Made by a program: the position numbers and the translations under genes. Positions 1 to 64,000 of a stretch of DNA of 64,000 nucleotides are shown piece by piece; the first letter of the stretch is position 1, and every line of letters begins with the position of its first letter. The stretch is from assembly GCA_025738555.1 (NCBI GenBank), contig JAOVFP010000010.1, forward strand, positions 2,170,001 through 2,234,000, read 5' to 3'. The notes under the pieces were generated by a model that worked only from the letters and a program-made list of their open reading frames with translations, ran no database searches and was not told the origin of the DNA. The DNA comes from Cyathus striatus. Its lineage: Eukaryota > Basidiomycota > Agaricomycetes > Agaricales > Nidulariaceae.

Positions 1-1150
1 CGATTCCACCTACGATACTTTGAGCGCAGGTTACACAAAAAAGGCTGAAGACACACCCCAAGTCATGTTTCCAGCCTGACCAGACGTGTACGGCTTAAAG
101 GCCACACTGACCATTTCTTCTGGTATCATACCTTGTCGATAGAGGTTGGTTGTTACTGTCGGCACGATCCTGTTGAGCGCGGGGTACAGTGTACCTGCGA
201 CTTCAATTAGCACATTGCGCCATCTCATACTAATAAACTCGCAAATACGTACCACGTGTAAGACTGGTTGGGCCAATGCTAAATGAAAATGATTAATATA
301 ATTGTATTGAGAAAGGATAGTAAAGTACCCAAGAATACCGTCTACTTCAAACCGCGATGCCTAACAGAATGGTTGAGAACGCGTATGTGCATAATCAAGT
401 ATTAACCCACATAATATGCTACCCCAATAGACTGGTTATTTACTGCCAATCTAGGAGCCAGTGTTACCCCGTCCAGGTATTCCCAACCTAACATACATAC
501 AGTGAACTCTCGCTAGCACTCGTGATAAGAAAAAACCCAAACCGTAAAATGCACCAGAGCCGTAGTGCACAGACTGCAGTATAATTATATATAAATCATG
601 GGTTCTATATGAAAAAAAGAGGTTCTTACAACTTGATTTGAAGTTGGCCTGCTTGTGTTAGTTCGCATGTATGCGCGGTTTGCGCCTACCCAAGTGTTCG
701 AGCTAACGTCCTAAAATCAGCCCACAAACCTTCAAGAGCAACAGAGACACACACCTTCCAGAATCAATAAGCAAAGTATCTGCATTCCAAATTAATATCG
801 CTACATCTAAATACAATAGAAGACATACATTCAGTTGGTGGATTACCCACACCTACAGTAGCGACATACGATACACCAGAATTAAAAATTTCCTCGCTAG
901 TCGGTGCTTGTGCTTGTTTTGGGTTCTGCGAAGGGAATATGGCAACCTGTTCGAGTAAGTTTCCACGGTCGCGAAGGGCCTTGGCGCGTGCTCTGTCGTG
1001 CTCGACGAGATGACGCATCGAGGTAGCGTTGATTTGACGGGAGAGGGATAAAGTGATCCCTCCGGGTGAGACGCCACGGGCAGGATTGGCACGAGCTAAA
1101 GCGATAACGCAGAGGAGAGTGGAAGCGAGGAGTTCTAGTAGTAAAGTCAT
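1..1150 (-). CDS. A1 aspartic protease (polyporopepsin-like), C-terminal part outside window
   Basis: Secreted pepsin-family endopeptidase; the 3' end runs off position 1. The start at 1150 is followed by a hydrophobic signal peptide and a basic propeptide, then the mature N-terminal stretch YVATVGVGNPPTE. Introns are short. After the first one, the frame reads LLIDSG, and the next exon continues SSNTWVGA near 690-720, giving the first catalytic Asp of the D[TS]G motif. Further exons give HYGSGAFYG (flap region), NNQSIGVAYY, VDGILG and finally TNLYRQGMIPEEMVSVAFKP, all in the order expected for A1 proteases. The second catalytic Asp lies beyond the window. It is the tandem paralog of the gene at 2213-4003. 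Family assignment is firm; exact exon borders are my inference. Confidence 0.9.
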
Positions 1151-1186
1151 GGCCTATATTGTTGGTGTATAGAATAGACACGTCGG

Positions 1187-1194
1187 ATTTTATA
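1187..1194 (-). promoter_or_regulatory. TATA box of the first aspartic protease
   Basis: TATAAAAT on the minus strand about 37 bp upstream of the chosen ATG. The paralogous gene has a similar box at almost the same distance, which supports both starts. Confidence 0.5.
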
Positions 1195-2212
1195 GAGGGG
1201 AAAAGAGTACTTCCGACATCAGAATTCAAATTCGAAGTTTAGTGGAATCCATTTTAGCCAAGTTTTGCAAGCAAGGAATTTCAAAAAATGTCGAGTTCTA
1301 AGTGGAAATATGGAAGGACTGTGAATAAACAGTGAAGATGATGTTCACATTGGCGATTTCTTGTGCCTTGTAGTCAACGCTACCGAGTTATGAGGTCGGA
1401 GGATGAGCCTACCTTCAATTCCTTGACTAAAATATGGAAATGGTGAGCTACTACTATTTCCATTGTAAAGGCTTCTATTTTTGAGAACCACATAGATCGA
1501 GTCGGCCTTCGTTCGTAGTAACTGGCAATTACTTATTGCAGGAAGTTGAAGTATAATCTCGGGACGATAGCCAATCCCAAGTTCTCCGAAGTTCTCTTCG
1601 TTAGGAAAACATCGCCCAACAGCCTCTCCCGGATCAGCTCTGTTCCTCGTTCTCCGTGTATAGGCTAACAGAGATGCAGATGATACAGTCGTTGAAGACG
1701 CATTATTGGTGATGCGTTAACGATTGACGTTATAAGCTCGCCGGACTCAAGTTCCTCCGAGTCTTCTTCAGCTGTCCATTTGCTTCTCAATATAAATGAT
1801 AAAGCGAAAAGAGTAATAAGACAGCAGTGAGCACTGAGAGTGCGATAGGTAGTAGCGGAGCAAGAGGGCCACTAGAGATGTCCTGAGCTATGGCTAGTGA
1901 TTAGTGAGCTTAGAAGGATGGACATAAGAAAATTAAGAGTAGCATGAAGGATTCGGGGTGGGGTGCATTTTGATGGCAGGAGGGGCTTATATATGACTAC
2001 TATGTAGAATTCAAAATATTAAGAGCTCTCGGTTGACACCCTGTTTGGGGGAATTCGTAGTAATAAGAGCTATAGAGACATTAATGACAGTGTAGTACAA
2101 CATTTTACTAAGCGTATCACCGTTAGACAGGCAGATATTAGGCAAAATGAGCAGAAATTTAGACATTTTAACACATTCCAACACCGCGTCCTGCCATATT
2201 AGTAACACCTAA
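1195..2212. other. Intergenic, no gene seen
   Basis: Region between the two protease genes. No frame shows family resemblance and I see no RNA gene. It holds the upstream region of the first protease and the 3' flank of the second. Confidence 0.5.
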
Positions 2213-4003
2213 CTAGTAGTTGAACACCCCATATGTAGCTGAGGTCATCCCGAAACCAACACTTCCAGTACTAGAATCATACACCGTGTAATACCTCTCT
2301 AAAAACGCATATCCAATGACGAAGTCCAATCCACTACCAGTGTGTTGGCCAAGATCTGCTACCACAAGATAAATATACTCTCGGGATCCACCGATTGCTT
2401 CATTAAGTTTCCTAGGCCAAATTTGTGCGTCAGGAATGAGTTCAAATGTGTGTCCATTCGAGGTGAAGGTCATTAGCTGCAAGCATGAGTATTGTTCGGG
2501 AGTTATGCGCAGGAGGCCTGTATCTTGGTCAAGAATTGCGCCGGTTTGGTTTTGATACGCCCCAAATGCATCTGAAGCAATCAATATAAGTGTTGTTCCT
2601 TTTTTGTCTCAGTGTCAGCGAGGTAGAACAGGGATAAATAAAGACGGTGAGGACCTGTATCTACTATTCCCGCGCCATATATCACGAGTGAGGTAGACCC
2701 ATAATAGACTGACATATCGATTCCCCAATAATTTTTAGATGGAGACCGTGTAGTCCTTGGCCTAATGTACATTGATTATCCTCTGAGCATGAGCGTGGAA
2801 CTAGGACATACGTATAGTTCAATTGTCCAACAAACTGCGAACCGTCGGGCTCACCTTGAGAACTGTAAGCAATCAAACAAATATACAAGTAAAAGAAAAT
2901 CTACCCCAAGTCATTGTACTAGTCAAATTAGAAAAGTAGGGTTTGAACCCGATGCCGACCAAATTATTATGGATCTGACCCTGACTGTACAGGTTGTCGG
3001 TAACTGTCGGGATTTCAGTCTTATTTGCGGGGTACAGCGTTCCTAATACAAGTTCATAAACTATCCCTTATAGCGAACTCAGCACATACCAATCGTAAGA
3101 TCAACAGGACCAAGGCTAGGAGAGAATGGGTTATGTGTCAGCTATTAAGAATTGTTGTGTGTTAAGTGGCATACCCGAGAATGCCGTCCACTTGATCAAA
3201 TCCATATGACTGATTGCAATTGTCAATGAGCAAAACTAACATTGAACTAACTCAACTCACATATTGAGCAACCCCGATAGATTGGTTATTAATCACAAAG
3301 CCTGGTGCAGGAATTACTCTGTCGAGATATTCCCAGCCTATAGTTGACATTGTGTGTTTAATATTTTGTGACGTAGAATGGAAGAAACCATACCTGAAAA
3401 CAAACCCGAGCCATAAAGTACTCCCTGCAATAAGCGAGCCCACAGAGTTCAGGTTGGAAAACATAGAGGAACAATGAACATGCGTACAACTTGCTGGTCT
3501 GTCTTGATACTAGTGACCGTCTGAACGTATGGTTTAGTTGCATTTAACCATGTGTTTGAGCTACCAAGATATCAGCACATAAAGCATCTACGTCATCACT
3601 TAAGCACACCTTCCAGTATCGATAATCAGCGAATCTACAATCTAAATTAATACCGTTCTAATTGAGAAGGAAACAAATACCCACATTCAGTTGGTGGATC
3701 ACCTACACCAACATTGGCAACATATATCACCGCGGAATTGTATATGTCCACCACCTGCGATCGCTTAGATTCTATCCCATGAGCAAGCACTTCAGGAAGA
3801 ACACCGGAATCTCCGAACTTCGGATAACCGTCGGACAGGAATATGGCGCGTGCAAGATCGTGCTGGGCCAGATAGCGCATGGAGGTTTCATTAGTGTGTC
3901 GAGTGATGGGGATGTTATATGAAGTTCGACTGTGATCGACGGGTACGCCCCTAGCTGGTGCTAGAGAGCAGAGAATGGAGCATACGATGAGGCTGAGAAA
4001 CAT
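2213..4003 (-). CDS. A1 aspartic protease (polyporopepsin-like), complete
   Basis: Complete paralog of the gene at 1-1150, with many short introns. Signal peptide and propeptide lie in exon 1 (4003 to about 3690), ending in YVANVGVGDPPTE. A tiny exon gives SLIIDTG and the next SSNTW, so the first catalytic Asp is present. Then come YGSGLFSG, GWEYLDRVIPAPGF, NNQSIGVAQY, GFDQVDGILG, GPVDLTI and PTVTDNLYSQGQI. A later exon (2581-2730) holds YWGIDMSVYYGS and the second catalytic motif GIVDTG. The last exon (2213-2590) carries GLDFVIGYAFLERYYTVYD and stops at 2213. Both catalytic aspartates and the whole domain order are intact, so the enzyme is probably active and secreted. Lengths of individual exons are inferred from splice consensus and family alignment from memory. 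Confidence 0.92.
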
Positions 4004-4040
4004 GGGGAAAATGTTAGAAGTTTCGGGTGTTCAAGGAAAG

Positions 4041-4048
4041 AATTTATA
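4041..4048 (-). promoter_or_regulatory. TATA box of the second aspartic protease
   Basis: TATAAATT on the minus strand about 38 bp upstream of the ATG at 4001-4003, matching the spacing in the neighbouring paralog. Confidence 0.5.
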
Positions 4049-4497
4049 GGATCGAGAAGAGGGATCGGGTTTGAAATTGTAACCCCCAAAAAAGGTTGAT
4101 TGGAGCCGTATCTATTCACAGAGCCTCGACTCCGATTGCGTCAAGTTCAGTCGAAGAAAATTGCTGACATCGTACGACAGTACTCATAGAGTTAGTCCTT
4201 TCTCCAGAAAATAATCTGAGTCTAAAATACAACGTTGGATATAATTGTATGCGCTTTCCGCAATGAATACGAATACCCTGGTAGCTCTGCCAGCCTGAAG
4301 TCAGTCAATTACACCTTCTACCGGACAAAACACTCACTGTATAGCCTTCAGACTTCTTTCCCCCGCAAACAAATTGGAATGAAATGATTATATTTATGTA
4401 TGCGCATCCTAGTACAATAAATATAGACACCCTAGTACCTACAAACCCAGTCAGTCAACCGTACCTCCCATCGAACAAAAAACTCACTTAACAACAA
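4049..4497. other. Intergenic, no gene seen
   Basis: Upstream flank of the protease and 3' flank of the acidic-protein gene. Nothing recognisable on either strand. Confidence 0.4.
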
Positions 4498-6022
4498 CTA
4501 CCAATCGCTAAACCCAGCGATCTTGCCTTCCCAAGTCCACCAGATCATCTCATCTCCCTCATCTCCCACCCTACCTTCTGCCATTTCGTCCTTACCCGCA
4601 TCCGTAGCAAGCCCTGAAGAAGGAACAATCCACACCCCCTCCGTTTTTACACCCCTCGCCTTCTTCTTGCTCGCTGCAGAAGCTTCCGGTGATGGGGAGG
4701 GGAAGGAGGAGTTAAGGAATTCCGTCAACGCACTTTCCATGCCCGCTGTAATATTCTGCTTAGGCACCCATGCAGGATGGGAGAAGCGTCGTGGGGCACG
4801 GATGAGTATGTGTGTTTGGGTTGCAGCTGAGAAGTACGTGTTAGTACGTTGGTAAGTGACGAAGTGAAGGAAAATGACGAACCGAGTTCAGCAGCGAAAT
4901 CCAAAGGGTCGTCAGGGGACGACTCTTCGTTCGACGAAAATGAGGCAAGGGTGCGTGAAAGTAGGCGGTCTGCAGCCTGCAGTTCTGATGGTGTCGGAAG
5001 TGTAGGAGGTGGTGGGGGAGGTGGTATGTTTTCCTCTACTTCTTCTTCACTTTCAGATTGCGGGGGGTTATCGTTTGCTAATTCTGAGTATATAGATTCC
5101 CCTTCCGTTTCGTCGCCTGAGTCTTCCTCTTCGTCTGACTCTGAGCCATAGACTTCGGCATTTGACCATTGGGCCTCGGATTCTGGCGCTTCTGAACCTG
5201 AAAGGTGCTCTTCTGCATCTGCGTCATCTAGGTCTTCTCCGTCTGACTCGTCATCTTCATCTTCGTCCTCCTCCTCTTCGTCTTCTTCCTCATCGGAAAC
5301 AGAAACAACTATATCCTCTCGCTGACCCCACACCTTAACCTCCATCCCCTCCACAGCGAAGAACACGCGCGCTTTAGGCGCCGAAATGCCTGGTCCTAAG
5401 ACGAACGCAAGGTATGCTCGTGCGGTTTTGTTGTTCTTCATCACATTAGCAGTGGTCGACAGTGAAACATTTGAGGTGGGGGTCGTTGATAATAAAGGAT
5501 TGGAGGAAGAACGAGCAAGAGCAGTAGATAAAGCAGTAAATGTCGAATCGAGGTGTGAAGAGAGGGTATCGAAGGAGGATAGCAGCTCTGTCCGGTTCTT
5601 CGTCGCCTTTGGAGAAGACTGATATTCTTTCTTTCAGCGTCACATCACAAATATATATTATTGAAAGGAACGTACTTTCTTTCCGGTGATACGAGATAAC
5701 TGTGCGATTGGTCTGTGGATCGCGTAAGTGACTGAGAATGTGAAAGGTGTATGTGAACGTACAGGGGTATCTGATTCTTTAGAAACAATATATGCCCTAG
5801 GAAGCTGCTCGCTAGCTTTGACGCGATGAGGTCTGAGATGGTAGGCGTTGAGAGCACCACAACCGGGAATTCTTGATGGGGGATTGAGGGTACCGCCACC
5901 GTGGTTGCGGTTAAGGTTGTTGTCGTCGATGATATCGAGGTCGCGGCTGCAGATGACTTTGAGGATACATTTTTTTGAGTGGGAGTAGGAGGAGCTTGAA
6001 GGGAGGGGGCTAGGATGGACAT
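4498..6022 (-). CDS. Acidic protein, possibly Mediator Med13 N-terminal region (copy 1)
   Basis: The start at 6022 is shared with copy 2. Exon 1 is Ser/Thr/Pro rich (PTPTQKN). Exon 2 is continuous from about 5620 down to 4910: a helical part, then ARAYLAFVLGPGISAPKAR, FFAVEGMEVKVWGQRED, a long Asp/Glu/Ser stretch, and PPPPPPP. An intron of about 58 bp then leads to HILIRAPRRFSHPAWVPKQN and a tail ending DEMIWWTWEGKIAGFSDW before the stop at 4498. The globular pieces recall fungal Med13 N-terminal regions, but that is from memory and weak. If so, only the N-terminal part is present, since Med13 is far longer. Compared with copy 2 there is an extra segment of about 130 bp near the end of exon 1, so the first splice junction is unresolved. 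Gene status is likely; function is open. Confidence 0.5.
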
Positions 6023-6343
6023 GGTGGTAGGGGTAATGGTCGGATGAGACAGGGCGTGTTTTGCGCGTGTTGATAACGCGTCTATGTCACATGATCCCGT
6101 CTTTGTCACATTTGGCAATTATCTGATCACTAGAATTTGTCCAGGTACAAGCGCCCCGAGGTATTGCAGTGTCTCGCCGTAGTGCCAGTGTAGTTTGTCT
6201 CAGCTTTCCAGAACTTTCTTTGTCTTGGCGTATATCCCTCGTGGGAAACGTTGGTTAAGCCACTTAGATTTAAAATTTAAGCGCTTTAGTATTTTCCATG
6301 CAACGTGCATCGTTGGTCTTACCGTCCCCCCCATTCGAACAGC

Positions 6344-8346
6344 ATGGATTTGGACAACGATTTTGTTTCTACAGGAGACCAGGGTGAAAAGGTTGTATTT
6401 ATTTCACATCCTTCATGTAAAGATCTGATCGTTTTTCAAAAGGGAAGTAACGCCTATAACAGCCCCGTCGCTCCTGAGCTTACCTTGGTTGATGAAAATG
6501 AGGTGTGTTCATACGTTCTTGCGCATCTGTATGCTTCAACTAAACGTGTTCGTATAGCACACCAGTGTAGATCCTACCAAATGGTACACTGTCGTCTCTT
6601 CTTCTGCTCCTCCAGCTCCTCCCGGCGTTTAAAAAGCAACCAGGCTATTACGTTCTTAGTGGCCCTGTAACAGACGCTGACATCTCTCTACTCCGCGCAC
6701 ACGCAAAGTGTGTCCGTGTTCTTTACATCCCAAGTATGCAACCGATGCCCCTGTCTGCTACACATCACACACGATCTGCAGTTTCACAGCCATGTTTTAG
6801 CAGCTCGAAACGCGAACCTCTTGTTCATCTGCCATTTACATTTCCTACACCACAAGAGATACCAAATGAGACTCAGTTTGAAGTATCGGTATACACTCGA
6901 CTTCTACGATACCTGCACGGCGACCTATTACCGTCCTTAGAGTGTCTTAGAATTGACCTGCGTTCAGTAGCTAAGACTGAACTCCAACATGTCTATCCGC
7001 TGCTTGTGGTGCCTACGCTTCGAGAGTTAGAATTGGAGGGGATTGTCCCTGAATTTCAGCACTTCGTGACATCTCTCCTATCCTCGCTGCCTTACGATAC
7101 GCCTGCGTTGCAAAAGCTAATTTTACGTGGAAATTCAGGACACTGCTTTTCACCGAAATATATAGGCCTCCTAATCGCCAGCCTGACGGAATTACGTCAT
7201 TTAGAGCTTTACGATATGCTCAATGAAGTAAACATTCAGCTCTTTGATACCATAGGCTACCTGCCGAATTTGACGACATTTATTTTCCGGGACACCAAGG
7301 GTGCCTCTTCCAGCTCGAATAACAGCCTTACTACTGCAGGCGCTAAAGGATTCAAGATGCTACGCCACCTCAGCATTACGGCCCCATTTGAGGTGGTGGT
7401 CCATCTTATTCAACGTATAGAGTCTGGGATGCTGGAATCATTAGACTTTGCTCCCGTTGTGAATGACATTTATGATGTATGTGATGCTGATGTGGAATTT
7501 GAACGACTTGAATCAGATATTCGCGCTAATGCGGAAGCAGAAGCAGAAAAGGCCCATGTTAAAACTAAAATGGCTCGTGCTGACTCGGATAAACTTCAAA
7601 CCCCGGCAGGAAAGAAGAAGGGCGGTAAGAAAGGCCCCAAAAAGGCATTTTCATCCAACCCCCCTGTGTCCCCAATCGGAGTTCCCTACCCTGTACACCG
7701 CCTGGGTCTTAGCTTGTGGATTAAATATTTAGACGATGTGCTAGAAATCATTTCCACTCGCTGGACAGGCCTACAATCGCTGGCAATGGGTCTAGTTGAT
7801 AATACTGGGCGGGGAAATATCTTCTCATTATCAAGCGAGTATCTCAGACCTTTACAATCTCTTCGGGGGCTTTGTACGCTTCAGTTGGAAAACTGGAAAT
7901 TGGTTAGCGGCTTCCAGGCTCTGATTCAATCGTTGGCGCCTTCTTTTCCTATGATGAAGAAGCTTAGCCTCCCTTTAGGAGATTTTAGTTCACCTGTCAA
8001 TTTGCAGACTCTGCAAATTATTGCTGAGAGTTGCCCCGTCCTCGAGAGCCTCCAAGTAGCCATAAAAATTGGTAGAGAAGAGGCAAATATTAAGGCGACA
8101 CAGGAGAAGAGTCATCGTGGTACACATCCTCTCCAAGAGTTGTCTATTGGATCCATGCACACCTCCGAGGATGTAGGTATGGCTCGGATGATTAAGCTTG
8201 GGCGCCAAATAGACAAGATGTTCCCTCAATTGCAGAATATGACGACACATAGCGGTCAAGCGGATGATGTATGGAACAAGGTTTGGGACTTGTTGCAGCT
8301 TTGTCACGATGCCAGGGGAGTAAACGAATGTACTCTAGATATGTAA
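6344..8346 (+). CDS. LRR-type protein, family copy 1
   Basis: Model: exons 6344-6502 and 6571-8346, 644 aa. Exon 1 starts MDLDNDFVS, as in the other copies. Exon 2 carries LLLLLQLLPAFKK, then irregular leucine-rich repeats (PTLRELELEG, PALQKLILRGNSG, LRHLELYD, LPNLTTFIFRDT), an Ala/Glu/Lys helical insert near residue 372-396, a Lys-rich linker, and further LRRs (LCTLQLENWK, CPVLESLQVAI). The ending LLQLCHDARG is shared by all copies. The pattern matches the LRR part of agaricomycete F-box/LRR proteins, but I see no F-box. The family acceptor (near 6560) would run out of frame because of a 2-bp deletion at about 6585; the acceptor 10 nt downstream (6570) restores it. Cytosolic or nuclear, function unknown. 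Confidence 0.65.
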
Positions 8347-8385
8347 GGTCGTTTGTTTAGAAGAAACTGGACAAGAATATATTGA

Positions 8386-9681
8386 TCAGCAACTAATACA
8401 TATTGCACTGTTGCCGGCTCTTGCATTCGTATACACACTATCATTACGCCTCTTGCCTTCTTGCTCTCCACAGAAGCTTTCGAAGATGGGGACTGGAAGA
8501 GAGTTAAGGAATTCCGTTAGTGCACTTTCCATGCCCGCTGTGACATTTTGCTTAGGCACCCATGCAGGTTGGGAGAAGTGCCGTGGGGCGCGGATGAGTA
8601 TATGTGTTTGGGTTGCAGCTGAGAGGTACGTGTCAGTATGTTGGTATGTGACGAAGCGAAGGAACATGACGAAGCGAGTTCAGCGGCGAAATCCAAAGGG
8701 CCGTCAGGGGACGACTCTTCGTTCGACGAAAAAGACGCAAGAGTGCGTGAAAGTAGGCGGTCTGTAGTTCTGATGGGGTCGGAAGTGTGGGTGGCGGTGG
8801 AGGAGGTACGTCTTCCTCTACTTCTTCGCTTTCAGATTTTGAGGGGCTATCGTTTGCTAATTCCGAATATATAGATTCTCCTTCCGTTTCGTCGCCTGAG
8901 TCTTCGTCTTCGTCTGACTCTGAGCCGTAGACTTTGGCATTTGACCATTGGGCCTCTAATTCTGGCGCTTCTGAATCTGAAAGGTGTTCTTCTGCTTCTT
9001 CCTCCGCTAGGTCCTCTTCGTCTGACTCGTCATCTTCATCTTCATCGTCCCTCTCCTCTTCCTCCTCCTCCTCCTCCTCGCCTTCTTCTTCATCGACAAC
9101 AGCAGCGGCTAAATCCTCTCGCTGACCCCACACCTTAACCTCCATCCCCTCCACAGCGAAGAACGTGCGCGCTTTGGGCGCCGTAATACCTGGTCTTAGG
9201 ACGAATGCAAGATATGCCCGTGCGGTTTTGTCCGTTCCCGTCACGTTAGCAGTCGATGACAGTGAACCATTTGAGGTGGAAATCGTTGAAGATAAAGCAA
9301 CAGAAGAAAAACGAGCAAGAGCAATAGATAAAGCAGTAAATATCGAATCGAGATGTGAGGAGAGGGTATCGAAGGAGGATAGCAGCTCTATCCGGTTTTT
9401 CGTCGCCTTTGGTGTAGACTGACCTGTTGTCTCAATGCCACATCCTAAATATAGATTACTGAAAGGGGCGTACCTTCTTTTAGGTCCGAGATGGTAAGCG
9501 TTGAGAGCGTCACGACTGGGAATTTTTGGCGGGGGGTTGCGGGTATCGTCACGGTGTTTGAGGTTGAGGTTGTCGTCGCCGATGATGTCGATGTTGCTGT
9601 TGCAGACAAATTGGAGGATATATTCTTATTCTTTTGAGTAGGAGTAGGAGGAGCTTGAAGGGAGGGGGCAAGGATGAACAT
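8386..9681 (-). pseudogene. Acidic protein copy 2, truncated
   Basis: Duplicate of 4498-6022. Exon 1 begins at 9681 (an upstream in-frame Met is at 9702) and joins exon 2 across an intron of about 50 bp that keeps frame. The helical part, ARAYLAFVLRPGITAPKAR, VEGMEVKVWGQRED, the acidic block and PPPPPP follow. After the shared segment APRHFSQPAWVPKQN the frame diverges from copy 1 around FLNSL, where a small indel shifts it. The last 50 or so residues of copy 1 (ending in the Trp-rich tail) are missing. The 3' part therefore looks decayed, and the break coincides with the edge of the segmental duplication. It sits tail to tail with LRR copy 1. Confidence 0.5.
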
Positions 9682-9702
9682 GATGGTAGCCTGTAAGGGC
9701 AA

Positions 9703-10913
9703 TGGTCGGACGAGGGCCGAGGCAGGGCGTGTTTTGCGCGTGTTGATAACGCGTCTACATCACATGATCTCGGGTTTGGCGTCTTTATAATACCTTATCT
9801 GATCAATTGAGCGCTTTAGGTCATTTCAGGCCTCCGGATAATGATATGAACAAGCCTACGAGTCAACCAGGAATTCACCCTTTCCTTTCTTTTTATGCCC
9901 ACATCCTCTACGAGCTTGCTATAATCCAAAGGCATGAAATTGACTGTACAGCTTTTTGAGGTTTGCATACAAGATTCAGCGGCAATTTGCGGTGGCATTC
10001 TGATAAACGGACTAATGGACGAGCAAAAATTCCAGGAATACAAAGCAGGTTGGACTATGACGAAGAGAGAAGTATTTGATTAACGGAAATCCAACATGCG
10101 AACATGACAGTGTGAAATACCACACCACTTATTACGCAGGGATGGTCTCGATTGGGGTACTACAACAACATCGACAGGCCAGTAAAACCACCAATTGCAA
10201 TACACTTGCGTGCTTCAGAGTCCTGAGATGTCCACATGACCCTTATTATTAATCCCGATGTATTCACATCCAAGTTCATGTTTGGGCAACTTTTCTTGGA
10301 GAGAAAAGAAGACATATTTGAAAATTTGAAAAGATGCATAACGTGTTCGACTTTACGTCAAGCGGGGAAAAGGAGAAGATGGAGGAAGATATAGGTGGCA
10401 AGACTCGTATCTGCTCGAGATGGTATTAAGTACTGGGACTAGGAAACGGGGCGATGGGTAGTATAATCTTACTCTGGATTTATAACTCTAAACGCCTATA
10501 CGGGAAAACTGGGGTTTTGACGAAGCACTTGCCAGTTGCCATGAGGCTGCGGCTGGAATTGGAGTCTTGTTACATGTCTAGTAGGCCCACTAGCGCGTTA
10601 ATCAGGCGCTCAAGTTCTGACTCTTTGAGATGTTACTTAACAGCAAGTACTTACTCTAGCTGCTACTAGCTATGATAACTAGACAATATGGTACCATCAC
10701 GACTTGGTCAAGACTTATGATTTAAATCAACTCTCCCTGAATCATGAACGGCAGTCCAGCGTCAAAAGACCATTTAAAGTTTACATATAAGGTTCACGCA
10801 TGCGAAGTTAAGTACCCCAATTCTCACCTGCTTCTGAACGTGGGTTCACAAGTATAAAGAGATGCTGTGTGATATGCATCGTTGGTCTTTCTTACCATCC
10901 CCACCCGAACAAC
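9703..10913. other. Upstream region of LRR copy 2, with a small gene remnant
   Basis: About 1.05 kb (roughly 9811-10869) that has no counterpart in the first duplicated unit, where the acidic gene and LRR gene are joined directly at GAGCGCTTTAG-like sequence. It includes a GTATAAA box near 10853. A short + frame at 10015-10083 reads KAGWTMTKRE, resembling AAGWTISKRE in the small gene at 38550-39017, and then stops. Otherwise nothing recognisable. Confidence 0.45.
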
Positions 10914-13241
10914 ATGGACTTGGACAACGATTTTGTTTCTATAGGCTCCGCTGGCAGTACTGACTCTGATAAGAGTGAATGGCTGGCACCTGTGCGCCGC
11001 CGCGTAGACGAAGAAGAAAAGGTTGTACTTATTTCGTATCCTTCATGCAGAGATAACAGCTGATAGTTATTCAGAAGGGAAGTATTAATGCCCACAACAT
11101 CCCCATCGCTCCGAGACCCACCTTACCTAGTGAGAGTGAGGTGTGTTCGTTCATATGTTCTTTCGTAGCTATATGCTTCTAAACGAGTTCTTGTAGCACA
11201 CCAATGTAGATCCTATCAAATGGCACACACTGTCGTCTCTTCTTCCGCTCTTACAGCTCCTCCCAGCGTTTAAAAAGCAATCAGGCTATTACATCCTTAG
11301 TGGCCCTGTGACAGGCGCTGACATCTCACTACTAAGCGCGCACGCAAAGTGTGTTCATGTTCTCTCATTCCCAAGTATGCCCCCACCGCCACCGGTACCT
11401 CTAGTACCTGCTACACCCCCACGCCATTTACTGCTCTACCACAGCCAGGTTCTGGATTTGGCTTCACCCCAGATTTACCTCCAATGCCACCGAATTACCT
11501 ACCTGCTCCACCCCCCGCGCCATTTGCTGTTCCACAGCCAGCTTTCGGAGGCAATGACTTCGGCCCCGCAGGTGGGCCCCTTGTTCATTCGCCGTTTGCG
11601 TTTCCTGCCTCACGGTGGATACCGGGGGAGACCCGAATCGCAGCGTCGGTATACGCTCGACTTCTCCGATACCTGCATGCCGACTTATTGCCATCTTTGG
11701 AGTGTCTTAGAATTGACCTGCGTACGGAAGTTAATACCGAACTCCAACATGTCTATCCGCTTCTCGTGGTGCCTACGCTTCTAGAGTTGGAGTTGGAGGG
11801 GATCACCCCCGAATTTCAGCATGTCACGTTGCCTCTCCTATCTTCGTTGCCTTACGAAACGCCAGCGTTGCAAAAGCTAATTTTACGTGGAAATTCAGGA
11901 TACTGTTTTTCATCGGAATATATAGGCCCCATAATCGCCAGCCTGACAGAACTACGTCATCTAGAGCTTTATGATGTGCCCGATAGATTTAACATTCAGC
12001 TCTTTAATATCATAGGCCACCTGCCGAAATTGACGACATTTATTTTCCGGGACACCCAGGGTGCCTCTTCTAACCTGAGTAATAAGCTTACTGATGCAGG
12101 CGCTAAAGGATTCAAGATGCTACGCCACCTCAGCATCACAGCTCCATTTAATGTGGTCATTTTTCTTCTTCGACGCGTGGAGTCTGGTACACTGGAATCA
12201 CTCGACTTCGCTCCCGTTGTCGATAACTTGCACGATGAAAAGGATGCTCTGAATGTGGAAGTTGCACGAATTGAATCAGATATTCTCGCAAAGGCGGAAG
12301 CGGAAGCGGAAGAGGCCCGCATTGCTGCAGAAGAAGCCCGCGTTAAAGCTGAGGTGGCTCGCGCTAAGGCAGACGGTATTAAGATTGATGCTGAAGATAC
12401 TGTTGTGGAGCCTGAGCCAGCGGTTGCCAATATATCTGAAACCCCGGCAGACTCATGGGGTAGTTGGGGTAGTGCCGGCGTCTGCAAGATGAAGAGCTGC
12501 AGAGCCGGTAAGAAGAGATGCGGTAAAAAGGGCTGCGCTAATAGGGAGAAAAAGGCATATTCATCTAGCCCCTCTGACCCCCCAAGCAGAGCTTCTTCCC
12601 CTGAACCCCTGCCTCTTATATTGTGGGCGAAGAATCTCGAGGATATACTAGAAATTATTTCCACTCGCTGGACAGGCCTACAATCGCTGACAATGGGTCT
12701 AGTTGATATTACTTATCGGAATCGTATCTTCGAGTTACCAAGCCGCTATCTCAGTTCTTTACGATCTCTCGGGAAGCTTTGTACGCTTCAGTTGGAAAAC
12801 TGGAAAGTGGTTATGGGCTTCCAAGCTTTGGTTCAATCATTGGCGCCTTCCTTTCCTGTGATGAAGAAACTTAGCCTCCCTTTAGGAAACTTTAGTTCAC
12901 CCGTTGATTTTCGAACTTTGCAAATTATTGCTGAGAGTTGCCCCGTCCTCGAGAGCCTCCAGGTGGCTATAATTGTTGGTAAAGAAGAGGCAAATTATAA
13001 GACAATACAGGAGAAGAGTCATCGTGGTACGCATCCTCTCCAAGTGCTGTCCATTGGGTCCACGTACATTTCCGATGATGTAGGCATGTCTCGGACCATA
13101 AAGCTTGCGCGCCAGATGGACAAGATGTTCCCGCGATTGGAGAACATGACGACGCATATCGGTCAAGCAGAAGATGTATGGAACGGGGTTTGGGACTTGT
13201 TGCAGCTTTGTCACGATGCTAGGGAAGTAAATGTACTATAG
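10914..13241 (+). CDS. LRR-type protein, family copy 2
   Basis: Model: exons 10914-11021, 11075-11140, 11197-11394 and 11445-13241, giving 722 aa with all junctions in frame and introns of 50-56 bp. Exon 3 reads VDPIKWHTLSSLLPLLQLLP, the family signature. Exon 4 opens with a Pro-rich stretch unique to this copy (LPPMPPNYLPAPPPAP), then LRRs (LLELELEG, PALQKLILRGNSG, LRHLELYDV, LPKLTTFIFRDT). A longer Ala/Glu/Arg helix follows (AEAEAEEARIAAEEARVKAE), then a Cys/Lys-rich linker (CRAGKKRCGKKGC) and C-terminal LRRs ending LLQLCHDARE. No F-box seen. It has a GTATAAA box about 55-60 bp upstream, like copies 3 and 4. About 80 percent similar to copy 1 by eye. The exon 3/4 intron could instead be a coding repeat plus frame shift. 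Confidence 0.65.
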
Positions 13242-13631
13242 ATATGTAAGATCGTTTGTTTAGCAGAAACTGAAAAACTTGTAATACATATCGCACCAGT
13301 GTCAATGTCACTGGCTTTTGCATCCACAGACGATCCTTAATCCCATTTTAAGCAGGAATTCAAGAGGAATTTTACATGAGGACGGCTTGCGCAGATAAGT
13401 TCAAAATTCATTGCATCGGGTTTTGTATCGTCATCGGGACAGGTTTTCTCTACTGTCGGCTACCCGGAACCTGGTCATACCCAGAACCTGGTCAATCTTC
13501 ATCTTGTCGCTTTCACAATCGCTTTCTGCCCAGTTTTTTTGCACATATTTGTATTTAGCTATTATAGTAACATAATGCTCAATTTTTGTGGTGAGAGCAT
13601 GTCTGGTTACTGAGAAATGTTGCAATGAGTA
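13242..13631. other. Intergenic, no gene seen
   Basis: 3' flank of LRR copy 2, resembling the 3' flank of copy 1 for roughly the first 90 bases, then unrecognised sequence up to the inverted-repeat element. Confidence 0.4.
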
Positions 13632-13642
13632 TGTGATTCCGA

Positions 13643-13770
13643 GTCCGTAGTCCCCTGTTACATCTGAGATCGGATCTTACGATGGGGCTAACCGTAAGTA
13701 GTAATGCACGTGACTTGGCTCGCAAGTCAGTTCGTGCAGTAAGGTGGCACTTTGACAGCGCTTATATGTC
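13643..13770 (+). repeat. Left terminal inverted repeat
   Basis: Arm of the element; the best-conserved part is 13649-13714, differing from the right arm at very few positions. Confidence 0.75.
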
Positions 13771-14483
13771 CATTCTGTATTACTTACTACATATTATCGC
13801 GACATAACATGTAGAAGCTATAATATATACATATAATTTAATTGTACTTCCGAAAAATATATTTTACCATTGTATTTATCCGATGGACACCCCAGAATTT
13901 ATTTCGACATATATACTGCATGCATAAGGTAACATGTATAGTAGTTATGTGATATCTTAACTAAGTTGCAGCAAAACTTACAATCGTATGCAGGTGGTGT
14001 GTATTTCCTCAATACAATATAAGGTAGGTATCGAACCAAAGATTCCAGCAGCATTCACTTAAGCAACTCAAGTCACACAAGCAGTGCGCTGCAACGACGA
14101 CATGTATTTGCATACCGAAAGCTTAGCAGAGCTTTAATTCACGGCATGTGAATATATCTTCGTGTAAATTAAATACGAGAACGGTCTTACCAAAACATCT
14201 GCACCATATAATCAATTTATTAGAATACAACATGAGATACACGCTCTGAAGTTTAAAGCAATAAATGCAAAATAAACGTTCCAGAACTGTTACTTCAACT
14301 CTCACACATCATTATAAATGTTATTATGGATACTACTGGTCTATATTAAATAGCTGAACGAGGTTTTTAACTACAAGTATTGTTTTCGTAAATATGGTGT
14401 ATAATAAGGGTACAGTATTGGGTACAGACCTACAGTACTAATTGCTTGTGCGCATTATGGAGCGCGCACGGGAAGGATTGGCG

Positions 14484-14608
14484 TATAAGCGCTTACAAAG
14501 CGTCAATACACCGTTCAAACTGGCTTGCAAACGGGTCACGTGCATTACTACTTACGGTTAGCCTCATCGTAAGATCCGATCTCAGATGTAACAGGGGACT
14601 CAAGACCG
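14484..14608 (-). repeat. Right terminal inverted repeat
   Basis: Reverse complement of the left arm; best match 14539-14602. Confidence 0.75.
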
Positions 14609-14619
14609 TGTGATTCCGA

Positions 14620-15448
14620 TCAAAGTTGGCTAAATTTAGCATGCAGATTCTCACACGCTTTCTCGAAGACAATTTCTCTGCATTTTCCATCCCCATCCTT
14701 GTACAACATAATGTTGTGTAGCTATTTTCGAGCACCCTTTATTCAATGGAGCATCTTCCAATGTAATAATTGCTATATATATTAGGTTATAATGCTAGTT
14801 TTTAGTATAGTAGTAGCAGAATAACAATTTAGAGCATATATATGAAAATCAATACACCACTTGAACAGCATGCCTGAAGAGACTTAGACTTCTGGAAGTA
14901 TATATATATGCATGAGCCATCACAGAACATCATAGATCAGATTTTTTGCGATTTTATTTGCAGTGGTATGCATAGATATGATATGCATGGCTTATGTCAT
15001 TCTTTATGGTCTACTTGAGGAGAATTTTAAGTTACAGACTAAATGAAGCCAATAATTCAACTTAAATAGGATGTATCTATGTCTTAATATTGTAGCAAGT
15101 CCGCACGAAAGCTGTAGCTTCAATAGAAACATTATACAATGGCAATAAGACTGAAAACAACATACTCGTTAGCAACATCAATGAGTTCAAAGCTTAGTCA
15201 AAGCTTAGTAATTAATACTGGCCGAGACCCTGTCAGGGTTATATATGCGCTGACCAGGTTCCAGTTACCAAAATCGTCAGGAGACTTCAGAATAAAAATA
15301 TTCATAGCACATTGAAGAGAACCTCAAAAATTCTAATTCAAAGTGTGATAGAATCTAAAATAAATACATAATGCAGCACACACATTTTATGTTCGAAAAA
15401 TGGACACTGGAATGGACAATTCACATTTTACGCTAGAGTGACCAGGAT
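14620..15448. other. AT-rich intergenic, no gene seen
   Basis: Low-complexity AT-rich stretch with TATATA runs. No frame of interest. Confidence 0.4.
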
Positions 15449-15799
15449 CTAGATCGGCAGCAGTACATGTGAATTGACGACGCTGGGAGCTTTGAAATCA
15501 ACTAAATCTGATTTGAGATGGTCATCAGAATTCTTGCCATCGGATGTGTCCGTGGCAATGGAATGACTTTGTATTGAAGATGGTCTAGTTTGTGTTCCTG
15601 CGCAAACATTAGATTCATACTTATCAGCAATATCTAGTACCCCACTCTGTGACACACCTTCATCAATGGATATATGCTGCGTTCGCAGCGCTGGCATGTC
15701 GAATTCACCTTTGGCAGTGTCTGTAGGAGTGGAATGACTACGATTTGAGGACTCGTATGTTTTGGATGGGTCTACGTTGTGAAAGGGGGGAGGAGACAC
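15449..15799 (-). CDS. Hypothetical protein with two imperfect internal repeats
   Basis: Open frame of 116 codons. The residues SNRSHSTPTDTAKGEFD and SIQSHSIATDTSDGKNSDD look like two diverged copies of one Ser/Thr/Asp-rich unit of about 45 residues, which suggests real or formerly real coding sequence. There is no signal peptide and no known domain. It may be one exon of a longer gene or a remnant. Confidence 0.25.
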   Translation of the reverse strand: MSPPPFHNVDPSKTYESSNRSHSTPTDTAKGEFDMPALRTQHISIDEGVSQSGVLDIADKYESNVCAGTQTRPSSIQSHSIATDTSDGKNSDDHLKSDLVDFKAPSVVNSHVLLPI

Positions 15800-18602
15800 G
15801 GGAGTCCGTTGGCGGGTGCCTGCGCGTCAGTGTAAATTAAAATGTAAACGGAATGCGGTCCGTCAGACCACGTGAGCGACGCGTTTAGGACGGATTATGT
15901 AATCTACGCGCGGAAGCTGATACGACGTATTTAAACATCGTGGGGGCAGAGTGGGAGGGAAAAGTGAGAGAATACAAGAGGAGAGTACTTAGCTAAGAGG
16001 AAGTACGACTCCAAAAGAGAAAATAAAACAGAATAAAGTGATCTCAAGCTCAGGAAGCGGCACCGAAAAAAATAACCGAGTGAACAGAAGATGGATTTCT
16101 CCCTCAGTGGGGAGTAGGTTTAAATACAAATTGAGGCTGGTCTGTGCAACGCATACTCTTGTGCCACAGACCCCAATGTCTACCTACAATATAATTCTAT
16201 GTCATGTCTAAGAGACCATGGCAAGCAACAAGAAAGAAAAGTGTCAAAAACTACCAGTAAAGTGGTGTTTTCGGGCGCAGTCCCGAGGGGCGGCGAGGGC
16301 TCGGGGACTATTTGCAAATCGCTTTTGCTCCCCTGCATAGAGCTGTCCCCTAGCACCTCAGTAGCAGCTCCAAAATGCACCTTGCTCTTTGAATCCCGTC
16401 CCAGCAATCCCCAACACCTTCAAGAATTAAAAGAAATGTAAGTAGTGTCATTTACAAGAAAGAGAATAATGGAATGAGACTTCTAATCTTTACTATAACC
16501 CAGCACCGGTATCCCTCATGATCGAAGTCGGTGACAGCTATCGGACTGCTTCGTTGAAACTCGCGCATTCGCACCTCCTCCCTTGAGCAACCCCGATTCG
16601 GCTGTTTGGCAACTTGAAGTTCTAACAAGAATAATAATTAGTAACCGTATTTCGACATTCTGGCGGCTTTTCGGATCCAAAGTTTCAAAACAAGGCTTTA
16701 CTTATCAAAACTAGTCGTGACCGATAATTCATGAGTGTCTCAAGAATTTCGGCCACAACGTAGGGATTATAAATGAATTAATTATAATGTCGCAAGGATG
16801 GCCTTAAATTCTAATTATTTCAATGTCGCTGCGGAGACAAATTATAGTGACACACTCATTGAAATTCTGATTCAACTTAAATATGTGCTCGTATACTGCT
16901 GTGGTTAAATCTGGACAAGGAAGTTGGGGTTTATTATTGGTGGGTACACTTTCCTAGCATTATCTTGCATCATTACTTCGGGAAAACATTCCCACTACCT
17001 TTTAAGGTAGTTGGGTATCTGATTGGCTCGTGGTTTGTGACGATCTTTGACCGGAGTTTACCGGACCGCTGACGTCTTCTCGTTTCATTTCGTTTCCTCT
17101 CGTTTCTCTATACACTTCGTTTCTTTCCTTGACATGCACATCTCGCTCACCTTTTTGTCTCGTTGTGGTATTCTGCATTACTTCCTTTTTTCACATTCGT
17201 TCACTTACTGACTGTAATTCAAAATTCTCGCTTCGACAGTTGTCAACAAGTTATTAACGTTTCAAATTTCAACCCTTCCTACGCACTCTACGGCCCATTC
17301 TCGTAATAGTCAGCCAGACTGGCATGTTCAATGATGATTCCACAATGATTTATGTCTTCGAATGGTACATGGGATACCGATATAGGAGGACCGAATAATC
17401 CCGCCCTGTTCTTTGTGCTTTCAGCGTCGATGATGAGGATGGAATTGTTGAGCAAATGGCTAGTTGAATGTGCAACCGAATGCGGGGGGGTAGACGCTCA
17501 GCTGCTGTAGACAGAGGAGCATGGTGCTAGTACGTCCCCTTAATCCTTCCTTCCTTTTGTCTTTTTGTTTTCTAACGCTTTCTTCTCTTCTTTTACTCGT
17601 TACTATTCGGCGTGCGCTTTCGTTATCGCTCGCATCATCAGCTTCAAGCAGCGGATCCAGCTCAGCAGGTACCACATTTATTTTATTGTTTTACTCCTTA
17701 CTCTTCCACATACGCTTCATTGTATCTCGTAGCAACGGCTTCAGGCACCAAATGGAGCACAGCAGGTGCCTCTTCCACTGCACCAACCTCAGCATCAGGA
17801 ACATAAATAGCCCCCATCTCAGGATCCGACACTACCCCCGCGTCTGGGTCTACATCCGGAACCATCTCCCACTACTCCGCCGCCTCCGGGGGCTCTTCCA
17901 CAAGGGTAGCCTAATAGTACGTCATAAGCTAATCTTCATTATTCCTGATATTGACATATCTCGTAGAGATGTACTTGTGGACAAAGATTTCCTTTTAATC
18001 GTTGGCACAATTTTACTCCTATGATAAAGAACTTAGCCTCCCCGCTGCCTGTGTGCCTAAAATAAATAATAGAAGGTGGATGTACGATAAGCGTTTGAAC
18101 GTACCCTTACGTTGACTAATTACCGACATCGAGGCATCAATCAACAGCACCTGCACTGTGCGGTTCTTAACAAAGTTTCAGAAGTCGGAAGTAAGAGCTA
18201 TACCCCGCTCTTCGACTTCCGCAGCTTTCGCTGTTTCAAGGAAAACATACCTGTAAGAAAGAGATAACTCCATAACATGTAACATACTTATATTGAACTA
18301 ACGACTAACTCACTCGACATTCAACATTCGAACCTGAACAGTTCAAGATACTTATGCGGTATGAAGTTGTAGGCTGTAGCGCCCGATGTCAAGCATTGCC
18401 TGGCCCACAGTTTTGTTTGATGTCATTTAAGCTATAATCCTAGCTTCTGACGACCAAAGCCAAGTTTTCGATGATTCTGAATCAATAACAATTGCGGACG
18501 CTGTACAGTATAAATGGATGCCCACCCTCAGCCCCGCCGCACGACAGGGTTCCCCGCTCTAACCTTCTTCCTCTTCCTCAGTTTTCGCATCAACGGATAA
18601 AC
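15800..18602. other. Long region without a confident gene
   Basis: A Ser/Thr/Gly/Pro-rich coding-like stretch on + near 17740-17910 reads through one TAA (for example GASSTAPTSASGT before it and SGSDTTPASGSTSGTIS after it) and may be a decayed low-complexity gene. A GTATAAA box near 18508 belongs to LRR copy 3. The rest (including 16440-17450) shows nothing I can name. Confidence 0.35.
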
Positions 18603-20793
18603 ATGGACCCAAATTTTGACATTATCAGTGTAGCATCCATCGAGTCCGATATGTCTTGCCTCGACCATCTGAGCGACGAGTCCGACTCGCAGGGTATCGT
18701 GAAGAATGAGTGCATAGTTTTGGTGGAAAGTGAAAAGGGTAGCCCTTCTACAACTATTTCACATACAGAGAGTCTCATAAACCGTTTTTTTCAGGAAGCA
18801 CAGGCTTCAGCTAGTAGCACATATTGCTCGAATCTACCGGCACCCACACCGCTAATCGAAAAAGTCGAGGTACTAGATCATCCCCATATCCGCATGTCGT
18901 TTTCACTTGATGATTAAATCTTCGTACTAGCCATCTGTAGATCCTACACAGTGGCGCTCCCTGTCGTCTCTGCTTCCGCTGCTGCAACTTCTTCCGGGGT
19001 TGAAGGAGCAGTCAGGATATTACATTCTCGACGGTCCCATCACAGATACCGATATCTCTCTACTTCGTTCACATGCAAAACACGTCAAATTCCTCTCCAA
19101 TGCCGTAGAGACACGTACAGAAGGACCTGAGCTGATGTCACCTCGCGAACCAAAGATCTATGTCTCGGTATATATGCGGATTCTTCTGGAATTACGTGAC
19201 ATATTATTGCCGTCCTTACACTCTCTCACTATCGACGCGAAGACTTGTGCGGGACCCGATGCTCTTAAGGACGAATTTCAATATGCGTATCCACTTTTCC
19301 TAGTCCCTTCACTTCGTACTCTGCGATTTCTTGGAATGCCTCCTGGACTAGAACACGTCATATTTCCTCTCCTGTCTTCGTTGTCCTATCAGACACCCAA
19401 ACTACAAAGACTTGACTTACACGGACAACATAGATACAAGTTCTCGTCGGAGTATATCGACTCCGTCATCACGAGCATGACAGACCTGAATCATCTGGAG
19501 CTCGTCGACATTGTTGAAAGCATAGGCGTTAATCTCTTGCATACGATAGCCCGGCTACCTAATCTGTCGACATTTATCTTCCAGGATACAAAGGGTGACT
19601 ATTCTGGTTTAGACTGCGAAGACGAACCCACTGGAATTTCTCAAGGATTTAAAACTCTTCGTCGCCTGACTATTACGGCTCCCTTTCAATTGATTCTGCA
19701 TATTATACACCGCATAGAATCCGATTCTCTGTACTACCTCCGTTTCACACCTGTCGTCAATGAGCGGTACGACGAAAAAGATGCTTGTAAAAGAGAGTTT
19801 GCGCGTGTTCAGGCTGAGGCTCGTGCCAAGGCAGAAGCGGAGGAAGCGCATGTTGTTGCGGAAAAGGCCCGTGTCATAGCAGAAAATGCTCGTGCTAGTG
19901 CAAACGTAGCCCGCTCGAAAGCTGAAAAAATTCAACTGGATGCACCGGAAAGGTCTATTATTCCGGTAGTACCTACGGTTTTGTCACCTAAACGACTCGG
20001 AAGGCCCCTTGGCAAGAAAAACAGAGCAATTACTCGTCCGTCGAATCATGTTGTTGTCTGTCCCATTCCCAGTAGACCCTCTACGCCTTCGTTACCTCCG
20101 TCACGGTCTCTTATCCCATGGGCGGAGATAATCAAGTGTATATTGAAAGTAATCTGTTCTCGCTGGCCATGCCTGCAAGAATTCGAGATGAGCCTATCCG
20201 ATACCACGGGAGAAGACCGTATCTTCGAGTTGCCAAGTTGCTACCTTAGTCCCCTCCAGACCCTGATAAAGCTCGAGTCTTTTGGGTTGGAGAACTGGAA
20301 GGCGGACCAAGATTTTAAAGCCATGATTCGTTCTTTGGCACCATCTTTTCCGAAGGTCAAGAAGCTCGATTTCCCGCTTGGAAAGTTCATTTCACCAATC
20401 GATTTGCGCACTTTGCAAGTCATTGCTAAAAGCTGTCCCGCCCTCTTAAGTCTCCAGGTGGGAATGGTCATCAGCGACATTGGGAAGAACGATTTCATGA
20501 TTTCGGAGAAGAACTGTGGTGGCACGCACCCACTCCAAGTGCTATGTGTAGGATCCGATCCCGGTTCCATTGCCGATGCCGATTCCAAATTCGCAGAAAA
20601 TAGGACCAAAATGTTGAAGCTCGCACGTACGTTGGATATGATGTTCCCGCGATTGAAGAGTATAACAACGCATGTCGGCCAAGCAAGCGATTTCTGGGAA
20701 GGAATTTGGGACTTCTTGAAGTTATGTCACAACGTAAGAGGAGATGAACGAGTCCGCAAATTGGACAGGTGCAAATGCTCTGCGAAGAAATAA
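18603..20793 (+). CDS. LRR-type protein, family copy 3
   Basis: Model: exons 18603-18869 and 18931-20793, 709 aa, phase-0 intron of 61 bp. Exon 1 starts MDPNFDIISVASIESD. Exon 2 begins with VDPTQWRSLSSLLPLLQLLP, the family signature found after the F-box in agaricomycete F-box/LRR proteins; here no F-box precedes it. LRRs follow (PSLRTLRFLG, PKLQRLDLHGQ, LNHLELVDI, LPNLSTFIFQDT), then the longest Ala/Glu/Arg helix of the family (AKAEAEEAHVVAEKARVIAE and on), a basic linker (LGRPLGKKNR), and C-terminal LRRs ending WDFLKLCHNVRGDERV. In copies 2 and 4 the middle of exon 1 is an intron; here the donor is changed and the stretch stays open, so it looks exonised. It is the most diverged full-length copy and appears intact. 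Confidence 0.7.
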
Positions 20794-21753
20794 GTCATGG
20801 TATTAGCTTCAAGTTTGTTTCGTCGTAGTGACTATATAGTACTTAGTAGTGGCTTGTGAGCTAAATGAAATTGTTTTTTGGAATGAACGGTCCAGAACTG
20901 TATGCAGCAGGTTCCGGTTAAGTAATGCATATGATAGCAAGTTTTATTCTTGTACTTCTTGCACCCCCGATGCATAATCTACATACTGACGCGGACGATT
21001 CAATCACTGTTAACTGGAACTTGCTGAAGCTGAAGAACGTACTCAGTACGTACTGGATCAACCATACGCCGCGGTATGCGTGTTATGACGTGTTATATTT
21101 ACTTACGTTATGTATCAAAAAACGAATGCCGACGGCATTCTCCCTACACGGCAGTCCGAGCAAACTCCGAGTTCCGACTCTCTACGGACCACCGCAACGC
21201 CTCACAAGTTCCTCAACCCAGGAATTCACATCTTCCAAAACCACGTTTCAACATGTTCTACTACGTCGTCTTTAATCTCGCCGGAATGAATCATTCATAC
21301 CACCCCTCAAAACATTCTTTTCATTGTTGCATCGTCAGTTGAGTTGCGTTTACATTGATAACTTTTTACTATATTCCTTAACCACTCGTTAAAAATCATT
21401 ACACTTCGAATTTTCGTGAGCGGACGTGCCTTTGAACCGCCGGCGTTTTTGTGCAGGAGCCTTCATCTTCAAGCACTGACTGAGTGACAGTTCTACTTAA
21501 CGACGTTTATACTTCAAGGTTCATGTTTCAACTCTAGTATTCGAAGATCAATGAAATCTCAGCGTTTCTCACTGAGCAACTAAAGTGGAGTGAGATGTAC
21601 CCAACGGATTTATTCATTTAGGCTTCATGTTTCGAATTTTAAAGCAGATTTCGAAGGCAAACCCAGCTATCTGTAGGTATAAAGAAGGTGAGCCTCTTGT
21701 CGATATGGCTGAATTGTCGCCCTTTCCCCCTCTGCTTTATGCTTGAAGACAAT
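20794..21753. other. Intergenic, promoter side of LRR copy 4
   Basis: Nothing gene-like. A GTATAAA box near 21680 corresponds to the boxes upstream of LRR copies 2 and 3. Confidence 0.4.
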
Positions 21754-24700
21754 ATGGACCTCAATAGCGACATCGTCAGCGCAGTGGGCACCACAGACTC
21801 CGATGTATCTTCATTTGACAATTTAAGCAGCTTCTTCCCGCATGGCACACCTGAAAATGGATCAATGGTTTCGGAAGGGGATGAAAAGGTTACTATACTT
21901 CGACTTTTCATGGTGAGAATCTGACGGATATTATACAGCAACTTCCTGTCGACGAAAGCCAGTACACATTTGCCCTTACGACGACTTCAATGGTGGACGA
22001 GACGGAGGTATGTATTAGCATCACCTCAACTTTTACGATCTTCTAACCAATTGTTTCGTAACCTTCCATAGATCTTACCGAGTGGAACACCTTATCATCT
22101 CTGCTTCCACTCTTCCAACTCCTTCCGGCGCTAAAAGAGCAATCGGGCTATTACGTTCTCAGTGGTCGTATTACAGGTGTTGACATATCTCGACTCTGCG
22201 CGCATGCGAAGCTTGTCCGAACTGTATCAATTGCAGGACCATGCTCTAACACAGATATACCCGAGCCAGCGACATCCTCTTCCGATCCTGCAGAGGTGGA
22301 TATTGCGAAAGTCATCCATCCATGTGCGATACAGATTGCGTCTTCCGTATACACTCGCATCCCACCATACTTGCGTAATGTTTTACTACCATCCTTGGAG
22401 TGTCTCACCGTCGACACGGGCACATGGGCCACCTGATGATGTGGTCCTGATACATTATGTACTGTAATTAGAACCCGGTTGTAATGTATCGACACGGTAA
22501 ATTACAGGAGGAGTAATAATACATAATGTGAAGCAATTACAATAGACTAAGTAGTAAGTAGTACTACATGGTAATAAAATGATCTTGAACATAGATCTCT
22601 GAGCACTATGCTGTAAGACGGTGAGACCATTACCAATCCCGACATTTCCAAATTCAGATATAAAGTACTCATGGATTTGTTTCACCTCGGAGATGTGATA
22701 TCTGTGCACGTGTTTCATGTGAACGTTAATGAACAGTGTCTTCCCATCAGCTTCTTTTCTGTATCTTCCAAAGCATCTGTGCTTCGTACATCATATTATA
22801 TGTTTTCCAGCCCTACATATATGTTTTTCCATATGTTTTTGTATGTTTTCCGCATTTTCACAAATCTTAGTTTTACATGCTATGAAAATACAATAAACCA
22901 TTTTCATTTCATTTTATGCTTCCATTTTTTATGTTTTCCATATGTTTTCCAAATTTCCGAAACTTCATTTGTACTTCAGTCTGTGTATAAACAAAATATG
23001 AGGTGCATAGGAACACGCCGGAACACTCTGTGTTCGATTAGTGTCAGGATCACGAAAGGAGCGATTATGTAAGTTACCATACGCAACGTACCGGTGTGAT
23101 TGTATCATACGGAGATTTAGGAAATAGGCAGACATAGCAGTTCACCACTTTTGTGCCAAATAAAATGAGATAATTAAACGAAATTTATATCTGCAATACA
23201 TTATAAGATTAAATCTCCTATTCCTTGGGTAGTTTTGTCAACTTACAGTTTTTGTCTGACGAAAGAGTAAAAGCCTTTAGAACTCAACTAAGTGTACTGG
23301 TACATTGTGAGTGTTCATGCCTTTCATTATATCCAATTAGCTAGAAAATGCAATTTCATATATGAAAAAGGTTTAAATATCGAGGATGCTGTGTGTCTTA
23401 ATTTTACTATCCAAGCCCGATTTGTACCTACAGTTGCATAAAACTGATATTATGGTGGTATAAATTGAAAAACAAAGTGGATTAGGAAGTATTTTGAATC
23501 AATGACATACATAGATATATTCTACAGAGATTAAATAGTACAGATATGTACAGATATAATATACCGGGTATACTTATAAGTACACGAGTCTTCTGTTAAG
23601 TATTGTTCAAGCATTCTGTATTTTATGCAGATGGTTTGACCAGTACACGAAGCTTTTGATCGACGTGAGAACATGATTCCTTCCATTAATTAATTAATTG
23701 ATGTAATAAAAGAAGTAAGTAGCAGGCAGCGTGGCATGATGGCGGGATGAGGCGGGATGCAGGTGCGCCTCATTGTCTGACTAATAGGTTGTTATGGACG
23801 GCCTCGTGTATCAGCTTCCCTAGAGACGTGAGAATGAGCCCCCTTCCTATTTGGTAACCTATGGTAATTTACAGGAGCCATACATCACGGTTTACGGTAA
23901 ACTACCATGGATAATATATACATTTTACGGTATTGCCTGCATGGGCAGACTCCAGTGTATCTGCGATCCAATTCCAACATATGTATCCTCTGTTCCTCGT
24001 AGATTCGCTTCGCATTCTACAGTTGGATGGGATACTTCCCGGAGTGGAACATATAGTCTTGCCCCTTTTGTCTTCGTTATCGTACGAAACCCCAAGATTA
24101 CAAAAGCTCGTCTTGAGCGGGAAGTGCGGCTACTAGTTCCCGTCGCAATATATCGATTCCGTTATTGTGGACATGATTGAACTGCATCACTTGGAGCTTT
24201 GCAACGTGGTGGACGGCGTTAGTGTTGATCTTGTGTGCACGATAGGCAGATTGCCTCAGTTGTCGACGTTTACTCTTCGGGATACCAAGGGCGACTACTC
24301 TGCCTTGGACTACGAGAGCGATTCCGATGTTGCAGCTAAAGGCTTCAATTCCCTTCGTTACCTTGATATCACGGCTCCTTTTCAGCTAATCCTGTGTATC
24401 CTCCGTCGAATCGAACCTGGTGCGTTGGAATCGCTTGACCTTACACCAGTTGTAGATGAGATGTGCGAAGAGAAGGATGCCAGCAATAAAGAAGTCGCTC
24501 ATATTCAAGCTGAGGCTCGTGCGAGGGCCGAAGCCGAAGCCGAACAAGCCCGTGTTAAAGCAGAAGTAGCACGTATCAAAGCGGAAGAAGCTCGTCTGGA
24601 AGCACATAATATTGTCAATGGAAGCTCGGGAATTCGTATTCCGGGATGTGCCTCTGCTATCAACGCAGATGTTTTGTCCAAAACTCAATGCGCTGAGGAT

Positions 24701-25408
24701 GGCTTTGAGCTTCGCACCGGGGCAATATCTACTCAGTCATCACCAATTAGGACGTGGGCAGATATATTCGACGATATATTGCAGTTACTTCCATCCTGCT
24801 CGCCGTCCTTGAAATCATTAATTATAAGATTGATTGATACCAATGAACAAGAGCGCACCTTTGATCTTCCGAGTCGCTACCTGGGTTCTCTGCGATCTCT
24901 CGGTAGTCTTGAAACTCTTCAATTCGAGAATTGGAAGGTGGTCATGGAGTTCCAGAAGATGATTCGCTCAATGGTACATTCTTTCCCTTTGATGGCGAAT
25001 CTTAGTCTGCCGTTGGGGAAGTTCAGTTCGCCGGTTGATCTGCAGACACTGCAAATTATTGCTGATAGCTGCCCTGACCTCGAGTATCTGCAAATAGCGA
25101 TTTTGATTGGAGATGATGAAACAATCATATTGAGGTACAGTGGTGGCACCCACCCACTCCGAACACTCTCAGTAGGATCCAGTTTAGGCTCCGTCCCTAT
25201 GGTTGAAGAAGATACTACAGTGGATACAGTTAAACTGGCACGCTTCATTGATATGACCTTCCCGCAATTGGAGGGCATCACAACACATACTGGGCAAGCG
25301 GACGACATTTGGATGAAGACTTGGGAGTTCGTGAGACTATGTCACGAAGTAAGAGGCGACGAAAGGATGCGATTGGGTGTCAATAGGTGTACTTCTGCGA
25401 AAATATGA
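21754..25408 (+). pseudogene. LRR-type protein, family copy 4, broken
   Basis: Starts MDLNSDIVSAVGTTDSD and ends like copy 3 (VRGDERMRL). Lesions: (1) at the last 5' splice junction the only acceptor (22071) does not keep the reading frame of LTEWNTLSSLLPLFQLLP; (2) a 1.5-kb insertion sits at 22430-23939, flanked by CATGGGC; (3) an in-frame TAG at 24134-24136 replaces a Lys codon of copy 3. Downstream the frame is open for 413 codons and keeps the Ala/Glu helix (ARAEAEAEQARVKAEVARIK) and C-terminal LRRs (LETLQFENWK, CPDLEYLQIAI). A 5' intron as in copy 2 (donor GTTACT, containing a TGA) is present. A shorter protein from the 3' part cannot be excluded. Confidence 0.8.
22430..23939. mobile_element. 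1.5-kb insertion of unknown class in LRR copy 4
   Basis: Removing this segment plus one copy of the 7-bp direct repeat CATGGGC (22423-22429 and 23940-23946) restores the family reading frame exactly, so it is a bona fide insertion with a target-site duplication. No coding capacity is apparent. Near its left end is a 9-bp inverted pair (GATACATTA, 22449-22457; TAATGTATC, 22482-22490). Similar GGTAAATTACAGGAG and GGTAATTTACAGGAG words lie near both ends. A run of ATGTTTTCC-like repeats lies at 22800-22960. Confidence 0.7.
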
Positions 25409-26049
25409 TAGTAATTAGTAACTAGAGTATTGAGTGTTCTCTATCTTTCTTGGTTCTTTATGGCGTTCAAACTTATGTAAAAGTAAGGCAAAATACACGA
25501 TGCAATGATGTCGAAAATGATATTAACACATTATGTACAAATTCGGCTGTATAAATCTGGCAGTACTGAGAGCAACTCGGTACATTATGTTATTATGTTA
25601 GGTATAACTATGTTTATAAGGATTATATATTTGTATTATATCTAGTCGCATAATTTAAATATACTTAGGTTCTCACTTGACAGAACTTCAAGGATTGTAA
25701 AAACTTATAGCTGGTAGACATAAAGAACAGTGCAGACCAAAAGTAGTGCATCGAGAAAGTCGCAGAAGGTCAAGAAAGTAGTGCAGTAAACTTGAGGCCG
25801 GATGTGTCTCCGAAGAGTAGCGCTATCTAGAACTTAGAAGAAGTGGCGCAGAAACTGATTAAATGTGAATGTGCAGTTTGAACGTCATAGTTCTTTAACA
25901 AAGCAACACTTTCTTGATTACAGAAACAATGAATCAAGTAGTAATCTCAACAACTTAATAGGTAGTACTAATTCTGAACTAAGTAGTTTAGTTTCCACCT
26001 TTCTACGTATTTACATAACAATTCGCCTTTCATCTGAGTCTGATGTATT
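25409..26049. other. Intergenic, no gene seen
   Basis: AT-rich spacer between LRR copy 4 and the convergent cerato-platanin gene. Confidence 0.4.
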
Positions 26050-26744
26050 CTAAGCATCAGATCTTTCTCTGTTTTTCAGGGCGCCACTCCCATCATCTTC
26101 CCGCCCATGGATAGCCTTCATTTTTTCCATTCGCTTATTGAAATATGATTGACGTGCAAACCCCCCGTCAAATTCTTGACGCTTGGAGAGATTGATCCGG
26201 GTGGCTTGCCTTCTAAATATTGGTGAATCCTACAACAACGTTAATATTCAACAACGATGGCAGTTACATTTAGTGACAATCTTACCGGTTGAGGTGACAA
26301 ACCACAGTTAGTCACATTGACCCGGGTCGTGATCATATTTACCCCAGTTGACGGGTAGTCAGTTTGATTCAACCCTGTGATATTATGTGCAAGTCCCCAG
26401 GATGCTTGTGGGTTTGTGGCAATCGTAGTATCCACAATTATGCCGTATTCAATATGTGATGTCCCATTAGCGAAGGTGTAGTTAAGTTGAATACAGCCTC
26501 CACAATAGGTACTTGGGCTGTCTTCGAGGAGACGCAAGTTGACAAGTCCATGATCTTGTGCAAATGTTGGAAGGTCGCCCCATGTCTCGTATCCGGTTAA
26601 ACCAGTTTGATTCTTGCATACAGTATCTGCAATTCTAATAGATCCGTCATCGAGTGTTGCATTATAGGTGATATTTACTCCCAGAGTTGGGGGAAATATC
26701 AAGATCAGGAATGTGGAAAGAGTCAGAATGGTGGAGAGATGCAT
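26050..26744 (-). CDS. Cerato-platanin family secreted protein, possibly with a C-terminal extension exon
   Basis: Small secreted, cysteine-containing fungal surface protein of the cerato-platanin family. The start at 26744 gives a hydrophobic signal peptide (STILTLSTFLILIFPPTLG), then TYNATLDDGS, GLTGYETWGDLPTFA, YCGGCIQLNYT, GIIVDTT and MITTRVNVTNCGL. The four family cysteines (VCK, YCGGC, NCGL) are present. Read through, the protein ends at 26241 (167 aa). A perfect donor GTAAGA at 26285 and acceptor at 26230 would instead remove 56 bp in phase 0 and add a 59-residue basic, helical tail (exon 26050-26229, RINLSKRQEF, YFNKRMEKMKAIHG), giving 212 aa. A TATA box lies at 26778-26785. The domain is firm; the second exon is inference and could be the remnant of another gene. 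Confidence 0.82.
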
Positions 26745-26777
26745 GTCTGGATGAACATGTAAACTCCCAAAATACTC

Positions 26778-26785
26778 CTTATATA
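26778..26785 (-). promoter_or_regulatory. TATA box of the cerato-platanin gene
   Basis: TATATAAG on the minus strand about 35 bp upstream of the ATG. Confidence 0.45.
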
Positions 26786-27032
26786 TGTTTCAAATGAATA
26801 ACAAGTTCTTCTCAATTGTGCTGAATTGTGAACACGTACCTAGTCCCAGCGTACTTACATGAATTAAATTTGAATTCCAGCCTCAGGGGAACTGAGTTAT
26901 ATTACTGAATATCTTTTTGGGGGGCCTTAAGACATTAGAATCTCCTGAAACGACCCAATCACACCTAGCCTACATGTCGCCCCATCAAGTTTATAATTGC
27001 ATGCGTACAACTTCAATTTTATATTTATCGAG

Positions 27033-28410
27033 TCAGGGCAATAACTTTCCTTCCTCCTCCCCTTCTAAGTCTTCCACATTTCCTCTCTTCGTCGACCCCC
27101 TCATTTTCTCCCAGAACCCAACAAACACTCTCCCAACATACTGCGCACATACTTTCACTTTCTCACCAATCTTCCCTACAATCTCTAAATTATTTTTCGC
27201 GTTCCATACACGCTCACTACGCACCCGCACTTCCTCATCCACCACCACTCTCACAACACATAAGCTTACAATTACACATGCGAGAACTGTGGCAGCAGAG
27301 ATCATAAACATAATTATCATCTGTAATTTTGCTGCTTGAACAATCGGAGACCCTCCCAGGATTGCACCAGTCATCATTCCTGGGATCGCAATTATGCCTA
27401 TTACGCTATATGAGAACATATCTAAGTTAGAGAAAGTTCATGTAGTGAAAAGGAGGGGTCTACCTCATTTTATTGATCACGGGCATTAAGGAAAGCTTTA
27501 GTGCCTGCCTTATAATATGTTTACAGGCTTCTGAGCGGGAAGCGCCAAAGGCTAACAGGAGCTCTACGCGGTCTTTATTTTCACTAACGGCATCAAGATG
27601 TGAGTTTGAGAGGAAACAGAAGAACAAGATATTGCTTACGAAAACTCCTTCATAATACAGCTAGTTGCCACTACCACGCCTGATATAGTCGCTCCACAGA
27701 GCATACCGAGAATTGGTACTATCCAATGTTAGTCCTCTCTCTCGGAGTTAGAAGAACGAAACCGTACTGTATTCCGAAGGCCTCCAAAATGGCTGCACTT
27801 TCATTGAAAAGTGCGCACCCAAGATCGATATTGGAACGCTGGAAGAGATCATGGCGAGAAATACTATCGGAAACTGAAAAACCAGGTCAGCCACGCGGTA
27901 GTTATTAGAATGGGTGAATAGGTGCACCATATGTTTGCACCGCCGAGAAGATTTATTTATCACTAGGACGGTGTGAGATGGGGTGAGGTGTAATATCGCA
28001 AGTCATACCTGCTTCGAATGTTCCTAGCATATTTAATAATACTATCCAGGAAGTTTCAGCGTTAAGTGTCTGCCGCCACTGTAAGGTAGAAATGAAGAGT
28101 AATACATACATGTTAACCCCGCTACAAACCATGGATCGTTGGAATCAAAAACGACTCTGAAGAGCTGGGCGACGACTGCCAGCTGGCCCATACATCTCAG
28201 TACTGCGATGAGCAGAGCTGATCCTATACCCAGTCGCAAAATCGAAGATACGCCCACGCTGAAGAGGATGAATCCCAGTCCGATCTCAACCTGCATCCAA
28301 GAGAGCTCCGGGGATGCCTGATCATGATGATTTAATGAGGTAGAGTTGGAAAATGCATCGTTGATAGTTGAAGAGGAAGGCGAGTAAGCAGATAGTGTCG
28401 TGGTGTTCAT
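27033..28410 (-). CDS. UPF0014/FetB-type membrane permease, copy A
   Basis: Integral membrane protein of the UPF0014 family (bacterial FetB, plant ALS3/STAR2 relatives), proposed ABC-type metal or metabolite exporter subunits. Seven exons with six short introns join in frame to 348 aa. Motifs in order: EIGLGFILFSVGVSSILRLG, ALLIAVLRCMGQLAVVAQLF, LLLNMLGTFEA, NKSSRRCKHMFPIVFLAMI, PILGMLCGATISGVVV, ENKDRVELLLAFGASRSEAC, then SVIGIIAIPGMMTGAILGGS and AAKLQMIIMFMISAATVLA, and an Arg/Glu-rich cytosolic tail. The start at 28410 (MNTTTLSAYS) was chosen because copies A and B differ in frame upstream of it. Copy A has NKMS where copy B and relatives have NQMS. Locally duplicated at 30498-31884. Confidence 0.88.
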
Positions 28411-29318
28411 TCGTGCCGACCGTAATATGAGGGCGACTAATAGGGAAGACACCTTTTGGACTTCCAATGCGAGCTTAGCAGCGTATATATTATAAGAATC
28501 TGATCCAGATATAGCTTCTCGCAATTTTTGGCACTATCTGCCTGTTGTAGTGTTGCCGCTGAGCTGCTAAGCAGAGCGGTAAATTGAGTGAGCTGAGCGG
28601 GCATTTTCGCTGACCGCTTATGTCAACTCAGCTCAAATTAATGAGCGGTAACTAACGGTCCCGAGGTAGCTTAAGCTGCCGCTCACACAGATGAAAATGA
28701 AAATTCAACCTGAAAACAGTATTATTACTACTTACATAGCAATTCTTCAAATATTTGTGAAGTATTCTGTTAAAACCAAACACTATATGATTCTCCCTGA
28801 TTATTTCATACCAAAGGAGTAATGCTATGCACTCTTTGCACTAGAGAGACAAATGAAGTCAGAACGATCAATGACTGTCTGAGATGTCAGGCCTTCAGGG
28901 TCGAAAAGTTTTACGTGACGTTTAATAAAGACGCTATTACATTAGCGCTTATTTTCGTGTTCTCTTTCCAAATAATCCAGCTAGATAGCTATCTGACCAC
29001 CACTGAAATCTTTTAGCACAATAATGTTGAACATTCTGCGAAGTATAATATACTTCTAGCAATTTTTACAGGTATATACACAAGAAACACAATTGATTAC
29101 TTCATAACCTACTACTTTTCAACAACCCCTTACATTTATGCTTGAGTGGCTGCTCAAGGCCTCAAGCAGCTCATCAAGCGGAGTTGCAATAGGCTGAACA
29201 CCCCTGGATTGACTCACCTCAGTGAGCTGTAGTGTTGCTGCGAGGTGAGGTGAGGCCATTCCACTGGTGGCTATCTTAGCGATTGATTGCTATCACTAAG
29301 CTGTTGTTGTGTGAGATA
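28411..29318. other. Spacer between permease copies, left part
   Basis: Homology to the flank of copy B ends near 28544. After that comes sequence with repeated GCTGAGC/GAGCGG words (28550-28690 and 29140-29260) that may be transposon debris. No gene seen. Confidence 0.35.
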
Positions 29319-29700
29319 ATTAAATTAATAAATTTGAGATCAATCAATTACATGAAGTAGATATCAATCATTTTGTAGTTAGAAATCAATTCTTTTTCAT
29401 TTGAAATCAATCCTTGCATAGTTAGAAATCAATCCCAGTTCAATCTGAAATCATTAGAAATCATTGGAGTGAAAATCAATGAGAGTTAAAAAAGGAATCA
29501 ATAAGAAATCAATAAGAAATCAATCAAAAATCATTCAAAAATCAATGGATAACTCGAAATTGTTAGGTACCCAGGTCCCAACTACAGGATATATTATATA
29601 CTAGGATGGTTAACTATATACATATACTTACTTTATCTACTACACCATGAGTCCTTTTCTGACAAGTAAACCTCTCTGTATATTACACATACCTGGAGAG
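29319..29700 (+). repeat. Left arm of foldback element
   Basis: Inverted partner of 30081-30410, carrying about 50 bp more of the short repeats. Confidence 0.75.
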
Positions 29701-30080
29701 TGAAATCAATGGGAAATGAATGCAAAAATCAATGAGACATAAATACTAAAATTAACATTTTATTTTATTCTATTCTATAGCCTTCACAGAAGTGTACTAG
29801 GTTCAAAAATGCTAGAACGATAAAATCACGTGATCACGTGTTCTAAGCTGTAGTATTATTACTAATATAACACTTTTACATAATATGTACATTTATGTAT
29901 GATGAAAATAAATATAAAACAAGTATTGAAATAACATTAAATTTAGCATTGACTTCAGCAATGATTTCCTTATTATATAACATTGATTTTACATTGATTT
30001 CCCTTGGAATTTGCATTGATCTCCCCAATGATCTCAAACTTATACCAATAATACTACAGAGTCCAAAAGGATTGATTTTG

Positions 30081-30410
30081 CTCTACAGGTATGTGTAATA
30101 TAGAAAAAAGTTTACCTGTTAGAAAAGGACTCATGGTCTAGTGGATAAAATAAGTGTATATATGTAGTTACCACCCTAGTATTTAGTATATCCTGTAGTT
30201 GGGTACCTAACAATTTCGAGTTATTCATTGATTTTTGATTGATTTTTGATTGATTTTTGATTGATTTCTCATCGATTTCTTTTTTAATCATCATTGATTT
30301 CACTCTAATGATTTTTAATGATTTCTGATTGAACTGAGATTGATTTCTAATTACAAAAGGATTGATTTCTACTTAATGTGATTGATTGATCTCAAATGTA
30401 TTAATTTAAT
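30081..30410 (-). repeat. Right arm of foldback element
   Basis: Inverted partner of 29319-29700. Confidence 0.75.
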
Positions 30411-30497
30411 AAAAATCAATGCTTGAAGTCATTGACAATGATGTCGCCACATCAAGTATATAATTGCATACATACAATATCAATGTCACTCATCACG

Positions 30498-31884
30498 TCA
30501 AGGCAATAACTTCCCTTCCTCCTCCTTCTCATCCAAATCTTCCACATTTTTTCTCAACCCCCTCATCTTCTCCCACAACCCAACAAACACTCTCCCAATA
30601 TACAGCGCACATACTTTCACTTTCTCACCAACCTTCCCTACAATCTCTAAATTCTTTTTCGCATTCCACACGCGCTCACTGCGCACCCGCACTTCCCCAT
30701 CAACCACCACTCTCACAACACATAAACTTACTATTACGCATGCGAGGACTGTGGCAGCAGAGATCATAAACATAATTATCATCTGTAACTTTGCCGCTTG
30801 AGCAATTGGAGACCCTCCCAGGATTGCACCGGTCATCATTCCTGGGATCGCTATTATGCCTATTACGCTATACGAGAACACGTGTGAGTAAGAGAAGGTA
30901 TATGCAGGAAAAACAGGGGCCGACCTCATTTGATTGATCACGGGCATTAACGAAAGCTTTAGTGCCTGCCTTATAATATGTTTACAGGCTTCTGAGCGGG
31001 AAGCGCCAAAGGCTAACAGGAGCTCTACGCGGTCTTTATTTTCACTGACGGTATTAAGTGTGAGTCGGAGAGGAAACAGAAGAACAAGATATTGCTTACG
31101 AAAACTCCTTCATAATACAGCTAGTTGCCACTACCACGCCTGATATAGTCGCTCCACAGAGCATACCGAGAATTGGTACTATCCAATGTTAGTCCTATCG
31201 AAATTAGAATAAATGTTCCAAAACGTACTGTATTCCGAAGGTCTCCAAAATGGCTGCACTTTCATTGAAAAGTGCGCACCCAAGATCGATATTGGAACGC
31301 TGGAAGAGATCATGGCGAGAAATACTATCGGAAACTGAAAAAACCAGGTCAGCCACACGGTAGTTATTAGAATGGGTGAATAGGTGCACCATATGTTTGC
31401 ACCGCCGAGAAGATTTATTTATCACTAGGACGGTGTGAGATGGGGTGAGGTGTAATATCGCAAGTCATACCTGCTTCGAATGTTCCTAGCATATTTAATA
31501 ATACTATTCAGGAAGTTTCAGTGTTAAGTGTCTGCCGCCACTGTAAGGTAGATATGAAGAGTAATACATACATGTTAACCCCGCCACAAACCATGGATTA
31601 TTGGAATCAAAAACGACTCTGAAGAGATGCGCGACGACTGCCAGCTGGCCCATACATCTCAGTGCCGCGATGAGCAGGGCAGATCCTATACCCAGTCGCA
31701 AAATCGAAGATACGCCCACGTTGAAGAGGATGAATCCCAGTCCGATCTCAACCTGCATCCAAGAGAGCTCCGGGGATGCCTGATCATGATGATTTAAGGG
31801 GTGGTTTAATGAGGTAGAGTTGGAAAATGCATCGTTGATAGTTGAAGAGGAAGGCGAGTAAGCAGAGAGTGTCGTGGTGTTCAT
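30498..31884 (-). CDS. UPF0014/FetB-type membrane permease, copy B
   Basis: Near-identical duplicate of 27033-28410 with the same seven-exon layout; all six introns keep canonical GT-AG ends. It has a four-residue insertion near the N-terminus (SLNHPLNHHDQ) and keeps the family NQMS before IGIIAIPGMMTG. The tail differs by small changes (GLRKNVEDLDEKEEEG). The two genes plus about 60 bp of 3' and 110-130 bp of 5' flank are homologous (26970-28544 and 30440-32018), so this is a segmental duplication of about 1.57 kb. Both copies look functional. A metal- or toxin-tolerance role is inferred from the family only. Confidence 0.88.
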
Positions 31885-34440
31885 ACGTACTGACTGTAAT
31901 ATGAGGGCGACTGATAGGGAAGACGCCTTTTGGACCTTCCAATGCGAGCTTAGCAGCGTATATATTATAAGAATCTGATCCAGATATAGCTTCTTGCTAT
32001 TTTTAGCACTATCTGCCTGCTGATACGGAGAAACCACATTGGTAGAACGCACGTTTTAGGAGAGATGTCGTATTCGTGGGACAAACTGACCTAGTCGTGA
32101 TAAATTTTCGGGGCACATGATGCGACTAAGATACGCTAGACGCATTGATGGGGTTGAGTCTTTTATTAAGAGGAGGCACGAGTGATGGCCTTGGGAAGGA
32201 GCACCGTGTCTCCACATGTTACGTTTGCGTTGCGCGAGGCGAAGCCGCGAAGGAGACCATTTGGCTATTCGAGAAACATAAGATGACAGGCGATGCATAC
32301 TTATTTATCGCAAAAAAATAGTAAAACGTGGAGCAGGCGGTGACTCGAGAGCTTTTCGGGATCTCAGTTTCTGGCCCGCTGATTGGCTAACAGCTTTTGA
32401 GTGGCACTTTCAACCACTTTGTGACCGCTGTAATATTTTGGCGGCTCATGATTTGAATTTGCCAACAGCTGTCGTTCCTCATCGATGTTGATTCATCACG
32501 ATAACCATCTGGTTAGTTCTTTTCCTATTATTTCTATGCTTCATTCTGATTTGTATTTTACCATAGCCTATCATTAGATTAGTGGGTTCGCTGTCCGCTG
32601 GCCTGTGCTGTTGGGAGGGGACTGACGGCTAGTTGATTGGAAGTAGGTGTTGAGTTGTAGTTGGGGGGTCGGGACTCGGGAGGGACTCAGTTGCTTGAGG
32701 CAGCTTCGATACACAATGGAAACAGGTAAGCCACAGCTTCACTCGTATCGTCGAAACCACTAATGCAGGTCTCGTCAGACACTATGACCATCGCTAGTAG
32801 AGTTCTTCGAACATGCCAACGTAAACTCGACGTTTTAAGAACCTCAAGCATCACGATCGAGAGAATACCGTAACGGCTGGAGATTCGAAAGCTGGTGATT
32901 TCGCTATGCAACCTTGATAAAGGCAACACACCATCCACTCCTTTGTTACCACCACTGCCTTCCTCGCCATAAGTCTTCATCTTCCCTGAGTCCTCGGCCT
33001 CATCGATTATCACCATCGTCGCCATCAACAAAACCTCCACACAAACGAACAACACGTACGCAAGATACATTAACCATCATACACCTCCCATCCCTCGCAC
33101 CTCTTACCACCACCACCCATCAAAACGCAAAGCTTCGCAATAGGGTGATCAAACTCAGCGTTGGGACTCAGGCCTCAGGAGTCAAAGTAGGAAGTTATTC
33201 ATGCCCCTTTGCGCTGCCAGTGATCGAACTGAGCCTCCTCCGGGACGCGTGACTGAGGGAACTTCGGCACTGGCTCGTCCAGGCTTCAGTCTTCACGATT
33301 GGCAATTCTAAGCATTGCGTAGAGGATGATACTGTATGTCTTATTCTTCATCTTCCTCACTATCTTTCTCACTGCCAGGGCCTGAGTTAGGATTAAAGAT
33401 GCCTACGAAGGATTCTGATGCAGCAGCGCACTTCACCCTTGAAGGCTTGGTGAACTGTGGCTTCAGGCACCTGTTCTCTTTACACTGGACGATACGGATG
33501 ACCAGAGTCCAACAGTAGATTTCGTGAGCCAATTCCACCACATATAACTTCTGTAAACTACTTTGGTAGATTGTATAATAGATATAGCTGGTCATCCTCG
33601 TAAGCCATGTGTACTGCCTACTCGCAGGAAGGCCTGAGTCTCATCTTTTGTCCGTTCAAATTGTATTGCGCTTTCCCCATCTGTTTCGTATAGCGTATCG
33701 TTCATTATTTGCTCGGGCAGAGGCTACTGTGAGTACTGATACTTCCATTTTATTGACGCAAGTGCCAAATATGTATAAATAAAAAATAGTGCCGGCAAGC
33801 GGCACAGCCCACTACCAACATATATTACTAATTACTGAGGGCCAAAGATGATAAAGAGACATGCAGGGACAGTACATAAGAAAGTAAGGTCGATGTAGAA
33901 CATGAGAGGACAATGAAGAACCACCGACCAGAGGGAGAAGTAAGCGATACAAATGACATCATTGTCACCTGCTTGCTGTGAGCTCAGACCAACACCCCAA
34001 CGTTCAACTTGCGTTCAACTCTAGCATCTTCAGTAAAAAGGTAATTGGTCTTTCCGATGTACCCTAGACTACTCTAAATACTGAATTTCACAGTGTTGGG
34101 GGCTAGCTAACTTTCATGCTGGTAATTATGCAACTCACTGGTGCAGGACACCGTAACCCTCCGCGCCTCCCCCGTCCGATCCTGACCTCTTCAGAACTTG
34201 TAGCAGTGAGCAATAATAAGATGGACAGTATTTTCATACCGAATTGAGCAATTATGGTCCTCGAGGTCACAAATAACCCGTGAGTTAATCTGGTGCGATA
34301 TTGCAAATCCTTAACTGACGCTTTGAAGATCTTTACTAAATATCCAAACTTCATATCCACGCGCTTGGAGTTTCTGCAGAGTTAGCATAGCAACAAACTA
34401 CCCTCAGAATGAGTTCCTCGCTTGTTATGTATCGATGTTA
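31885..34440. other. Long region without a confident gene
   Basis: An open frame at 32687-33070 (-) starts with a hydrophobic segment (LAYVLFVCVEVLLMATMVII), which might be a piece of a membrane-protein gene, but the rest shows no family pattern. The C/A-rich + strand opposite it explains much of the openness. Nothing else recognised. Confidence 0.35.
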
Positions 34441-35122
34441 AAGCTGTAAAGGAAGCAGTTCAGGCAACTACACTCGCGTATAGTATCATGAGCTTTGACA
34501 ATGAAACTGCCCAAGAAGTAATGAATGAGATACTAGATTATGTCGATGACAATGGAATCATCCAGGCACGTAGCTTACTTTGAAATATACATCAGCATGA
34601 TAAATTTTGTTTTACGGTCGTACTTTGATCATCATAATAGGCTTCAAGTTGATCCCATCGTGTGCCATACGAACGTCCTAACCCTCTTTCATTCCCATAA
34701 TCAGAGTAATGAACTTCCCCGAACTTTCGAGTGGGTGCGCGAGGTTCTCCAAAACCGTGCCTACCTCAATGGGACACGGTGTTACGTGACGGCTGAGGGC
34801 TTCCTCTACTTCGTTATGCGCTTCTTGAAAGCTATTTTTCCGTTGGACGCAGACGATCCCAAACTATCCAAACTTTGTAATTCACTAAAGGAACATGTAG
34901 CCGAACGGATCGGGATTCCAGGAGACTCGTTGTCTCTTTGGCTTGCTAATTTTTAGGAATCGAAAACCGTATAGATAAGCAGAAATTTTTTGATAAACAC
35001 TGCGAGGACAGCAGGTGGGATACCGGCAAGATCTATAAATTTGTTTCATCCGGTATTCAAATCGGAAACAAAAGGCTACTAACCATGGCTTGTCCATGGC
35101 AGCGTTGAAGTCTTGTAGTATT
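34441..35122 (+). pseudogene. Decayed C-terminal half of a HAD/terpene-cyclase gene
   Basis: Paralog of the 3' half of 36697-38259. Recognisable parts: LAYSIM, MNEILDYVDDNGIIQ, YFDHHNRLQVDPIVCHTNVL, TFEWVREVLQNRAYLNGT, ERIGIPGDSL, and after a stop and frame change FLGIENRIDK, CEDSRWDTGKIYKF and SSGIQIGN. The cyclase DLDTT of the partner gene aligns here with AVQAT (34455-34469), so both catalytic aspartates are gone. The intron after GIIQ has lost its GT donor and AG acceptor. No HAD half is found upstream. A non-functional remnant of a local duplication. Confidence 0.8.
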
Positions 35123-36696
35123 GGCAGAAAGGATAGTATGTTACAAGGAGTCGGGTACATGTCTCGCAGTTACCTTGTCTCCAAACGTTTGATTTGATAG
35201 ACAGTGTTACGGTTTACTGCTGCGATGCCGCTTGTTGCTGACTTGGCGTTACCGAGTTCATCGAGCTTCTTGCAGTAAGTAATTGCCGCCGCGCGTCGGG
35301 TATTTCCTGGAGTAAGCGCCAGTTAGTGTACCAATTCAGTCTAGGCCGGCAATATTGCCGTCCCCTTAAAGAAAGCGTCGAGTTCAGTATGCATCTTATC
35401 GAGAAATTTTCGCAATATGTAACAGACGCGTGCAGTTTTCCGAAGCCACCGGTCAATGAAGAGCTTCGAGGAGTGAGGTTTGTGTTAAAGGTTAGAGACC
35501 GAGGTGATAGATATCGAACGGAACAAAAGAAAAATCCTATGATAAATTTACTTAGTTAAAGATAAGGCCATTACTATCAAAAATTCCGGAAGACAAGGGG
35601 GCCGCCAATGATCTACATACTGATTATTGATACCGGGCAGTGGCTGAATATGAAATACATTTGATCATCAGCCATGGCCCAAACCCGTATGTCGCATGGT
35701 GGCATTTTACAGTTCAGCCGCTTCAATGTCTTTTTCTTCATCTCTGTCACAATTTCGAGACACTTCATTCTAGTGGGATGAAAATTTTGGGCATGAATCT
35801 TCACGCGGATGGAAAGTCTGAAGTAAGGTTTCGGTTTCGTTCCGACAGAACGACAAAAGTTATGTCGTTGCTATAACAAAATCATACAAAACCACCGGCC
35901 ACATTTCATAGTGCCAAAAATCATTCAAGAACAAAGTTAAAATGGCACTCAGAAATTGTAAAATGGAGTTCGGTGACGAACTGCTGTGAAGCTCTAAAAT
36001 GTATGCTGTTCGAGGACCTCCCACCGATGGAGACTCATGATTGATGAATATCTATGCGGTGGATTGTAACCTCCGTGAAGACAAATGTATAACATTTCTC
36101 ATTTTGATGGGAGCCAAGCCTGTCCGCCACCTTCAGCACTAAAATTGCAAGAAAGTTGTGTCAATCTGCAACCCACTTTGAGCGGAAACTAAAGAATCAT
36201 CAACGCAATTTTTCGTGTTCCTTTGGGGAGGCACTGAATTCGGTATAAGTTCTTTATATGACGGTACATTGAAATAATGTGCAGTACTCTATGCAGAACG
36301 ATGTATGGATTATTGATATCTAGTTACTTGAAATAGGATTGAATGTACCAGTGGGGGAGTTTAGCTTTTGTTCCTGGTCAAAACATGTGGGGAAATCTAT
36401 CATTTTACACCGTCCCTAATAAAGTTAGGCTAGACAAAAATAAAAAGAACCTTGGAGTTTTCTTGAAGTTGATAGGCATTTCACGCTACCCAGCATCGGC
36501 TTCGTACTTACCAGTCCCCTGTTTTGAGGAATTCCGCGGCAGCCCAGTGTATATCCAAATTTACATGGAGGCTGTGGAGTGATGTAACGGAGCATCATTC
36601 AGTAACCAAATACTCGCGGTTAGACTACACCAGCGGGAAAGAACATAAAAACACTACAATTCCACAGCACGAATACCACACCCAACCACATCTTAA
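35123..36696. other. Region between terpene-cyclase copies
   Basis: A coding-like fragment near 35330-35490 (+) reads PLKESVEFSMHLIEKFSQYV; I could not place it in a family. The rest shows nothing. A CATAAAAA box near 36645 may serve the gene at 36697. Confidence 0.35.
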
Positions 36697-38259
36697 ATGC
36701 CTCAAACAAGGTACACCACACTCATCCTAGACCTAGGCGACGTCCTCCTCCTATGGTCGCCTCCATCCTCCGCACCGCTCCCCCAAAATCCCTTCGTGCC
36801 ATGTTATCCTCCAGTACATGGTTCGCATACGAGAAAGGCCAGATTGGGGAGGAGGAATGTTATAACAAGTTAGCTTTGGAGTATAACGCTTCGGCGGGGG
36901 ACATACGCGCTACACTTCTTGGAGCGCGTAAATCTCTACACCCGAACCACAAGTTCTTATCGTTTATACAAAGCCTTCGATTGAAATACCAGGACTTGCG
37001 GATCTTCGCGATGTCGAATATCGCTATGGGCGATTACGAGGCTATTAGAGATGTCCTTGACAGCTGGAACATTTTCGATGGGATATACGTCTCGTGTAAC
37101 GAAGGAGAGCGAAAGCCGCATTTGGGATTCTATCGCAGTGTTATTTCATCTGCGGATGTTCGTCCACAGGAAACGATTTTTGTGGATGATAAGCTAGAGA
37201 ATGTCCTTTCTGCGCGCTCGGTGGGGCTTTGTGGTGTGGTGTTTGATAGCTGCGAGGCCGTAATTAGAAAGATTGGGAATTTGTTGGGGGATCCTGTTAA
37301 GAGGGGGAAGCGTTTTTGGAGGCTAATAGGGGGGGTCTGGAGTCGGCTACGGAGAGCGGGATTATTGTGAGGGAGAATTTTGCGCAGTTGTTGATTTTGG
37401 AGGTTACGAATGATCCGTGAGTTTTTTTTGTTGGTGTGGGGGTTATTTGCTTACGATATGGTAGGTCGTTGGTTAACCTTCAGTCATATCCTGGTGCTTG
37501 GAATTTCTTTAGAGGTAGGGAGTATTACTTTTGGAGTTGGGCGTTGTTAATCAGTGGTTTTAGACGAGGGGGTGTCGGAGGGGAATTTCCCTCTTGACCT
37601 TGATACAACTTCGCTTGCGTACAGCATTATGAAACACGACGAAGAAACTGTTACGCGCGTAATGGATGAAATGTTGAAGTACATGGATGTCGATGGGATT
37701 ATCCAGGTATATGCATTCACATCTCACTGAAATTGATCCTAAACCTTTCTCGTAGACATACTTCGACCACACCAGACCACGAATAGACCCTGTCGTATGC
37801 ACGAACGTGTTAACCCTCTTCCACTCCCAGAACCGAGGGGATGAACTTGACAAAACGTTCGACTGGGTCTACGAGGTTCTGCAGAATCGTGCATACCTCG
37901 ATGGGACAAGGTATTACTGGACCGCGGAATGTTTCCTATACTTCCTCATGCGCCTTTTACAAGTCGCATTCAAGTCTTCGGGCGCAGCGAACCCAAAAAT
38001 AACGGACCTGCACGAGTTGTTGAAGAAGCGCACTGCGGAGCGGATTGGTGTTCCGGGTGATTCGTTGGCGCTTGCTATGCGGCTTGTGGTTTGTAAGTAT
38101 TTTGGTATCGAAGATCATGTGGATATGGAAGTGTTGAGGGATTTTCAGTGTGAGGATGGGGGGTGGGAGATTGGGTGGGTTTATAAGTATGGTTCGTCGG
38201 GTGTTGGGATTGGGAATAGGGGGTTTACGACTGCGCTTGCTGTTGAGGCTTTGAAGTAG
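36697..38259 (+). CDS. HAD-like / terpene cyclase beta-domain protein (drimane-synthase type), two apparent 1-bp frame lesions
   Basis: Exons 36697-37416, 37465-37514, 37564-37706 and 37756-38259. HAD domain first: LDLGDVLLLW (nucleophile Asp), FAMSNIAMGD (motif II), ERKPHLGFYR (Lys) and TIFVDDKLENV (acidic motif). Then a linker (ENFAQLLILEVTND), and a cyclase beta-like domain with LDLDTTSLAYSIM at about 37593-37631, carrying the DxDTT motif of HAD-type sesquiterpene cyclases such as AstC (drimane-forming). YFDHTRPRIDPVVCTNVL and VYKYGSSGVGIGNRG close it. The reading frame needs one extra C in the run 36780-36784 and one extra T in 37313-37317; the four exons plus those two bases make 473 codons, a strikingly clean fit. 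Either a young pseudogene or homopolymer sequencing errors. Likely makes a drimane-type alcohol from FPP if intact. Confidence 0.8.
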
Positions 38260-38549
38260 GTTTTTATGGGTATTTTAATTGTAATTGTAATTATGCTTGT
38301 AATTGGCTTTTAATAATATGTATTTGTTAGAAGGTTACGAGCTTGATTGACGTAAGTAATGCACCTGGGATATGAAAATGGAAAGTTGAACGAAGTTAAT
38401 TTTCTGTTTAGAGTCATATCAAACAAAATGAAATTCAGAATGCATAGCTCTGCTTTTAAGCTCATACATAGAGGGTGATTGAAGGAGCACATGCGGAAAA
38501 GACGTGGTATTAAAGTGATGATTCTACTCGTCGTTCCTTAAAAACCATC
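38260..38549. other. Convergent intergenic spacer
   Basis: 3' ends of the terpene-cyclase gene (+) and the small gene at 38550 (-). No feature seen. Confidence 0.4.
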
Positions 38550-39017
38550 TTAAACGGGCACAAGTCTATGCCATTTATACCTCGCTTTCATTTTCTCCTT
38601 CTCTTCCTGTGTTGTGGATTCAGGCGCGGTGCACATCCTGTCGGGGGCATCGTCTTTGCGCTCCACTAGAACACATCTATCTCCTTCTGAGATCAGTTTT
38701 CTCCAAATAAAAGCGAACACGTTGGGAATAACAACAAAAGCATATGGGAATTTATAAATGCTGTATTATATATGAATACACAATCCCCATGCAGCTGTAG
38801 ATTTTACTAACCGATCATTTCTGTCGAACCCAAATTAATTCCATCTGTCCATAATAGTTCCGGAGATGTTGTTTACACTGCTCCATTCGCCTTTCGGATC
38901 CCATTTTTCGCGGATCTCTCTCTTGGATATGGTCCATCCTGCCGCGTAACCCGGAAACTGTAGACGTCCGTTTGGTACATTTATGATTGTACCATGGGCT
39001 GGAGGCGGGTCGTCCAT
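38550..39017 (-). CDS. Small unrecognised protein, at least two exons
   Basis: Exon 1 starts at 39017 (MDDPPPAHGTIINVPNGRL) and contains FPGYAAGWTISKREIREKW. A second coding stretch on the same strand, 38760-38550, opens after a good acceptor and reads YKFPYAFVVIPNVFAFIW, then RKLISEGDRCVLVERK, and ends HRLVPV. The segments look genuinely coding, but I could not find a splice between them that keeps frame, so there may be an extra intron or an indel. I do not recognise the family. A fragment with the same KAGWTMTKRE-like motif lies at 10015-10083 (+), so the gene has at least one relic copy in the window. Confidence 0.4.
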
Positions 39018-39370
39018 TTTGTATGAAAGGGGGATATTTCGTCGAATATACTATACAAAACTTTAGCTTTAGTTTACGTGGTTGGAGCTTGTGCTTACAC
39101 CGTTGACATTGGTGAAGTGGTGAGGGTAGTGAGGATGGCTACATGTGTTCACTTGCGTAAACAAGTGACATACTGTTTGTTTGGAGTGATTGATTACACC
39201 ATTTGATCCAAACAAAACACTCGCAACAGCCATTGTTGATGAGAACTGCCCGCTCGCTGTCAAGACCCACCCAACCTCCCACCCTCCCATCCTCTCCGCC
39301 CTCACCTCACCCCCCCTTTATACCACTCCCCGATACCATAAAACTCTCAAAAAAGAGCAAGCATTAGAGA
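39018..39370. other. Divergent promoter region
   Basis: Lies between the small gene (-) and the SH3/RA gene (+). TATA-like sequences TTTATACC (about 39316) and CATAAAAC (about 39340) precede the latter. Confidence 0.35.
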
Positions 39371-42300
39371 ATGCAAGTCGACCCCCGTCGACAGCGCCAA
39401 GACACCTTCGACCTCCGCGAACAAGTCCTCCACGACGACAACCTCCAAATGCAAGCCCACGCCGACGCAGCTGCCAACGGCGGCTACCACAACGACACTG
39501 ATGAAGAGCACTCTGTCCTCGAAGACGACTCTGACGGCGAAGATAGAGAGGAGTACATGGACGACGAAGATGATCGTTCGTCGTCACTCTCGATTCCGAA
39601 CGAGAGCATCGACTTTGATTTGGTGTATTCCCTCCATAGCTTTGCTGCTACTGTTGAGGGCCAGGCGAATGTCGTCAAAGGCGACAGCCTGTTTCTAATG
39701 GATGATAGTAATAGCTATTGGTGGCTTGTGAGGGTGTTGAAGACACAGGAGGTGGGATATATCCCTGCCGAGAATATTGAGACGCCCTTTGAGAGGCTTG
39801 CGAGGTTGAATAAGCATCGGAATGTTGATGTACGTCGTTATTTTTATCGTTTTTCTACATCTTTTATATAAAAATACTAATACACCCACCAGCTCGCATC
39901 AGCAACTCAAGCAGAACTACAAGAAGGCCTCAACGCCTCCCAGGACCGATTCCGACAAAACCTCTCCTCGCGCAACGGTTCAGGGTCCCACTCCAACTCT
40001 CCTTCCCCCTCCCAACGCAAAAAGTCAGGCAAAGGCGTTTTATTCACTCCTGCGCTGCGGTACCATCGCTACCCCCCAGCAGTGTGGAACGAAGACGAAG
40101 AAGAGGACGACGACGACGAATGGGACGAGAGGGAATATAACGAGCATGATATTGAACTTGCGCGTGAGTTGGAGGAGGAACATAGGGTTCTGATGATGGA
40201 GGCTGCTAAAGAGCGCGGGGCAGCTCAGCAGGCTCAGGTCCAAGCTCAGGCTCAGCAGGTTCAGATTCAGCAGCAGCAGTTGCTGCTGCAGCAAAGTCAG
40301 CAGGGTATGCCTGGCGGTATGGGTATGGGTATGGATGATGATGATGGGATTCAGTGGGATGATAAAGCCGCTGAGGAGATGCAGAAGCAGATTATTGCTA
40401 GGCAGCAAGCGAAGGCTTTGGAGCTGCAGCAGCAAGGCCAAGGTCAAGAAGGGGTGCCGGAGGCTTTGCAGCCTGCAGCTGGGAGGGAGCAACAACAACA
40501 GCAGATGCTGAGGATGCAGCAGCAACAGCAGATGGAGGCGCAGATGCAAGCTAAGCTTGCTCAGCAGCAGCAGCAACAACAACAACAACAGGCTCAGCAA
40601 CCGCAACAGCAGCAAGATCCCCCGGCCTCCCTGCGCCCCTCTGCGTCCCGCGAACGTCTTGTTTCCCCCGCTCCCGCTCAGGAGGTGAAATCGGTGTCTC
40701 CTGCACCTGGGCAGAAGAGGATCGATCCTGCCGAGGTTACAGAGACGAGGAAGCTAACTGCCACGCCGATTATTGCGCAGGATCAGGAGGGGTATAATCA
40801 GACTTTGGAGCAGCAGCGCAAGGAGAGGGAGAAGAGGGACCGCGAGCGCGAGGTGGAGGAGGAAGAGGCGAAGAAGAGGGCTCGTGCGAGTGCTGGGAGT
40901 CCTGGGGGAAGTTTGAATGGGCGGGGGACGCCTGTTGTTGTTTCGCAACAACAACAGCAGCAGCAGCGAGGGGGCAAATTGAGGAAGGATCCTGCGGGTC
41001 GGGAGCGTGGTGCCGAGAGCGAAGATGAAGGAGGGAAGAAGAAGAAGAGCGGGGGTGTGTTTGGGAGTTTGTTTAGGAGGAAGGATAGGGATTCTAAGGA
41101 GAAGGAGAAAGGGAGGGGTACTGAGAAAGTTGGTCCTGGTGCCGCGGTGAGTATGGGGAGCGTGGAGAGTGGTGGCACTGGGGATGCGTATTCTCGACAG
41201 TCGGAGGAGAGTGGGAGGAGTGGGAGGCCTAGTGTTACTAGTACGGAGATGGGTGCTTTGTCGCCTACTACGTCGCAGGCTTTACAAGCTCAGCAGCAGC
41301 AGGCTGCTAGTGCGATACGGTCCCCGCCTCCGCCTGTGGCTGCTCAGCTGGCGCCCGTTACACCTGAAAGACCATCCATGTCTTCGTCAATCTCGTCCTC
41401 GCCTAGTGTGTCGCAGCTTAGGCAGAGGGATCAGCAGCAGCAGTTATTGTACCAACAATATCTTAATCGCTCGCCTTCGGGTGCGCCTGAGGCGTCGTAT
41501 GGACTGCAGAGCGCTAGTGCGGTTTTGGGACATTTGCATGGGAGCCCCCTTGCTACGTCCTCTTCAGCCAATGGAGGGTTAGGTCCGCCGACGCCTAGGC
41601 AGAGACCTGGGTCTCTGATTATTAGCCCGGGGGATGGACAGAATCCTGCAGTGCCGGAGCTTAGTGTTATCCGTGTCTTTGCGGGGAAGCAGTTGCAGAC
41701 TGAAGCAACTTTCAAGACTGTACTGCTCAATTCGTCAACTACGGCGCATGATCTTGTCAAGCAGGCTATTCAGCGCTTCCGTCTTCCAGCTGGGGAAGAC
41801 GAAAACAATTATTATTTAACGGTCAAGCAAGTTGAAGGTGGTGGCTCGGCGGTGCTTCGGCCTCAGGAGAAACCGCTTTTGGTGTTTGAGACGCTGGTTA
41901 ATGATGCTCAGATGGAGATGATGATGCCGAAAGTCAAAAGGAGCAGTGTGGGCAGCATTAGCTCTGTTGCGAGTAATCTCAGTATGCACCCTGCGATTCG
42001 GAAGTTGCCTATGAATGACTTTTCGGATGATTCGGCTGTCAAATTTTACCTTAACAGGAGGGGGGAGGAGGGGGATAGGAGTGTGGGGCATGATGAGGAA
42101 GGGGATGATACGTTGATTGCGGAACAGTCGTTTGGTGGGGAGAGTGTTGAGGCTAATAATGTCCATTCGCCCACAAGGACGTATTTGAGCGTTAATACGC
42201 AGGCGAATGTTACGCCTGAGAGGTTCACTTCGCCATCTATTCGCTTCCCGCTGCAGTTAGTCATTTATCCGAATGACTTGCCAGACGATATGGCGTTCCA

Positions 42301-44103
42301 TCCGCTTACGGAGGCGATTGTGTTCAAGCATACGCTTAGGGACGCCGATGTTGCTGGGAGTGGAGGTGTTTCGATGAGTTGGAGGAGGAAGGTTTTCATG
42401 TTCCCGAAGAATGTGACTGTGGCGGAGGTTATTGAGTTGGGGCTTGAGAGGTTTGGGATTTTGGAGGGTGTGGTTGATGGTGGGGATGAGGTTGAGGATA
42501 AGATGACGAAGAGGAGGAGTTCGACTAGGGTTCGGTATGAGCTTTGTGTTGAGGTTCCTGGACAGCCTGGTTTGTTCCCATTTTGTTTGTTTTGGAGTTT
42601 TTGGCTGATGGTACTTTTGTAGAGAAGGAACTTGCGCCTTCGAGTAAGGTCATTGATGCTTTCCCTCGTCCTCCGTCGTTCCGTGCTACGGATAGGAATA
42701 GTGGGTCGATGAAGCGCCGTTCGGTAGATTCGACCCAGCTTTTGGGGACGCTGGAGGACGTGCATGCTGATGATCCGGTGTTTGTTCTTCGTCGGGCGAC
42801 CTCGTACAGAAATACGACATCGCGCCATCGTATGTCCGCACCGCTTGACGAAATTGCGCTGCAGAGGATTCAAAACAGCAACCGTGAATCCGCGTCGAGC
42901 GTTTACTCGAGCGACCAGCCTCAACAGCAAGACGACGGGAACAGGCTGAAGCAGCCCTCGCGACAGGAGATCATTGCTGCCCAACGAGCCGTCTCACGAG
43001 CCAACCAGCGCGCAATTCTCTCTGCGCAGACGAACAGCGTCAGTGGTATGGACGTATTGCTCCCTGGAAACGCGATATTACGTTCGTCCAGGTACGATGC
43101 GTCGGATAAGATGCGGTACTCGTACGTCGAGCCCGATGGGGAGTCGTACGATATTAGCGATATTGTCGAGGAGGAATGGCGCGATCAGGGAAGGGAGAAG
43201 AATATGAATAGGGATGATTTGCTTGAGGGTGTTGTTAGGCGCGGTGGGGGGGATAAGATTGATCGAGTGTTGAATAAGATTAGGGAGAGGGAGAAGGGGA
43301 GGGGGGAGGGGGAGAGTATGAGTGTCAATTCAGCACGGCTCTCCCAGAGATCTGCTTCTGGGTCGGAGTATTCGGATGAGGGGCCTGCGCTTTCCGGGGA
43401 GGAGCTTGCTGCGCCTTCTGTCGTGCCATCTACTGCGAGGAGCACGCCTGTTGTGGTTGTTCGGTCTACGAGCCCTCAGCAGGAGTCAAGATCGGGGGCG
43501 TCGACGCCTACGCAGAAACCAGCTTATGCGCCGCCTACGAATCGGAGACATCCTTCTTTGGCGTCTGTGGTTTCGGATATGTCTGGGTATGAGACCCCGC
43601 CTACCCATGCTCCTAGTCCTGCGAATGGGCTCCAGGAGAGTCCTCGAAGGATGCGGGAGAGCCCACAGCGGATGCATGATAGTAGTCCTCAAGAGAGTCC
43701 ACAGCCCCAGCGTACGCGCGACAGCCCCCATACGCATCGCAGTAATACCTCATCCTCAATTGCGCGCGCAAGGAAGCTCATTATTCCCGGTGATGACTTT
43801 GGAGTGGACAGTATGATGGCTATTATCGAGTGCCGTGCGCATCAGGCTAAGCCGCAGCAGAATGCGATGAAGAGGAAGGAGACGGAGGTGGAGAGAGATG
43901 TTGTGGAAGAACGGCTTTTTGGGCCTGTTGTGGATTTGGAGGCGCTGCATCCTGGCATAAGGGAGATTTATAGGGATGGGTTTAGGTTTCTTGAGAATGT
44001 TGATAAGGTGTGTTTTGGTCTTTCTCCTGGATTTTAGGCTGATGGGCTGGCTGTAGTTCTTGGATAGGTTAATGCCGTCTTCGGCGGCTGTTTCTGCTGG
44101 TGA
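39371..44103 (+). CDS. SH3 and Ras-association domain scaffold protein
   Basis: Exons 39371-39829, 39893-42569, 42623-44007 and 44068-44103; all junctions are in frame, 1518 aa. Residues about 82-137 form an SH3 domain (VYSLHSFAATVEGQANVVKG, SYWWLVRV, VGYIPAENIE), followed by RLARLNKHRN. Next come an acidic patch, a Gln-rich region (about 205-400, including 10 consecutive Gln), basic and Ser-rich linkers, a Ras-association ubiquitin-like fold at about 743-830 (LSVIRVFAGKQLQTEATFKT), and a second ubiquitin-like segment at about 938-1045 (KVFMFPKNVTVAEVIELGLE). The rest is disordered and Ser-rich. Layout fits a fungal polarity or signalling scaffold binding a small GTPase and Pro-rich partners. 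The third intron holds a TGATG branch region and explains an apparent frame change. The last small exon is the least certain. Confidence 0.85.
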
Positions 44104-45248
44104 TGCGTAGGGTTTGGACTTTTGAAACAATTTCGCTACATTCCTTCCCTTGCTTCCTTTCTTTCATCTCATCTTTAAACTATCTACGACTGCTTTCAGT
44201 CTGATCTGACGTTCATTTCTGCTGATAAGTTGCTGCTATATATTGTGTGATATCTTATTTATTACTGTGTTAGTATTTAATTATATTTCTTGAATAAAGT
44301 TCGTGATACGAGCTCGAAGAAGGAAGTTCAAGGTAAGTTCAAGAAAGTCGAGCTGAAATGCAGGATATCATATGACACTCGCTCCAACGATCGCGAGGTC
44401 CTGCCAGTGGCTGGTCCTGGTTGGAGTCATGTTAAGCTTCGGTTTCAAACCACCACATTTAAATTCTCGTTGCAATGGCATGTACAGTCTCGCGCGTTTT
44501 CTCGATAAAATCAATGGGCACAGACGTCGCTCTGTAAGGCCTCGGCCTTGCAGAGCCCCGACGTGTATGAAGTTCCAAGTGTTGAAAAGTCACGCGCGCC
44601 GTAAATTGGTTGTGCCGTGTGCCGTATCCACAATGCATGGCTAGAATTACTGTTTTTTCTTACTCATTCTGTATATAGATGAATAACATGTATACTATTA
44701 TATTCAATGCATTTTGACACTTTTATATGAGATGTATTCTGTGTTTTTGCTATGTTTTATTATTTGAAGGATCGTTCCCACGCTCCCCCACACACTGTTC
44801 AGCATTCCGAAAAGGTTCTGAATCTACCGAATATGTAAGGGCACCGCTTACATAGCTTACGTACACTTGTTTACTTACGCATTGTTTGGCAACGCCGTTA
44901 GGCGTTGCTCTTATAAATACATTCTATTTGTACATGTAACGACAGCTTTTATTCATACACTTGTAGACCCCAATACACTTGGTCTGGTTTACGTGGTGTG
45001 TGAATATCCTAAGCTAACATAGAGGACCATGACCTCTACACTTTTTTAAACCTACTAAGGTTTGCAATTCTACAAGAACAACATGAATGATCATGTAGTG
45101 TATGACAGCGTGGAACGGAACCCCACACACTATAGAAAGATTTCCAAATTGAGCCTGAAAAGCCCCACACTGTCCCCAACAAGGCAACTCCTATCACTAA
45201 CTGCCTTCTGAACTCATCGCGAAGCACAGCCTTTGCACATATATAGCC
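44104..45248. other. Intergenic up to the retroelement block
   Basis: 3' flank of the SH3/RA gene, then unrecognised sequence. The left end of the outer retroelement should lie here, but I see no LTR. Confidence 0.35.
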
Positions 45249-46168
45249 ATGACTTCTCCACCCCACTCCTCCCAACAACAACTACCCCCCCATTTAAGTG
45301 GGCCATTAGGCCCACCTGCAGGGGGGTCCAGTTCCCATGCTGCACCCATGCCTGTACATGACAGAGGACCAGGGGAGCAAACTTCAATACAAAACCTTGA
45401 ACAGATGGTAGCGACAGTCACTGTAAGTGAGTACCAACAAGGGGAGAACAACCCCTTGCACATTAGTGACCTCAGACCACCAAGAAACCCAGCACTGATG
45501 GAAGGATCAGGACAGGTGGTGCAACATATGGCACCATCTCACCAAACTGGACAATGAATCCCAGCATCGACAGTGACACCACGTCAACAGCCTCAGAAGA
45601 AATGTGAGCATGGAGAGTCTGACAATGAATCTATTGACATGGATGTGCTACAAGTAGCCCTAGGAGAAAGGATCACCACATTCCATGCACTACACAAAGA
45701 CATATCAAATAAACACATGGAACAACTAGTGCACAAGGCAATGGATAGAGTTGGAGGAATGGCTTTGTCCTCCAACATAGACCAGAGTGACAAGAGATTT
45801 CTCAATGCTGTAATGATCTACATGAACAGCCTGGTGCAGGTATACTGCACTGTGAAGAAGAACAAGGCAAATTCATGTGTGAGCACACTCTTCTCCCAAG
45901 TAATGCTGGATTCACAACAGGTCATAGTGCCATGGGATGTGAAATGTGAAACCACAAACGTGGGCATCATTGCCCATGACCCTAACATTGAAATGGCCAT
46001 CACACACATAAGTGGTTCACACCTCCCCAAGGAACAAGAAGAACAATACCAGATGCACACATTGACTCAACAATGATTCAGGACGGTATCGGGTGGCTTC
46101 CACCCTCAACAACCAACATCAGAACCCAGCTCATTCCACCTGGTGTTGTGGGTGAAACTTGATTAGTC
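45249..46168 (+). pseudogene. Decayed gag-like reading frame of a Ty3/Gypsy-type element
   Basis: One frame runs from MTSPPHSSQQQLPPHLSG through a Gln/Pro-rich region, a TGA at 45555-45557, then KKCEHGESDNESIDMDVLQ, HALHKDISNKHMEQLVHKAM and so on to a second TGA at 46074-46076 and further to a TAG. Codons on both sides of each TGA are in the same frame, so the stops look like single substitutions (CGA to TGA). The Pro-rich start and helical body fit a gag N-terminal part of an agaricomycete retroelement, but I cannot name its domain. CpG is rare throughout. Confidence 0.55.
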
Positions 46169-46348
46169 ATAAACACACACATATGGCTATATGGCCTGAT
46201 GTCTGGAATCCACATCATCTGGATCTTTCTGAATACACTACCAAATAATTCTCATGAGGCACTGCTTCTCAAGAAACAAACATATGGAAACACAAGCCAA
46301 TACCCAACTTCTTGGTGACCAATAATCAATACTGTTAAAAATAGGACA

Positions 46349-46640
46349 CCATTGTTCTTCACACCCATTGTTCAAGAACAATGCCTATGCGTTCAATTAC
46401 CAAGGACATGCCATTGTTTCTAATAATAGAACTCCATTGTTCTTCACACCCATTGTTCAGAACAATGCCTATGCATTCGCTTACCAAGGATATGCCATTG
46501 TTTCTAATAATAGGACTCCATTGTTCTTTTGCACCCATTGTGCAGAACAATGTCCTCCCATTCACCCATTGTCTTCATGCCCATTGTTTGTGGGATCTAT
46601 AAATAGAATTCCATTGTTCATCACCAGAACAATGTAATAC
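46349..46640 (+). repeat. Tandem repeat of about 84-85 bp, rich in CCATTGTTC
   Basis: Units begin CCATTGTTCTTCAC at 46349, 46434 and 46518, with a diverged start at 46611. Each unit contains the inverted pair CATTGTTC and GAACAATG and the words CAAGGACATGCCATTGTTTC. It is probably part of an LTR or leader of the outer retroelement; TGTTAAAAATAGG just before it (46333) could be an LTR start. A TATA-like CATAAAAGG occurs downstream at about 46799. Confidence 0.55.
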
Positions 46641-47837
46641 TATTTCTGTCACCATTGTTCAAGACCTGACTCATCTCCTCAAACACCATTGTTCTGTGCA
46701 GCCTCCACCTCAAGACAATGGATCTACCATTACCAAATTTGAAGGACAATGCAGGATTGGTTTTGGATAGGATTAGTCAGCAGTAGGAGGAAAAGAGCAT
46801 AAAAGGAGAGAGGAATTGAGTCTTAGACAGTAGTTTTATCCATTACCAAATAGCCTGCCACTAGCTAGGATCTTACTCACCTGTTCATCCCCAGTAGTTA
46901 TTCTTACACATTAGATACAGAATCTATTGTGCTTTTCTTCAGTTCTATTAGTAACATAAACAACGCAGTTCAACTCACCATATAAATAAATTCACAGTAA
47001 TATCAAAGTAACTCAACTCAACTCAACATAACGCAGCTCAACTCAATGTATTGAATCTCAACATCACTTTTATCATCTATTCAGTAACAGCACATATTAG
47101 TTTATGCACTGCAGCCACCAAGCTACAGTCAGAAACAACCAAGGCCCTCAACTTCATTTCAACCTTCACCACAGCACCAATCTTTATATACAGCCTTCAC
47201 TGTACATACAAGCTTTCCTAGTGTTTCTAGCAGTCATTGTTACCCTATATAGCTTTAGCCATATACTCTAGAAACTCCCACAGTTCATTTCTTATTTACA
47301 GCCTTCGCTGTACCACACCAGTCATGGGCCAAGTTCTAAGCAAACCTAGCAAAGTCCCACAGTTCATTGCCCATTTACAGTCTTTACTGTACATCCCATA
47401 TCATAGGAGTTTGCAGGAATACATATGATCAGTATCCCTCAACCCCCAGGTGCTAGGTACAAATAAAGTCACTTCCTGCCAAACACCTAAGGTATCAATT
47501 ACCTTGAATGACACTGGTGGCATACTCACCAGCACAGAATCTGCAACTTCATGGGACTAGCTTTGTACCAGAACAAGTAACTACATGCTGTCCAAGAGTA
47601 TCATGCAAAGGACGTATCCCAAGAGCACAGGATAAGGATGAACACATAGCACTGCAATGCATGCAAGAGTGAGACCTGAGGGAGTATGGAGGATCAGACA
47701 TTGATGACCAACACATACAGTTTGACCTCAGAACAGTAGTCGAGCTTGGCCCTAGGGAACATGAATGGGCAATATTCAATAACACATGAAATGAGATACC
47801 CATCCTGACCATGACTGCCACTAGCCCTTGACCTTCA
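46641..47837. other. LTR-like or leader region of the outer retroelement
   Basis: No intact gene. Contains a CATAAAAGG box, AACTCAACTCAACTCAAC-type repeats (46990-47050) and repeated 'ACAGCCTTCACTGTAC'-like words (47180-47400). Probably the LTR or untranslated leader before gag; I could not find its second copy in the window, so LTR limits are unproven. Confidence 0.35.
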
Positions 47838-48761
47838 GTGGCCTTTGCAGGTGAGAACCAACGAGTGGGGGAGATAATCTCTCCCTCACAGTATTCTCAA
47901 CAATCTGGAGAAATGACCAGGGAACCAACCTACCAGGCAGAACCAGTACATGGACAAACCCTTTGGTATGATAGTAGAGGAACATCAATTCCTCCACAAC
48001 AGGTTCCAATATGGGGAAGGCAATTCTCAATGCCCCCCCAGATCAACCTACCATCGGTCAGGCCAGGCATAGTCGATGCCCAGGAAAACTGTACACACAT
48101 TATGCATGAGAAAATCTGTACAATAATCAACAAATACTTAGCTGTATGGCTAAAACTACCAGAGGGGTGCCACACCCCAAGAAATGAAAGTAAGACAATA
48201 ACACAATTCTCTGGGATTAAGGCACTATACCACACATTCAAGCAATGGCTGCTCAATCTGTGCATCCACATGTGAACCCAGCAACTAGGGGGAAATGAAT
48301 GTGAGTGAGAGAGGGTACTACTCCTCTTAGACTACCTCAAGGGTGAGGTGATCAAGTGGTACAGGTGTCACATCATTAGCCCTGCCAGCACAAAAACCTA
48401 TTGGACATTTGAAGAGGTGATCATTGGACTCTATGATCAATTTGTAGAGGAAGCCATGAACCAACATGGGTGGGACACTTTCTACAGCATCAGATACCAC
48501 TCAGTAGCAGGACTGCAAGGTCTACATGACACCATGACCAACCATGCCCAAAGTATGCCCATGCCTCTGGACGATTACTCATTCACACAAGCATTTATCA
48601 ATACTATGCCAGAAGAGATGTGGAGGAAGCTCATAGAAGACATGCTCCTCACACCAGAGGTAAACATGGTGGATGACTTGCAGTGGGACAAATGGTCAAA
48701 AGAGGAAAGCACAACTACATTAACACAGAACACTACCTTGACAACCACGTCTGCCCACTAG
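47838..48761 (+). pseudogene. Outer Ty3/Gypsy element, gag
   Basis: Frames with gag character: HIMHEKICTIINKYLAVWLK, TITQFSGIKALYHTFKQWLL, then after TGAs LLLLDYLKGEVIKWYRCHI, TFEEVIIGLYDQFVEEAM and FINTMPEEMWRKLIEDMLL. This is the usual retrotransposon gag pattern (a helical capsid with W-Y and YLKG motifs). Breaks are mainly TGA codons at positions where CGA would keep frame, plus TAG/TAA near 48760. The zinc-knuckle part is not recognisable. It is oriented + and continues, after the nested insertions, with the protease and RT at 60.4-63 kb. Confidence 0.7.
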
Positions 48762-49206
48762 TCACCTGACCAGTAATAGAACATTCACTGTGCCCCAGGG
48801 GACCCCACTGAATGCATTACAATGAAGTGGAGGGCTGAGACCAGCCCCCCCCCCCCCAACAAACCCAAGCCAACCCAGCCACAGGGAGACACCCTGGGGC
48901 CACTGCAGCACAGTAAAGAGGTGATAAGTCAGTTGCATGTATCTAGTCAAAGAATAAATATGCAAGTCAATCAAGACATCTGTCCAATCTGGGGTGTTCT
49001 AAGGTGAAGGAAAATTGTGGCATGACCAAATACATGCAGCACACTCTTTTATTGAAGGAGAACAGGGAAGGGATGATGAAGGACTTCCCGCCGAGATATG
49101 GGAGCCGCAAAGTAACTCCCAAGAAAATCAACAAGAGGATGACAATGCCTCCACTGTCGAATTCGATGTAGAAGAAAACCCATACAGTGAATATGACACA
49201 GGTTCA

Positions 49207-49401
49207 TGTCAAGAATAGAAGGGGAGAGTTGAAGAGCTGACCGTGGAGGAAGACCGGATTGAAAACGCTGACCGACGATAGTGACAGATGAAGCCGTGAA
49301 TTGCACAGAAACTACGATGCGCATACATACAGAGAACGATTACGTAACTATATTATGTAACTATGCAGCTGTGCCTCAACACGAACACCCAGATTCTAAC
49401 A
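49207..49401 (-). repeat. 3' LTR of the Copia-type element
   Basis: 195 bp, direct repeat of 60042-60236. The two differences are both CpG versus TpG/CpA. Confidence 0.92.
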
Positions 49402-50464
49402 CCCCCACTCGGGGAGAGGCACAGAGAAGAGGGGAGTGAAAGAGAAATAAAACAAACACCAATAAAATACTCCCCCACTGAAACTAAAATCCTTAACCCA
49501 TCATCCTTTCCATCCTTTTCTAGCCCCCACAGAACCTGATTTGGAAACAGGATGAGTGTCAATATCCTGGGCATAGAAGGCAAGATGTCCCTCTTCACAA
49601 GTCTCCACATCAGAATCGGAATCAAGGTCAGAGTCAGAAGCAATGAAACGAGCATGATTGGCAACAGGTGAAGGAGAGCGTTTACGACGACGGTCACAAG
49701 CTTCCTTGATAATCCTGTCCTTGATGCATTGGGGCATGTCGGCTATGCAACGGGAAGAGTGGTGACCAGGAAGACCACAACGATGGCAAACATCATTGTT
49801 CCGGGGGTTGAGCCAATCATAGGAGGGATCATCACCCTCAGAATCTGAATCACCTTTCTTAGCCTTGGGGTTCTTGCCCTGACCCCCCCTTTTGGCATAG
49901 TTTGCCAACTCAGGAACATCCCCCCCACTGAGGGCCACTTTCGTATCCTCCTGATCCGTTAACATCTTCTTCGTAGATGTGAGAGTCGGCTCTGTAGATT
50001 GTGATGTGAGGAGAGTGCGAATGATGGCGAAGGATGGGTGGAGATTCATGAGAATAGAGTCGACAACATCAAGGGGAGAGGGGGGGTGACCAAGGGCAGT
50101 GAGAGCGTCAGAGGCAGCAATGATATCCTGAATGTACACGGACACAGGTTGCCCGATATCATGGACAGGGTTGTAAAGGCGCTTCTTGAGCTCAAACCGA
50201 GATGCACGTGAGTCCTTCTGATACTCAGACTTGAGGCTGGTGTAAACAGCAAATGCTGTTTGAGCTGGGGATGTTTCTTTAAAGTGGGCATCACGAACGG
50301 CATTTGATGAAATGGTCTTGTAGAGAGCCATGCGAGCACAGGTGTCGATAGCAATCCATGCAGTGTGATCCTTGGAGTCCTCAACAGAAGGGGCAGTAGA
50401 CGTGCCTTTTATGTGCCCCAGCAAATCCTCATCCTCTCCAAATGTCATCTCCAGCTCCCTGTTC

Positions 50465-51203
50465 TGTAAGGTTAAGTGCGGTTGTCGATGTGTAGACTTG
50501 AGTTAGTTTGCGAGCACGGTTGCGTCCGTCAACCGTTGTGCTTCGTCGATTTGATTTGAAGTTATGCTTGTTGTTACGAGATGATAGTTGTAGCTTTGAA
50601 GACTTGAATCAAACTACAACCAAGAGAGAGATATGGGTAAACCAGAGTGAATACGATAAGCTTTGGGAAATAGAACTGATTAAGGGCTGCTCAATCCTAG
50701 AGCCACTGACCCTTAACATGACTGGATGAGGATAGGAATAGATGTAATGAGGTGTATTTCACTGAAGAGGAGTAGCTAGCTACAGAGGGGTTTATATATG
50801 TAAGTATCTAAGTGAGTCATATAAAATTTAAATAGTAAACTATAGTAAAGAAGGACATAGCTTTGAGGAGATGCATGTGGCAACGCGTGTTGAGTGTTGT
50901 CGCTTTTCTGCCGTTGTCGATTGCTGTGTCCGATTCCGTGAGTGTCGTCCGAGCCGAATCGGGATGTTTGGTTTCGGGGTTGTTTGGTTCTGCACGTGAC
51001 TTATTCGTTGGTTTCGGAACGCGTCGACTTTGGTGGAATAACTTTGTATTCCGCTGACTTCATCGCTCTCCGTCTTTGATCTGGCCTGTTCGGCATTTGC
51101 GCATAACGGTCTGGTGCGTATTTTAATTGTATTGTTGTTAAGACTCTGACGTGGGCTACGTATTATAGGTGATTTCATATGTAGGCCACTGGCAGGCCTT
51201 ACA
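50465..51203 (-). repeat. 3' LTR of the innermost Gypsy element
   Basis: 739 bp. TATATA-containing sequence at about 50790-50800 could act as a TATA box on either strand. It lies directly upstream of the antisense gene on the plus strand. Confidence 0.95.
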
Positions 51204-51394
51204 TCACCCGGGGAGTTTGTGATATTGACTCGAGCTGTAGTCAATATCATCATGATCGATAGGGATCGAGGTTGGCTCATACAATGCCTGGTCTGTGCAG
51301 CAGAAATGTGTGGATAAAGTCCGGCCGAGGTGAGTGCGAATGCGTGTACTTGCAATACCGTCTTATCCTTGTTGATTTCCTTGACTTTCGCACA

Positions 51395-52496
51395 ATGGCA
51401 CTTCGTCCTGGCTGCTTTGAAGACGTTGATGATGGGCATTTAAACTTTATGTTGAATGGGCTTTACGACGCAGGGATAGTGTACGTGGTTCGGGAGGCTG
51501 AACGCATCATGGAGGGGAACCTTGCAGGGGGTGGAGCAACATTGGGCATAGACCGGTTGGCTACGCGTTTGGTAAGTGCTTGTGTTCTTTGATACCTGGA
51601 TAATTTCTGACGCCTATTGCTGATATTAGCGGGGAATGCGAATTGTTGCGCTATTTTTATCCGCTTGGAAGTTTTTCCAGGCCGACATATCGTATGAGGA
51701 CGTGCAGCTGGTCTTAACGATTTTGACGGACTGTGCCAGAGCAGTGTTTTCGAACAGCAACATATTTCAAGCTTTAGCGGCGATGCGTGGGCTGTTATCG
51801 AGTGGGCAAAAGTCATGGTATTCTTCGGACATTGCCAATATTGAGCGAAAGGTGGCGGGGCTTGCGCACAGGAATAGTGTGAAGCGTGTGCCGACTGTGA
51901 AGGATATTCCGGGGTTGCAGCCTCCGGCTATTCCGCGTGTTACAGGGACGACGGCGGCACAAAGGTTGGATGGTCGTGCATCTCGAGAGGCATTGAGACT
52001 GCGGTGTGTATTCGTTGTATAAGGAGAGGGTGGGTGGGACTAATATGATTCGTTTTACTAGGATGGATCGTTTTGCCGCAGGTCATGCCACTTGGAATGA
52101 TGTCGACGAATCTCACGAGATGCCTGTGCCGTCTCTGGCTAACGTTGAGGGCGTGGCTGCTCCTTCGGATCATATCAACAATAATCCGCCTCCTGGTCGT
52201 TCGCCTTCGCTTCCTTCATTGCAAACGGTGTCCGATAGTTCCGCTCCGAGTATTAATTCGAATCCGACTATTCAATCTACGCCTCCTGCTGAAAATCCGG
52301 TGGATTCGCTTCTTGCACGTCCTCCCGATGGGTCCGTCATCATTACCGTACGTCGCTCTAGTTGCCACATCCCGATGTCTTGTTTTGATATCATTGTGTA
52401 TAGCCTGATGGAAGGCATTTCCGTGTGCACGATCTTCCATTTGGCTGGAAGATGGAGCTCGTATACGTTGATGATTCCGTTGTTATAAGCGATTGA
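51395..52496 (+). CDS. Antisense intron-containing gene inside the Gypsy element
   Basis: Four exons, 51395-51571, 51630-52003, 52062-52347 and 52404-52496; introns of 58, 58 and 56 bp with GTAAGT, GTGTGT and GTACGT donors and TAG acceptors, and CTGAC- or CTAAT-like branch points in the first two. Together 930 nt, 309 aa. Start MALRPGCFEDVDDGHLNFML; a helical N-terminal half (GIVYVVREAERIMEGNLAGG, QLVLTILTDCARAVFSNSNI); a Pro/Ser-rich disordered middle (PPPGRSPSLPSLQTVSDSS); C-terminal DGRHFRVHDLPFGWKMELVY. I recognise no family. It reads opposite to the element's gag-pol, ends about 125 bp from the pol 3' end, and starts about 190 bp from the 3' LTR edge. An earlier in-frame ATG at 51284 is possible. 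Introns survive because the element's genomic RNA is the antisense strand. Confidence 0.65.
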
Positions 52497-52620
52497 AGGG
52501 TATGCTAGGGCTTTGTTTTAGATGTTGTTCTTTTTATTGTATTTTGTGTATATTAAATCTTTTTGTAATATTTTTGTATAATACTTTTCTTTTTTTTCTT
52601 TTCGTGGTGACTGTTCCGTT

Positions 52621-55600
52621 TTAATGTGTGAGCGTAAGCAAATTTTGGAGAGGTGGTACCTCTTCTTCGTCATGTGTCATATCTTCTAAGTCGTCTTCGA
52701 CCGTGTCCATAACTTTTGTTACGGGGATTTTCTTGGGGTCTCGGATATGGTAAGGTACGAGTCGGAATGCTGCATATCGGAGTCGTGATACTGAACCATC
52801 AAGTTCTCCAAGGACATATGAGCCTCCTTTTGTACGTTGCAATATGACCATTGGCCCAATATACCGTGGTATGGTTTTGAATCTAGTGATAGTATGCTTG
52901 TATCTTGAATTCCTGACTAGTACTAATGATCCAGGCTGGAAATCGAAGTCCTTGATGTTTGCGGTTTCTTTTTCGAACTGTGCAATGGAAGCGTATCGAG
53001 CCTTCATCACTTTTTCTGAAATACGTTCTAGGTCTGCTGGGCGTTTCTGAAGCTGTCATGCTCGGTATGCGATTAAATCTTCAGTGCTAACGGTTTTGTT
53101 GAGCTTTGGTGCAAGATAAGTGGCTTCTGCTAAGTCAAAGGGAAGCACTGGTTCTATACCATGCGCGATATAGTATGGTGAGTACCCGGTTGACTTTTGA
53201 ACCATTACTCGTTCTGCCCATATTACAGAATGCGCTACTTGGGACCATCTTGTTTCATTGCCGTCGGCTGCCTTGACTAAAGCTTCTTGCACATCAAAGT
53301 GTCTGCGCTCGATAATGCCATTGGCCTGAGAGTTATAGGGGGAAATTCTAATATGGTGTACATTATACTTCTTAGCTAGGTAATCGCATGCTGCGATAAA
53401 TTGAGGTGCGTTATCGGATACTATTTCTTCGATAGCACCCCACCGACAAAGGATTTCTTCAAAGATAAAAGCTGCCAAGGTATTGGTATTCTCGTGTCGC
53501 AGCATTCGCCATTCCGGATATGATGATAAAGAGTCTTGGGCATGTACTATATATCGGAACCCGTTTGACTTAGGCATTAACATTGTGTCGATATGGACTT
53601 TACGGAATAACGCTGCTGGGGAAGGGGCTGTGGGAGGTATGTGAATCCGTTTGAGGAGTCGAATCTGGCATTCATGGCACGTCTTGATATACCACTTGAC
53701 GTCATTTTTGAGCTGAGGCCACCAGAAGCGTTCCAGCAGTCTGGTGCGTACAGTGAATAACCCTTTGTGACCGAGTTCATCATGAGCTTCCATGATAAGT
53801 CCTAGTCTTTTTTCTTCAGGAATGACGAGCTTATGTTTTCCATGTGCGTCCTTTTTCCATAGTCTATTGTCTTTTACAAAAAATTCTAGGCATTTGCGAA
53901 TAAACTTGGTGTATTGTGCGTCAGTCATTCCTTTGGGGCGAGCTGGGTGTTCAAGAAAGGCTTGAATTGAGCCAAGTTCCTGGTCTCTAGCTTTTGCTTT
54001 GTCCGTTCTGGGAATAGTAACAGCTTCTCCCATCATCATGTGGACGAGTTCTGAGGGTTTAACACCCTTCTCGTGAGAGCTTGGCTGATGACACCGCTTT
54101 GCTGGTGTTTCACATATACATGGCCTGGGGTGCTCGTAAATTGGCGATCGTGGTTTTACTCCCCAGTTCAGGACTTCTACTGCGAATGCGTTTGCATCGT
54201 CTATCCATTGCTCCCAGTCGTCGTCTATGTCTGGATCTTCTGGCGCTTTTGGCCTCCTGGACAGTCCGTCTGCAGCTTTATGGTCAACGCCTGGAATGTG
54301 TACAAGTTTGAAGGGTGAGAAAAGCAGTATTCCCGCAATCCATCGGTTTATGGTTGCGTTAGGCTGGATATCAGGGTTGTTCAGCATTCCTCGTATGTAT
54401 TTTGCGTCTGTTTCAATCGTGAAGTTTTTGATGCCTATAATGTATATTCGTAGGTCCTTGAGAGCGCGGAATAGGCCATATAATTCGAGTTTTGCTTGTG
54501 AGTACCGTTGTTCCCGTTCGTTCCACGATATTGAGCCAAAGCGGGAGGGATATCGTTTGCTGTCTGTGCCAAGTTGTAATAGGACATAGCCTACTCCCAT
54601 CCATGATGAGTCAACGGCTAAAATGACTTCTCTATCGCACAGGTAATCAATTGCTCGTATAGCTGGGCATTGTTTGACCAGCAGTTTCAGTGTCTCCATG
54701 GCCTCTAGTTGCTTTGGGCCGAACTCGAAGTCGGATTTCTTCTTGGTAAGTGCTACTAGGGGCTTAGTGTGCATAGAGTAATTTTTAATGAATATTCTTA
54801 TAGTGCCGCATACTCCCAGAAATCCTCGTACTTCGGTGAGGCTTTTGCAGATTGGCCAATCCAAGACTTTCTGTATTCTTGCGTCGTCTGGTAGGCGGCC
54901 TTCGTACGTGCATTTATGGCCTACAATGATTGCTGATGGCACACAGAAGTGTGATTTCTTGGCAGAGAAGGTTCCGCCCGCGTGTTTAATTCTCTGTATA
55001 ATCCTATTAACATTTTGCAGGTGTTCCCACACGAAACAGCGAATTCCTGGGTTTTCAGGAATAGTTTCATAGCCTCCGTTTGTTGTTTCATATCGGGTTG
55101 CCGGACCTTTTACTGGGACGTCGTCAACGAATGGGGCTGCGACATGTGGGATTTCGTCTTGTAGAAGAAAGGTAAGGTCGCCGTGTTGTATTTGCATTGA
55201 GTTTGTGTATCCCATGGGTATAGACGTTAGCCTTAGTGTACCGAGTGGAGTTTGGAACGTAGTCAGATCTCTGGATTCTATGTCAAGTGTCCTTTGGTCA
55301 AATCCTACAAAAAGGTCAAAGATTCCATAGCAGGCTCGTCCGCCAAAGGTTTCCGCGTAAGTCTCCACTATTGGTGGTACTCCACTATCCTTTATTGCTA
55401 CTGCGTTTAAGGGTTGGAGGTCGTGTACTAGCCGTAGGGACTTTTTATCCTTTTTGAGAACACAAAACCATCGCGATCGGTAGGATGCGCTTGATGGCTC
55501 ATATACGCCGGCTGCTATCTTGTCTTTGATTATCTGCACCACCTGATCGAATATGCCTGGGGGAATAGGGATGTTTCTGAGGACCCATGGTACGTGTTCG

Positions 55601-56178
55601 ATGGTGGGTATAACTACGGGATCAAAGTATTCATCGCTAAATTTCCCTTTTTCTTCTTCTGTCCAGGCAAAACCGTTTTCCTGTAGTCTTATGAGCTCGT
55701 GTACCAGTTTTTCCTCTTCTGGCCATAGAAAGTTGTCCGGGTTAATGTTCATTTCATCCTTCCATTCCTGGGTGTAGCGTTTTCCCGGCACAAAATCTGG
55801 TGGGTGCACTGGTAGTTTGGGCATATCGGCGAGAGGGTCTGATGGTATTCGCCTGACAATACGAAATCGTTCTGGGAGGGTAGTTGCTACTGGTTTGATC
55901 CGGTTCGCAACTTTCTTGTAGGCATATGAAGCTACAAGTTCGTAGTTTTCGGCTACGTCTTGTAGTGCGGATAGGGATACTTCAAAAATGTCTGCAATAA
56001 ATCTTGGTGGGTCGAACCTTTTGGATGCAAAGCATATTGGTGATATCATTGAGCAGTTGTCTTGTGCTTTTTGATTTGCATATAGCATTATCGAGGGTTT
56101 GTCTTGTCCCAGAGGGTCTGTTCCGGGTTGGTGAATAGGTCCGTCTCCTCGGGATATACCCGAATCATCGACTTTCAA
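52621..56178 (-). CDS. Gypsy pol: reverse transcriptase, RNase H, integrase
   Basis: Frame from 56178 to 53056, then after a single in-frame TGA (53056-53058) on to 52621. RT catalytic motif FVDD at about residue 349, preceded by conserved LRLVHDLQPLN and GIFDLFVGFDQRTL. RNase H: ILAVDSSWMGVGYVLLQ, ELYGLFRALKDL and TIETDAKYIRG. Integrase: zinc part HDELGHKGLF ... CHECQIR; catalytic core with VHIDTMLM, IVSDNAPQF and NGIIERRHFD (D,D,E). Tail: FQPGSLVLVRNSR and IPRYIGPMVILQR (GPY/F-like). There is no ATG at the frame start; TTG at 56178 overlaps the protease TGA in the run GATTTTTGA, which suggests -1 frameshifting or an unstarted pol. The TGA sits where CGA (Arg) would keep the integrase continuous. 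Confidence 0.93.
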
Positions 56179-57383
56179 AAATCCTCCTGTAAACTATTCG
56201 TTTGCGCAGTTCCTCCTGCGTGCAGGATATTTATGTTCTGTAGTTGTTTGGATTGATAGCGTCGGCGCGCAGTTGTGGGTACTGTGATAACGGTATGAGT
56301 GTTGGGGTCTTGGAGTACAAGATGCGCGTCTCCATTTATGAAATGGTGAATACTAGCTTGTGTTAGCGTGAAAAATGGAAGTCCCAGAAGCATGTCGTAC
56401 GATGCTTGTGGAACTACTTGTACTTGGACATAGAAGTTGGACGATCCGATAGACATTTTAAGGTCTGCAAGCATTCCCAAAGTCGAGCTTTTAGTAGTGT
56501 TTGCCGATTCTGTTTCTAGGACATAGTCAGATCGCAGGGGGAGGCCTAATTTCTCCCAGATGTCCTGTCTTAGGCCGATAATTTGTGACCCATTGTCGAC
56601 TATCGCTGTTACGGGGATATGGCTGTCTAACATAACGGATACTTCTCGTAGGTCTTCCTTTTTGTTGGCTACGATTTTCCCTGTAGTCTGACTGGTTGTT
56701 CCGACAGCATTGACTGATACGGCGTCTGAGATATATACTGAGTTTTGTGCTGCCATATCCGTTGCAATTCTTCTGCTGCTGCACATATCCTTTATGTGCT
56801 TTCTAAGCTCCGGTGCTACTGCGAATAGTTCTTCTTGTGTTAAGGTAACTGTACTTTCTAGGTCTTTGGCTAATACCCTTTTCAGGGTATCTTGGGATTC
56901 AATTGGCGCCGCATAGCGATACTGGGGCTGGTTATTGGAGGCATCGTTATTACTTGGTGCTTGCTTTGCACTGGTTTTCTTTTCTTCTTCCGATTTGCTT
57001 CGTGTTTTAGGTCCTTGATAAGGAGCACTTTTGTTCTTATCCATGCGCTTGCGTATGTCGTTAAGATCTCGTTGCGCCTGGTTGGCTAGGGTTTCCAGGA
57101 TCGGAATACGGTCCATATCGTGTTGTGTGAGCGGTTTTTCTTCATCATCTGCATCACTGCTTATTTCTTCTATGCTGGCAGTCATGGCTTTCTCGGTTGG
57201 GACTTCCCATGAGAACTGATCTGCTTTGGCAATAGGGACTGCTTCGACACAATTAGTCATAACTTTTTGAGCATGAGCGATGTTTTCGGCGCGTCCCCTG
57301 TTCCAGTTGTCCAGGCGTTCTTTGATATTTGTTCCTTGAGCCAGCTTGTTAGTGATACGGATTCCTTCTGGTGAGAGGACCAT
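56175..57383 (-). CDS. Gypsy protease region
   Basis: 402 codons. N-terminal linker of charged and Gln-rich sequence, then the retropepsin domain: VMLDSHIPVTAIVDNGSQII (catalytic DNGS in place of DTG/DSG), QDIWEKLGLPL, and YDMLLGLPFF near the end, as in basidiomycete Ty3/Gypsy proteases. It is in the same frame as gag; only one TGA and two codons separate the two frames, so gag-protease is probably meant to be one polyprotein. Confidence 0.85.
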   Translation of the reverse strand: MVLSPEGIRITNKLAQGTNIKERLDNWNRGRAENIAHAQKVMTNCVEAVPIAKADQFSWEVPTEKAMTASIEEISSDADDEEKPLTQHDMDRIPILETLANQAQRDLNDIRKRMDKNKSAPYQGPKTRSKSEEEKKTSAKQAPSNNDASNNQPQYRYAAPIESQDTLKRVLAKDLESTVTLTQEELFAVAPELRKHIKDMCSSRRIATDMAAQNSVYISDAVSVNAVGTTSQTTGKIVANKKEDLREVSVMLDSHIPVTAIVDNGSQIIGLRQDIWEKLGLPLRSDYVLETESANTTKSSTLGMLADLKMSIGSSNFYVQVQVVPQASYDMLLGLPFFTLTQASIHHFINGDAHLVLQDPNTHTVITVPTTARRRYQSKQLQNINILHAGGTAQTNSLQEDF

Positions 57384-57389
57384 ATTTCC

Positions 57390-58847
57390 TCATCCGAGTT
57401 TGCACAGTCCTTTCTTTTCGTATTCTGCGATATATGGGCAATTTGCTATTATATGTCCTGCCTCTGAGCAAAATAGGCATCCGTTAAAACGTGATGAGCT
57501 GCCTGGAGTCTCAGTATTGGTGCGGAACTTCTTTTTGTCTTCTTCTTTGGCTAATGCCAATACATTTACTGCAAGGGTTTGCACCAAAGACTCAGAGTTC
57601 ATGAGACGCTCAATGGCTGTCTCGTCGTAGTAGTTTTTGGAGACTGATGCTTGGTTTGCTTGTATGTTGTTGGCCTGGGGTAGGTTTGGATTTTGTCCTT
57701 GCGCCGGGTACGAGTTCATGTTGTATCCTTGATTCTGGTAGGGCTGTGGGCCGAAATTTTGGGGGTATCCAGAGGCCGTTTGGTTTTGAATTCCTTGGTT
57801 ATAGCCTGTAATTTGTGGTACTGACATGGCCTGGTTTTGTCCGTATGGTTGTTGCTGTTGGTTGTTTAGAGCATATCCTTGCATTGGTTGAATTTGGGGT
57901 ACTTGGTTATATGTGGGATATTGTGAATATGGTGCTGCAGCTGTCTGTGTGTATGGTTCGTAACCAGGGTATTGGATTGGTTGGACAGGCATTCCGAACA
58001 TTTGTGCACCACCACCCGTTGTACCATCATTTGGCGGGAGGAGGTGCATGGCTGCTTGATATATTTCTTCAAGCTTCCATGGTTCGTCTAGTTCGTGCTT
58101 GGGTTCCAACATATGTAACTCGTTTCTGATTCTTGCTCGGAATTCGATAGGGAAGCCAGTCATGAAGGAATTACTTATTTCCCTGTCAGTGACTTTCCCC
58201 TTTTCTTTGAGGTATTCTGCAAAGGTCAGAAATCCTCTATAGTATTCGCCCAATTGGTATCTGCCTGTCATTACTTTTTGTGATTGGGCAGCGCAATAAT
58301 ATTCGAGATCTATGGTGGTATACTTCTTTTCGCCATTGCATCCTGGGTATAGTTTTCTAATTTCTTCCTTGAATTGTTCCCAGTTATTGCGGACGTTCTT
58401 TGTGTGTACACGCCACAAATCTTCGACGCGCTGGTCTAGGTATTCGAAGGTCCACTGGATTTCTTCACTATCAGTGAGTCCGCTTGCAACTGCAAGATTA
58501 TGAATGCGTCTGAAGAATTGATCCAGAGTTACTGGACTGCCGTCAAATGATGGTGCGGCTTTTTCTCCGGGCGATGGCATAGTTCTGCGTGCCCTTGGGA
58601 GTGGCCCTTGGACATTGCTCTGTTCTTGATATGCATCCTCGTCCATGGTCCATTCCACTTTGCGAAGGTTTCCTACGCGTTCATCTGGATCAAATTTTAC
58701 GTTGGGTCGAAAGGTAGTGTTGGGTGGTGGAGTTGACTGAGGTGCGCGATCCAGAGGAGTTACGTTTTCTGGGTTAATAATGTTCGGGTTGATAGGGTTT
58801 GAGATTGGGCTTTGTCCCGTTCCATTGTCTGGGATAATTCCTGACAT
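57390..58847 (-). CDS. Gypsy gag
   Basis: 485 codons. Body: VTLDQFFRRIHNLAVASGLT, ENLWRVHT-like segments, NWEQFKEEIRKLYPGC, YRGFLTFAEYLKEKGKVTDR and NSFMTGFPIEFRARIRNEL, the usual capsid fold of fungal Ty3/Gypsy gag. A Gln/Pro/Tyr-rich linker follows, then a zinc knuckle CLFCSEAGHIIANC. The stop is TGA directly after KGLCKLG. Upstream of the ATG the frame stays open for about 65 codons without another ATG. Confidence 0.9.
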   Translation of the reverse strand: MSGIIPDNGTGQSPISNPINPNIINPENVTPLDRAPQSTPPPNTTFRPNVKFDPDERVGNLRKVEWTMDEDAYQEQSNVQGPLPRARRTMPSPGEKAAPSFDGSPVTLDQFFRRIHNLAVASGLTDSEEIQWTFEYLDQRVEDLWRVHTKNVRNNWEQFKEEIRKLYPGCNGEKKYTTIDLEYYCAAQSQKVMTGRYQLGEYYRGFLTFAEYLKEKGKVTDREISNSFMTGFPIEFRARIRNELHMLEPKHELDEPWKLEEIYQAAMHLLPPNDGTTGGGAQMFGMPVQPIQYPGYEPYTQTAAAPYSQYPTYNQVPQIQPMQGYALNNQQQQPYGQNQAMSVPQITGYNQGIQNQTASGYPQNFGPQPYQNQGYNMNSYPAQGQNPNLPQANNIQANQASVSKNYYDETAIERLMNSESLVQTLAVNVLALAKEEDKKKFRTNTETPGSSSRFNGCLFCSEAGHIIANCPYIAEYEKKGLCKLG

Positions 58848-59059
58848 GATTGGAGATGAAGTGTTGGACTCGTTAAGGGTGTAATCTGGATATGCAAGGA
58901 GGTCTTCGACTTCGGATAGTGAGCCGAATGATGAGTTTTGTGGATCGTTAATTGATAAACGTAGTTCTTGCGAGAGGACTCGTGTCGGTTTTTGTTGAAC
59001 TGGTGATTTGTTTCCTTCCGGTCTTCGTGAGATTTTGAAGTTTCAAATCGAATGAAGCC

Positions 59060-59077
59060 CCCTCGCGGTGGGCTCCA
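59060..59077 (-). promoter_or_regulatory. Primer-binding site of the innermost Gypsy element
   Basis: TGGAGCCCACCGCGAGGG begins 3 nt inside the 5' LTR on the minus strand. The TGG start would pair with a tRNA CCA end. Which tRNA was not determined. Confidence 0.6.
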
Positions 59078-59080
59078 AGT

Positions 59081-59819
59081 TGTAAGGTTAAGTGCGGTTG
59101 TCGATGTGTAGACTTGAGTTAGTTTGCGAGCACGGTTGCGTCCGTCAACCGTTGCGCTTCGTCGATTTGATTTGAAGTTATGCTTGTTGTTACGAGATGA
59201 TAGTTGTAGCTTTGAAGACTTGAATCAAACTACAACCAAGAGAGAGATATGGGTAAACCAGAGTGAATACGATAAGCTTTGGGAAATAGAACTGATTAAG
59301 GGCTGCTCAATCCTAGAGCCACTGACCCTTAACACGACTGGATGAGGATAGGAATAGATGTAATGAGGTGTATTTCACTGAAGAGGAGTAGCTAGCTACA
59401 GAGGGGTTTATATATGTAAGTATCTAAGTGAGTCATATAAAATTTAAATAGTAAACTATAGTAAAGAAGGACATAGCTTTGAGGAGATGCGTGTGGCAAT
59501 GCGTGTTGAGTGTTGTCGCTTTTCTGCCGTTGTCAATTGCTGTGTCCGATTCCGTGAGTGTCGTCCGAGCCGAATCGGGATGTTTGGTTTCGGGGTTGTT
59601 TGGTTCTGCACGTGACTTATTCGTTGGTTTCGGAACGCGTCGACTTTGGTGGAATAACTTTGTATTCCGCTGACTTCATCGCTCTCCGTCTTTGATCTGG
59701 CCTGTTCGGCATTTGCGCATAACGGTCTGGTGCGTATTTTAATTGTATTGTTGTTAAGACTCTGACGTGGGCTACGTATTATAGGTGATTTCATATGTAG
59801 GCCACTGGCAGGCCTTACA
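59081..59819 (-). repeat. 5' LTR of the innermost Gypsy element
   Basis: 739 bp; five differences from the 3' LTR, all at CpG sites. Confidence 0.95.
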
Positions 59820-60041
59820 GTTCCATGCAGGGTAGTTTGTCCCATCAAAACGGTTCTGGGAATCAAAGGTCCTGAGAAGTTCATAGACTGTTGGGGCCAT
59901 GGTGGTGGTTGACAGTGGTGGGAGGCAAAGAAAGAAGGAAGGGTGTGTGGGATCAAAAGATCAGAAGAGGAAGGTAAGAGATTGAAAGTTTGTTGGCAGG
60001 TTGAGTGGTGTAGAATTTAAGCACAGGCGGGGCCCATAACC

Positions 60042-60236
60042 TGTCAAGAATAGAAGGGGAGAGTTGAAGAGCTGACTGTGGAGGAAGACCGGATTGAAAA
60101 CGCTGACCGACGATAGTGACAGATGAAGCCGTGAATTGCACAGAAACTACGATGCACATACATACAGAGAACGATTACGTAACTATATTATGTAACTATG
60201 CAGCTGTGCCTCAACACGAACACCCAGATTCTAACA
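60042..60236 (-). repeat. 5' LTR of the Copia-type element
   Basis: 195 bp; ends TG...CA; followed on the right by the target duplication GTTCA. Confidence 0.92.
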
Positions 60237-60402
60237 GTTCAGATTATGAGAGAGAATACCCCAACTCAATTAGGGCCACAACAGTCATTGCCAAATGACA
60301 CTGGAGGAAAGAACCCATGGAAGTAATTATCATCTGCAGGGTAGTGGTCAAGTCCACAAAGCAGACAATCGATCACCCAAAGATCCTGCTTGAAGACAAG
60401 GA

Positions 60403-60720
60403 ATGCCTAGCATCATACATCACCATGGGGAGGTCAAAGCCTGGACACTATGGGACTCTGGAAGCATGACAACAGGGATTACCTCATTGTATGCAGCAAT
60501 AGCCAAGATTTCTGTAAGCCAGCTATCGAAGGAATACATCCTTCAACTGGGAACTGTGGGAAGCTGGTCCACTGTCAAATATGGCACCTACCCAACACCA
60601 CAACTCCCAGGGCTGAAACAGCCCATCTATGCTGACATAGCCAACTTCGATCACTATGACATGATCATTGGCATGCCAACTATGTGTGCCAATGATGTTA
60701 TCATTAATGGAGAATGAATC
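60403..60720 (+). pseudogene. Outer element protease remnant
   Basis: Frame with AWTLWDSGSMTTGITSLYA (retropepsin DSG) and YDMIIGMPTMCANDVIING (the I-G-M flap end), ended by TGA at 60716-60718 and open again beyond. + strand, same element as the gag at 47.8 kb. Confidence 0.75.
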
Positions 60721-60897
60721 CCAGCCATGCAGGTTCAGCTTAAGGACATGGATGGACACCTCCACCAATATCGTGCAGTAGACAAAAAGGAGAAGTGACT
60801 CTGAAGGGGGAGACCAGCTCCCTCCATAGAAGAAGTGCCCAACAATGAGGGGATCAGGGCACTATGACCACTACCCAAGGACAACCCCTTCCTTCTA

Positions 60898-62934
60898 ATG
60901 ACCAACCAAGAACTTCATGAATACATGAAGCCCACACCAAAAGCTGATGAGTACACTTCACCACAAATGGTGCCAGTAGTACCAGCACCAAGTTCACTGT
61001 ATGTAGAACCCGATGTACAATACTGTCAACCAATGTCCTCCTGCATACTCATAGAAGACCTAATGACCTCAGACAACACCAATGACCCTGTCCAATGCAT
61101 GTTGATCGATAACCCTACCCCTAATCCATCATGGGGGTGGATGGCAGACCCATGCATGCCACCAGAATGGAACATGATGGTAGCAGACATGTACCCACTG
61201 AATTGGGCTGCACAACCCCCAAAGAGTGAACTCTTCAGGAAAGCCCAATTTGACAATGTCTCAGAACATGTGAAATTTCATGCCCTTCCAGGATCCAAAG
61301 ACCGAATGGCAAAGCTTACCCTCTGCAAGATACCCGAATACAAATGTTCCCTGGCAGCATTGAAGCACCAATTTGAACCACCCCCTGCCAAAAAAGCAGC
61401 CAGTCCCCCAAAACTTGATAAGGGAAAAGGGAAAGAAACATCCCTCACAGAAGACGATATCCCAAGGCTGCACAAGAGCTGGTTCAGCTCCTATGCTGAC
61501 ATCTTGAATGGCACACCAGAGTGTCTACCCCCATTCCATGAGGTCAACCATGAAATCAACCTCATTGACGAGAATAAGTGTTACAAATATCACATGCCTA
61601 GGTGCCTGAACTCCCTCCAGGGAGAATTCTATGACAAACTCAACTGATACAAAAATGCAGGGTGGTGGGAAGCTCACTCTGTTACCCAAGCTGCACCCCT
61701 CCTCTGCCTGGCAAAAAAGGACAAGCGCCTGTGTACAGTTATCAATGCACACCAGCGAAATGACAACACAATCAAGGATGTTACACCCTTGCTGGACCAG
61801 GAGGTCATTCATGAAGACATTGCAAGAGGAAGATATAGGTTGAAAATCGACCTAATAGACACATATAAACAAGTATGCATCTGACCTGAAGATGTGGGCA
61901 AAATGGCCTTTGCTACCATTAGTGGAACCTATGTCAGTCACATAATGCAACAGGGTGACTGCAATGCCCCAGCAACATTTCAATGGCTCATGACAGCTGT
62001 GTTCCGGGAGGCTATAGGATGATTCATGCATGCCTATATCAACAATATCTTCGTGTACTCCGACACCATCAAGGAACATGAAGCACACCTCAAAATTGTC
62101 TTTGAGAAGCTTCGTGCCAATGGCCTATACATAAAGAAGGCTAAATGCAAGCTATATGCAGAAAGTATTGACTGTCTAGGCCACACTATAGATGATGAGG
62201 GTATACACCCTGATGAAGACAAGTTGAGCCACATCTATGACTGGAGGACACCTCACAACTACAATGATATTCAGAAATTCATAGGGCTAGTGAATTATGT
62301 GGGTCACTTTCTACCCAACATATCCACATACACCAGCCCCCTGCTAGCCATGACACAAAATGGAGTGCCATTCCTATGGTGCCCCTTACACCAACAATGT
62401 TTTGACATGATCAAACAGACATGCTGCAAAACACTGATCCTACACCCCACTGACCCATGCACAAATGAACCAATATGGCTCATTTGTGATGCTTCTAAAA
62501 CAGGCATAGGAGTCATATATGGTCAAGGCCCTTCATGGGACAAGTGCCACCCAGTGGGCTTCATGTCAAAAAAGTTCATGATGGCACAGCAGAACTACAC
62601 TGTGTATGAACTTGAAACTCTGACCATATTGGAAGCATTGATTAAGTGGGAAGATAAACTTATGGGGTATGACCTCCACATCATCACTGACCACAAGGCA
62701 CTTGAGTTTTTCAAAACCCAAGGCAACTTGTCCAACTGCCAATGATGCTGGATGGACTACATGTCCCATTTCGACTTTGACATCACATATGTCAAGGGAG
62801 AATACAACAAAATAGCAGATTGCCTATCCTGCTACTATGAAAGCGACACTCATGACAATGTCCACAAGGTAGAAGAATATGTGTATGCAGATGTGCGCAT
62901 CAACCCTATGGGAGAAGATCTCCTGCCTGCCTGA
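60898..62934 (+). pseudogene. Outer element reverse transcriptase and RNase H, decayed
   Basis: Linker 60898-61647 ends in the RT entry motif (PPFHEVNHEINLI, YKYHMPRCL). RT follows: RYRLKIDLIDTYKQV, MAFATISGTYVSHIMQQGDC, AYINNIFVYSD, ESIDCLGHTIDDEGIHPD, and IQKFIGLVNYVGHFLPNIS. RNase H: IWLICDASKTGIGVIYGQG, YELETLTILEALIKWED and LHIITDHKALEFF. The YxDD catalytic box is YINN here, so the enzyme is dead. TGA stops interrupt at 61645, about 61882, about 62020, 62743 and 62932; at each of them CGA (Arg) would fit the family. CpG is strongly depleted. Confidence 0.88.
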
Positions 62935-63480
62935 CACCAAGAACTGCATGACTGCATCATTGAAATACAGGCCCTACAAGCCATTTAAATCAGGCGAAGT
63001 AAACACCTACAAGGACACCAGGAATTATAGGACATCAAAGCTCAGGAAATGAGGGATGCTACCCCACAAGACATGGGAGATACACTGAACAATAATGGTA
63101 CTCCCCCCAGCACCACTCCCTTCACCATGGAATCTATCACATTAGCTGACATCCTCTTCAACAAGGCTACCTCCCAGGTGCCCCCAACCACGGTGGATGA
63201 CACATTTATACAACACATCAGAGAGGGGTACTGAGAAGACAAATTGTTCAGCATCATTCTAGATGCACTGGAAACATACCCATGTTTCCCTGTGTGCAAC
63301 AGAGTAATTCATGTGTAGAACCTGACACATGAGGAAGTGGTTTGCATACCATGCAATTGTGAACTCATAATGACTATCCTCGATCAGGCCCACCAAATCC
63401 TAGGCCACTTTGGGGATCAACTGACTGTGGAATACATTTGCTGATGGTACATAAGTGTCAGCCAAATTTATCATTTAACA
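62935..63480 (+). pseudogene. Outer element, integrase start, truncated
   Basis: Only traces remain: AHQILGHFGDQLTVEYI at about 63385-63440 resembles the start of the integrase zinc domain, then stops. The catalytic core is absent; the sequence passes into the satellite. Confidence 0.55.
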
Positions 63481-63558
63481 GCAGTGTTATATGATATGAG
63501 ATATCATATAAGGACTATGAGTTATGAGTGAGGCATATATTATATGTAGTATACAGGT

Positions 63559-64000
63559 TACTCATAAAAACTCATTACTTTATGATTTCTATTGTTATTG
63601 TAATACTAGTATGTGTACTCATAAGTACTCATTACTTTATGTTTCCTATTGTTGTTGTAATACTATAATGCATACTCATAAGTTCTCATTACATTATGTT
63701 TCCTATTGTTGTTGTAATACTATTATGTGTACTCATAAGTACTCATTACATTATGTTTCCTATTGTTGTTGTAATACTATTATGCATACTCATAAGTACT
63801 CATTACTTTATATTTCCTATTGTTATTGTAATACTATTATGTGTACTCATAAGTACTCATTACATTATGTTTTATATTGTTATTGTAATAGTATTATGCA
63901 TACTCATTAGTACTCATTACTTTATGTTTCATATTATTATTGTAATACTAGTATGTGTACTCATAAGTACTCATTACTTTATGTTCTCTATTATTACTGT
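63559..64000. repeat. 57-bp satellite with 114-bp higher-order period
   Basis: TACTCATAAG or a close variant starts at 63559, 63616, 63673, 63730, 63787, 63844, 63901 and 63958, exactly 57 bp apart, running to the window edge. Units alternate between a preceding TATGTG and ATGCA, so the real period is 114 bp. Because 57 is a multiple of 3, one frame stays open and mimics a 19-residue repeat protein; I do not regard it as a gene. Confidence 0.9.

What the first reader, a model, noticed from the sequence alone, without database searches (positions are those of the whole stretch)
51395..52496. Spliced gene carried antisense inside a Ty3/Gypsy retrotransposon
Between the end of pol and the 3' LTR, on the opposite strand, four exons with three canonical 56-58 bp introns join to 309 codons with every phase matching. 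An antisense orientation explains how introns survive retrotransposition, because the element's genomic RNA is not the spliced strand. The LTR lies directly upstream on the plus strand and could drive it. I recognise no domain. Antisense accessory ORFs are described in some plant LTR elements, but I know of no established intron-bearing fungal family. It may be a captured host gene or an element-encoded regulator.
Basis: partly seen in the sequence, partly recalled or inferred. Interest (0 to 1): 0.88.

Follow-up and report, generated by a model that had tools for sequence, protein, structure and literature searches.

The report
Conserved spliced antisense gene in retrotransposon
A jumping gene of a fungus, probably a bird's-nest fungus, carries an extra gene on its opposite strand, interrupted by three introns, and comparing copies across the genome shows that selection has kept the protein and that the introns have stayed in place, so it is probably a working accessory gene of the element.

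Summary
On the + strand, between the integrase end and 3' LTR of a minus-strand Ty3/Gypsy element, four exons and three GT-AG introns give 309 codons. Of five other close copies, three keep all 309 codons, one is frameshifted, one truncated. Intact copies have no exon indels but have intron indels; dN/dS is 0.067-0.160. More distant homologues, down to about 17-22% identity, lie antisense beyond pol: at 12 of 13 listed pol loci of at least 70% identity, two of the 12 being some 5 kb away. The four types spliced here all fit intron phases 0-2-0. A 10-bp inverted repeat with 10-nt spacer occurs exactly at eight places in 107 Mb, all 166-184 bp before the ATG of this gene. A relative outside any detected element matches an annotated Cyathus striatus protein. 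No domain or significant fold match was found. Best reading: an element-encoded accessory regulator with its own promoter. Antisense accessory genes are known (Retand, Grande, Boty, HTLV HBZ); this three-intron family is a new variant. Expression is untested.

The parts
51395..51571 (+). exon 1 of the antisense gene (59 codons)
   Evidence: same length (177 nt) in L067, 174 nt in L073 and L074
51572..51629 (+). intron 1, phase 0, GTAAGT..TATTAG, branch-like CTGAC
51630..52003 (+). exon 2
   Evidence: same length (374 nt) in L067
52004..52061 (+). intron 2, phase 2, branch-like CTAAT
52062..52347 (+). exon 3 (Ser/Pro/Asn-rich stretch, presumed disordered)
52348..52403 (+). intron 3, phase 0
52404..52496 (+). 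exon 4 with stop TGA; begins PDGR..RV
   Evidence: an exon 4 is also modelled in L067 and, by hand, in L073 and L074
51220..51249 (.). inverted repeat TGATATTGAC-N10-GTCAATATCA, candidate operator or RNA hairpin, just inside the 3' LTR border
   Evidence: eight exact places in the genome, all before this gene family
51313..51319 (+). TATA-like box GATAAAG, 82 bp before the ATG
   Evidence: a match to [GT]ATA[AT]A[AG] at -60 to -88 in 9 of 9 loci checked; no shuffle control was run
50465..51203 (-). 3' LTR of the element (TG..CA)
59081..59819 (-). 5' LTR, 99.3% identical to the 3' LTR (5 mismatches in 739)
59059..59077 (-). primer-binding-site-like stretch TGGAGCCCACCGCGAGGGG next to the 5' LTR
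   Evidence: same in L071 and L072
57390..59042 (-). gag frame (550 codons; only sub-threshold zinc-finger matches near its end), closed by a stop in this copy
56175..57389 (-). aspartic protease and linker (PF13650, DUF4100)
53056..56193 (-). RT, RNase H, integrase (1045 codons)
   Evidence: RVT_1 and rve below their curated cut-offs
52621..53055 (-). integrase C-terminal tail (sub-threshold SH3_Tf2-1 match), separated by an in-frame stop in this copy

Best explanation
It is an accessory gene of a Ty3/Gypsy lineage. Shown from sequence: a spliced reading frame on the strand opposite to gag-pol, between integrase and 3' LTR, is under strong purifying selection among element copies, and homologues that fit the same three introns lie at the same place in diverged elements. 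Inferred: RNA polymerase II transcribes it rightwards from a promoter just inside the 3' LTR (inverted repeat plus TATA-like box); the host spliceosome removes the introns; the introns survive transposition because the genomic RNA carries only their complement. Inferred, and least certain: the protein (a helical N-terminal domain, as modelled on the solo relative P0001, then a Ser/Pro-rich linker and a short C-terminal tail) works in the nucleus in trans on its own element's expression, probably through the inverted repeat, in the way HBZ or the plant antisense accessory proteins are thought to act.
Against: No transcript, splice junction or protein was seen. No domain match and no significant fold match, so 'regulator' rests on position, analogy and the inverted repeat. 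The four listed pol loci at 63-68% identity gave no match, though a more diverged gene could be missed and one of them, C3:985751, matched only to pol residue 880. No homologue outside Cyathus in three protein searches. Shallow control pairs show higher dN/dS (gag W-L071 0.60, integrase half L071-L072 0.275, tail L071-L072 0.685), as expected for few changes. The inverted repeat could instead serve reverse transcription, since no clear polypurine tract is seen at the 3' LTR; it is altered in L067 and L068.
Confidence: 0.62

Rival explanations
1. The product limits its own element (copy-number or superinfection control): the antisense transcript or its protein dampens gag-pol expression or particle function, as self-encoded restriction factors do.
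For: Antisense to gag-pol, so sense and antisense RNA can pair; coding cassette is exchanged between element copies while flanks stay alike (L072 carries a window-type exon 1-3 stretch in L071-type surroundings), as expected if specificity matters; 24 of 30 LTR loci read have no internal element sequence beside them.
Against: Solo LTRs arise by ordinary recombination; strong selection on the protein argues against an RNA-only role; nothing shows inhibition.
Confidence: 0.2
2. A host gene was captured in antisense and is carried as a passenger without function for the element.
For: A relative with introns 1 and 2 in the same phases exists in single-copy DNA outside detected elements.
Against: dN/dS near 0.08 and presence beside most related pol loci; a passenger would decay after the first transpositions.
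Confidence: 0.04
3. The protein serves the host: a domesticated gene family that happens to lie in elements, the solo gene L069 being the functional member.
For: L069 lies in single-copy DNA, has no match to this pol within its 10 kb and has an annotated counterpart in a Cyathus striatus record.
Against: Selection is seen between element copies themselves, and the gene recombines with the element.
Confidence: 0.08
4. Gene-finding artefact: an open antisense frame by chance.
For: Antisense frames can be open by chance.
Against: 0 of 20000 shuffles; codon-position pattern, splice sites and branch points conserved; the other five frames of the spliced sequence hold 5-18 stops in each of the four intact copies.
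Confidence: 0.01

Closest known systems
brtn of Boty-like Ty3/Gypsy elements (Botrytis cinerea, Sclerotinia; Zhao et al. 2011, known here only through passages of the citing papers PMC7264820, PMC8365987, PMC4227169)
   Same: antisense additional gene in a fungal Ty3/Gypsy element, between pol and 3' LTR
   Different: ascomycete; a Boty-like gag-pol is said to carry a CHROMO domain (PMC4227169 passage) while none is detected here; introns and sequence of brtn could not be compared
Plant antisense accessory genes: Grande gene23, RIRE2, Retand TRP28 ORFs (PMC7264820: passages and section 5; PMC11963269: passages)
   Same: position between pol and 3' LTR, antisense, kept in most copies; Grande gene23 is transcribed from a promoter upstream of it (PMC7264820) and its product is nuclear (PMC11963269)
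   Different: no TRP28 domain found here; the word intron does not occur in the main text of either paper; different kingdom
HBZ of HTLV-1 (abstract start of PMC6237760 in the listing; passage of PMC11963269)
   Same: antisense, spliced accessory gene of an LTR element
   Different: no bZIP or other Pfam domain here; three short introns inside the coding part
Retrotransposition-indicator genes with an antisense intron (recalled, from no call)
   Same: an intron on the strand opposite to the genomic RNA is not spliced from it
   Different: those are laboratory constructs and the intron is placed to be lost; here introns persist by nature

Membership tests
Ty3/Gypsy (Metaviridae) element | pol order protease-RT-RNase H-integrase | tested here: met
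   (RVT_1 and rve below curated cut-offs, the others above)
Ty3/Gypsy (Metaviridae) element | LTRs with TG..CA ends, target duplication, primer binding site | tested here: met
   duplication is 4 bp in the two copies checked (window, L071)
Ty3/Gypsy (Metaviridae) element | polypurine tract before the 3' LTR | tested here: inconclusive
   no clear purine run on the sense strand next to the 3' LTR (read by eye); inverted repeat there instead
Plant Retand/Grande antisense accessory gene | antisense ORF between pol and 3' LTR kept in most copies | tested here: met
Plant Retand/Grande antisense accessory gene | TRP28 (PF04195) domain | tested here: not met
   no such Pfam match for five family members, two of them N-terminal pieces
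Boty brtn | antisense gene in a fungal Ty3/Gypsy element | tested here: met
Boty brtn | sequence homology to BRTN | not testable with these tools
Boty brtn | chromodomain in the carrier's gag-pol | tested here: not met
   only sub-threshold SH3_Tf2-1 and bromodomain matches in the tail
HTLV HBZ-type antisense regulator | bZIP domain | tested here: not met
   no Pfam match
HTLV HBZ-type antisense regulator | spliced antisense mRNA | not testable with these tools
   splice model supported by conservation only
CTD-interacting domain (CID) fold | helical superhelix of the CID/VHS kind | tested here: inconclusive

The most novel reading that the evidence does not exclude
A lineage of fungal Ty3/Gypsy elements has evolved a self-contained antisense regulatory module: a 10-10-10 inverted repeat as operator, a TATA-type promoter and a three-intron gene whose product binds that repeat and controls the element. 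The introns have ridden through very many rounds of reverse transcription unspliced because they are antisense, and coding cassettes are exchanged between elements by recombination.
Probability: 0.3. Interest if true: 0.86.

Novelty: new variant of a known kind. Interest (0 to 1): 0.73.

Why it matters
Reverse transcription of a spliced RNA erases introns. Here three introns appear to have been kept, position and phase, by elements that move through RNA, under selection on the protein similar to that on pol. It is a clear natural case that antisense coding lets a retrotransposon own an ordinary spliced gene. It adds a multi-intron basidiomycete clade to the antisense accessory genes described so far (plants, ascomycete Boty, deltaretroviruses), and supplies a ready test object: a family of divergent proteins next to a nearly unchanging DNA palindrome. 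Such genes may be missed where repeats are masked before gene calling (inference).

Tried and rejected

Relatives: the 309-aa query found no protein; the profile A1 found one, P0001; A6 none. These searches need shared 5-residue words and score a capped list, so they do not exclude relatives in other fungi. Weak matches that did not fall beside a listed pol: C2:1167094 (E 4.0) and C7:1885458 (E 0.18), taken as chance. Stop codons at the gag/pro and pol/tail borders were suspected as recoding signals, but L071, L072 and L067 have no stop at these places (in L072 gag and pro lie in different frames), so they are taken as damage in this copy; the relatives carry stops of their own in pol. A tree of nine N-terminal domains has long branches and does not say whether the solo gene L069 is source or descendant.

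Not done: the regions beyond pol at C2:6965897, C4:5816027 and C20:1966267, and those at C1:6925111 and C10:2365438, were not read. No RNA data were at hand. The original brtn paper was not held.

Two notes of mine are wrong in detail: says 26 of 30 LTR loci lack internal sequence (the count is 24 of 30), and one search counts exon 4 without its stop.

Full report
Observation. The window is part of a 107-Mb genome in 24 contigs. On its minus strand lies a Ty3/Gypsy element: LTRs at 50465-51203 and 59081-59819, 739 bp each with 5 mismatches, flanked by GTTC on both sides; aspartic protease, RT, RNase H and integrase are recognised by Pfam, RVT_1 and rve below their curated cut-offs. The copy is young by its LTRs but damaged: it has two in-frame stops in gag-pol at places where the relatives L071, L072 and L067 have none; the relatives carry stops of their own in pol. 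0 of 20000 base shuffles keep the same codons open; this control fixes the exon coordinates.

Spread and age. Protein searches of the genome found more distant homologues. L067 (C9) has 36-48% identity by exon, 294 codons and introns of 65, 60 and 61 nt; its exons 1 and 2 have the same lengths as in the window, 177 and 374 nt. L073 (C3), L074 (C9) and L075 (C11) were first noticed as insignificant matches (E 3.35, 0.17 and 4.63) that fell antisense and just beyond a related pol; two other weak matches did not (C2:1167094; C7:1885458). Once read, L073 and L074 gave models of 243 and 230 codons; L075 keeps the first two introns but stops early. The phases at the three introns are 0, 2, 0 in the window type, L067, L073 and L074. 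The first two introns of L073 and L074 are those of the longest solutions in an enumeration that was limited to stretches around the expected places; the third was placed by hand for phase and position. L073 and L074 are 52% identical to each other over the N-terminal piece, and the profile of the window group with P0001 matches theirs with probability 95.9%, E 5e-9 for that one comparison, 17% identity over 145 columns. The pol search scored 44 of 1101 candidates and listed 17 pol loci at 63% identity or more, so the list is a lower bound: the element of L068, which has a decayed copy of the gene, is not in it. Of the 13 listed at 70% or more, 12 have the gene or a remnant, each antisense; at C15 it lies 5.3 kb from pol, and at C5:978882 there is only an exon 4 beside an integrase tail some 5 kb from the pol match; at the thirteenth, C14:841729, only pol residues 86-601 matched. 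Of the four at 63-68% none gave a match. No match lay beside the listed pol loci at about 50% identity, which are other lineages.

Promoter region. In nine loci checked (window, L072, L071, L004, L005, L067, L073, L074, L075) the motif at the LTR end starts 177-205 bp before the ATG, an inverted repeat 157-184 bp, and a TATA-like box 60-88 bp (no shuffle control for the box, and the loci are related). The repeat TGATATTGAC-N10-GTCAATATCA occurs at eight exact places in the genome, all in this position (166-184 bp), with no hit of the reversed control pattern; at up to two mismatches there is one further place, C4:5740148, without known link, and none with one mismatch. L067 has a variant with an 8-nt spacer and one arm change, L068 one with arm changes; such variants escape the fixed pattern. 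In the eight, arms are identical while spacers vary. The window's sequence folds as a hairpin on either strand (-13.6 and -12.8 kcal/mol), so a DNA operator and an RNA signal are both possible; it also sits near where a polypurine tract would be expected, and none is evident to the eye.

Recombination. Window and L071 are 96-100% identical from 54064 through gag but 72-87% from 51264 to 53863, integrase and antisense gene; L071 and L072 are 94-99% identical from 52264 to 54463 but 80-83% over 51464-52263, exons 1-3, where L072 is instead 84-95% identical to the window (blocks of 200). The coding cassette has thus been exchanged between elements, as expected from template switching or gene conversion.

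The solo relative. L069 (protein match at C10:2510087-2510713) encodes a predicted 198-aa protein with introns 1 and 2 in the same phases. The only protein found in the public set, BDQ17DRAFT_1366700 of Cyathus striatus, is also 198 aa and differs at 8 residues by my count. This supports the splice model of that gene and suggests that the genome is Cyathus, an inference. The 5.5 kb around L069 match only themselves in the genome, and no match to this pol at E 0.01 lies in its 10 kb. Whether it is the captured source or a domesticated descendant is open.

Literature. Ten searches were answered (one search failed). [quoted passage not shown] PMC11963269, passages) and for Boty of Botrytis (brtn, via passages of PMC7264820, PMC8365987, PMC4227169 and PMC5987419). 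The main text of a fungal survey, PMC3248453, does not contain the words antisense or intron. In these searches of open-licence papers I found no report of a multi-intron antisense gene conserved in fungal LTR elements; the original brtn paper was not held, so I cannot say whether brtn is spliced.

Verdict. The gene is real and selected (confidence about 0.95, on sequence evidence alone); that it is an element-encoded nuclear regulator is the most likely but unproven function.

Noticed in passing
window 51220-51249 and seven further loci (C3:1007434, C4:2086367, C9:3411645, C11:1315780, C11:2012347, C11:3503992, C11:4272377): 10-bp inverted repeat, identical in eight places, with variable 10-nt spacer just inside the 3' LTR of this element clade, and no evident polypurine tract.
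   Followed up: partly
window 53864-54264 and 51464-52264 against L071 and L072: Mosaic element copies: sharp identity steps in RT/integrase and at the ends of the antisense coding cassette.
   Followed up: partly
L069:6507-7213, minus strand (G000:C10:2510007-2510713, end set by hand): Spliced relative of the antisense gene in single-copy DNA outside any detected element; matches Cyathus striatus BDQ17DRAFT_1366700.
   Followed up: partly
G000:C10:2365438-2365629: A further stretch 42% identical to P0001 (E 7e-7); surroundings not read.
   Followed up: no
window 49501-50502: Copia-type gag ORF (Retrotran_gag_2) directly beside the left LTR; with similar stretches near 49050-49340 and 59950-60170 (translations) the Ty3 element seems nested in a Copia-type element.
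   Followed up: no
window 63445-64000: 57-bp tandem repeat array, seven copies in register listed, running to the window end.
   Followed up: no
L037-L066: 24 of 30 LTR loci read have no sequence like the window element's interior within about 1.5 kb, so most are probably solo LTRs (41 LTR matches were listed).
   Followed up: partly
window 56175-56193: pro and pol lie in different frames with a short overlap around GGATTTTTGA, alike in L071 and L072, which may point to programmed frameshifting.
   Followed up: no
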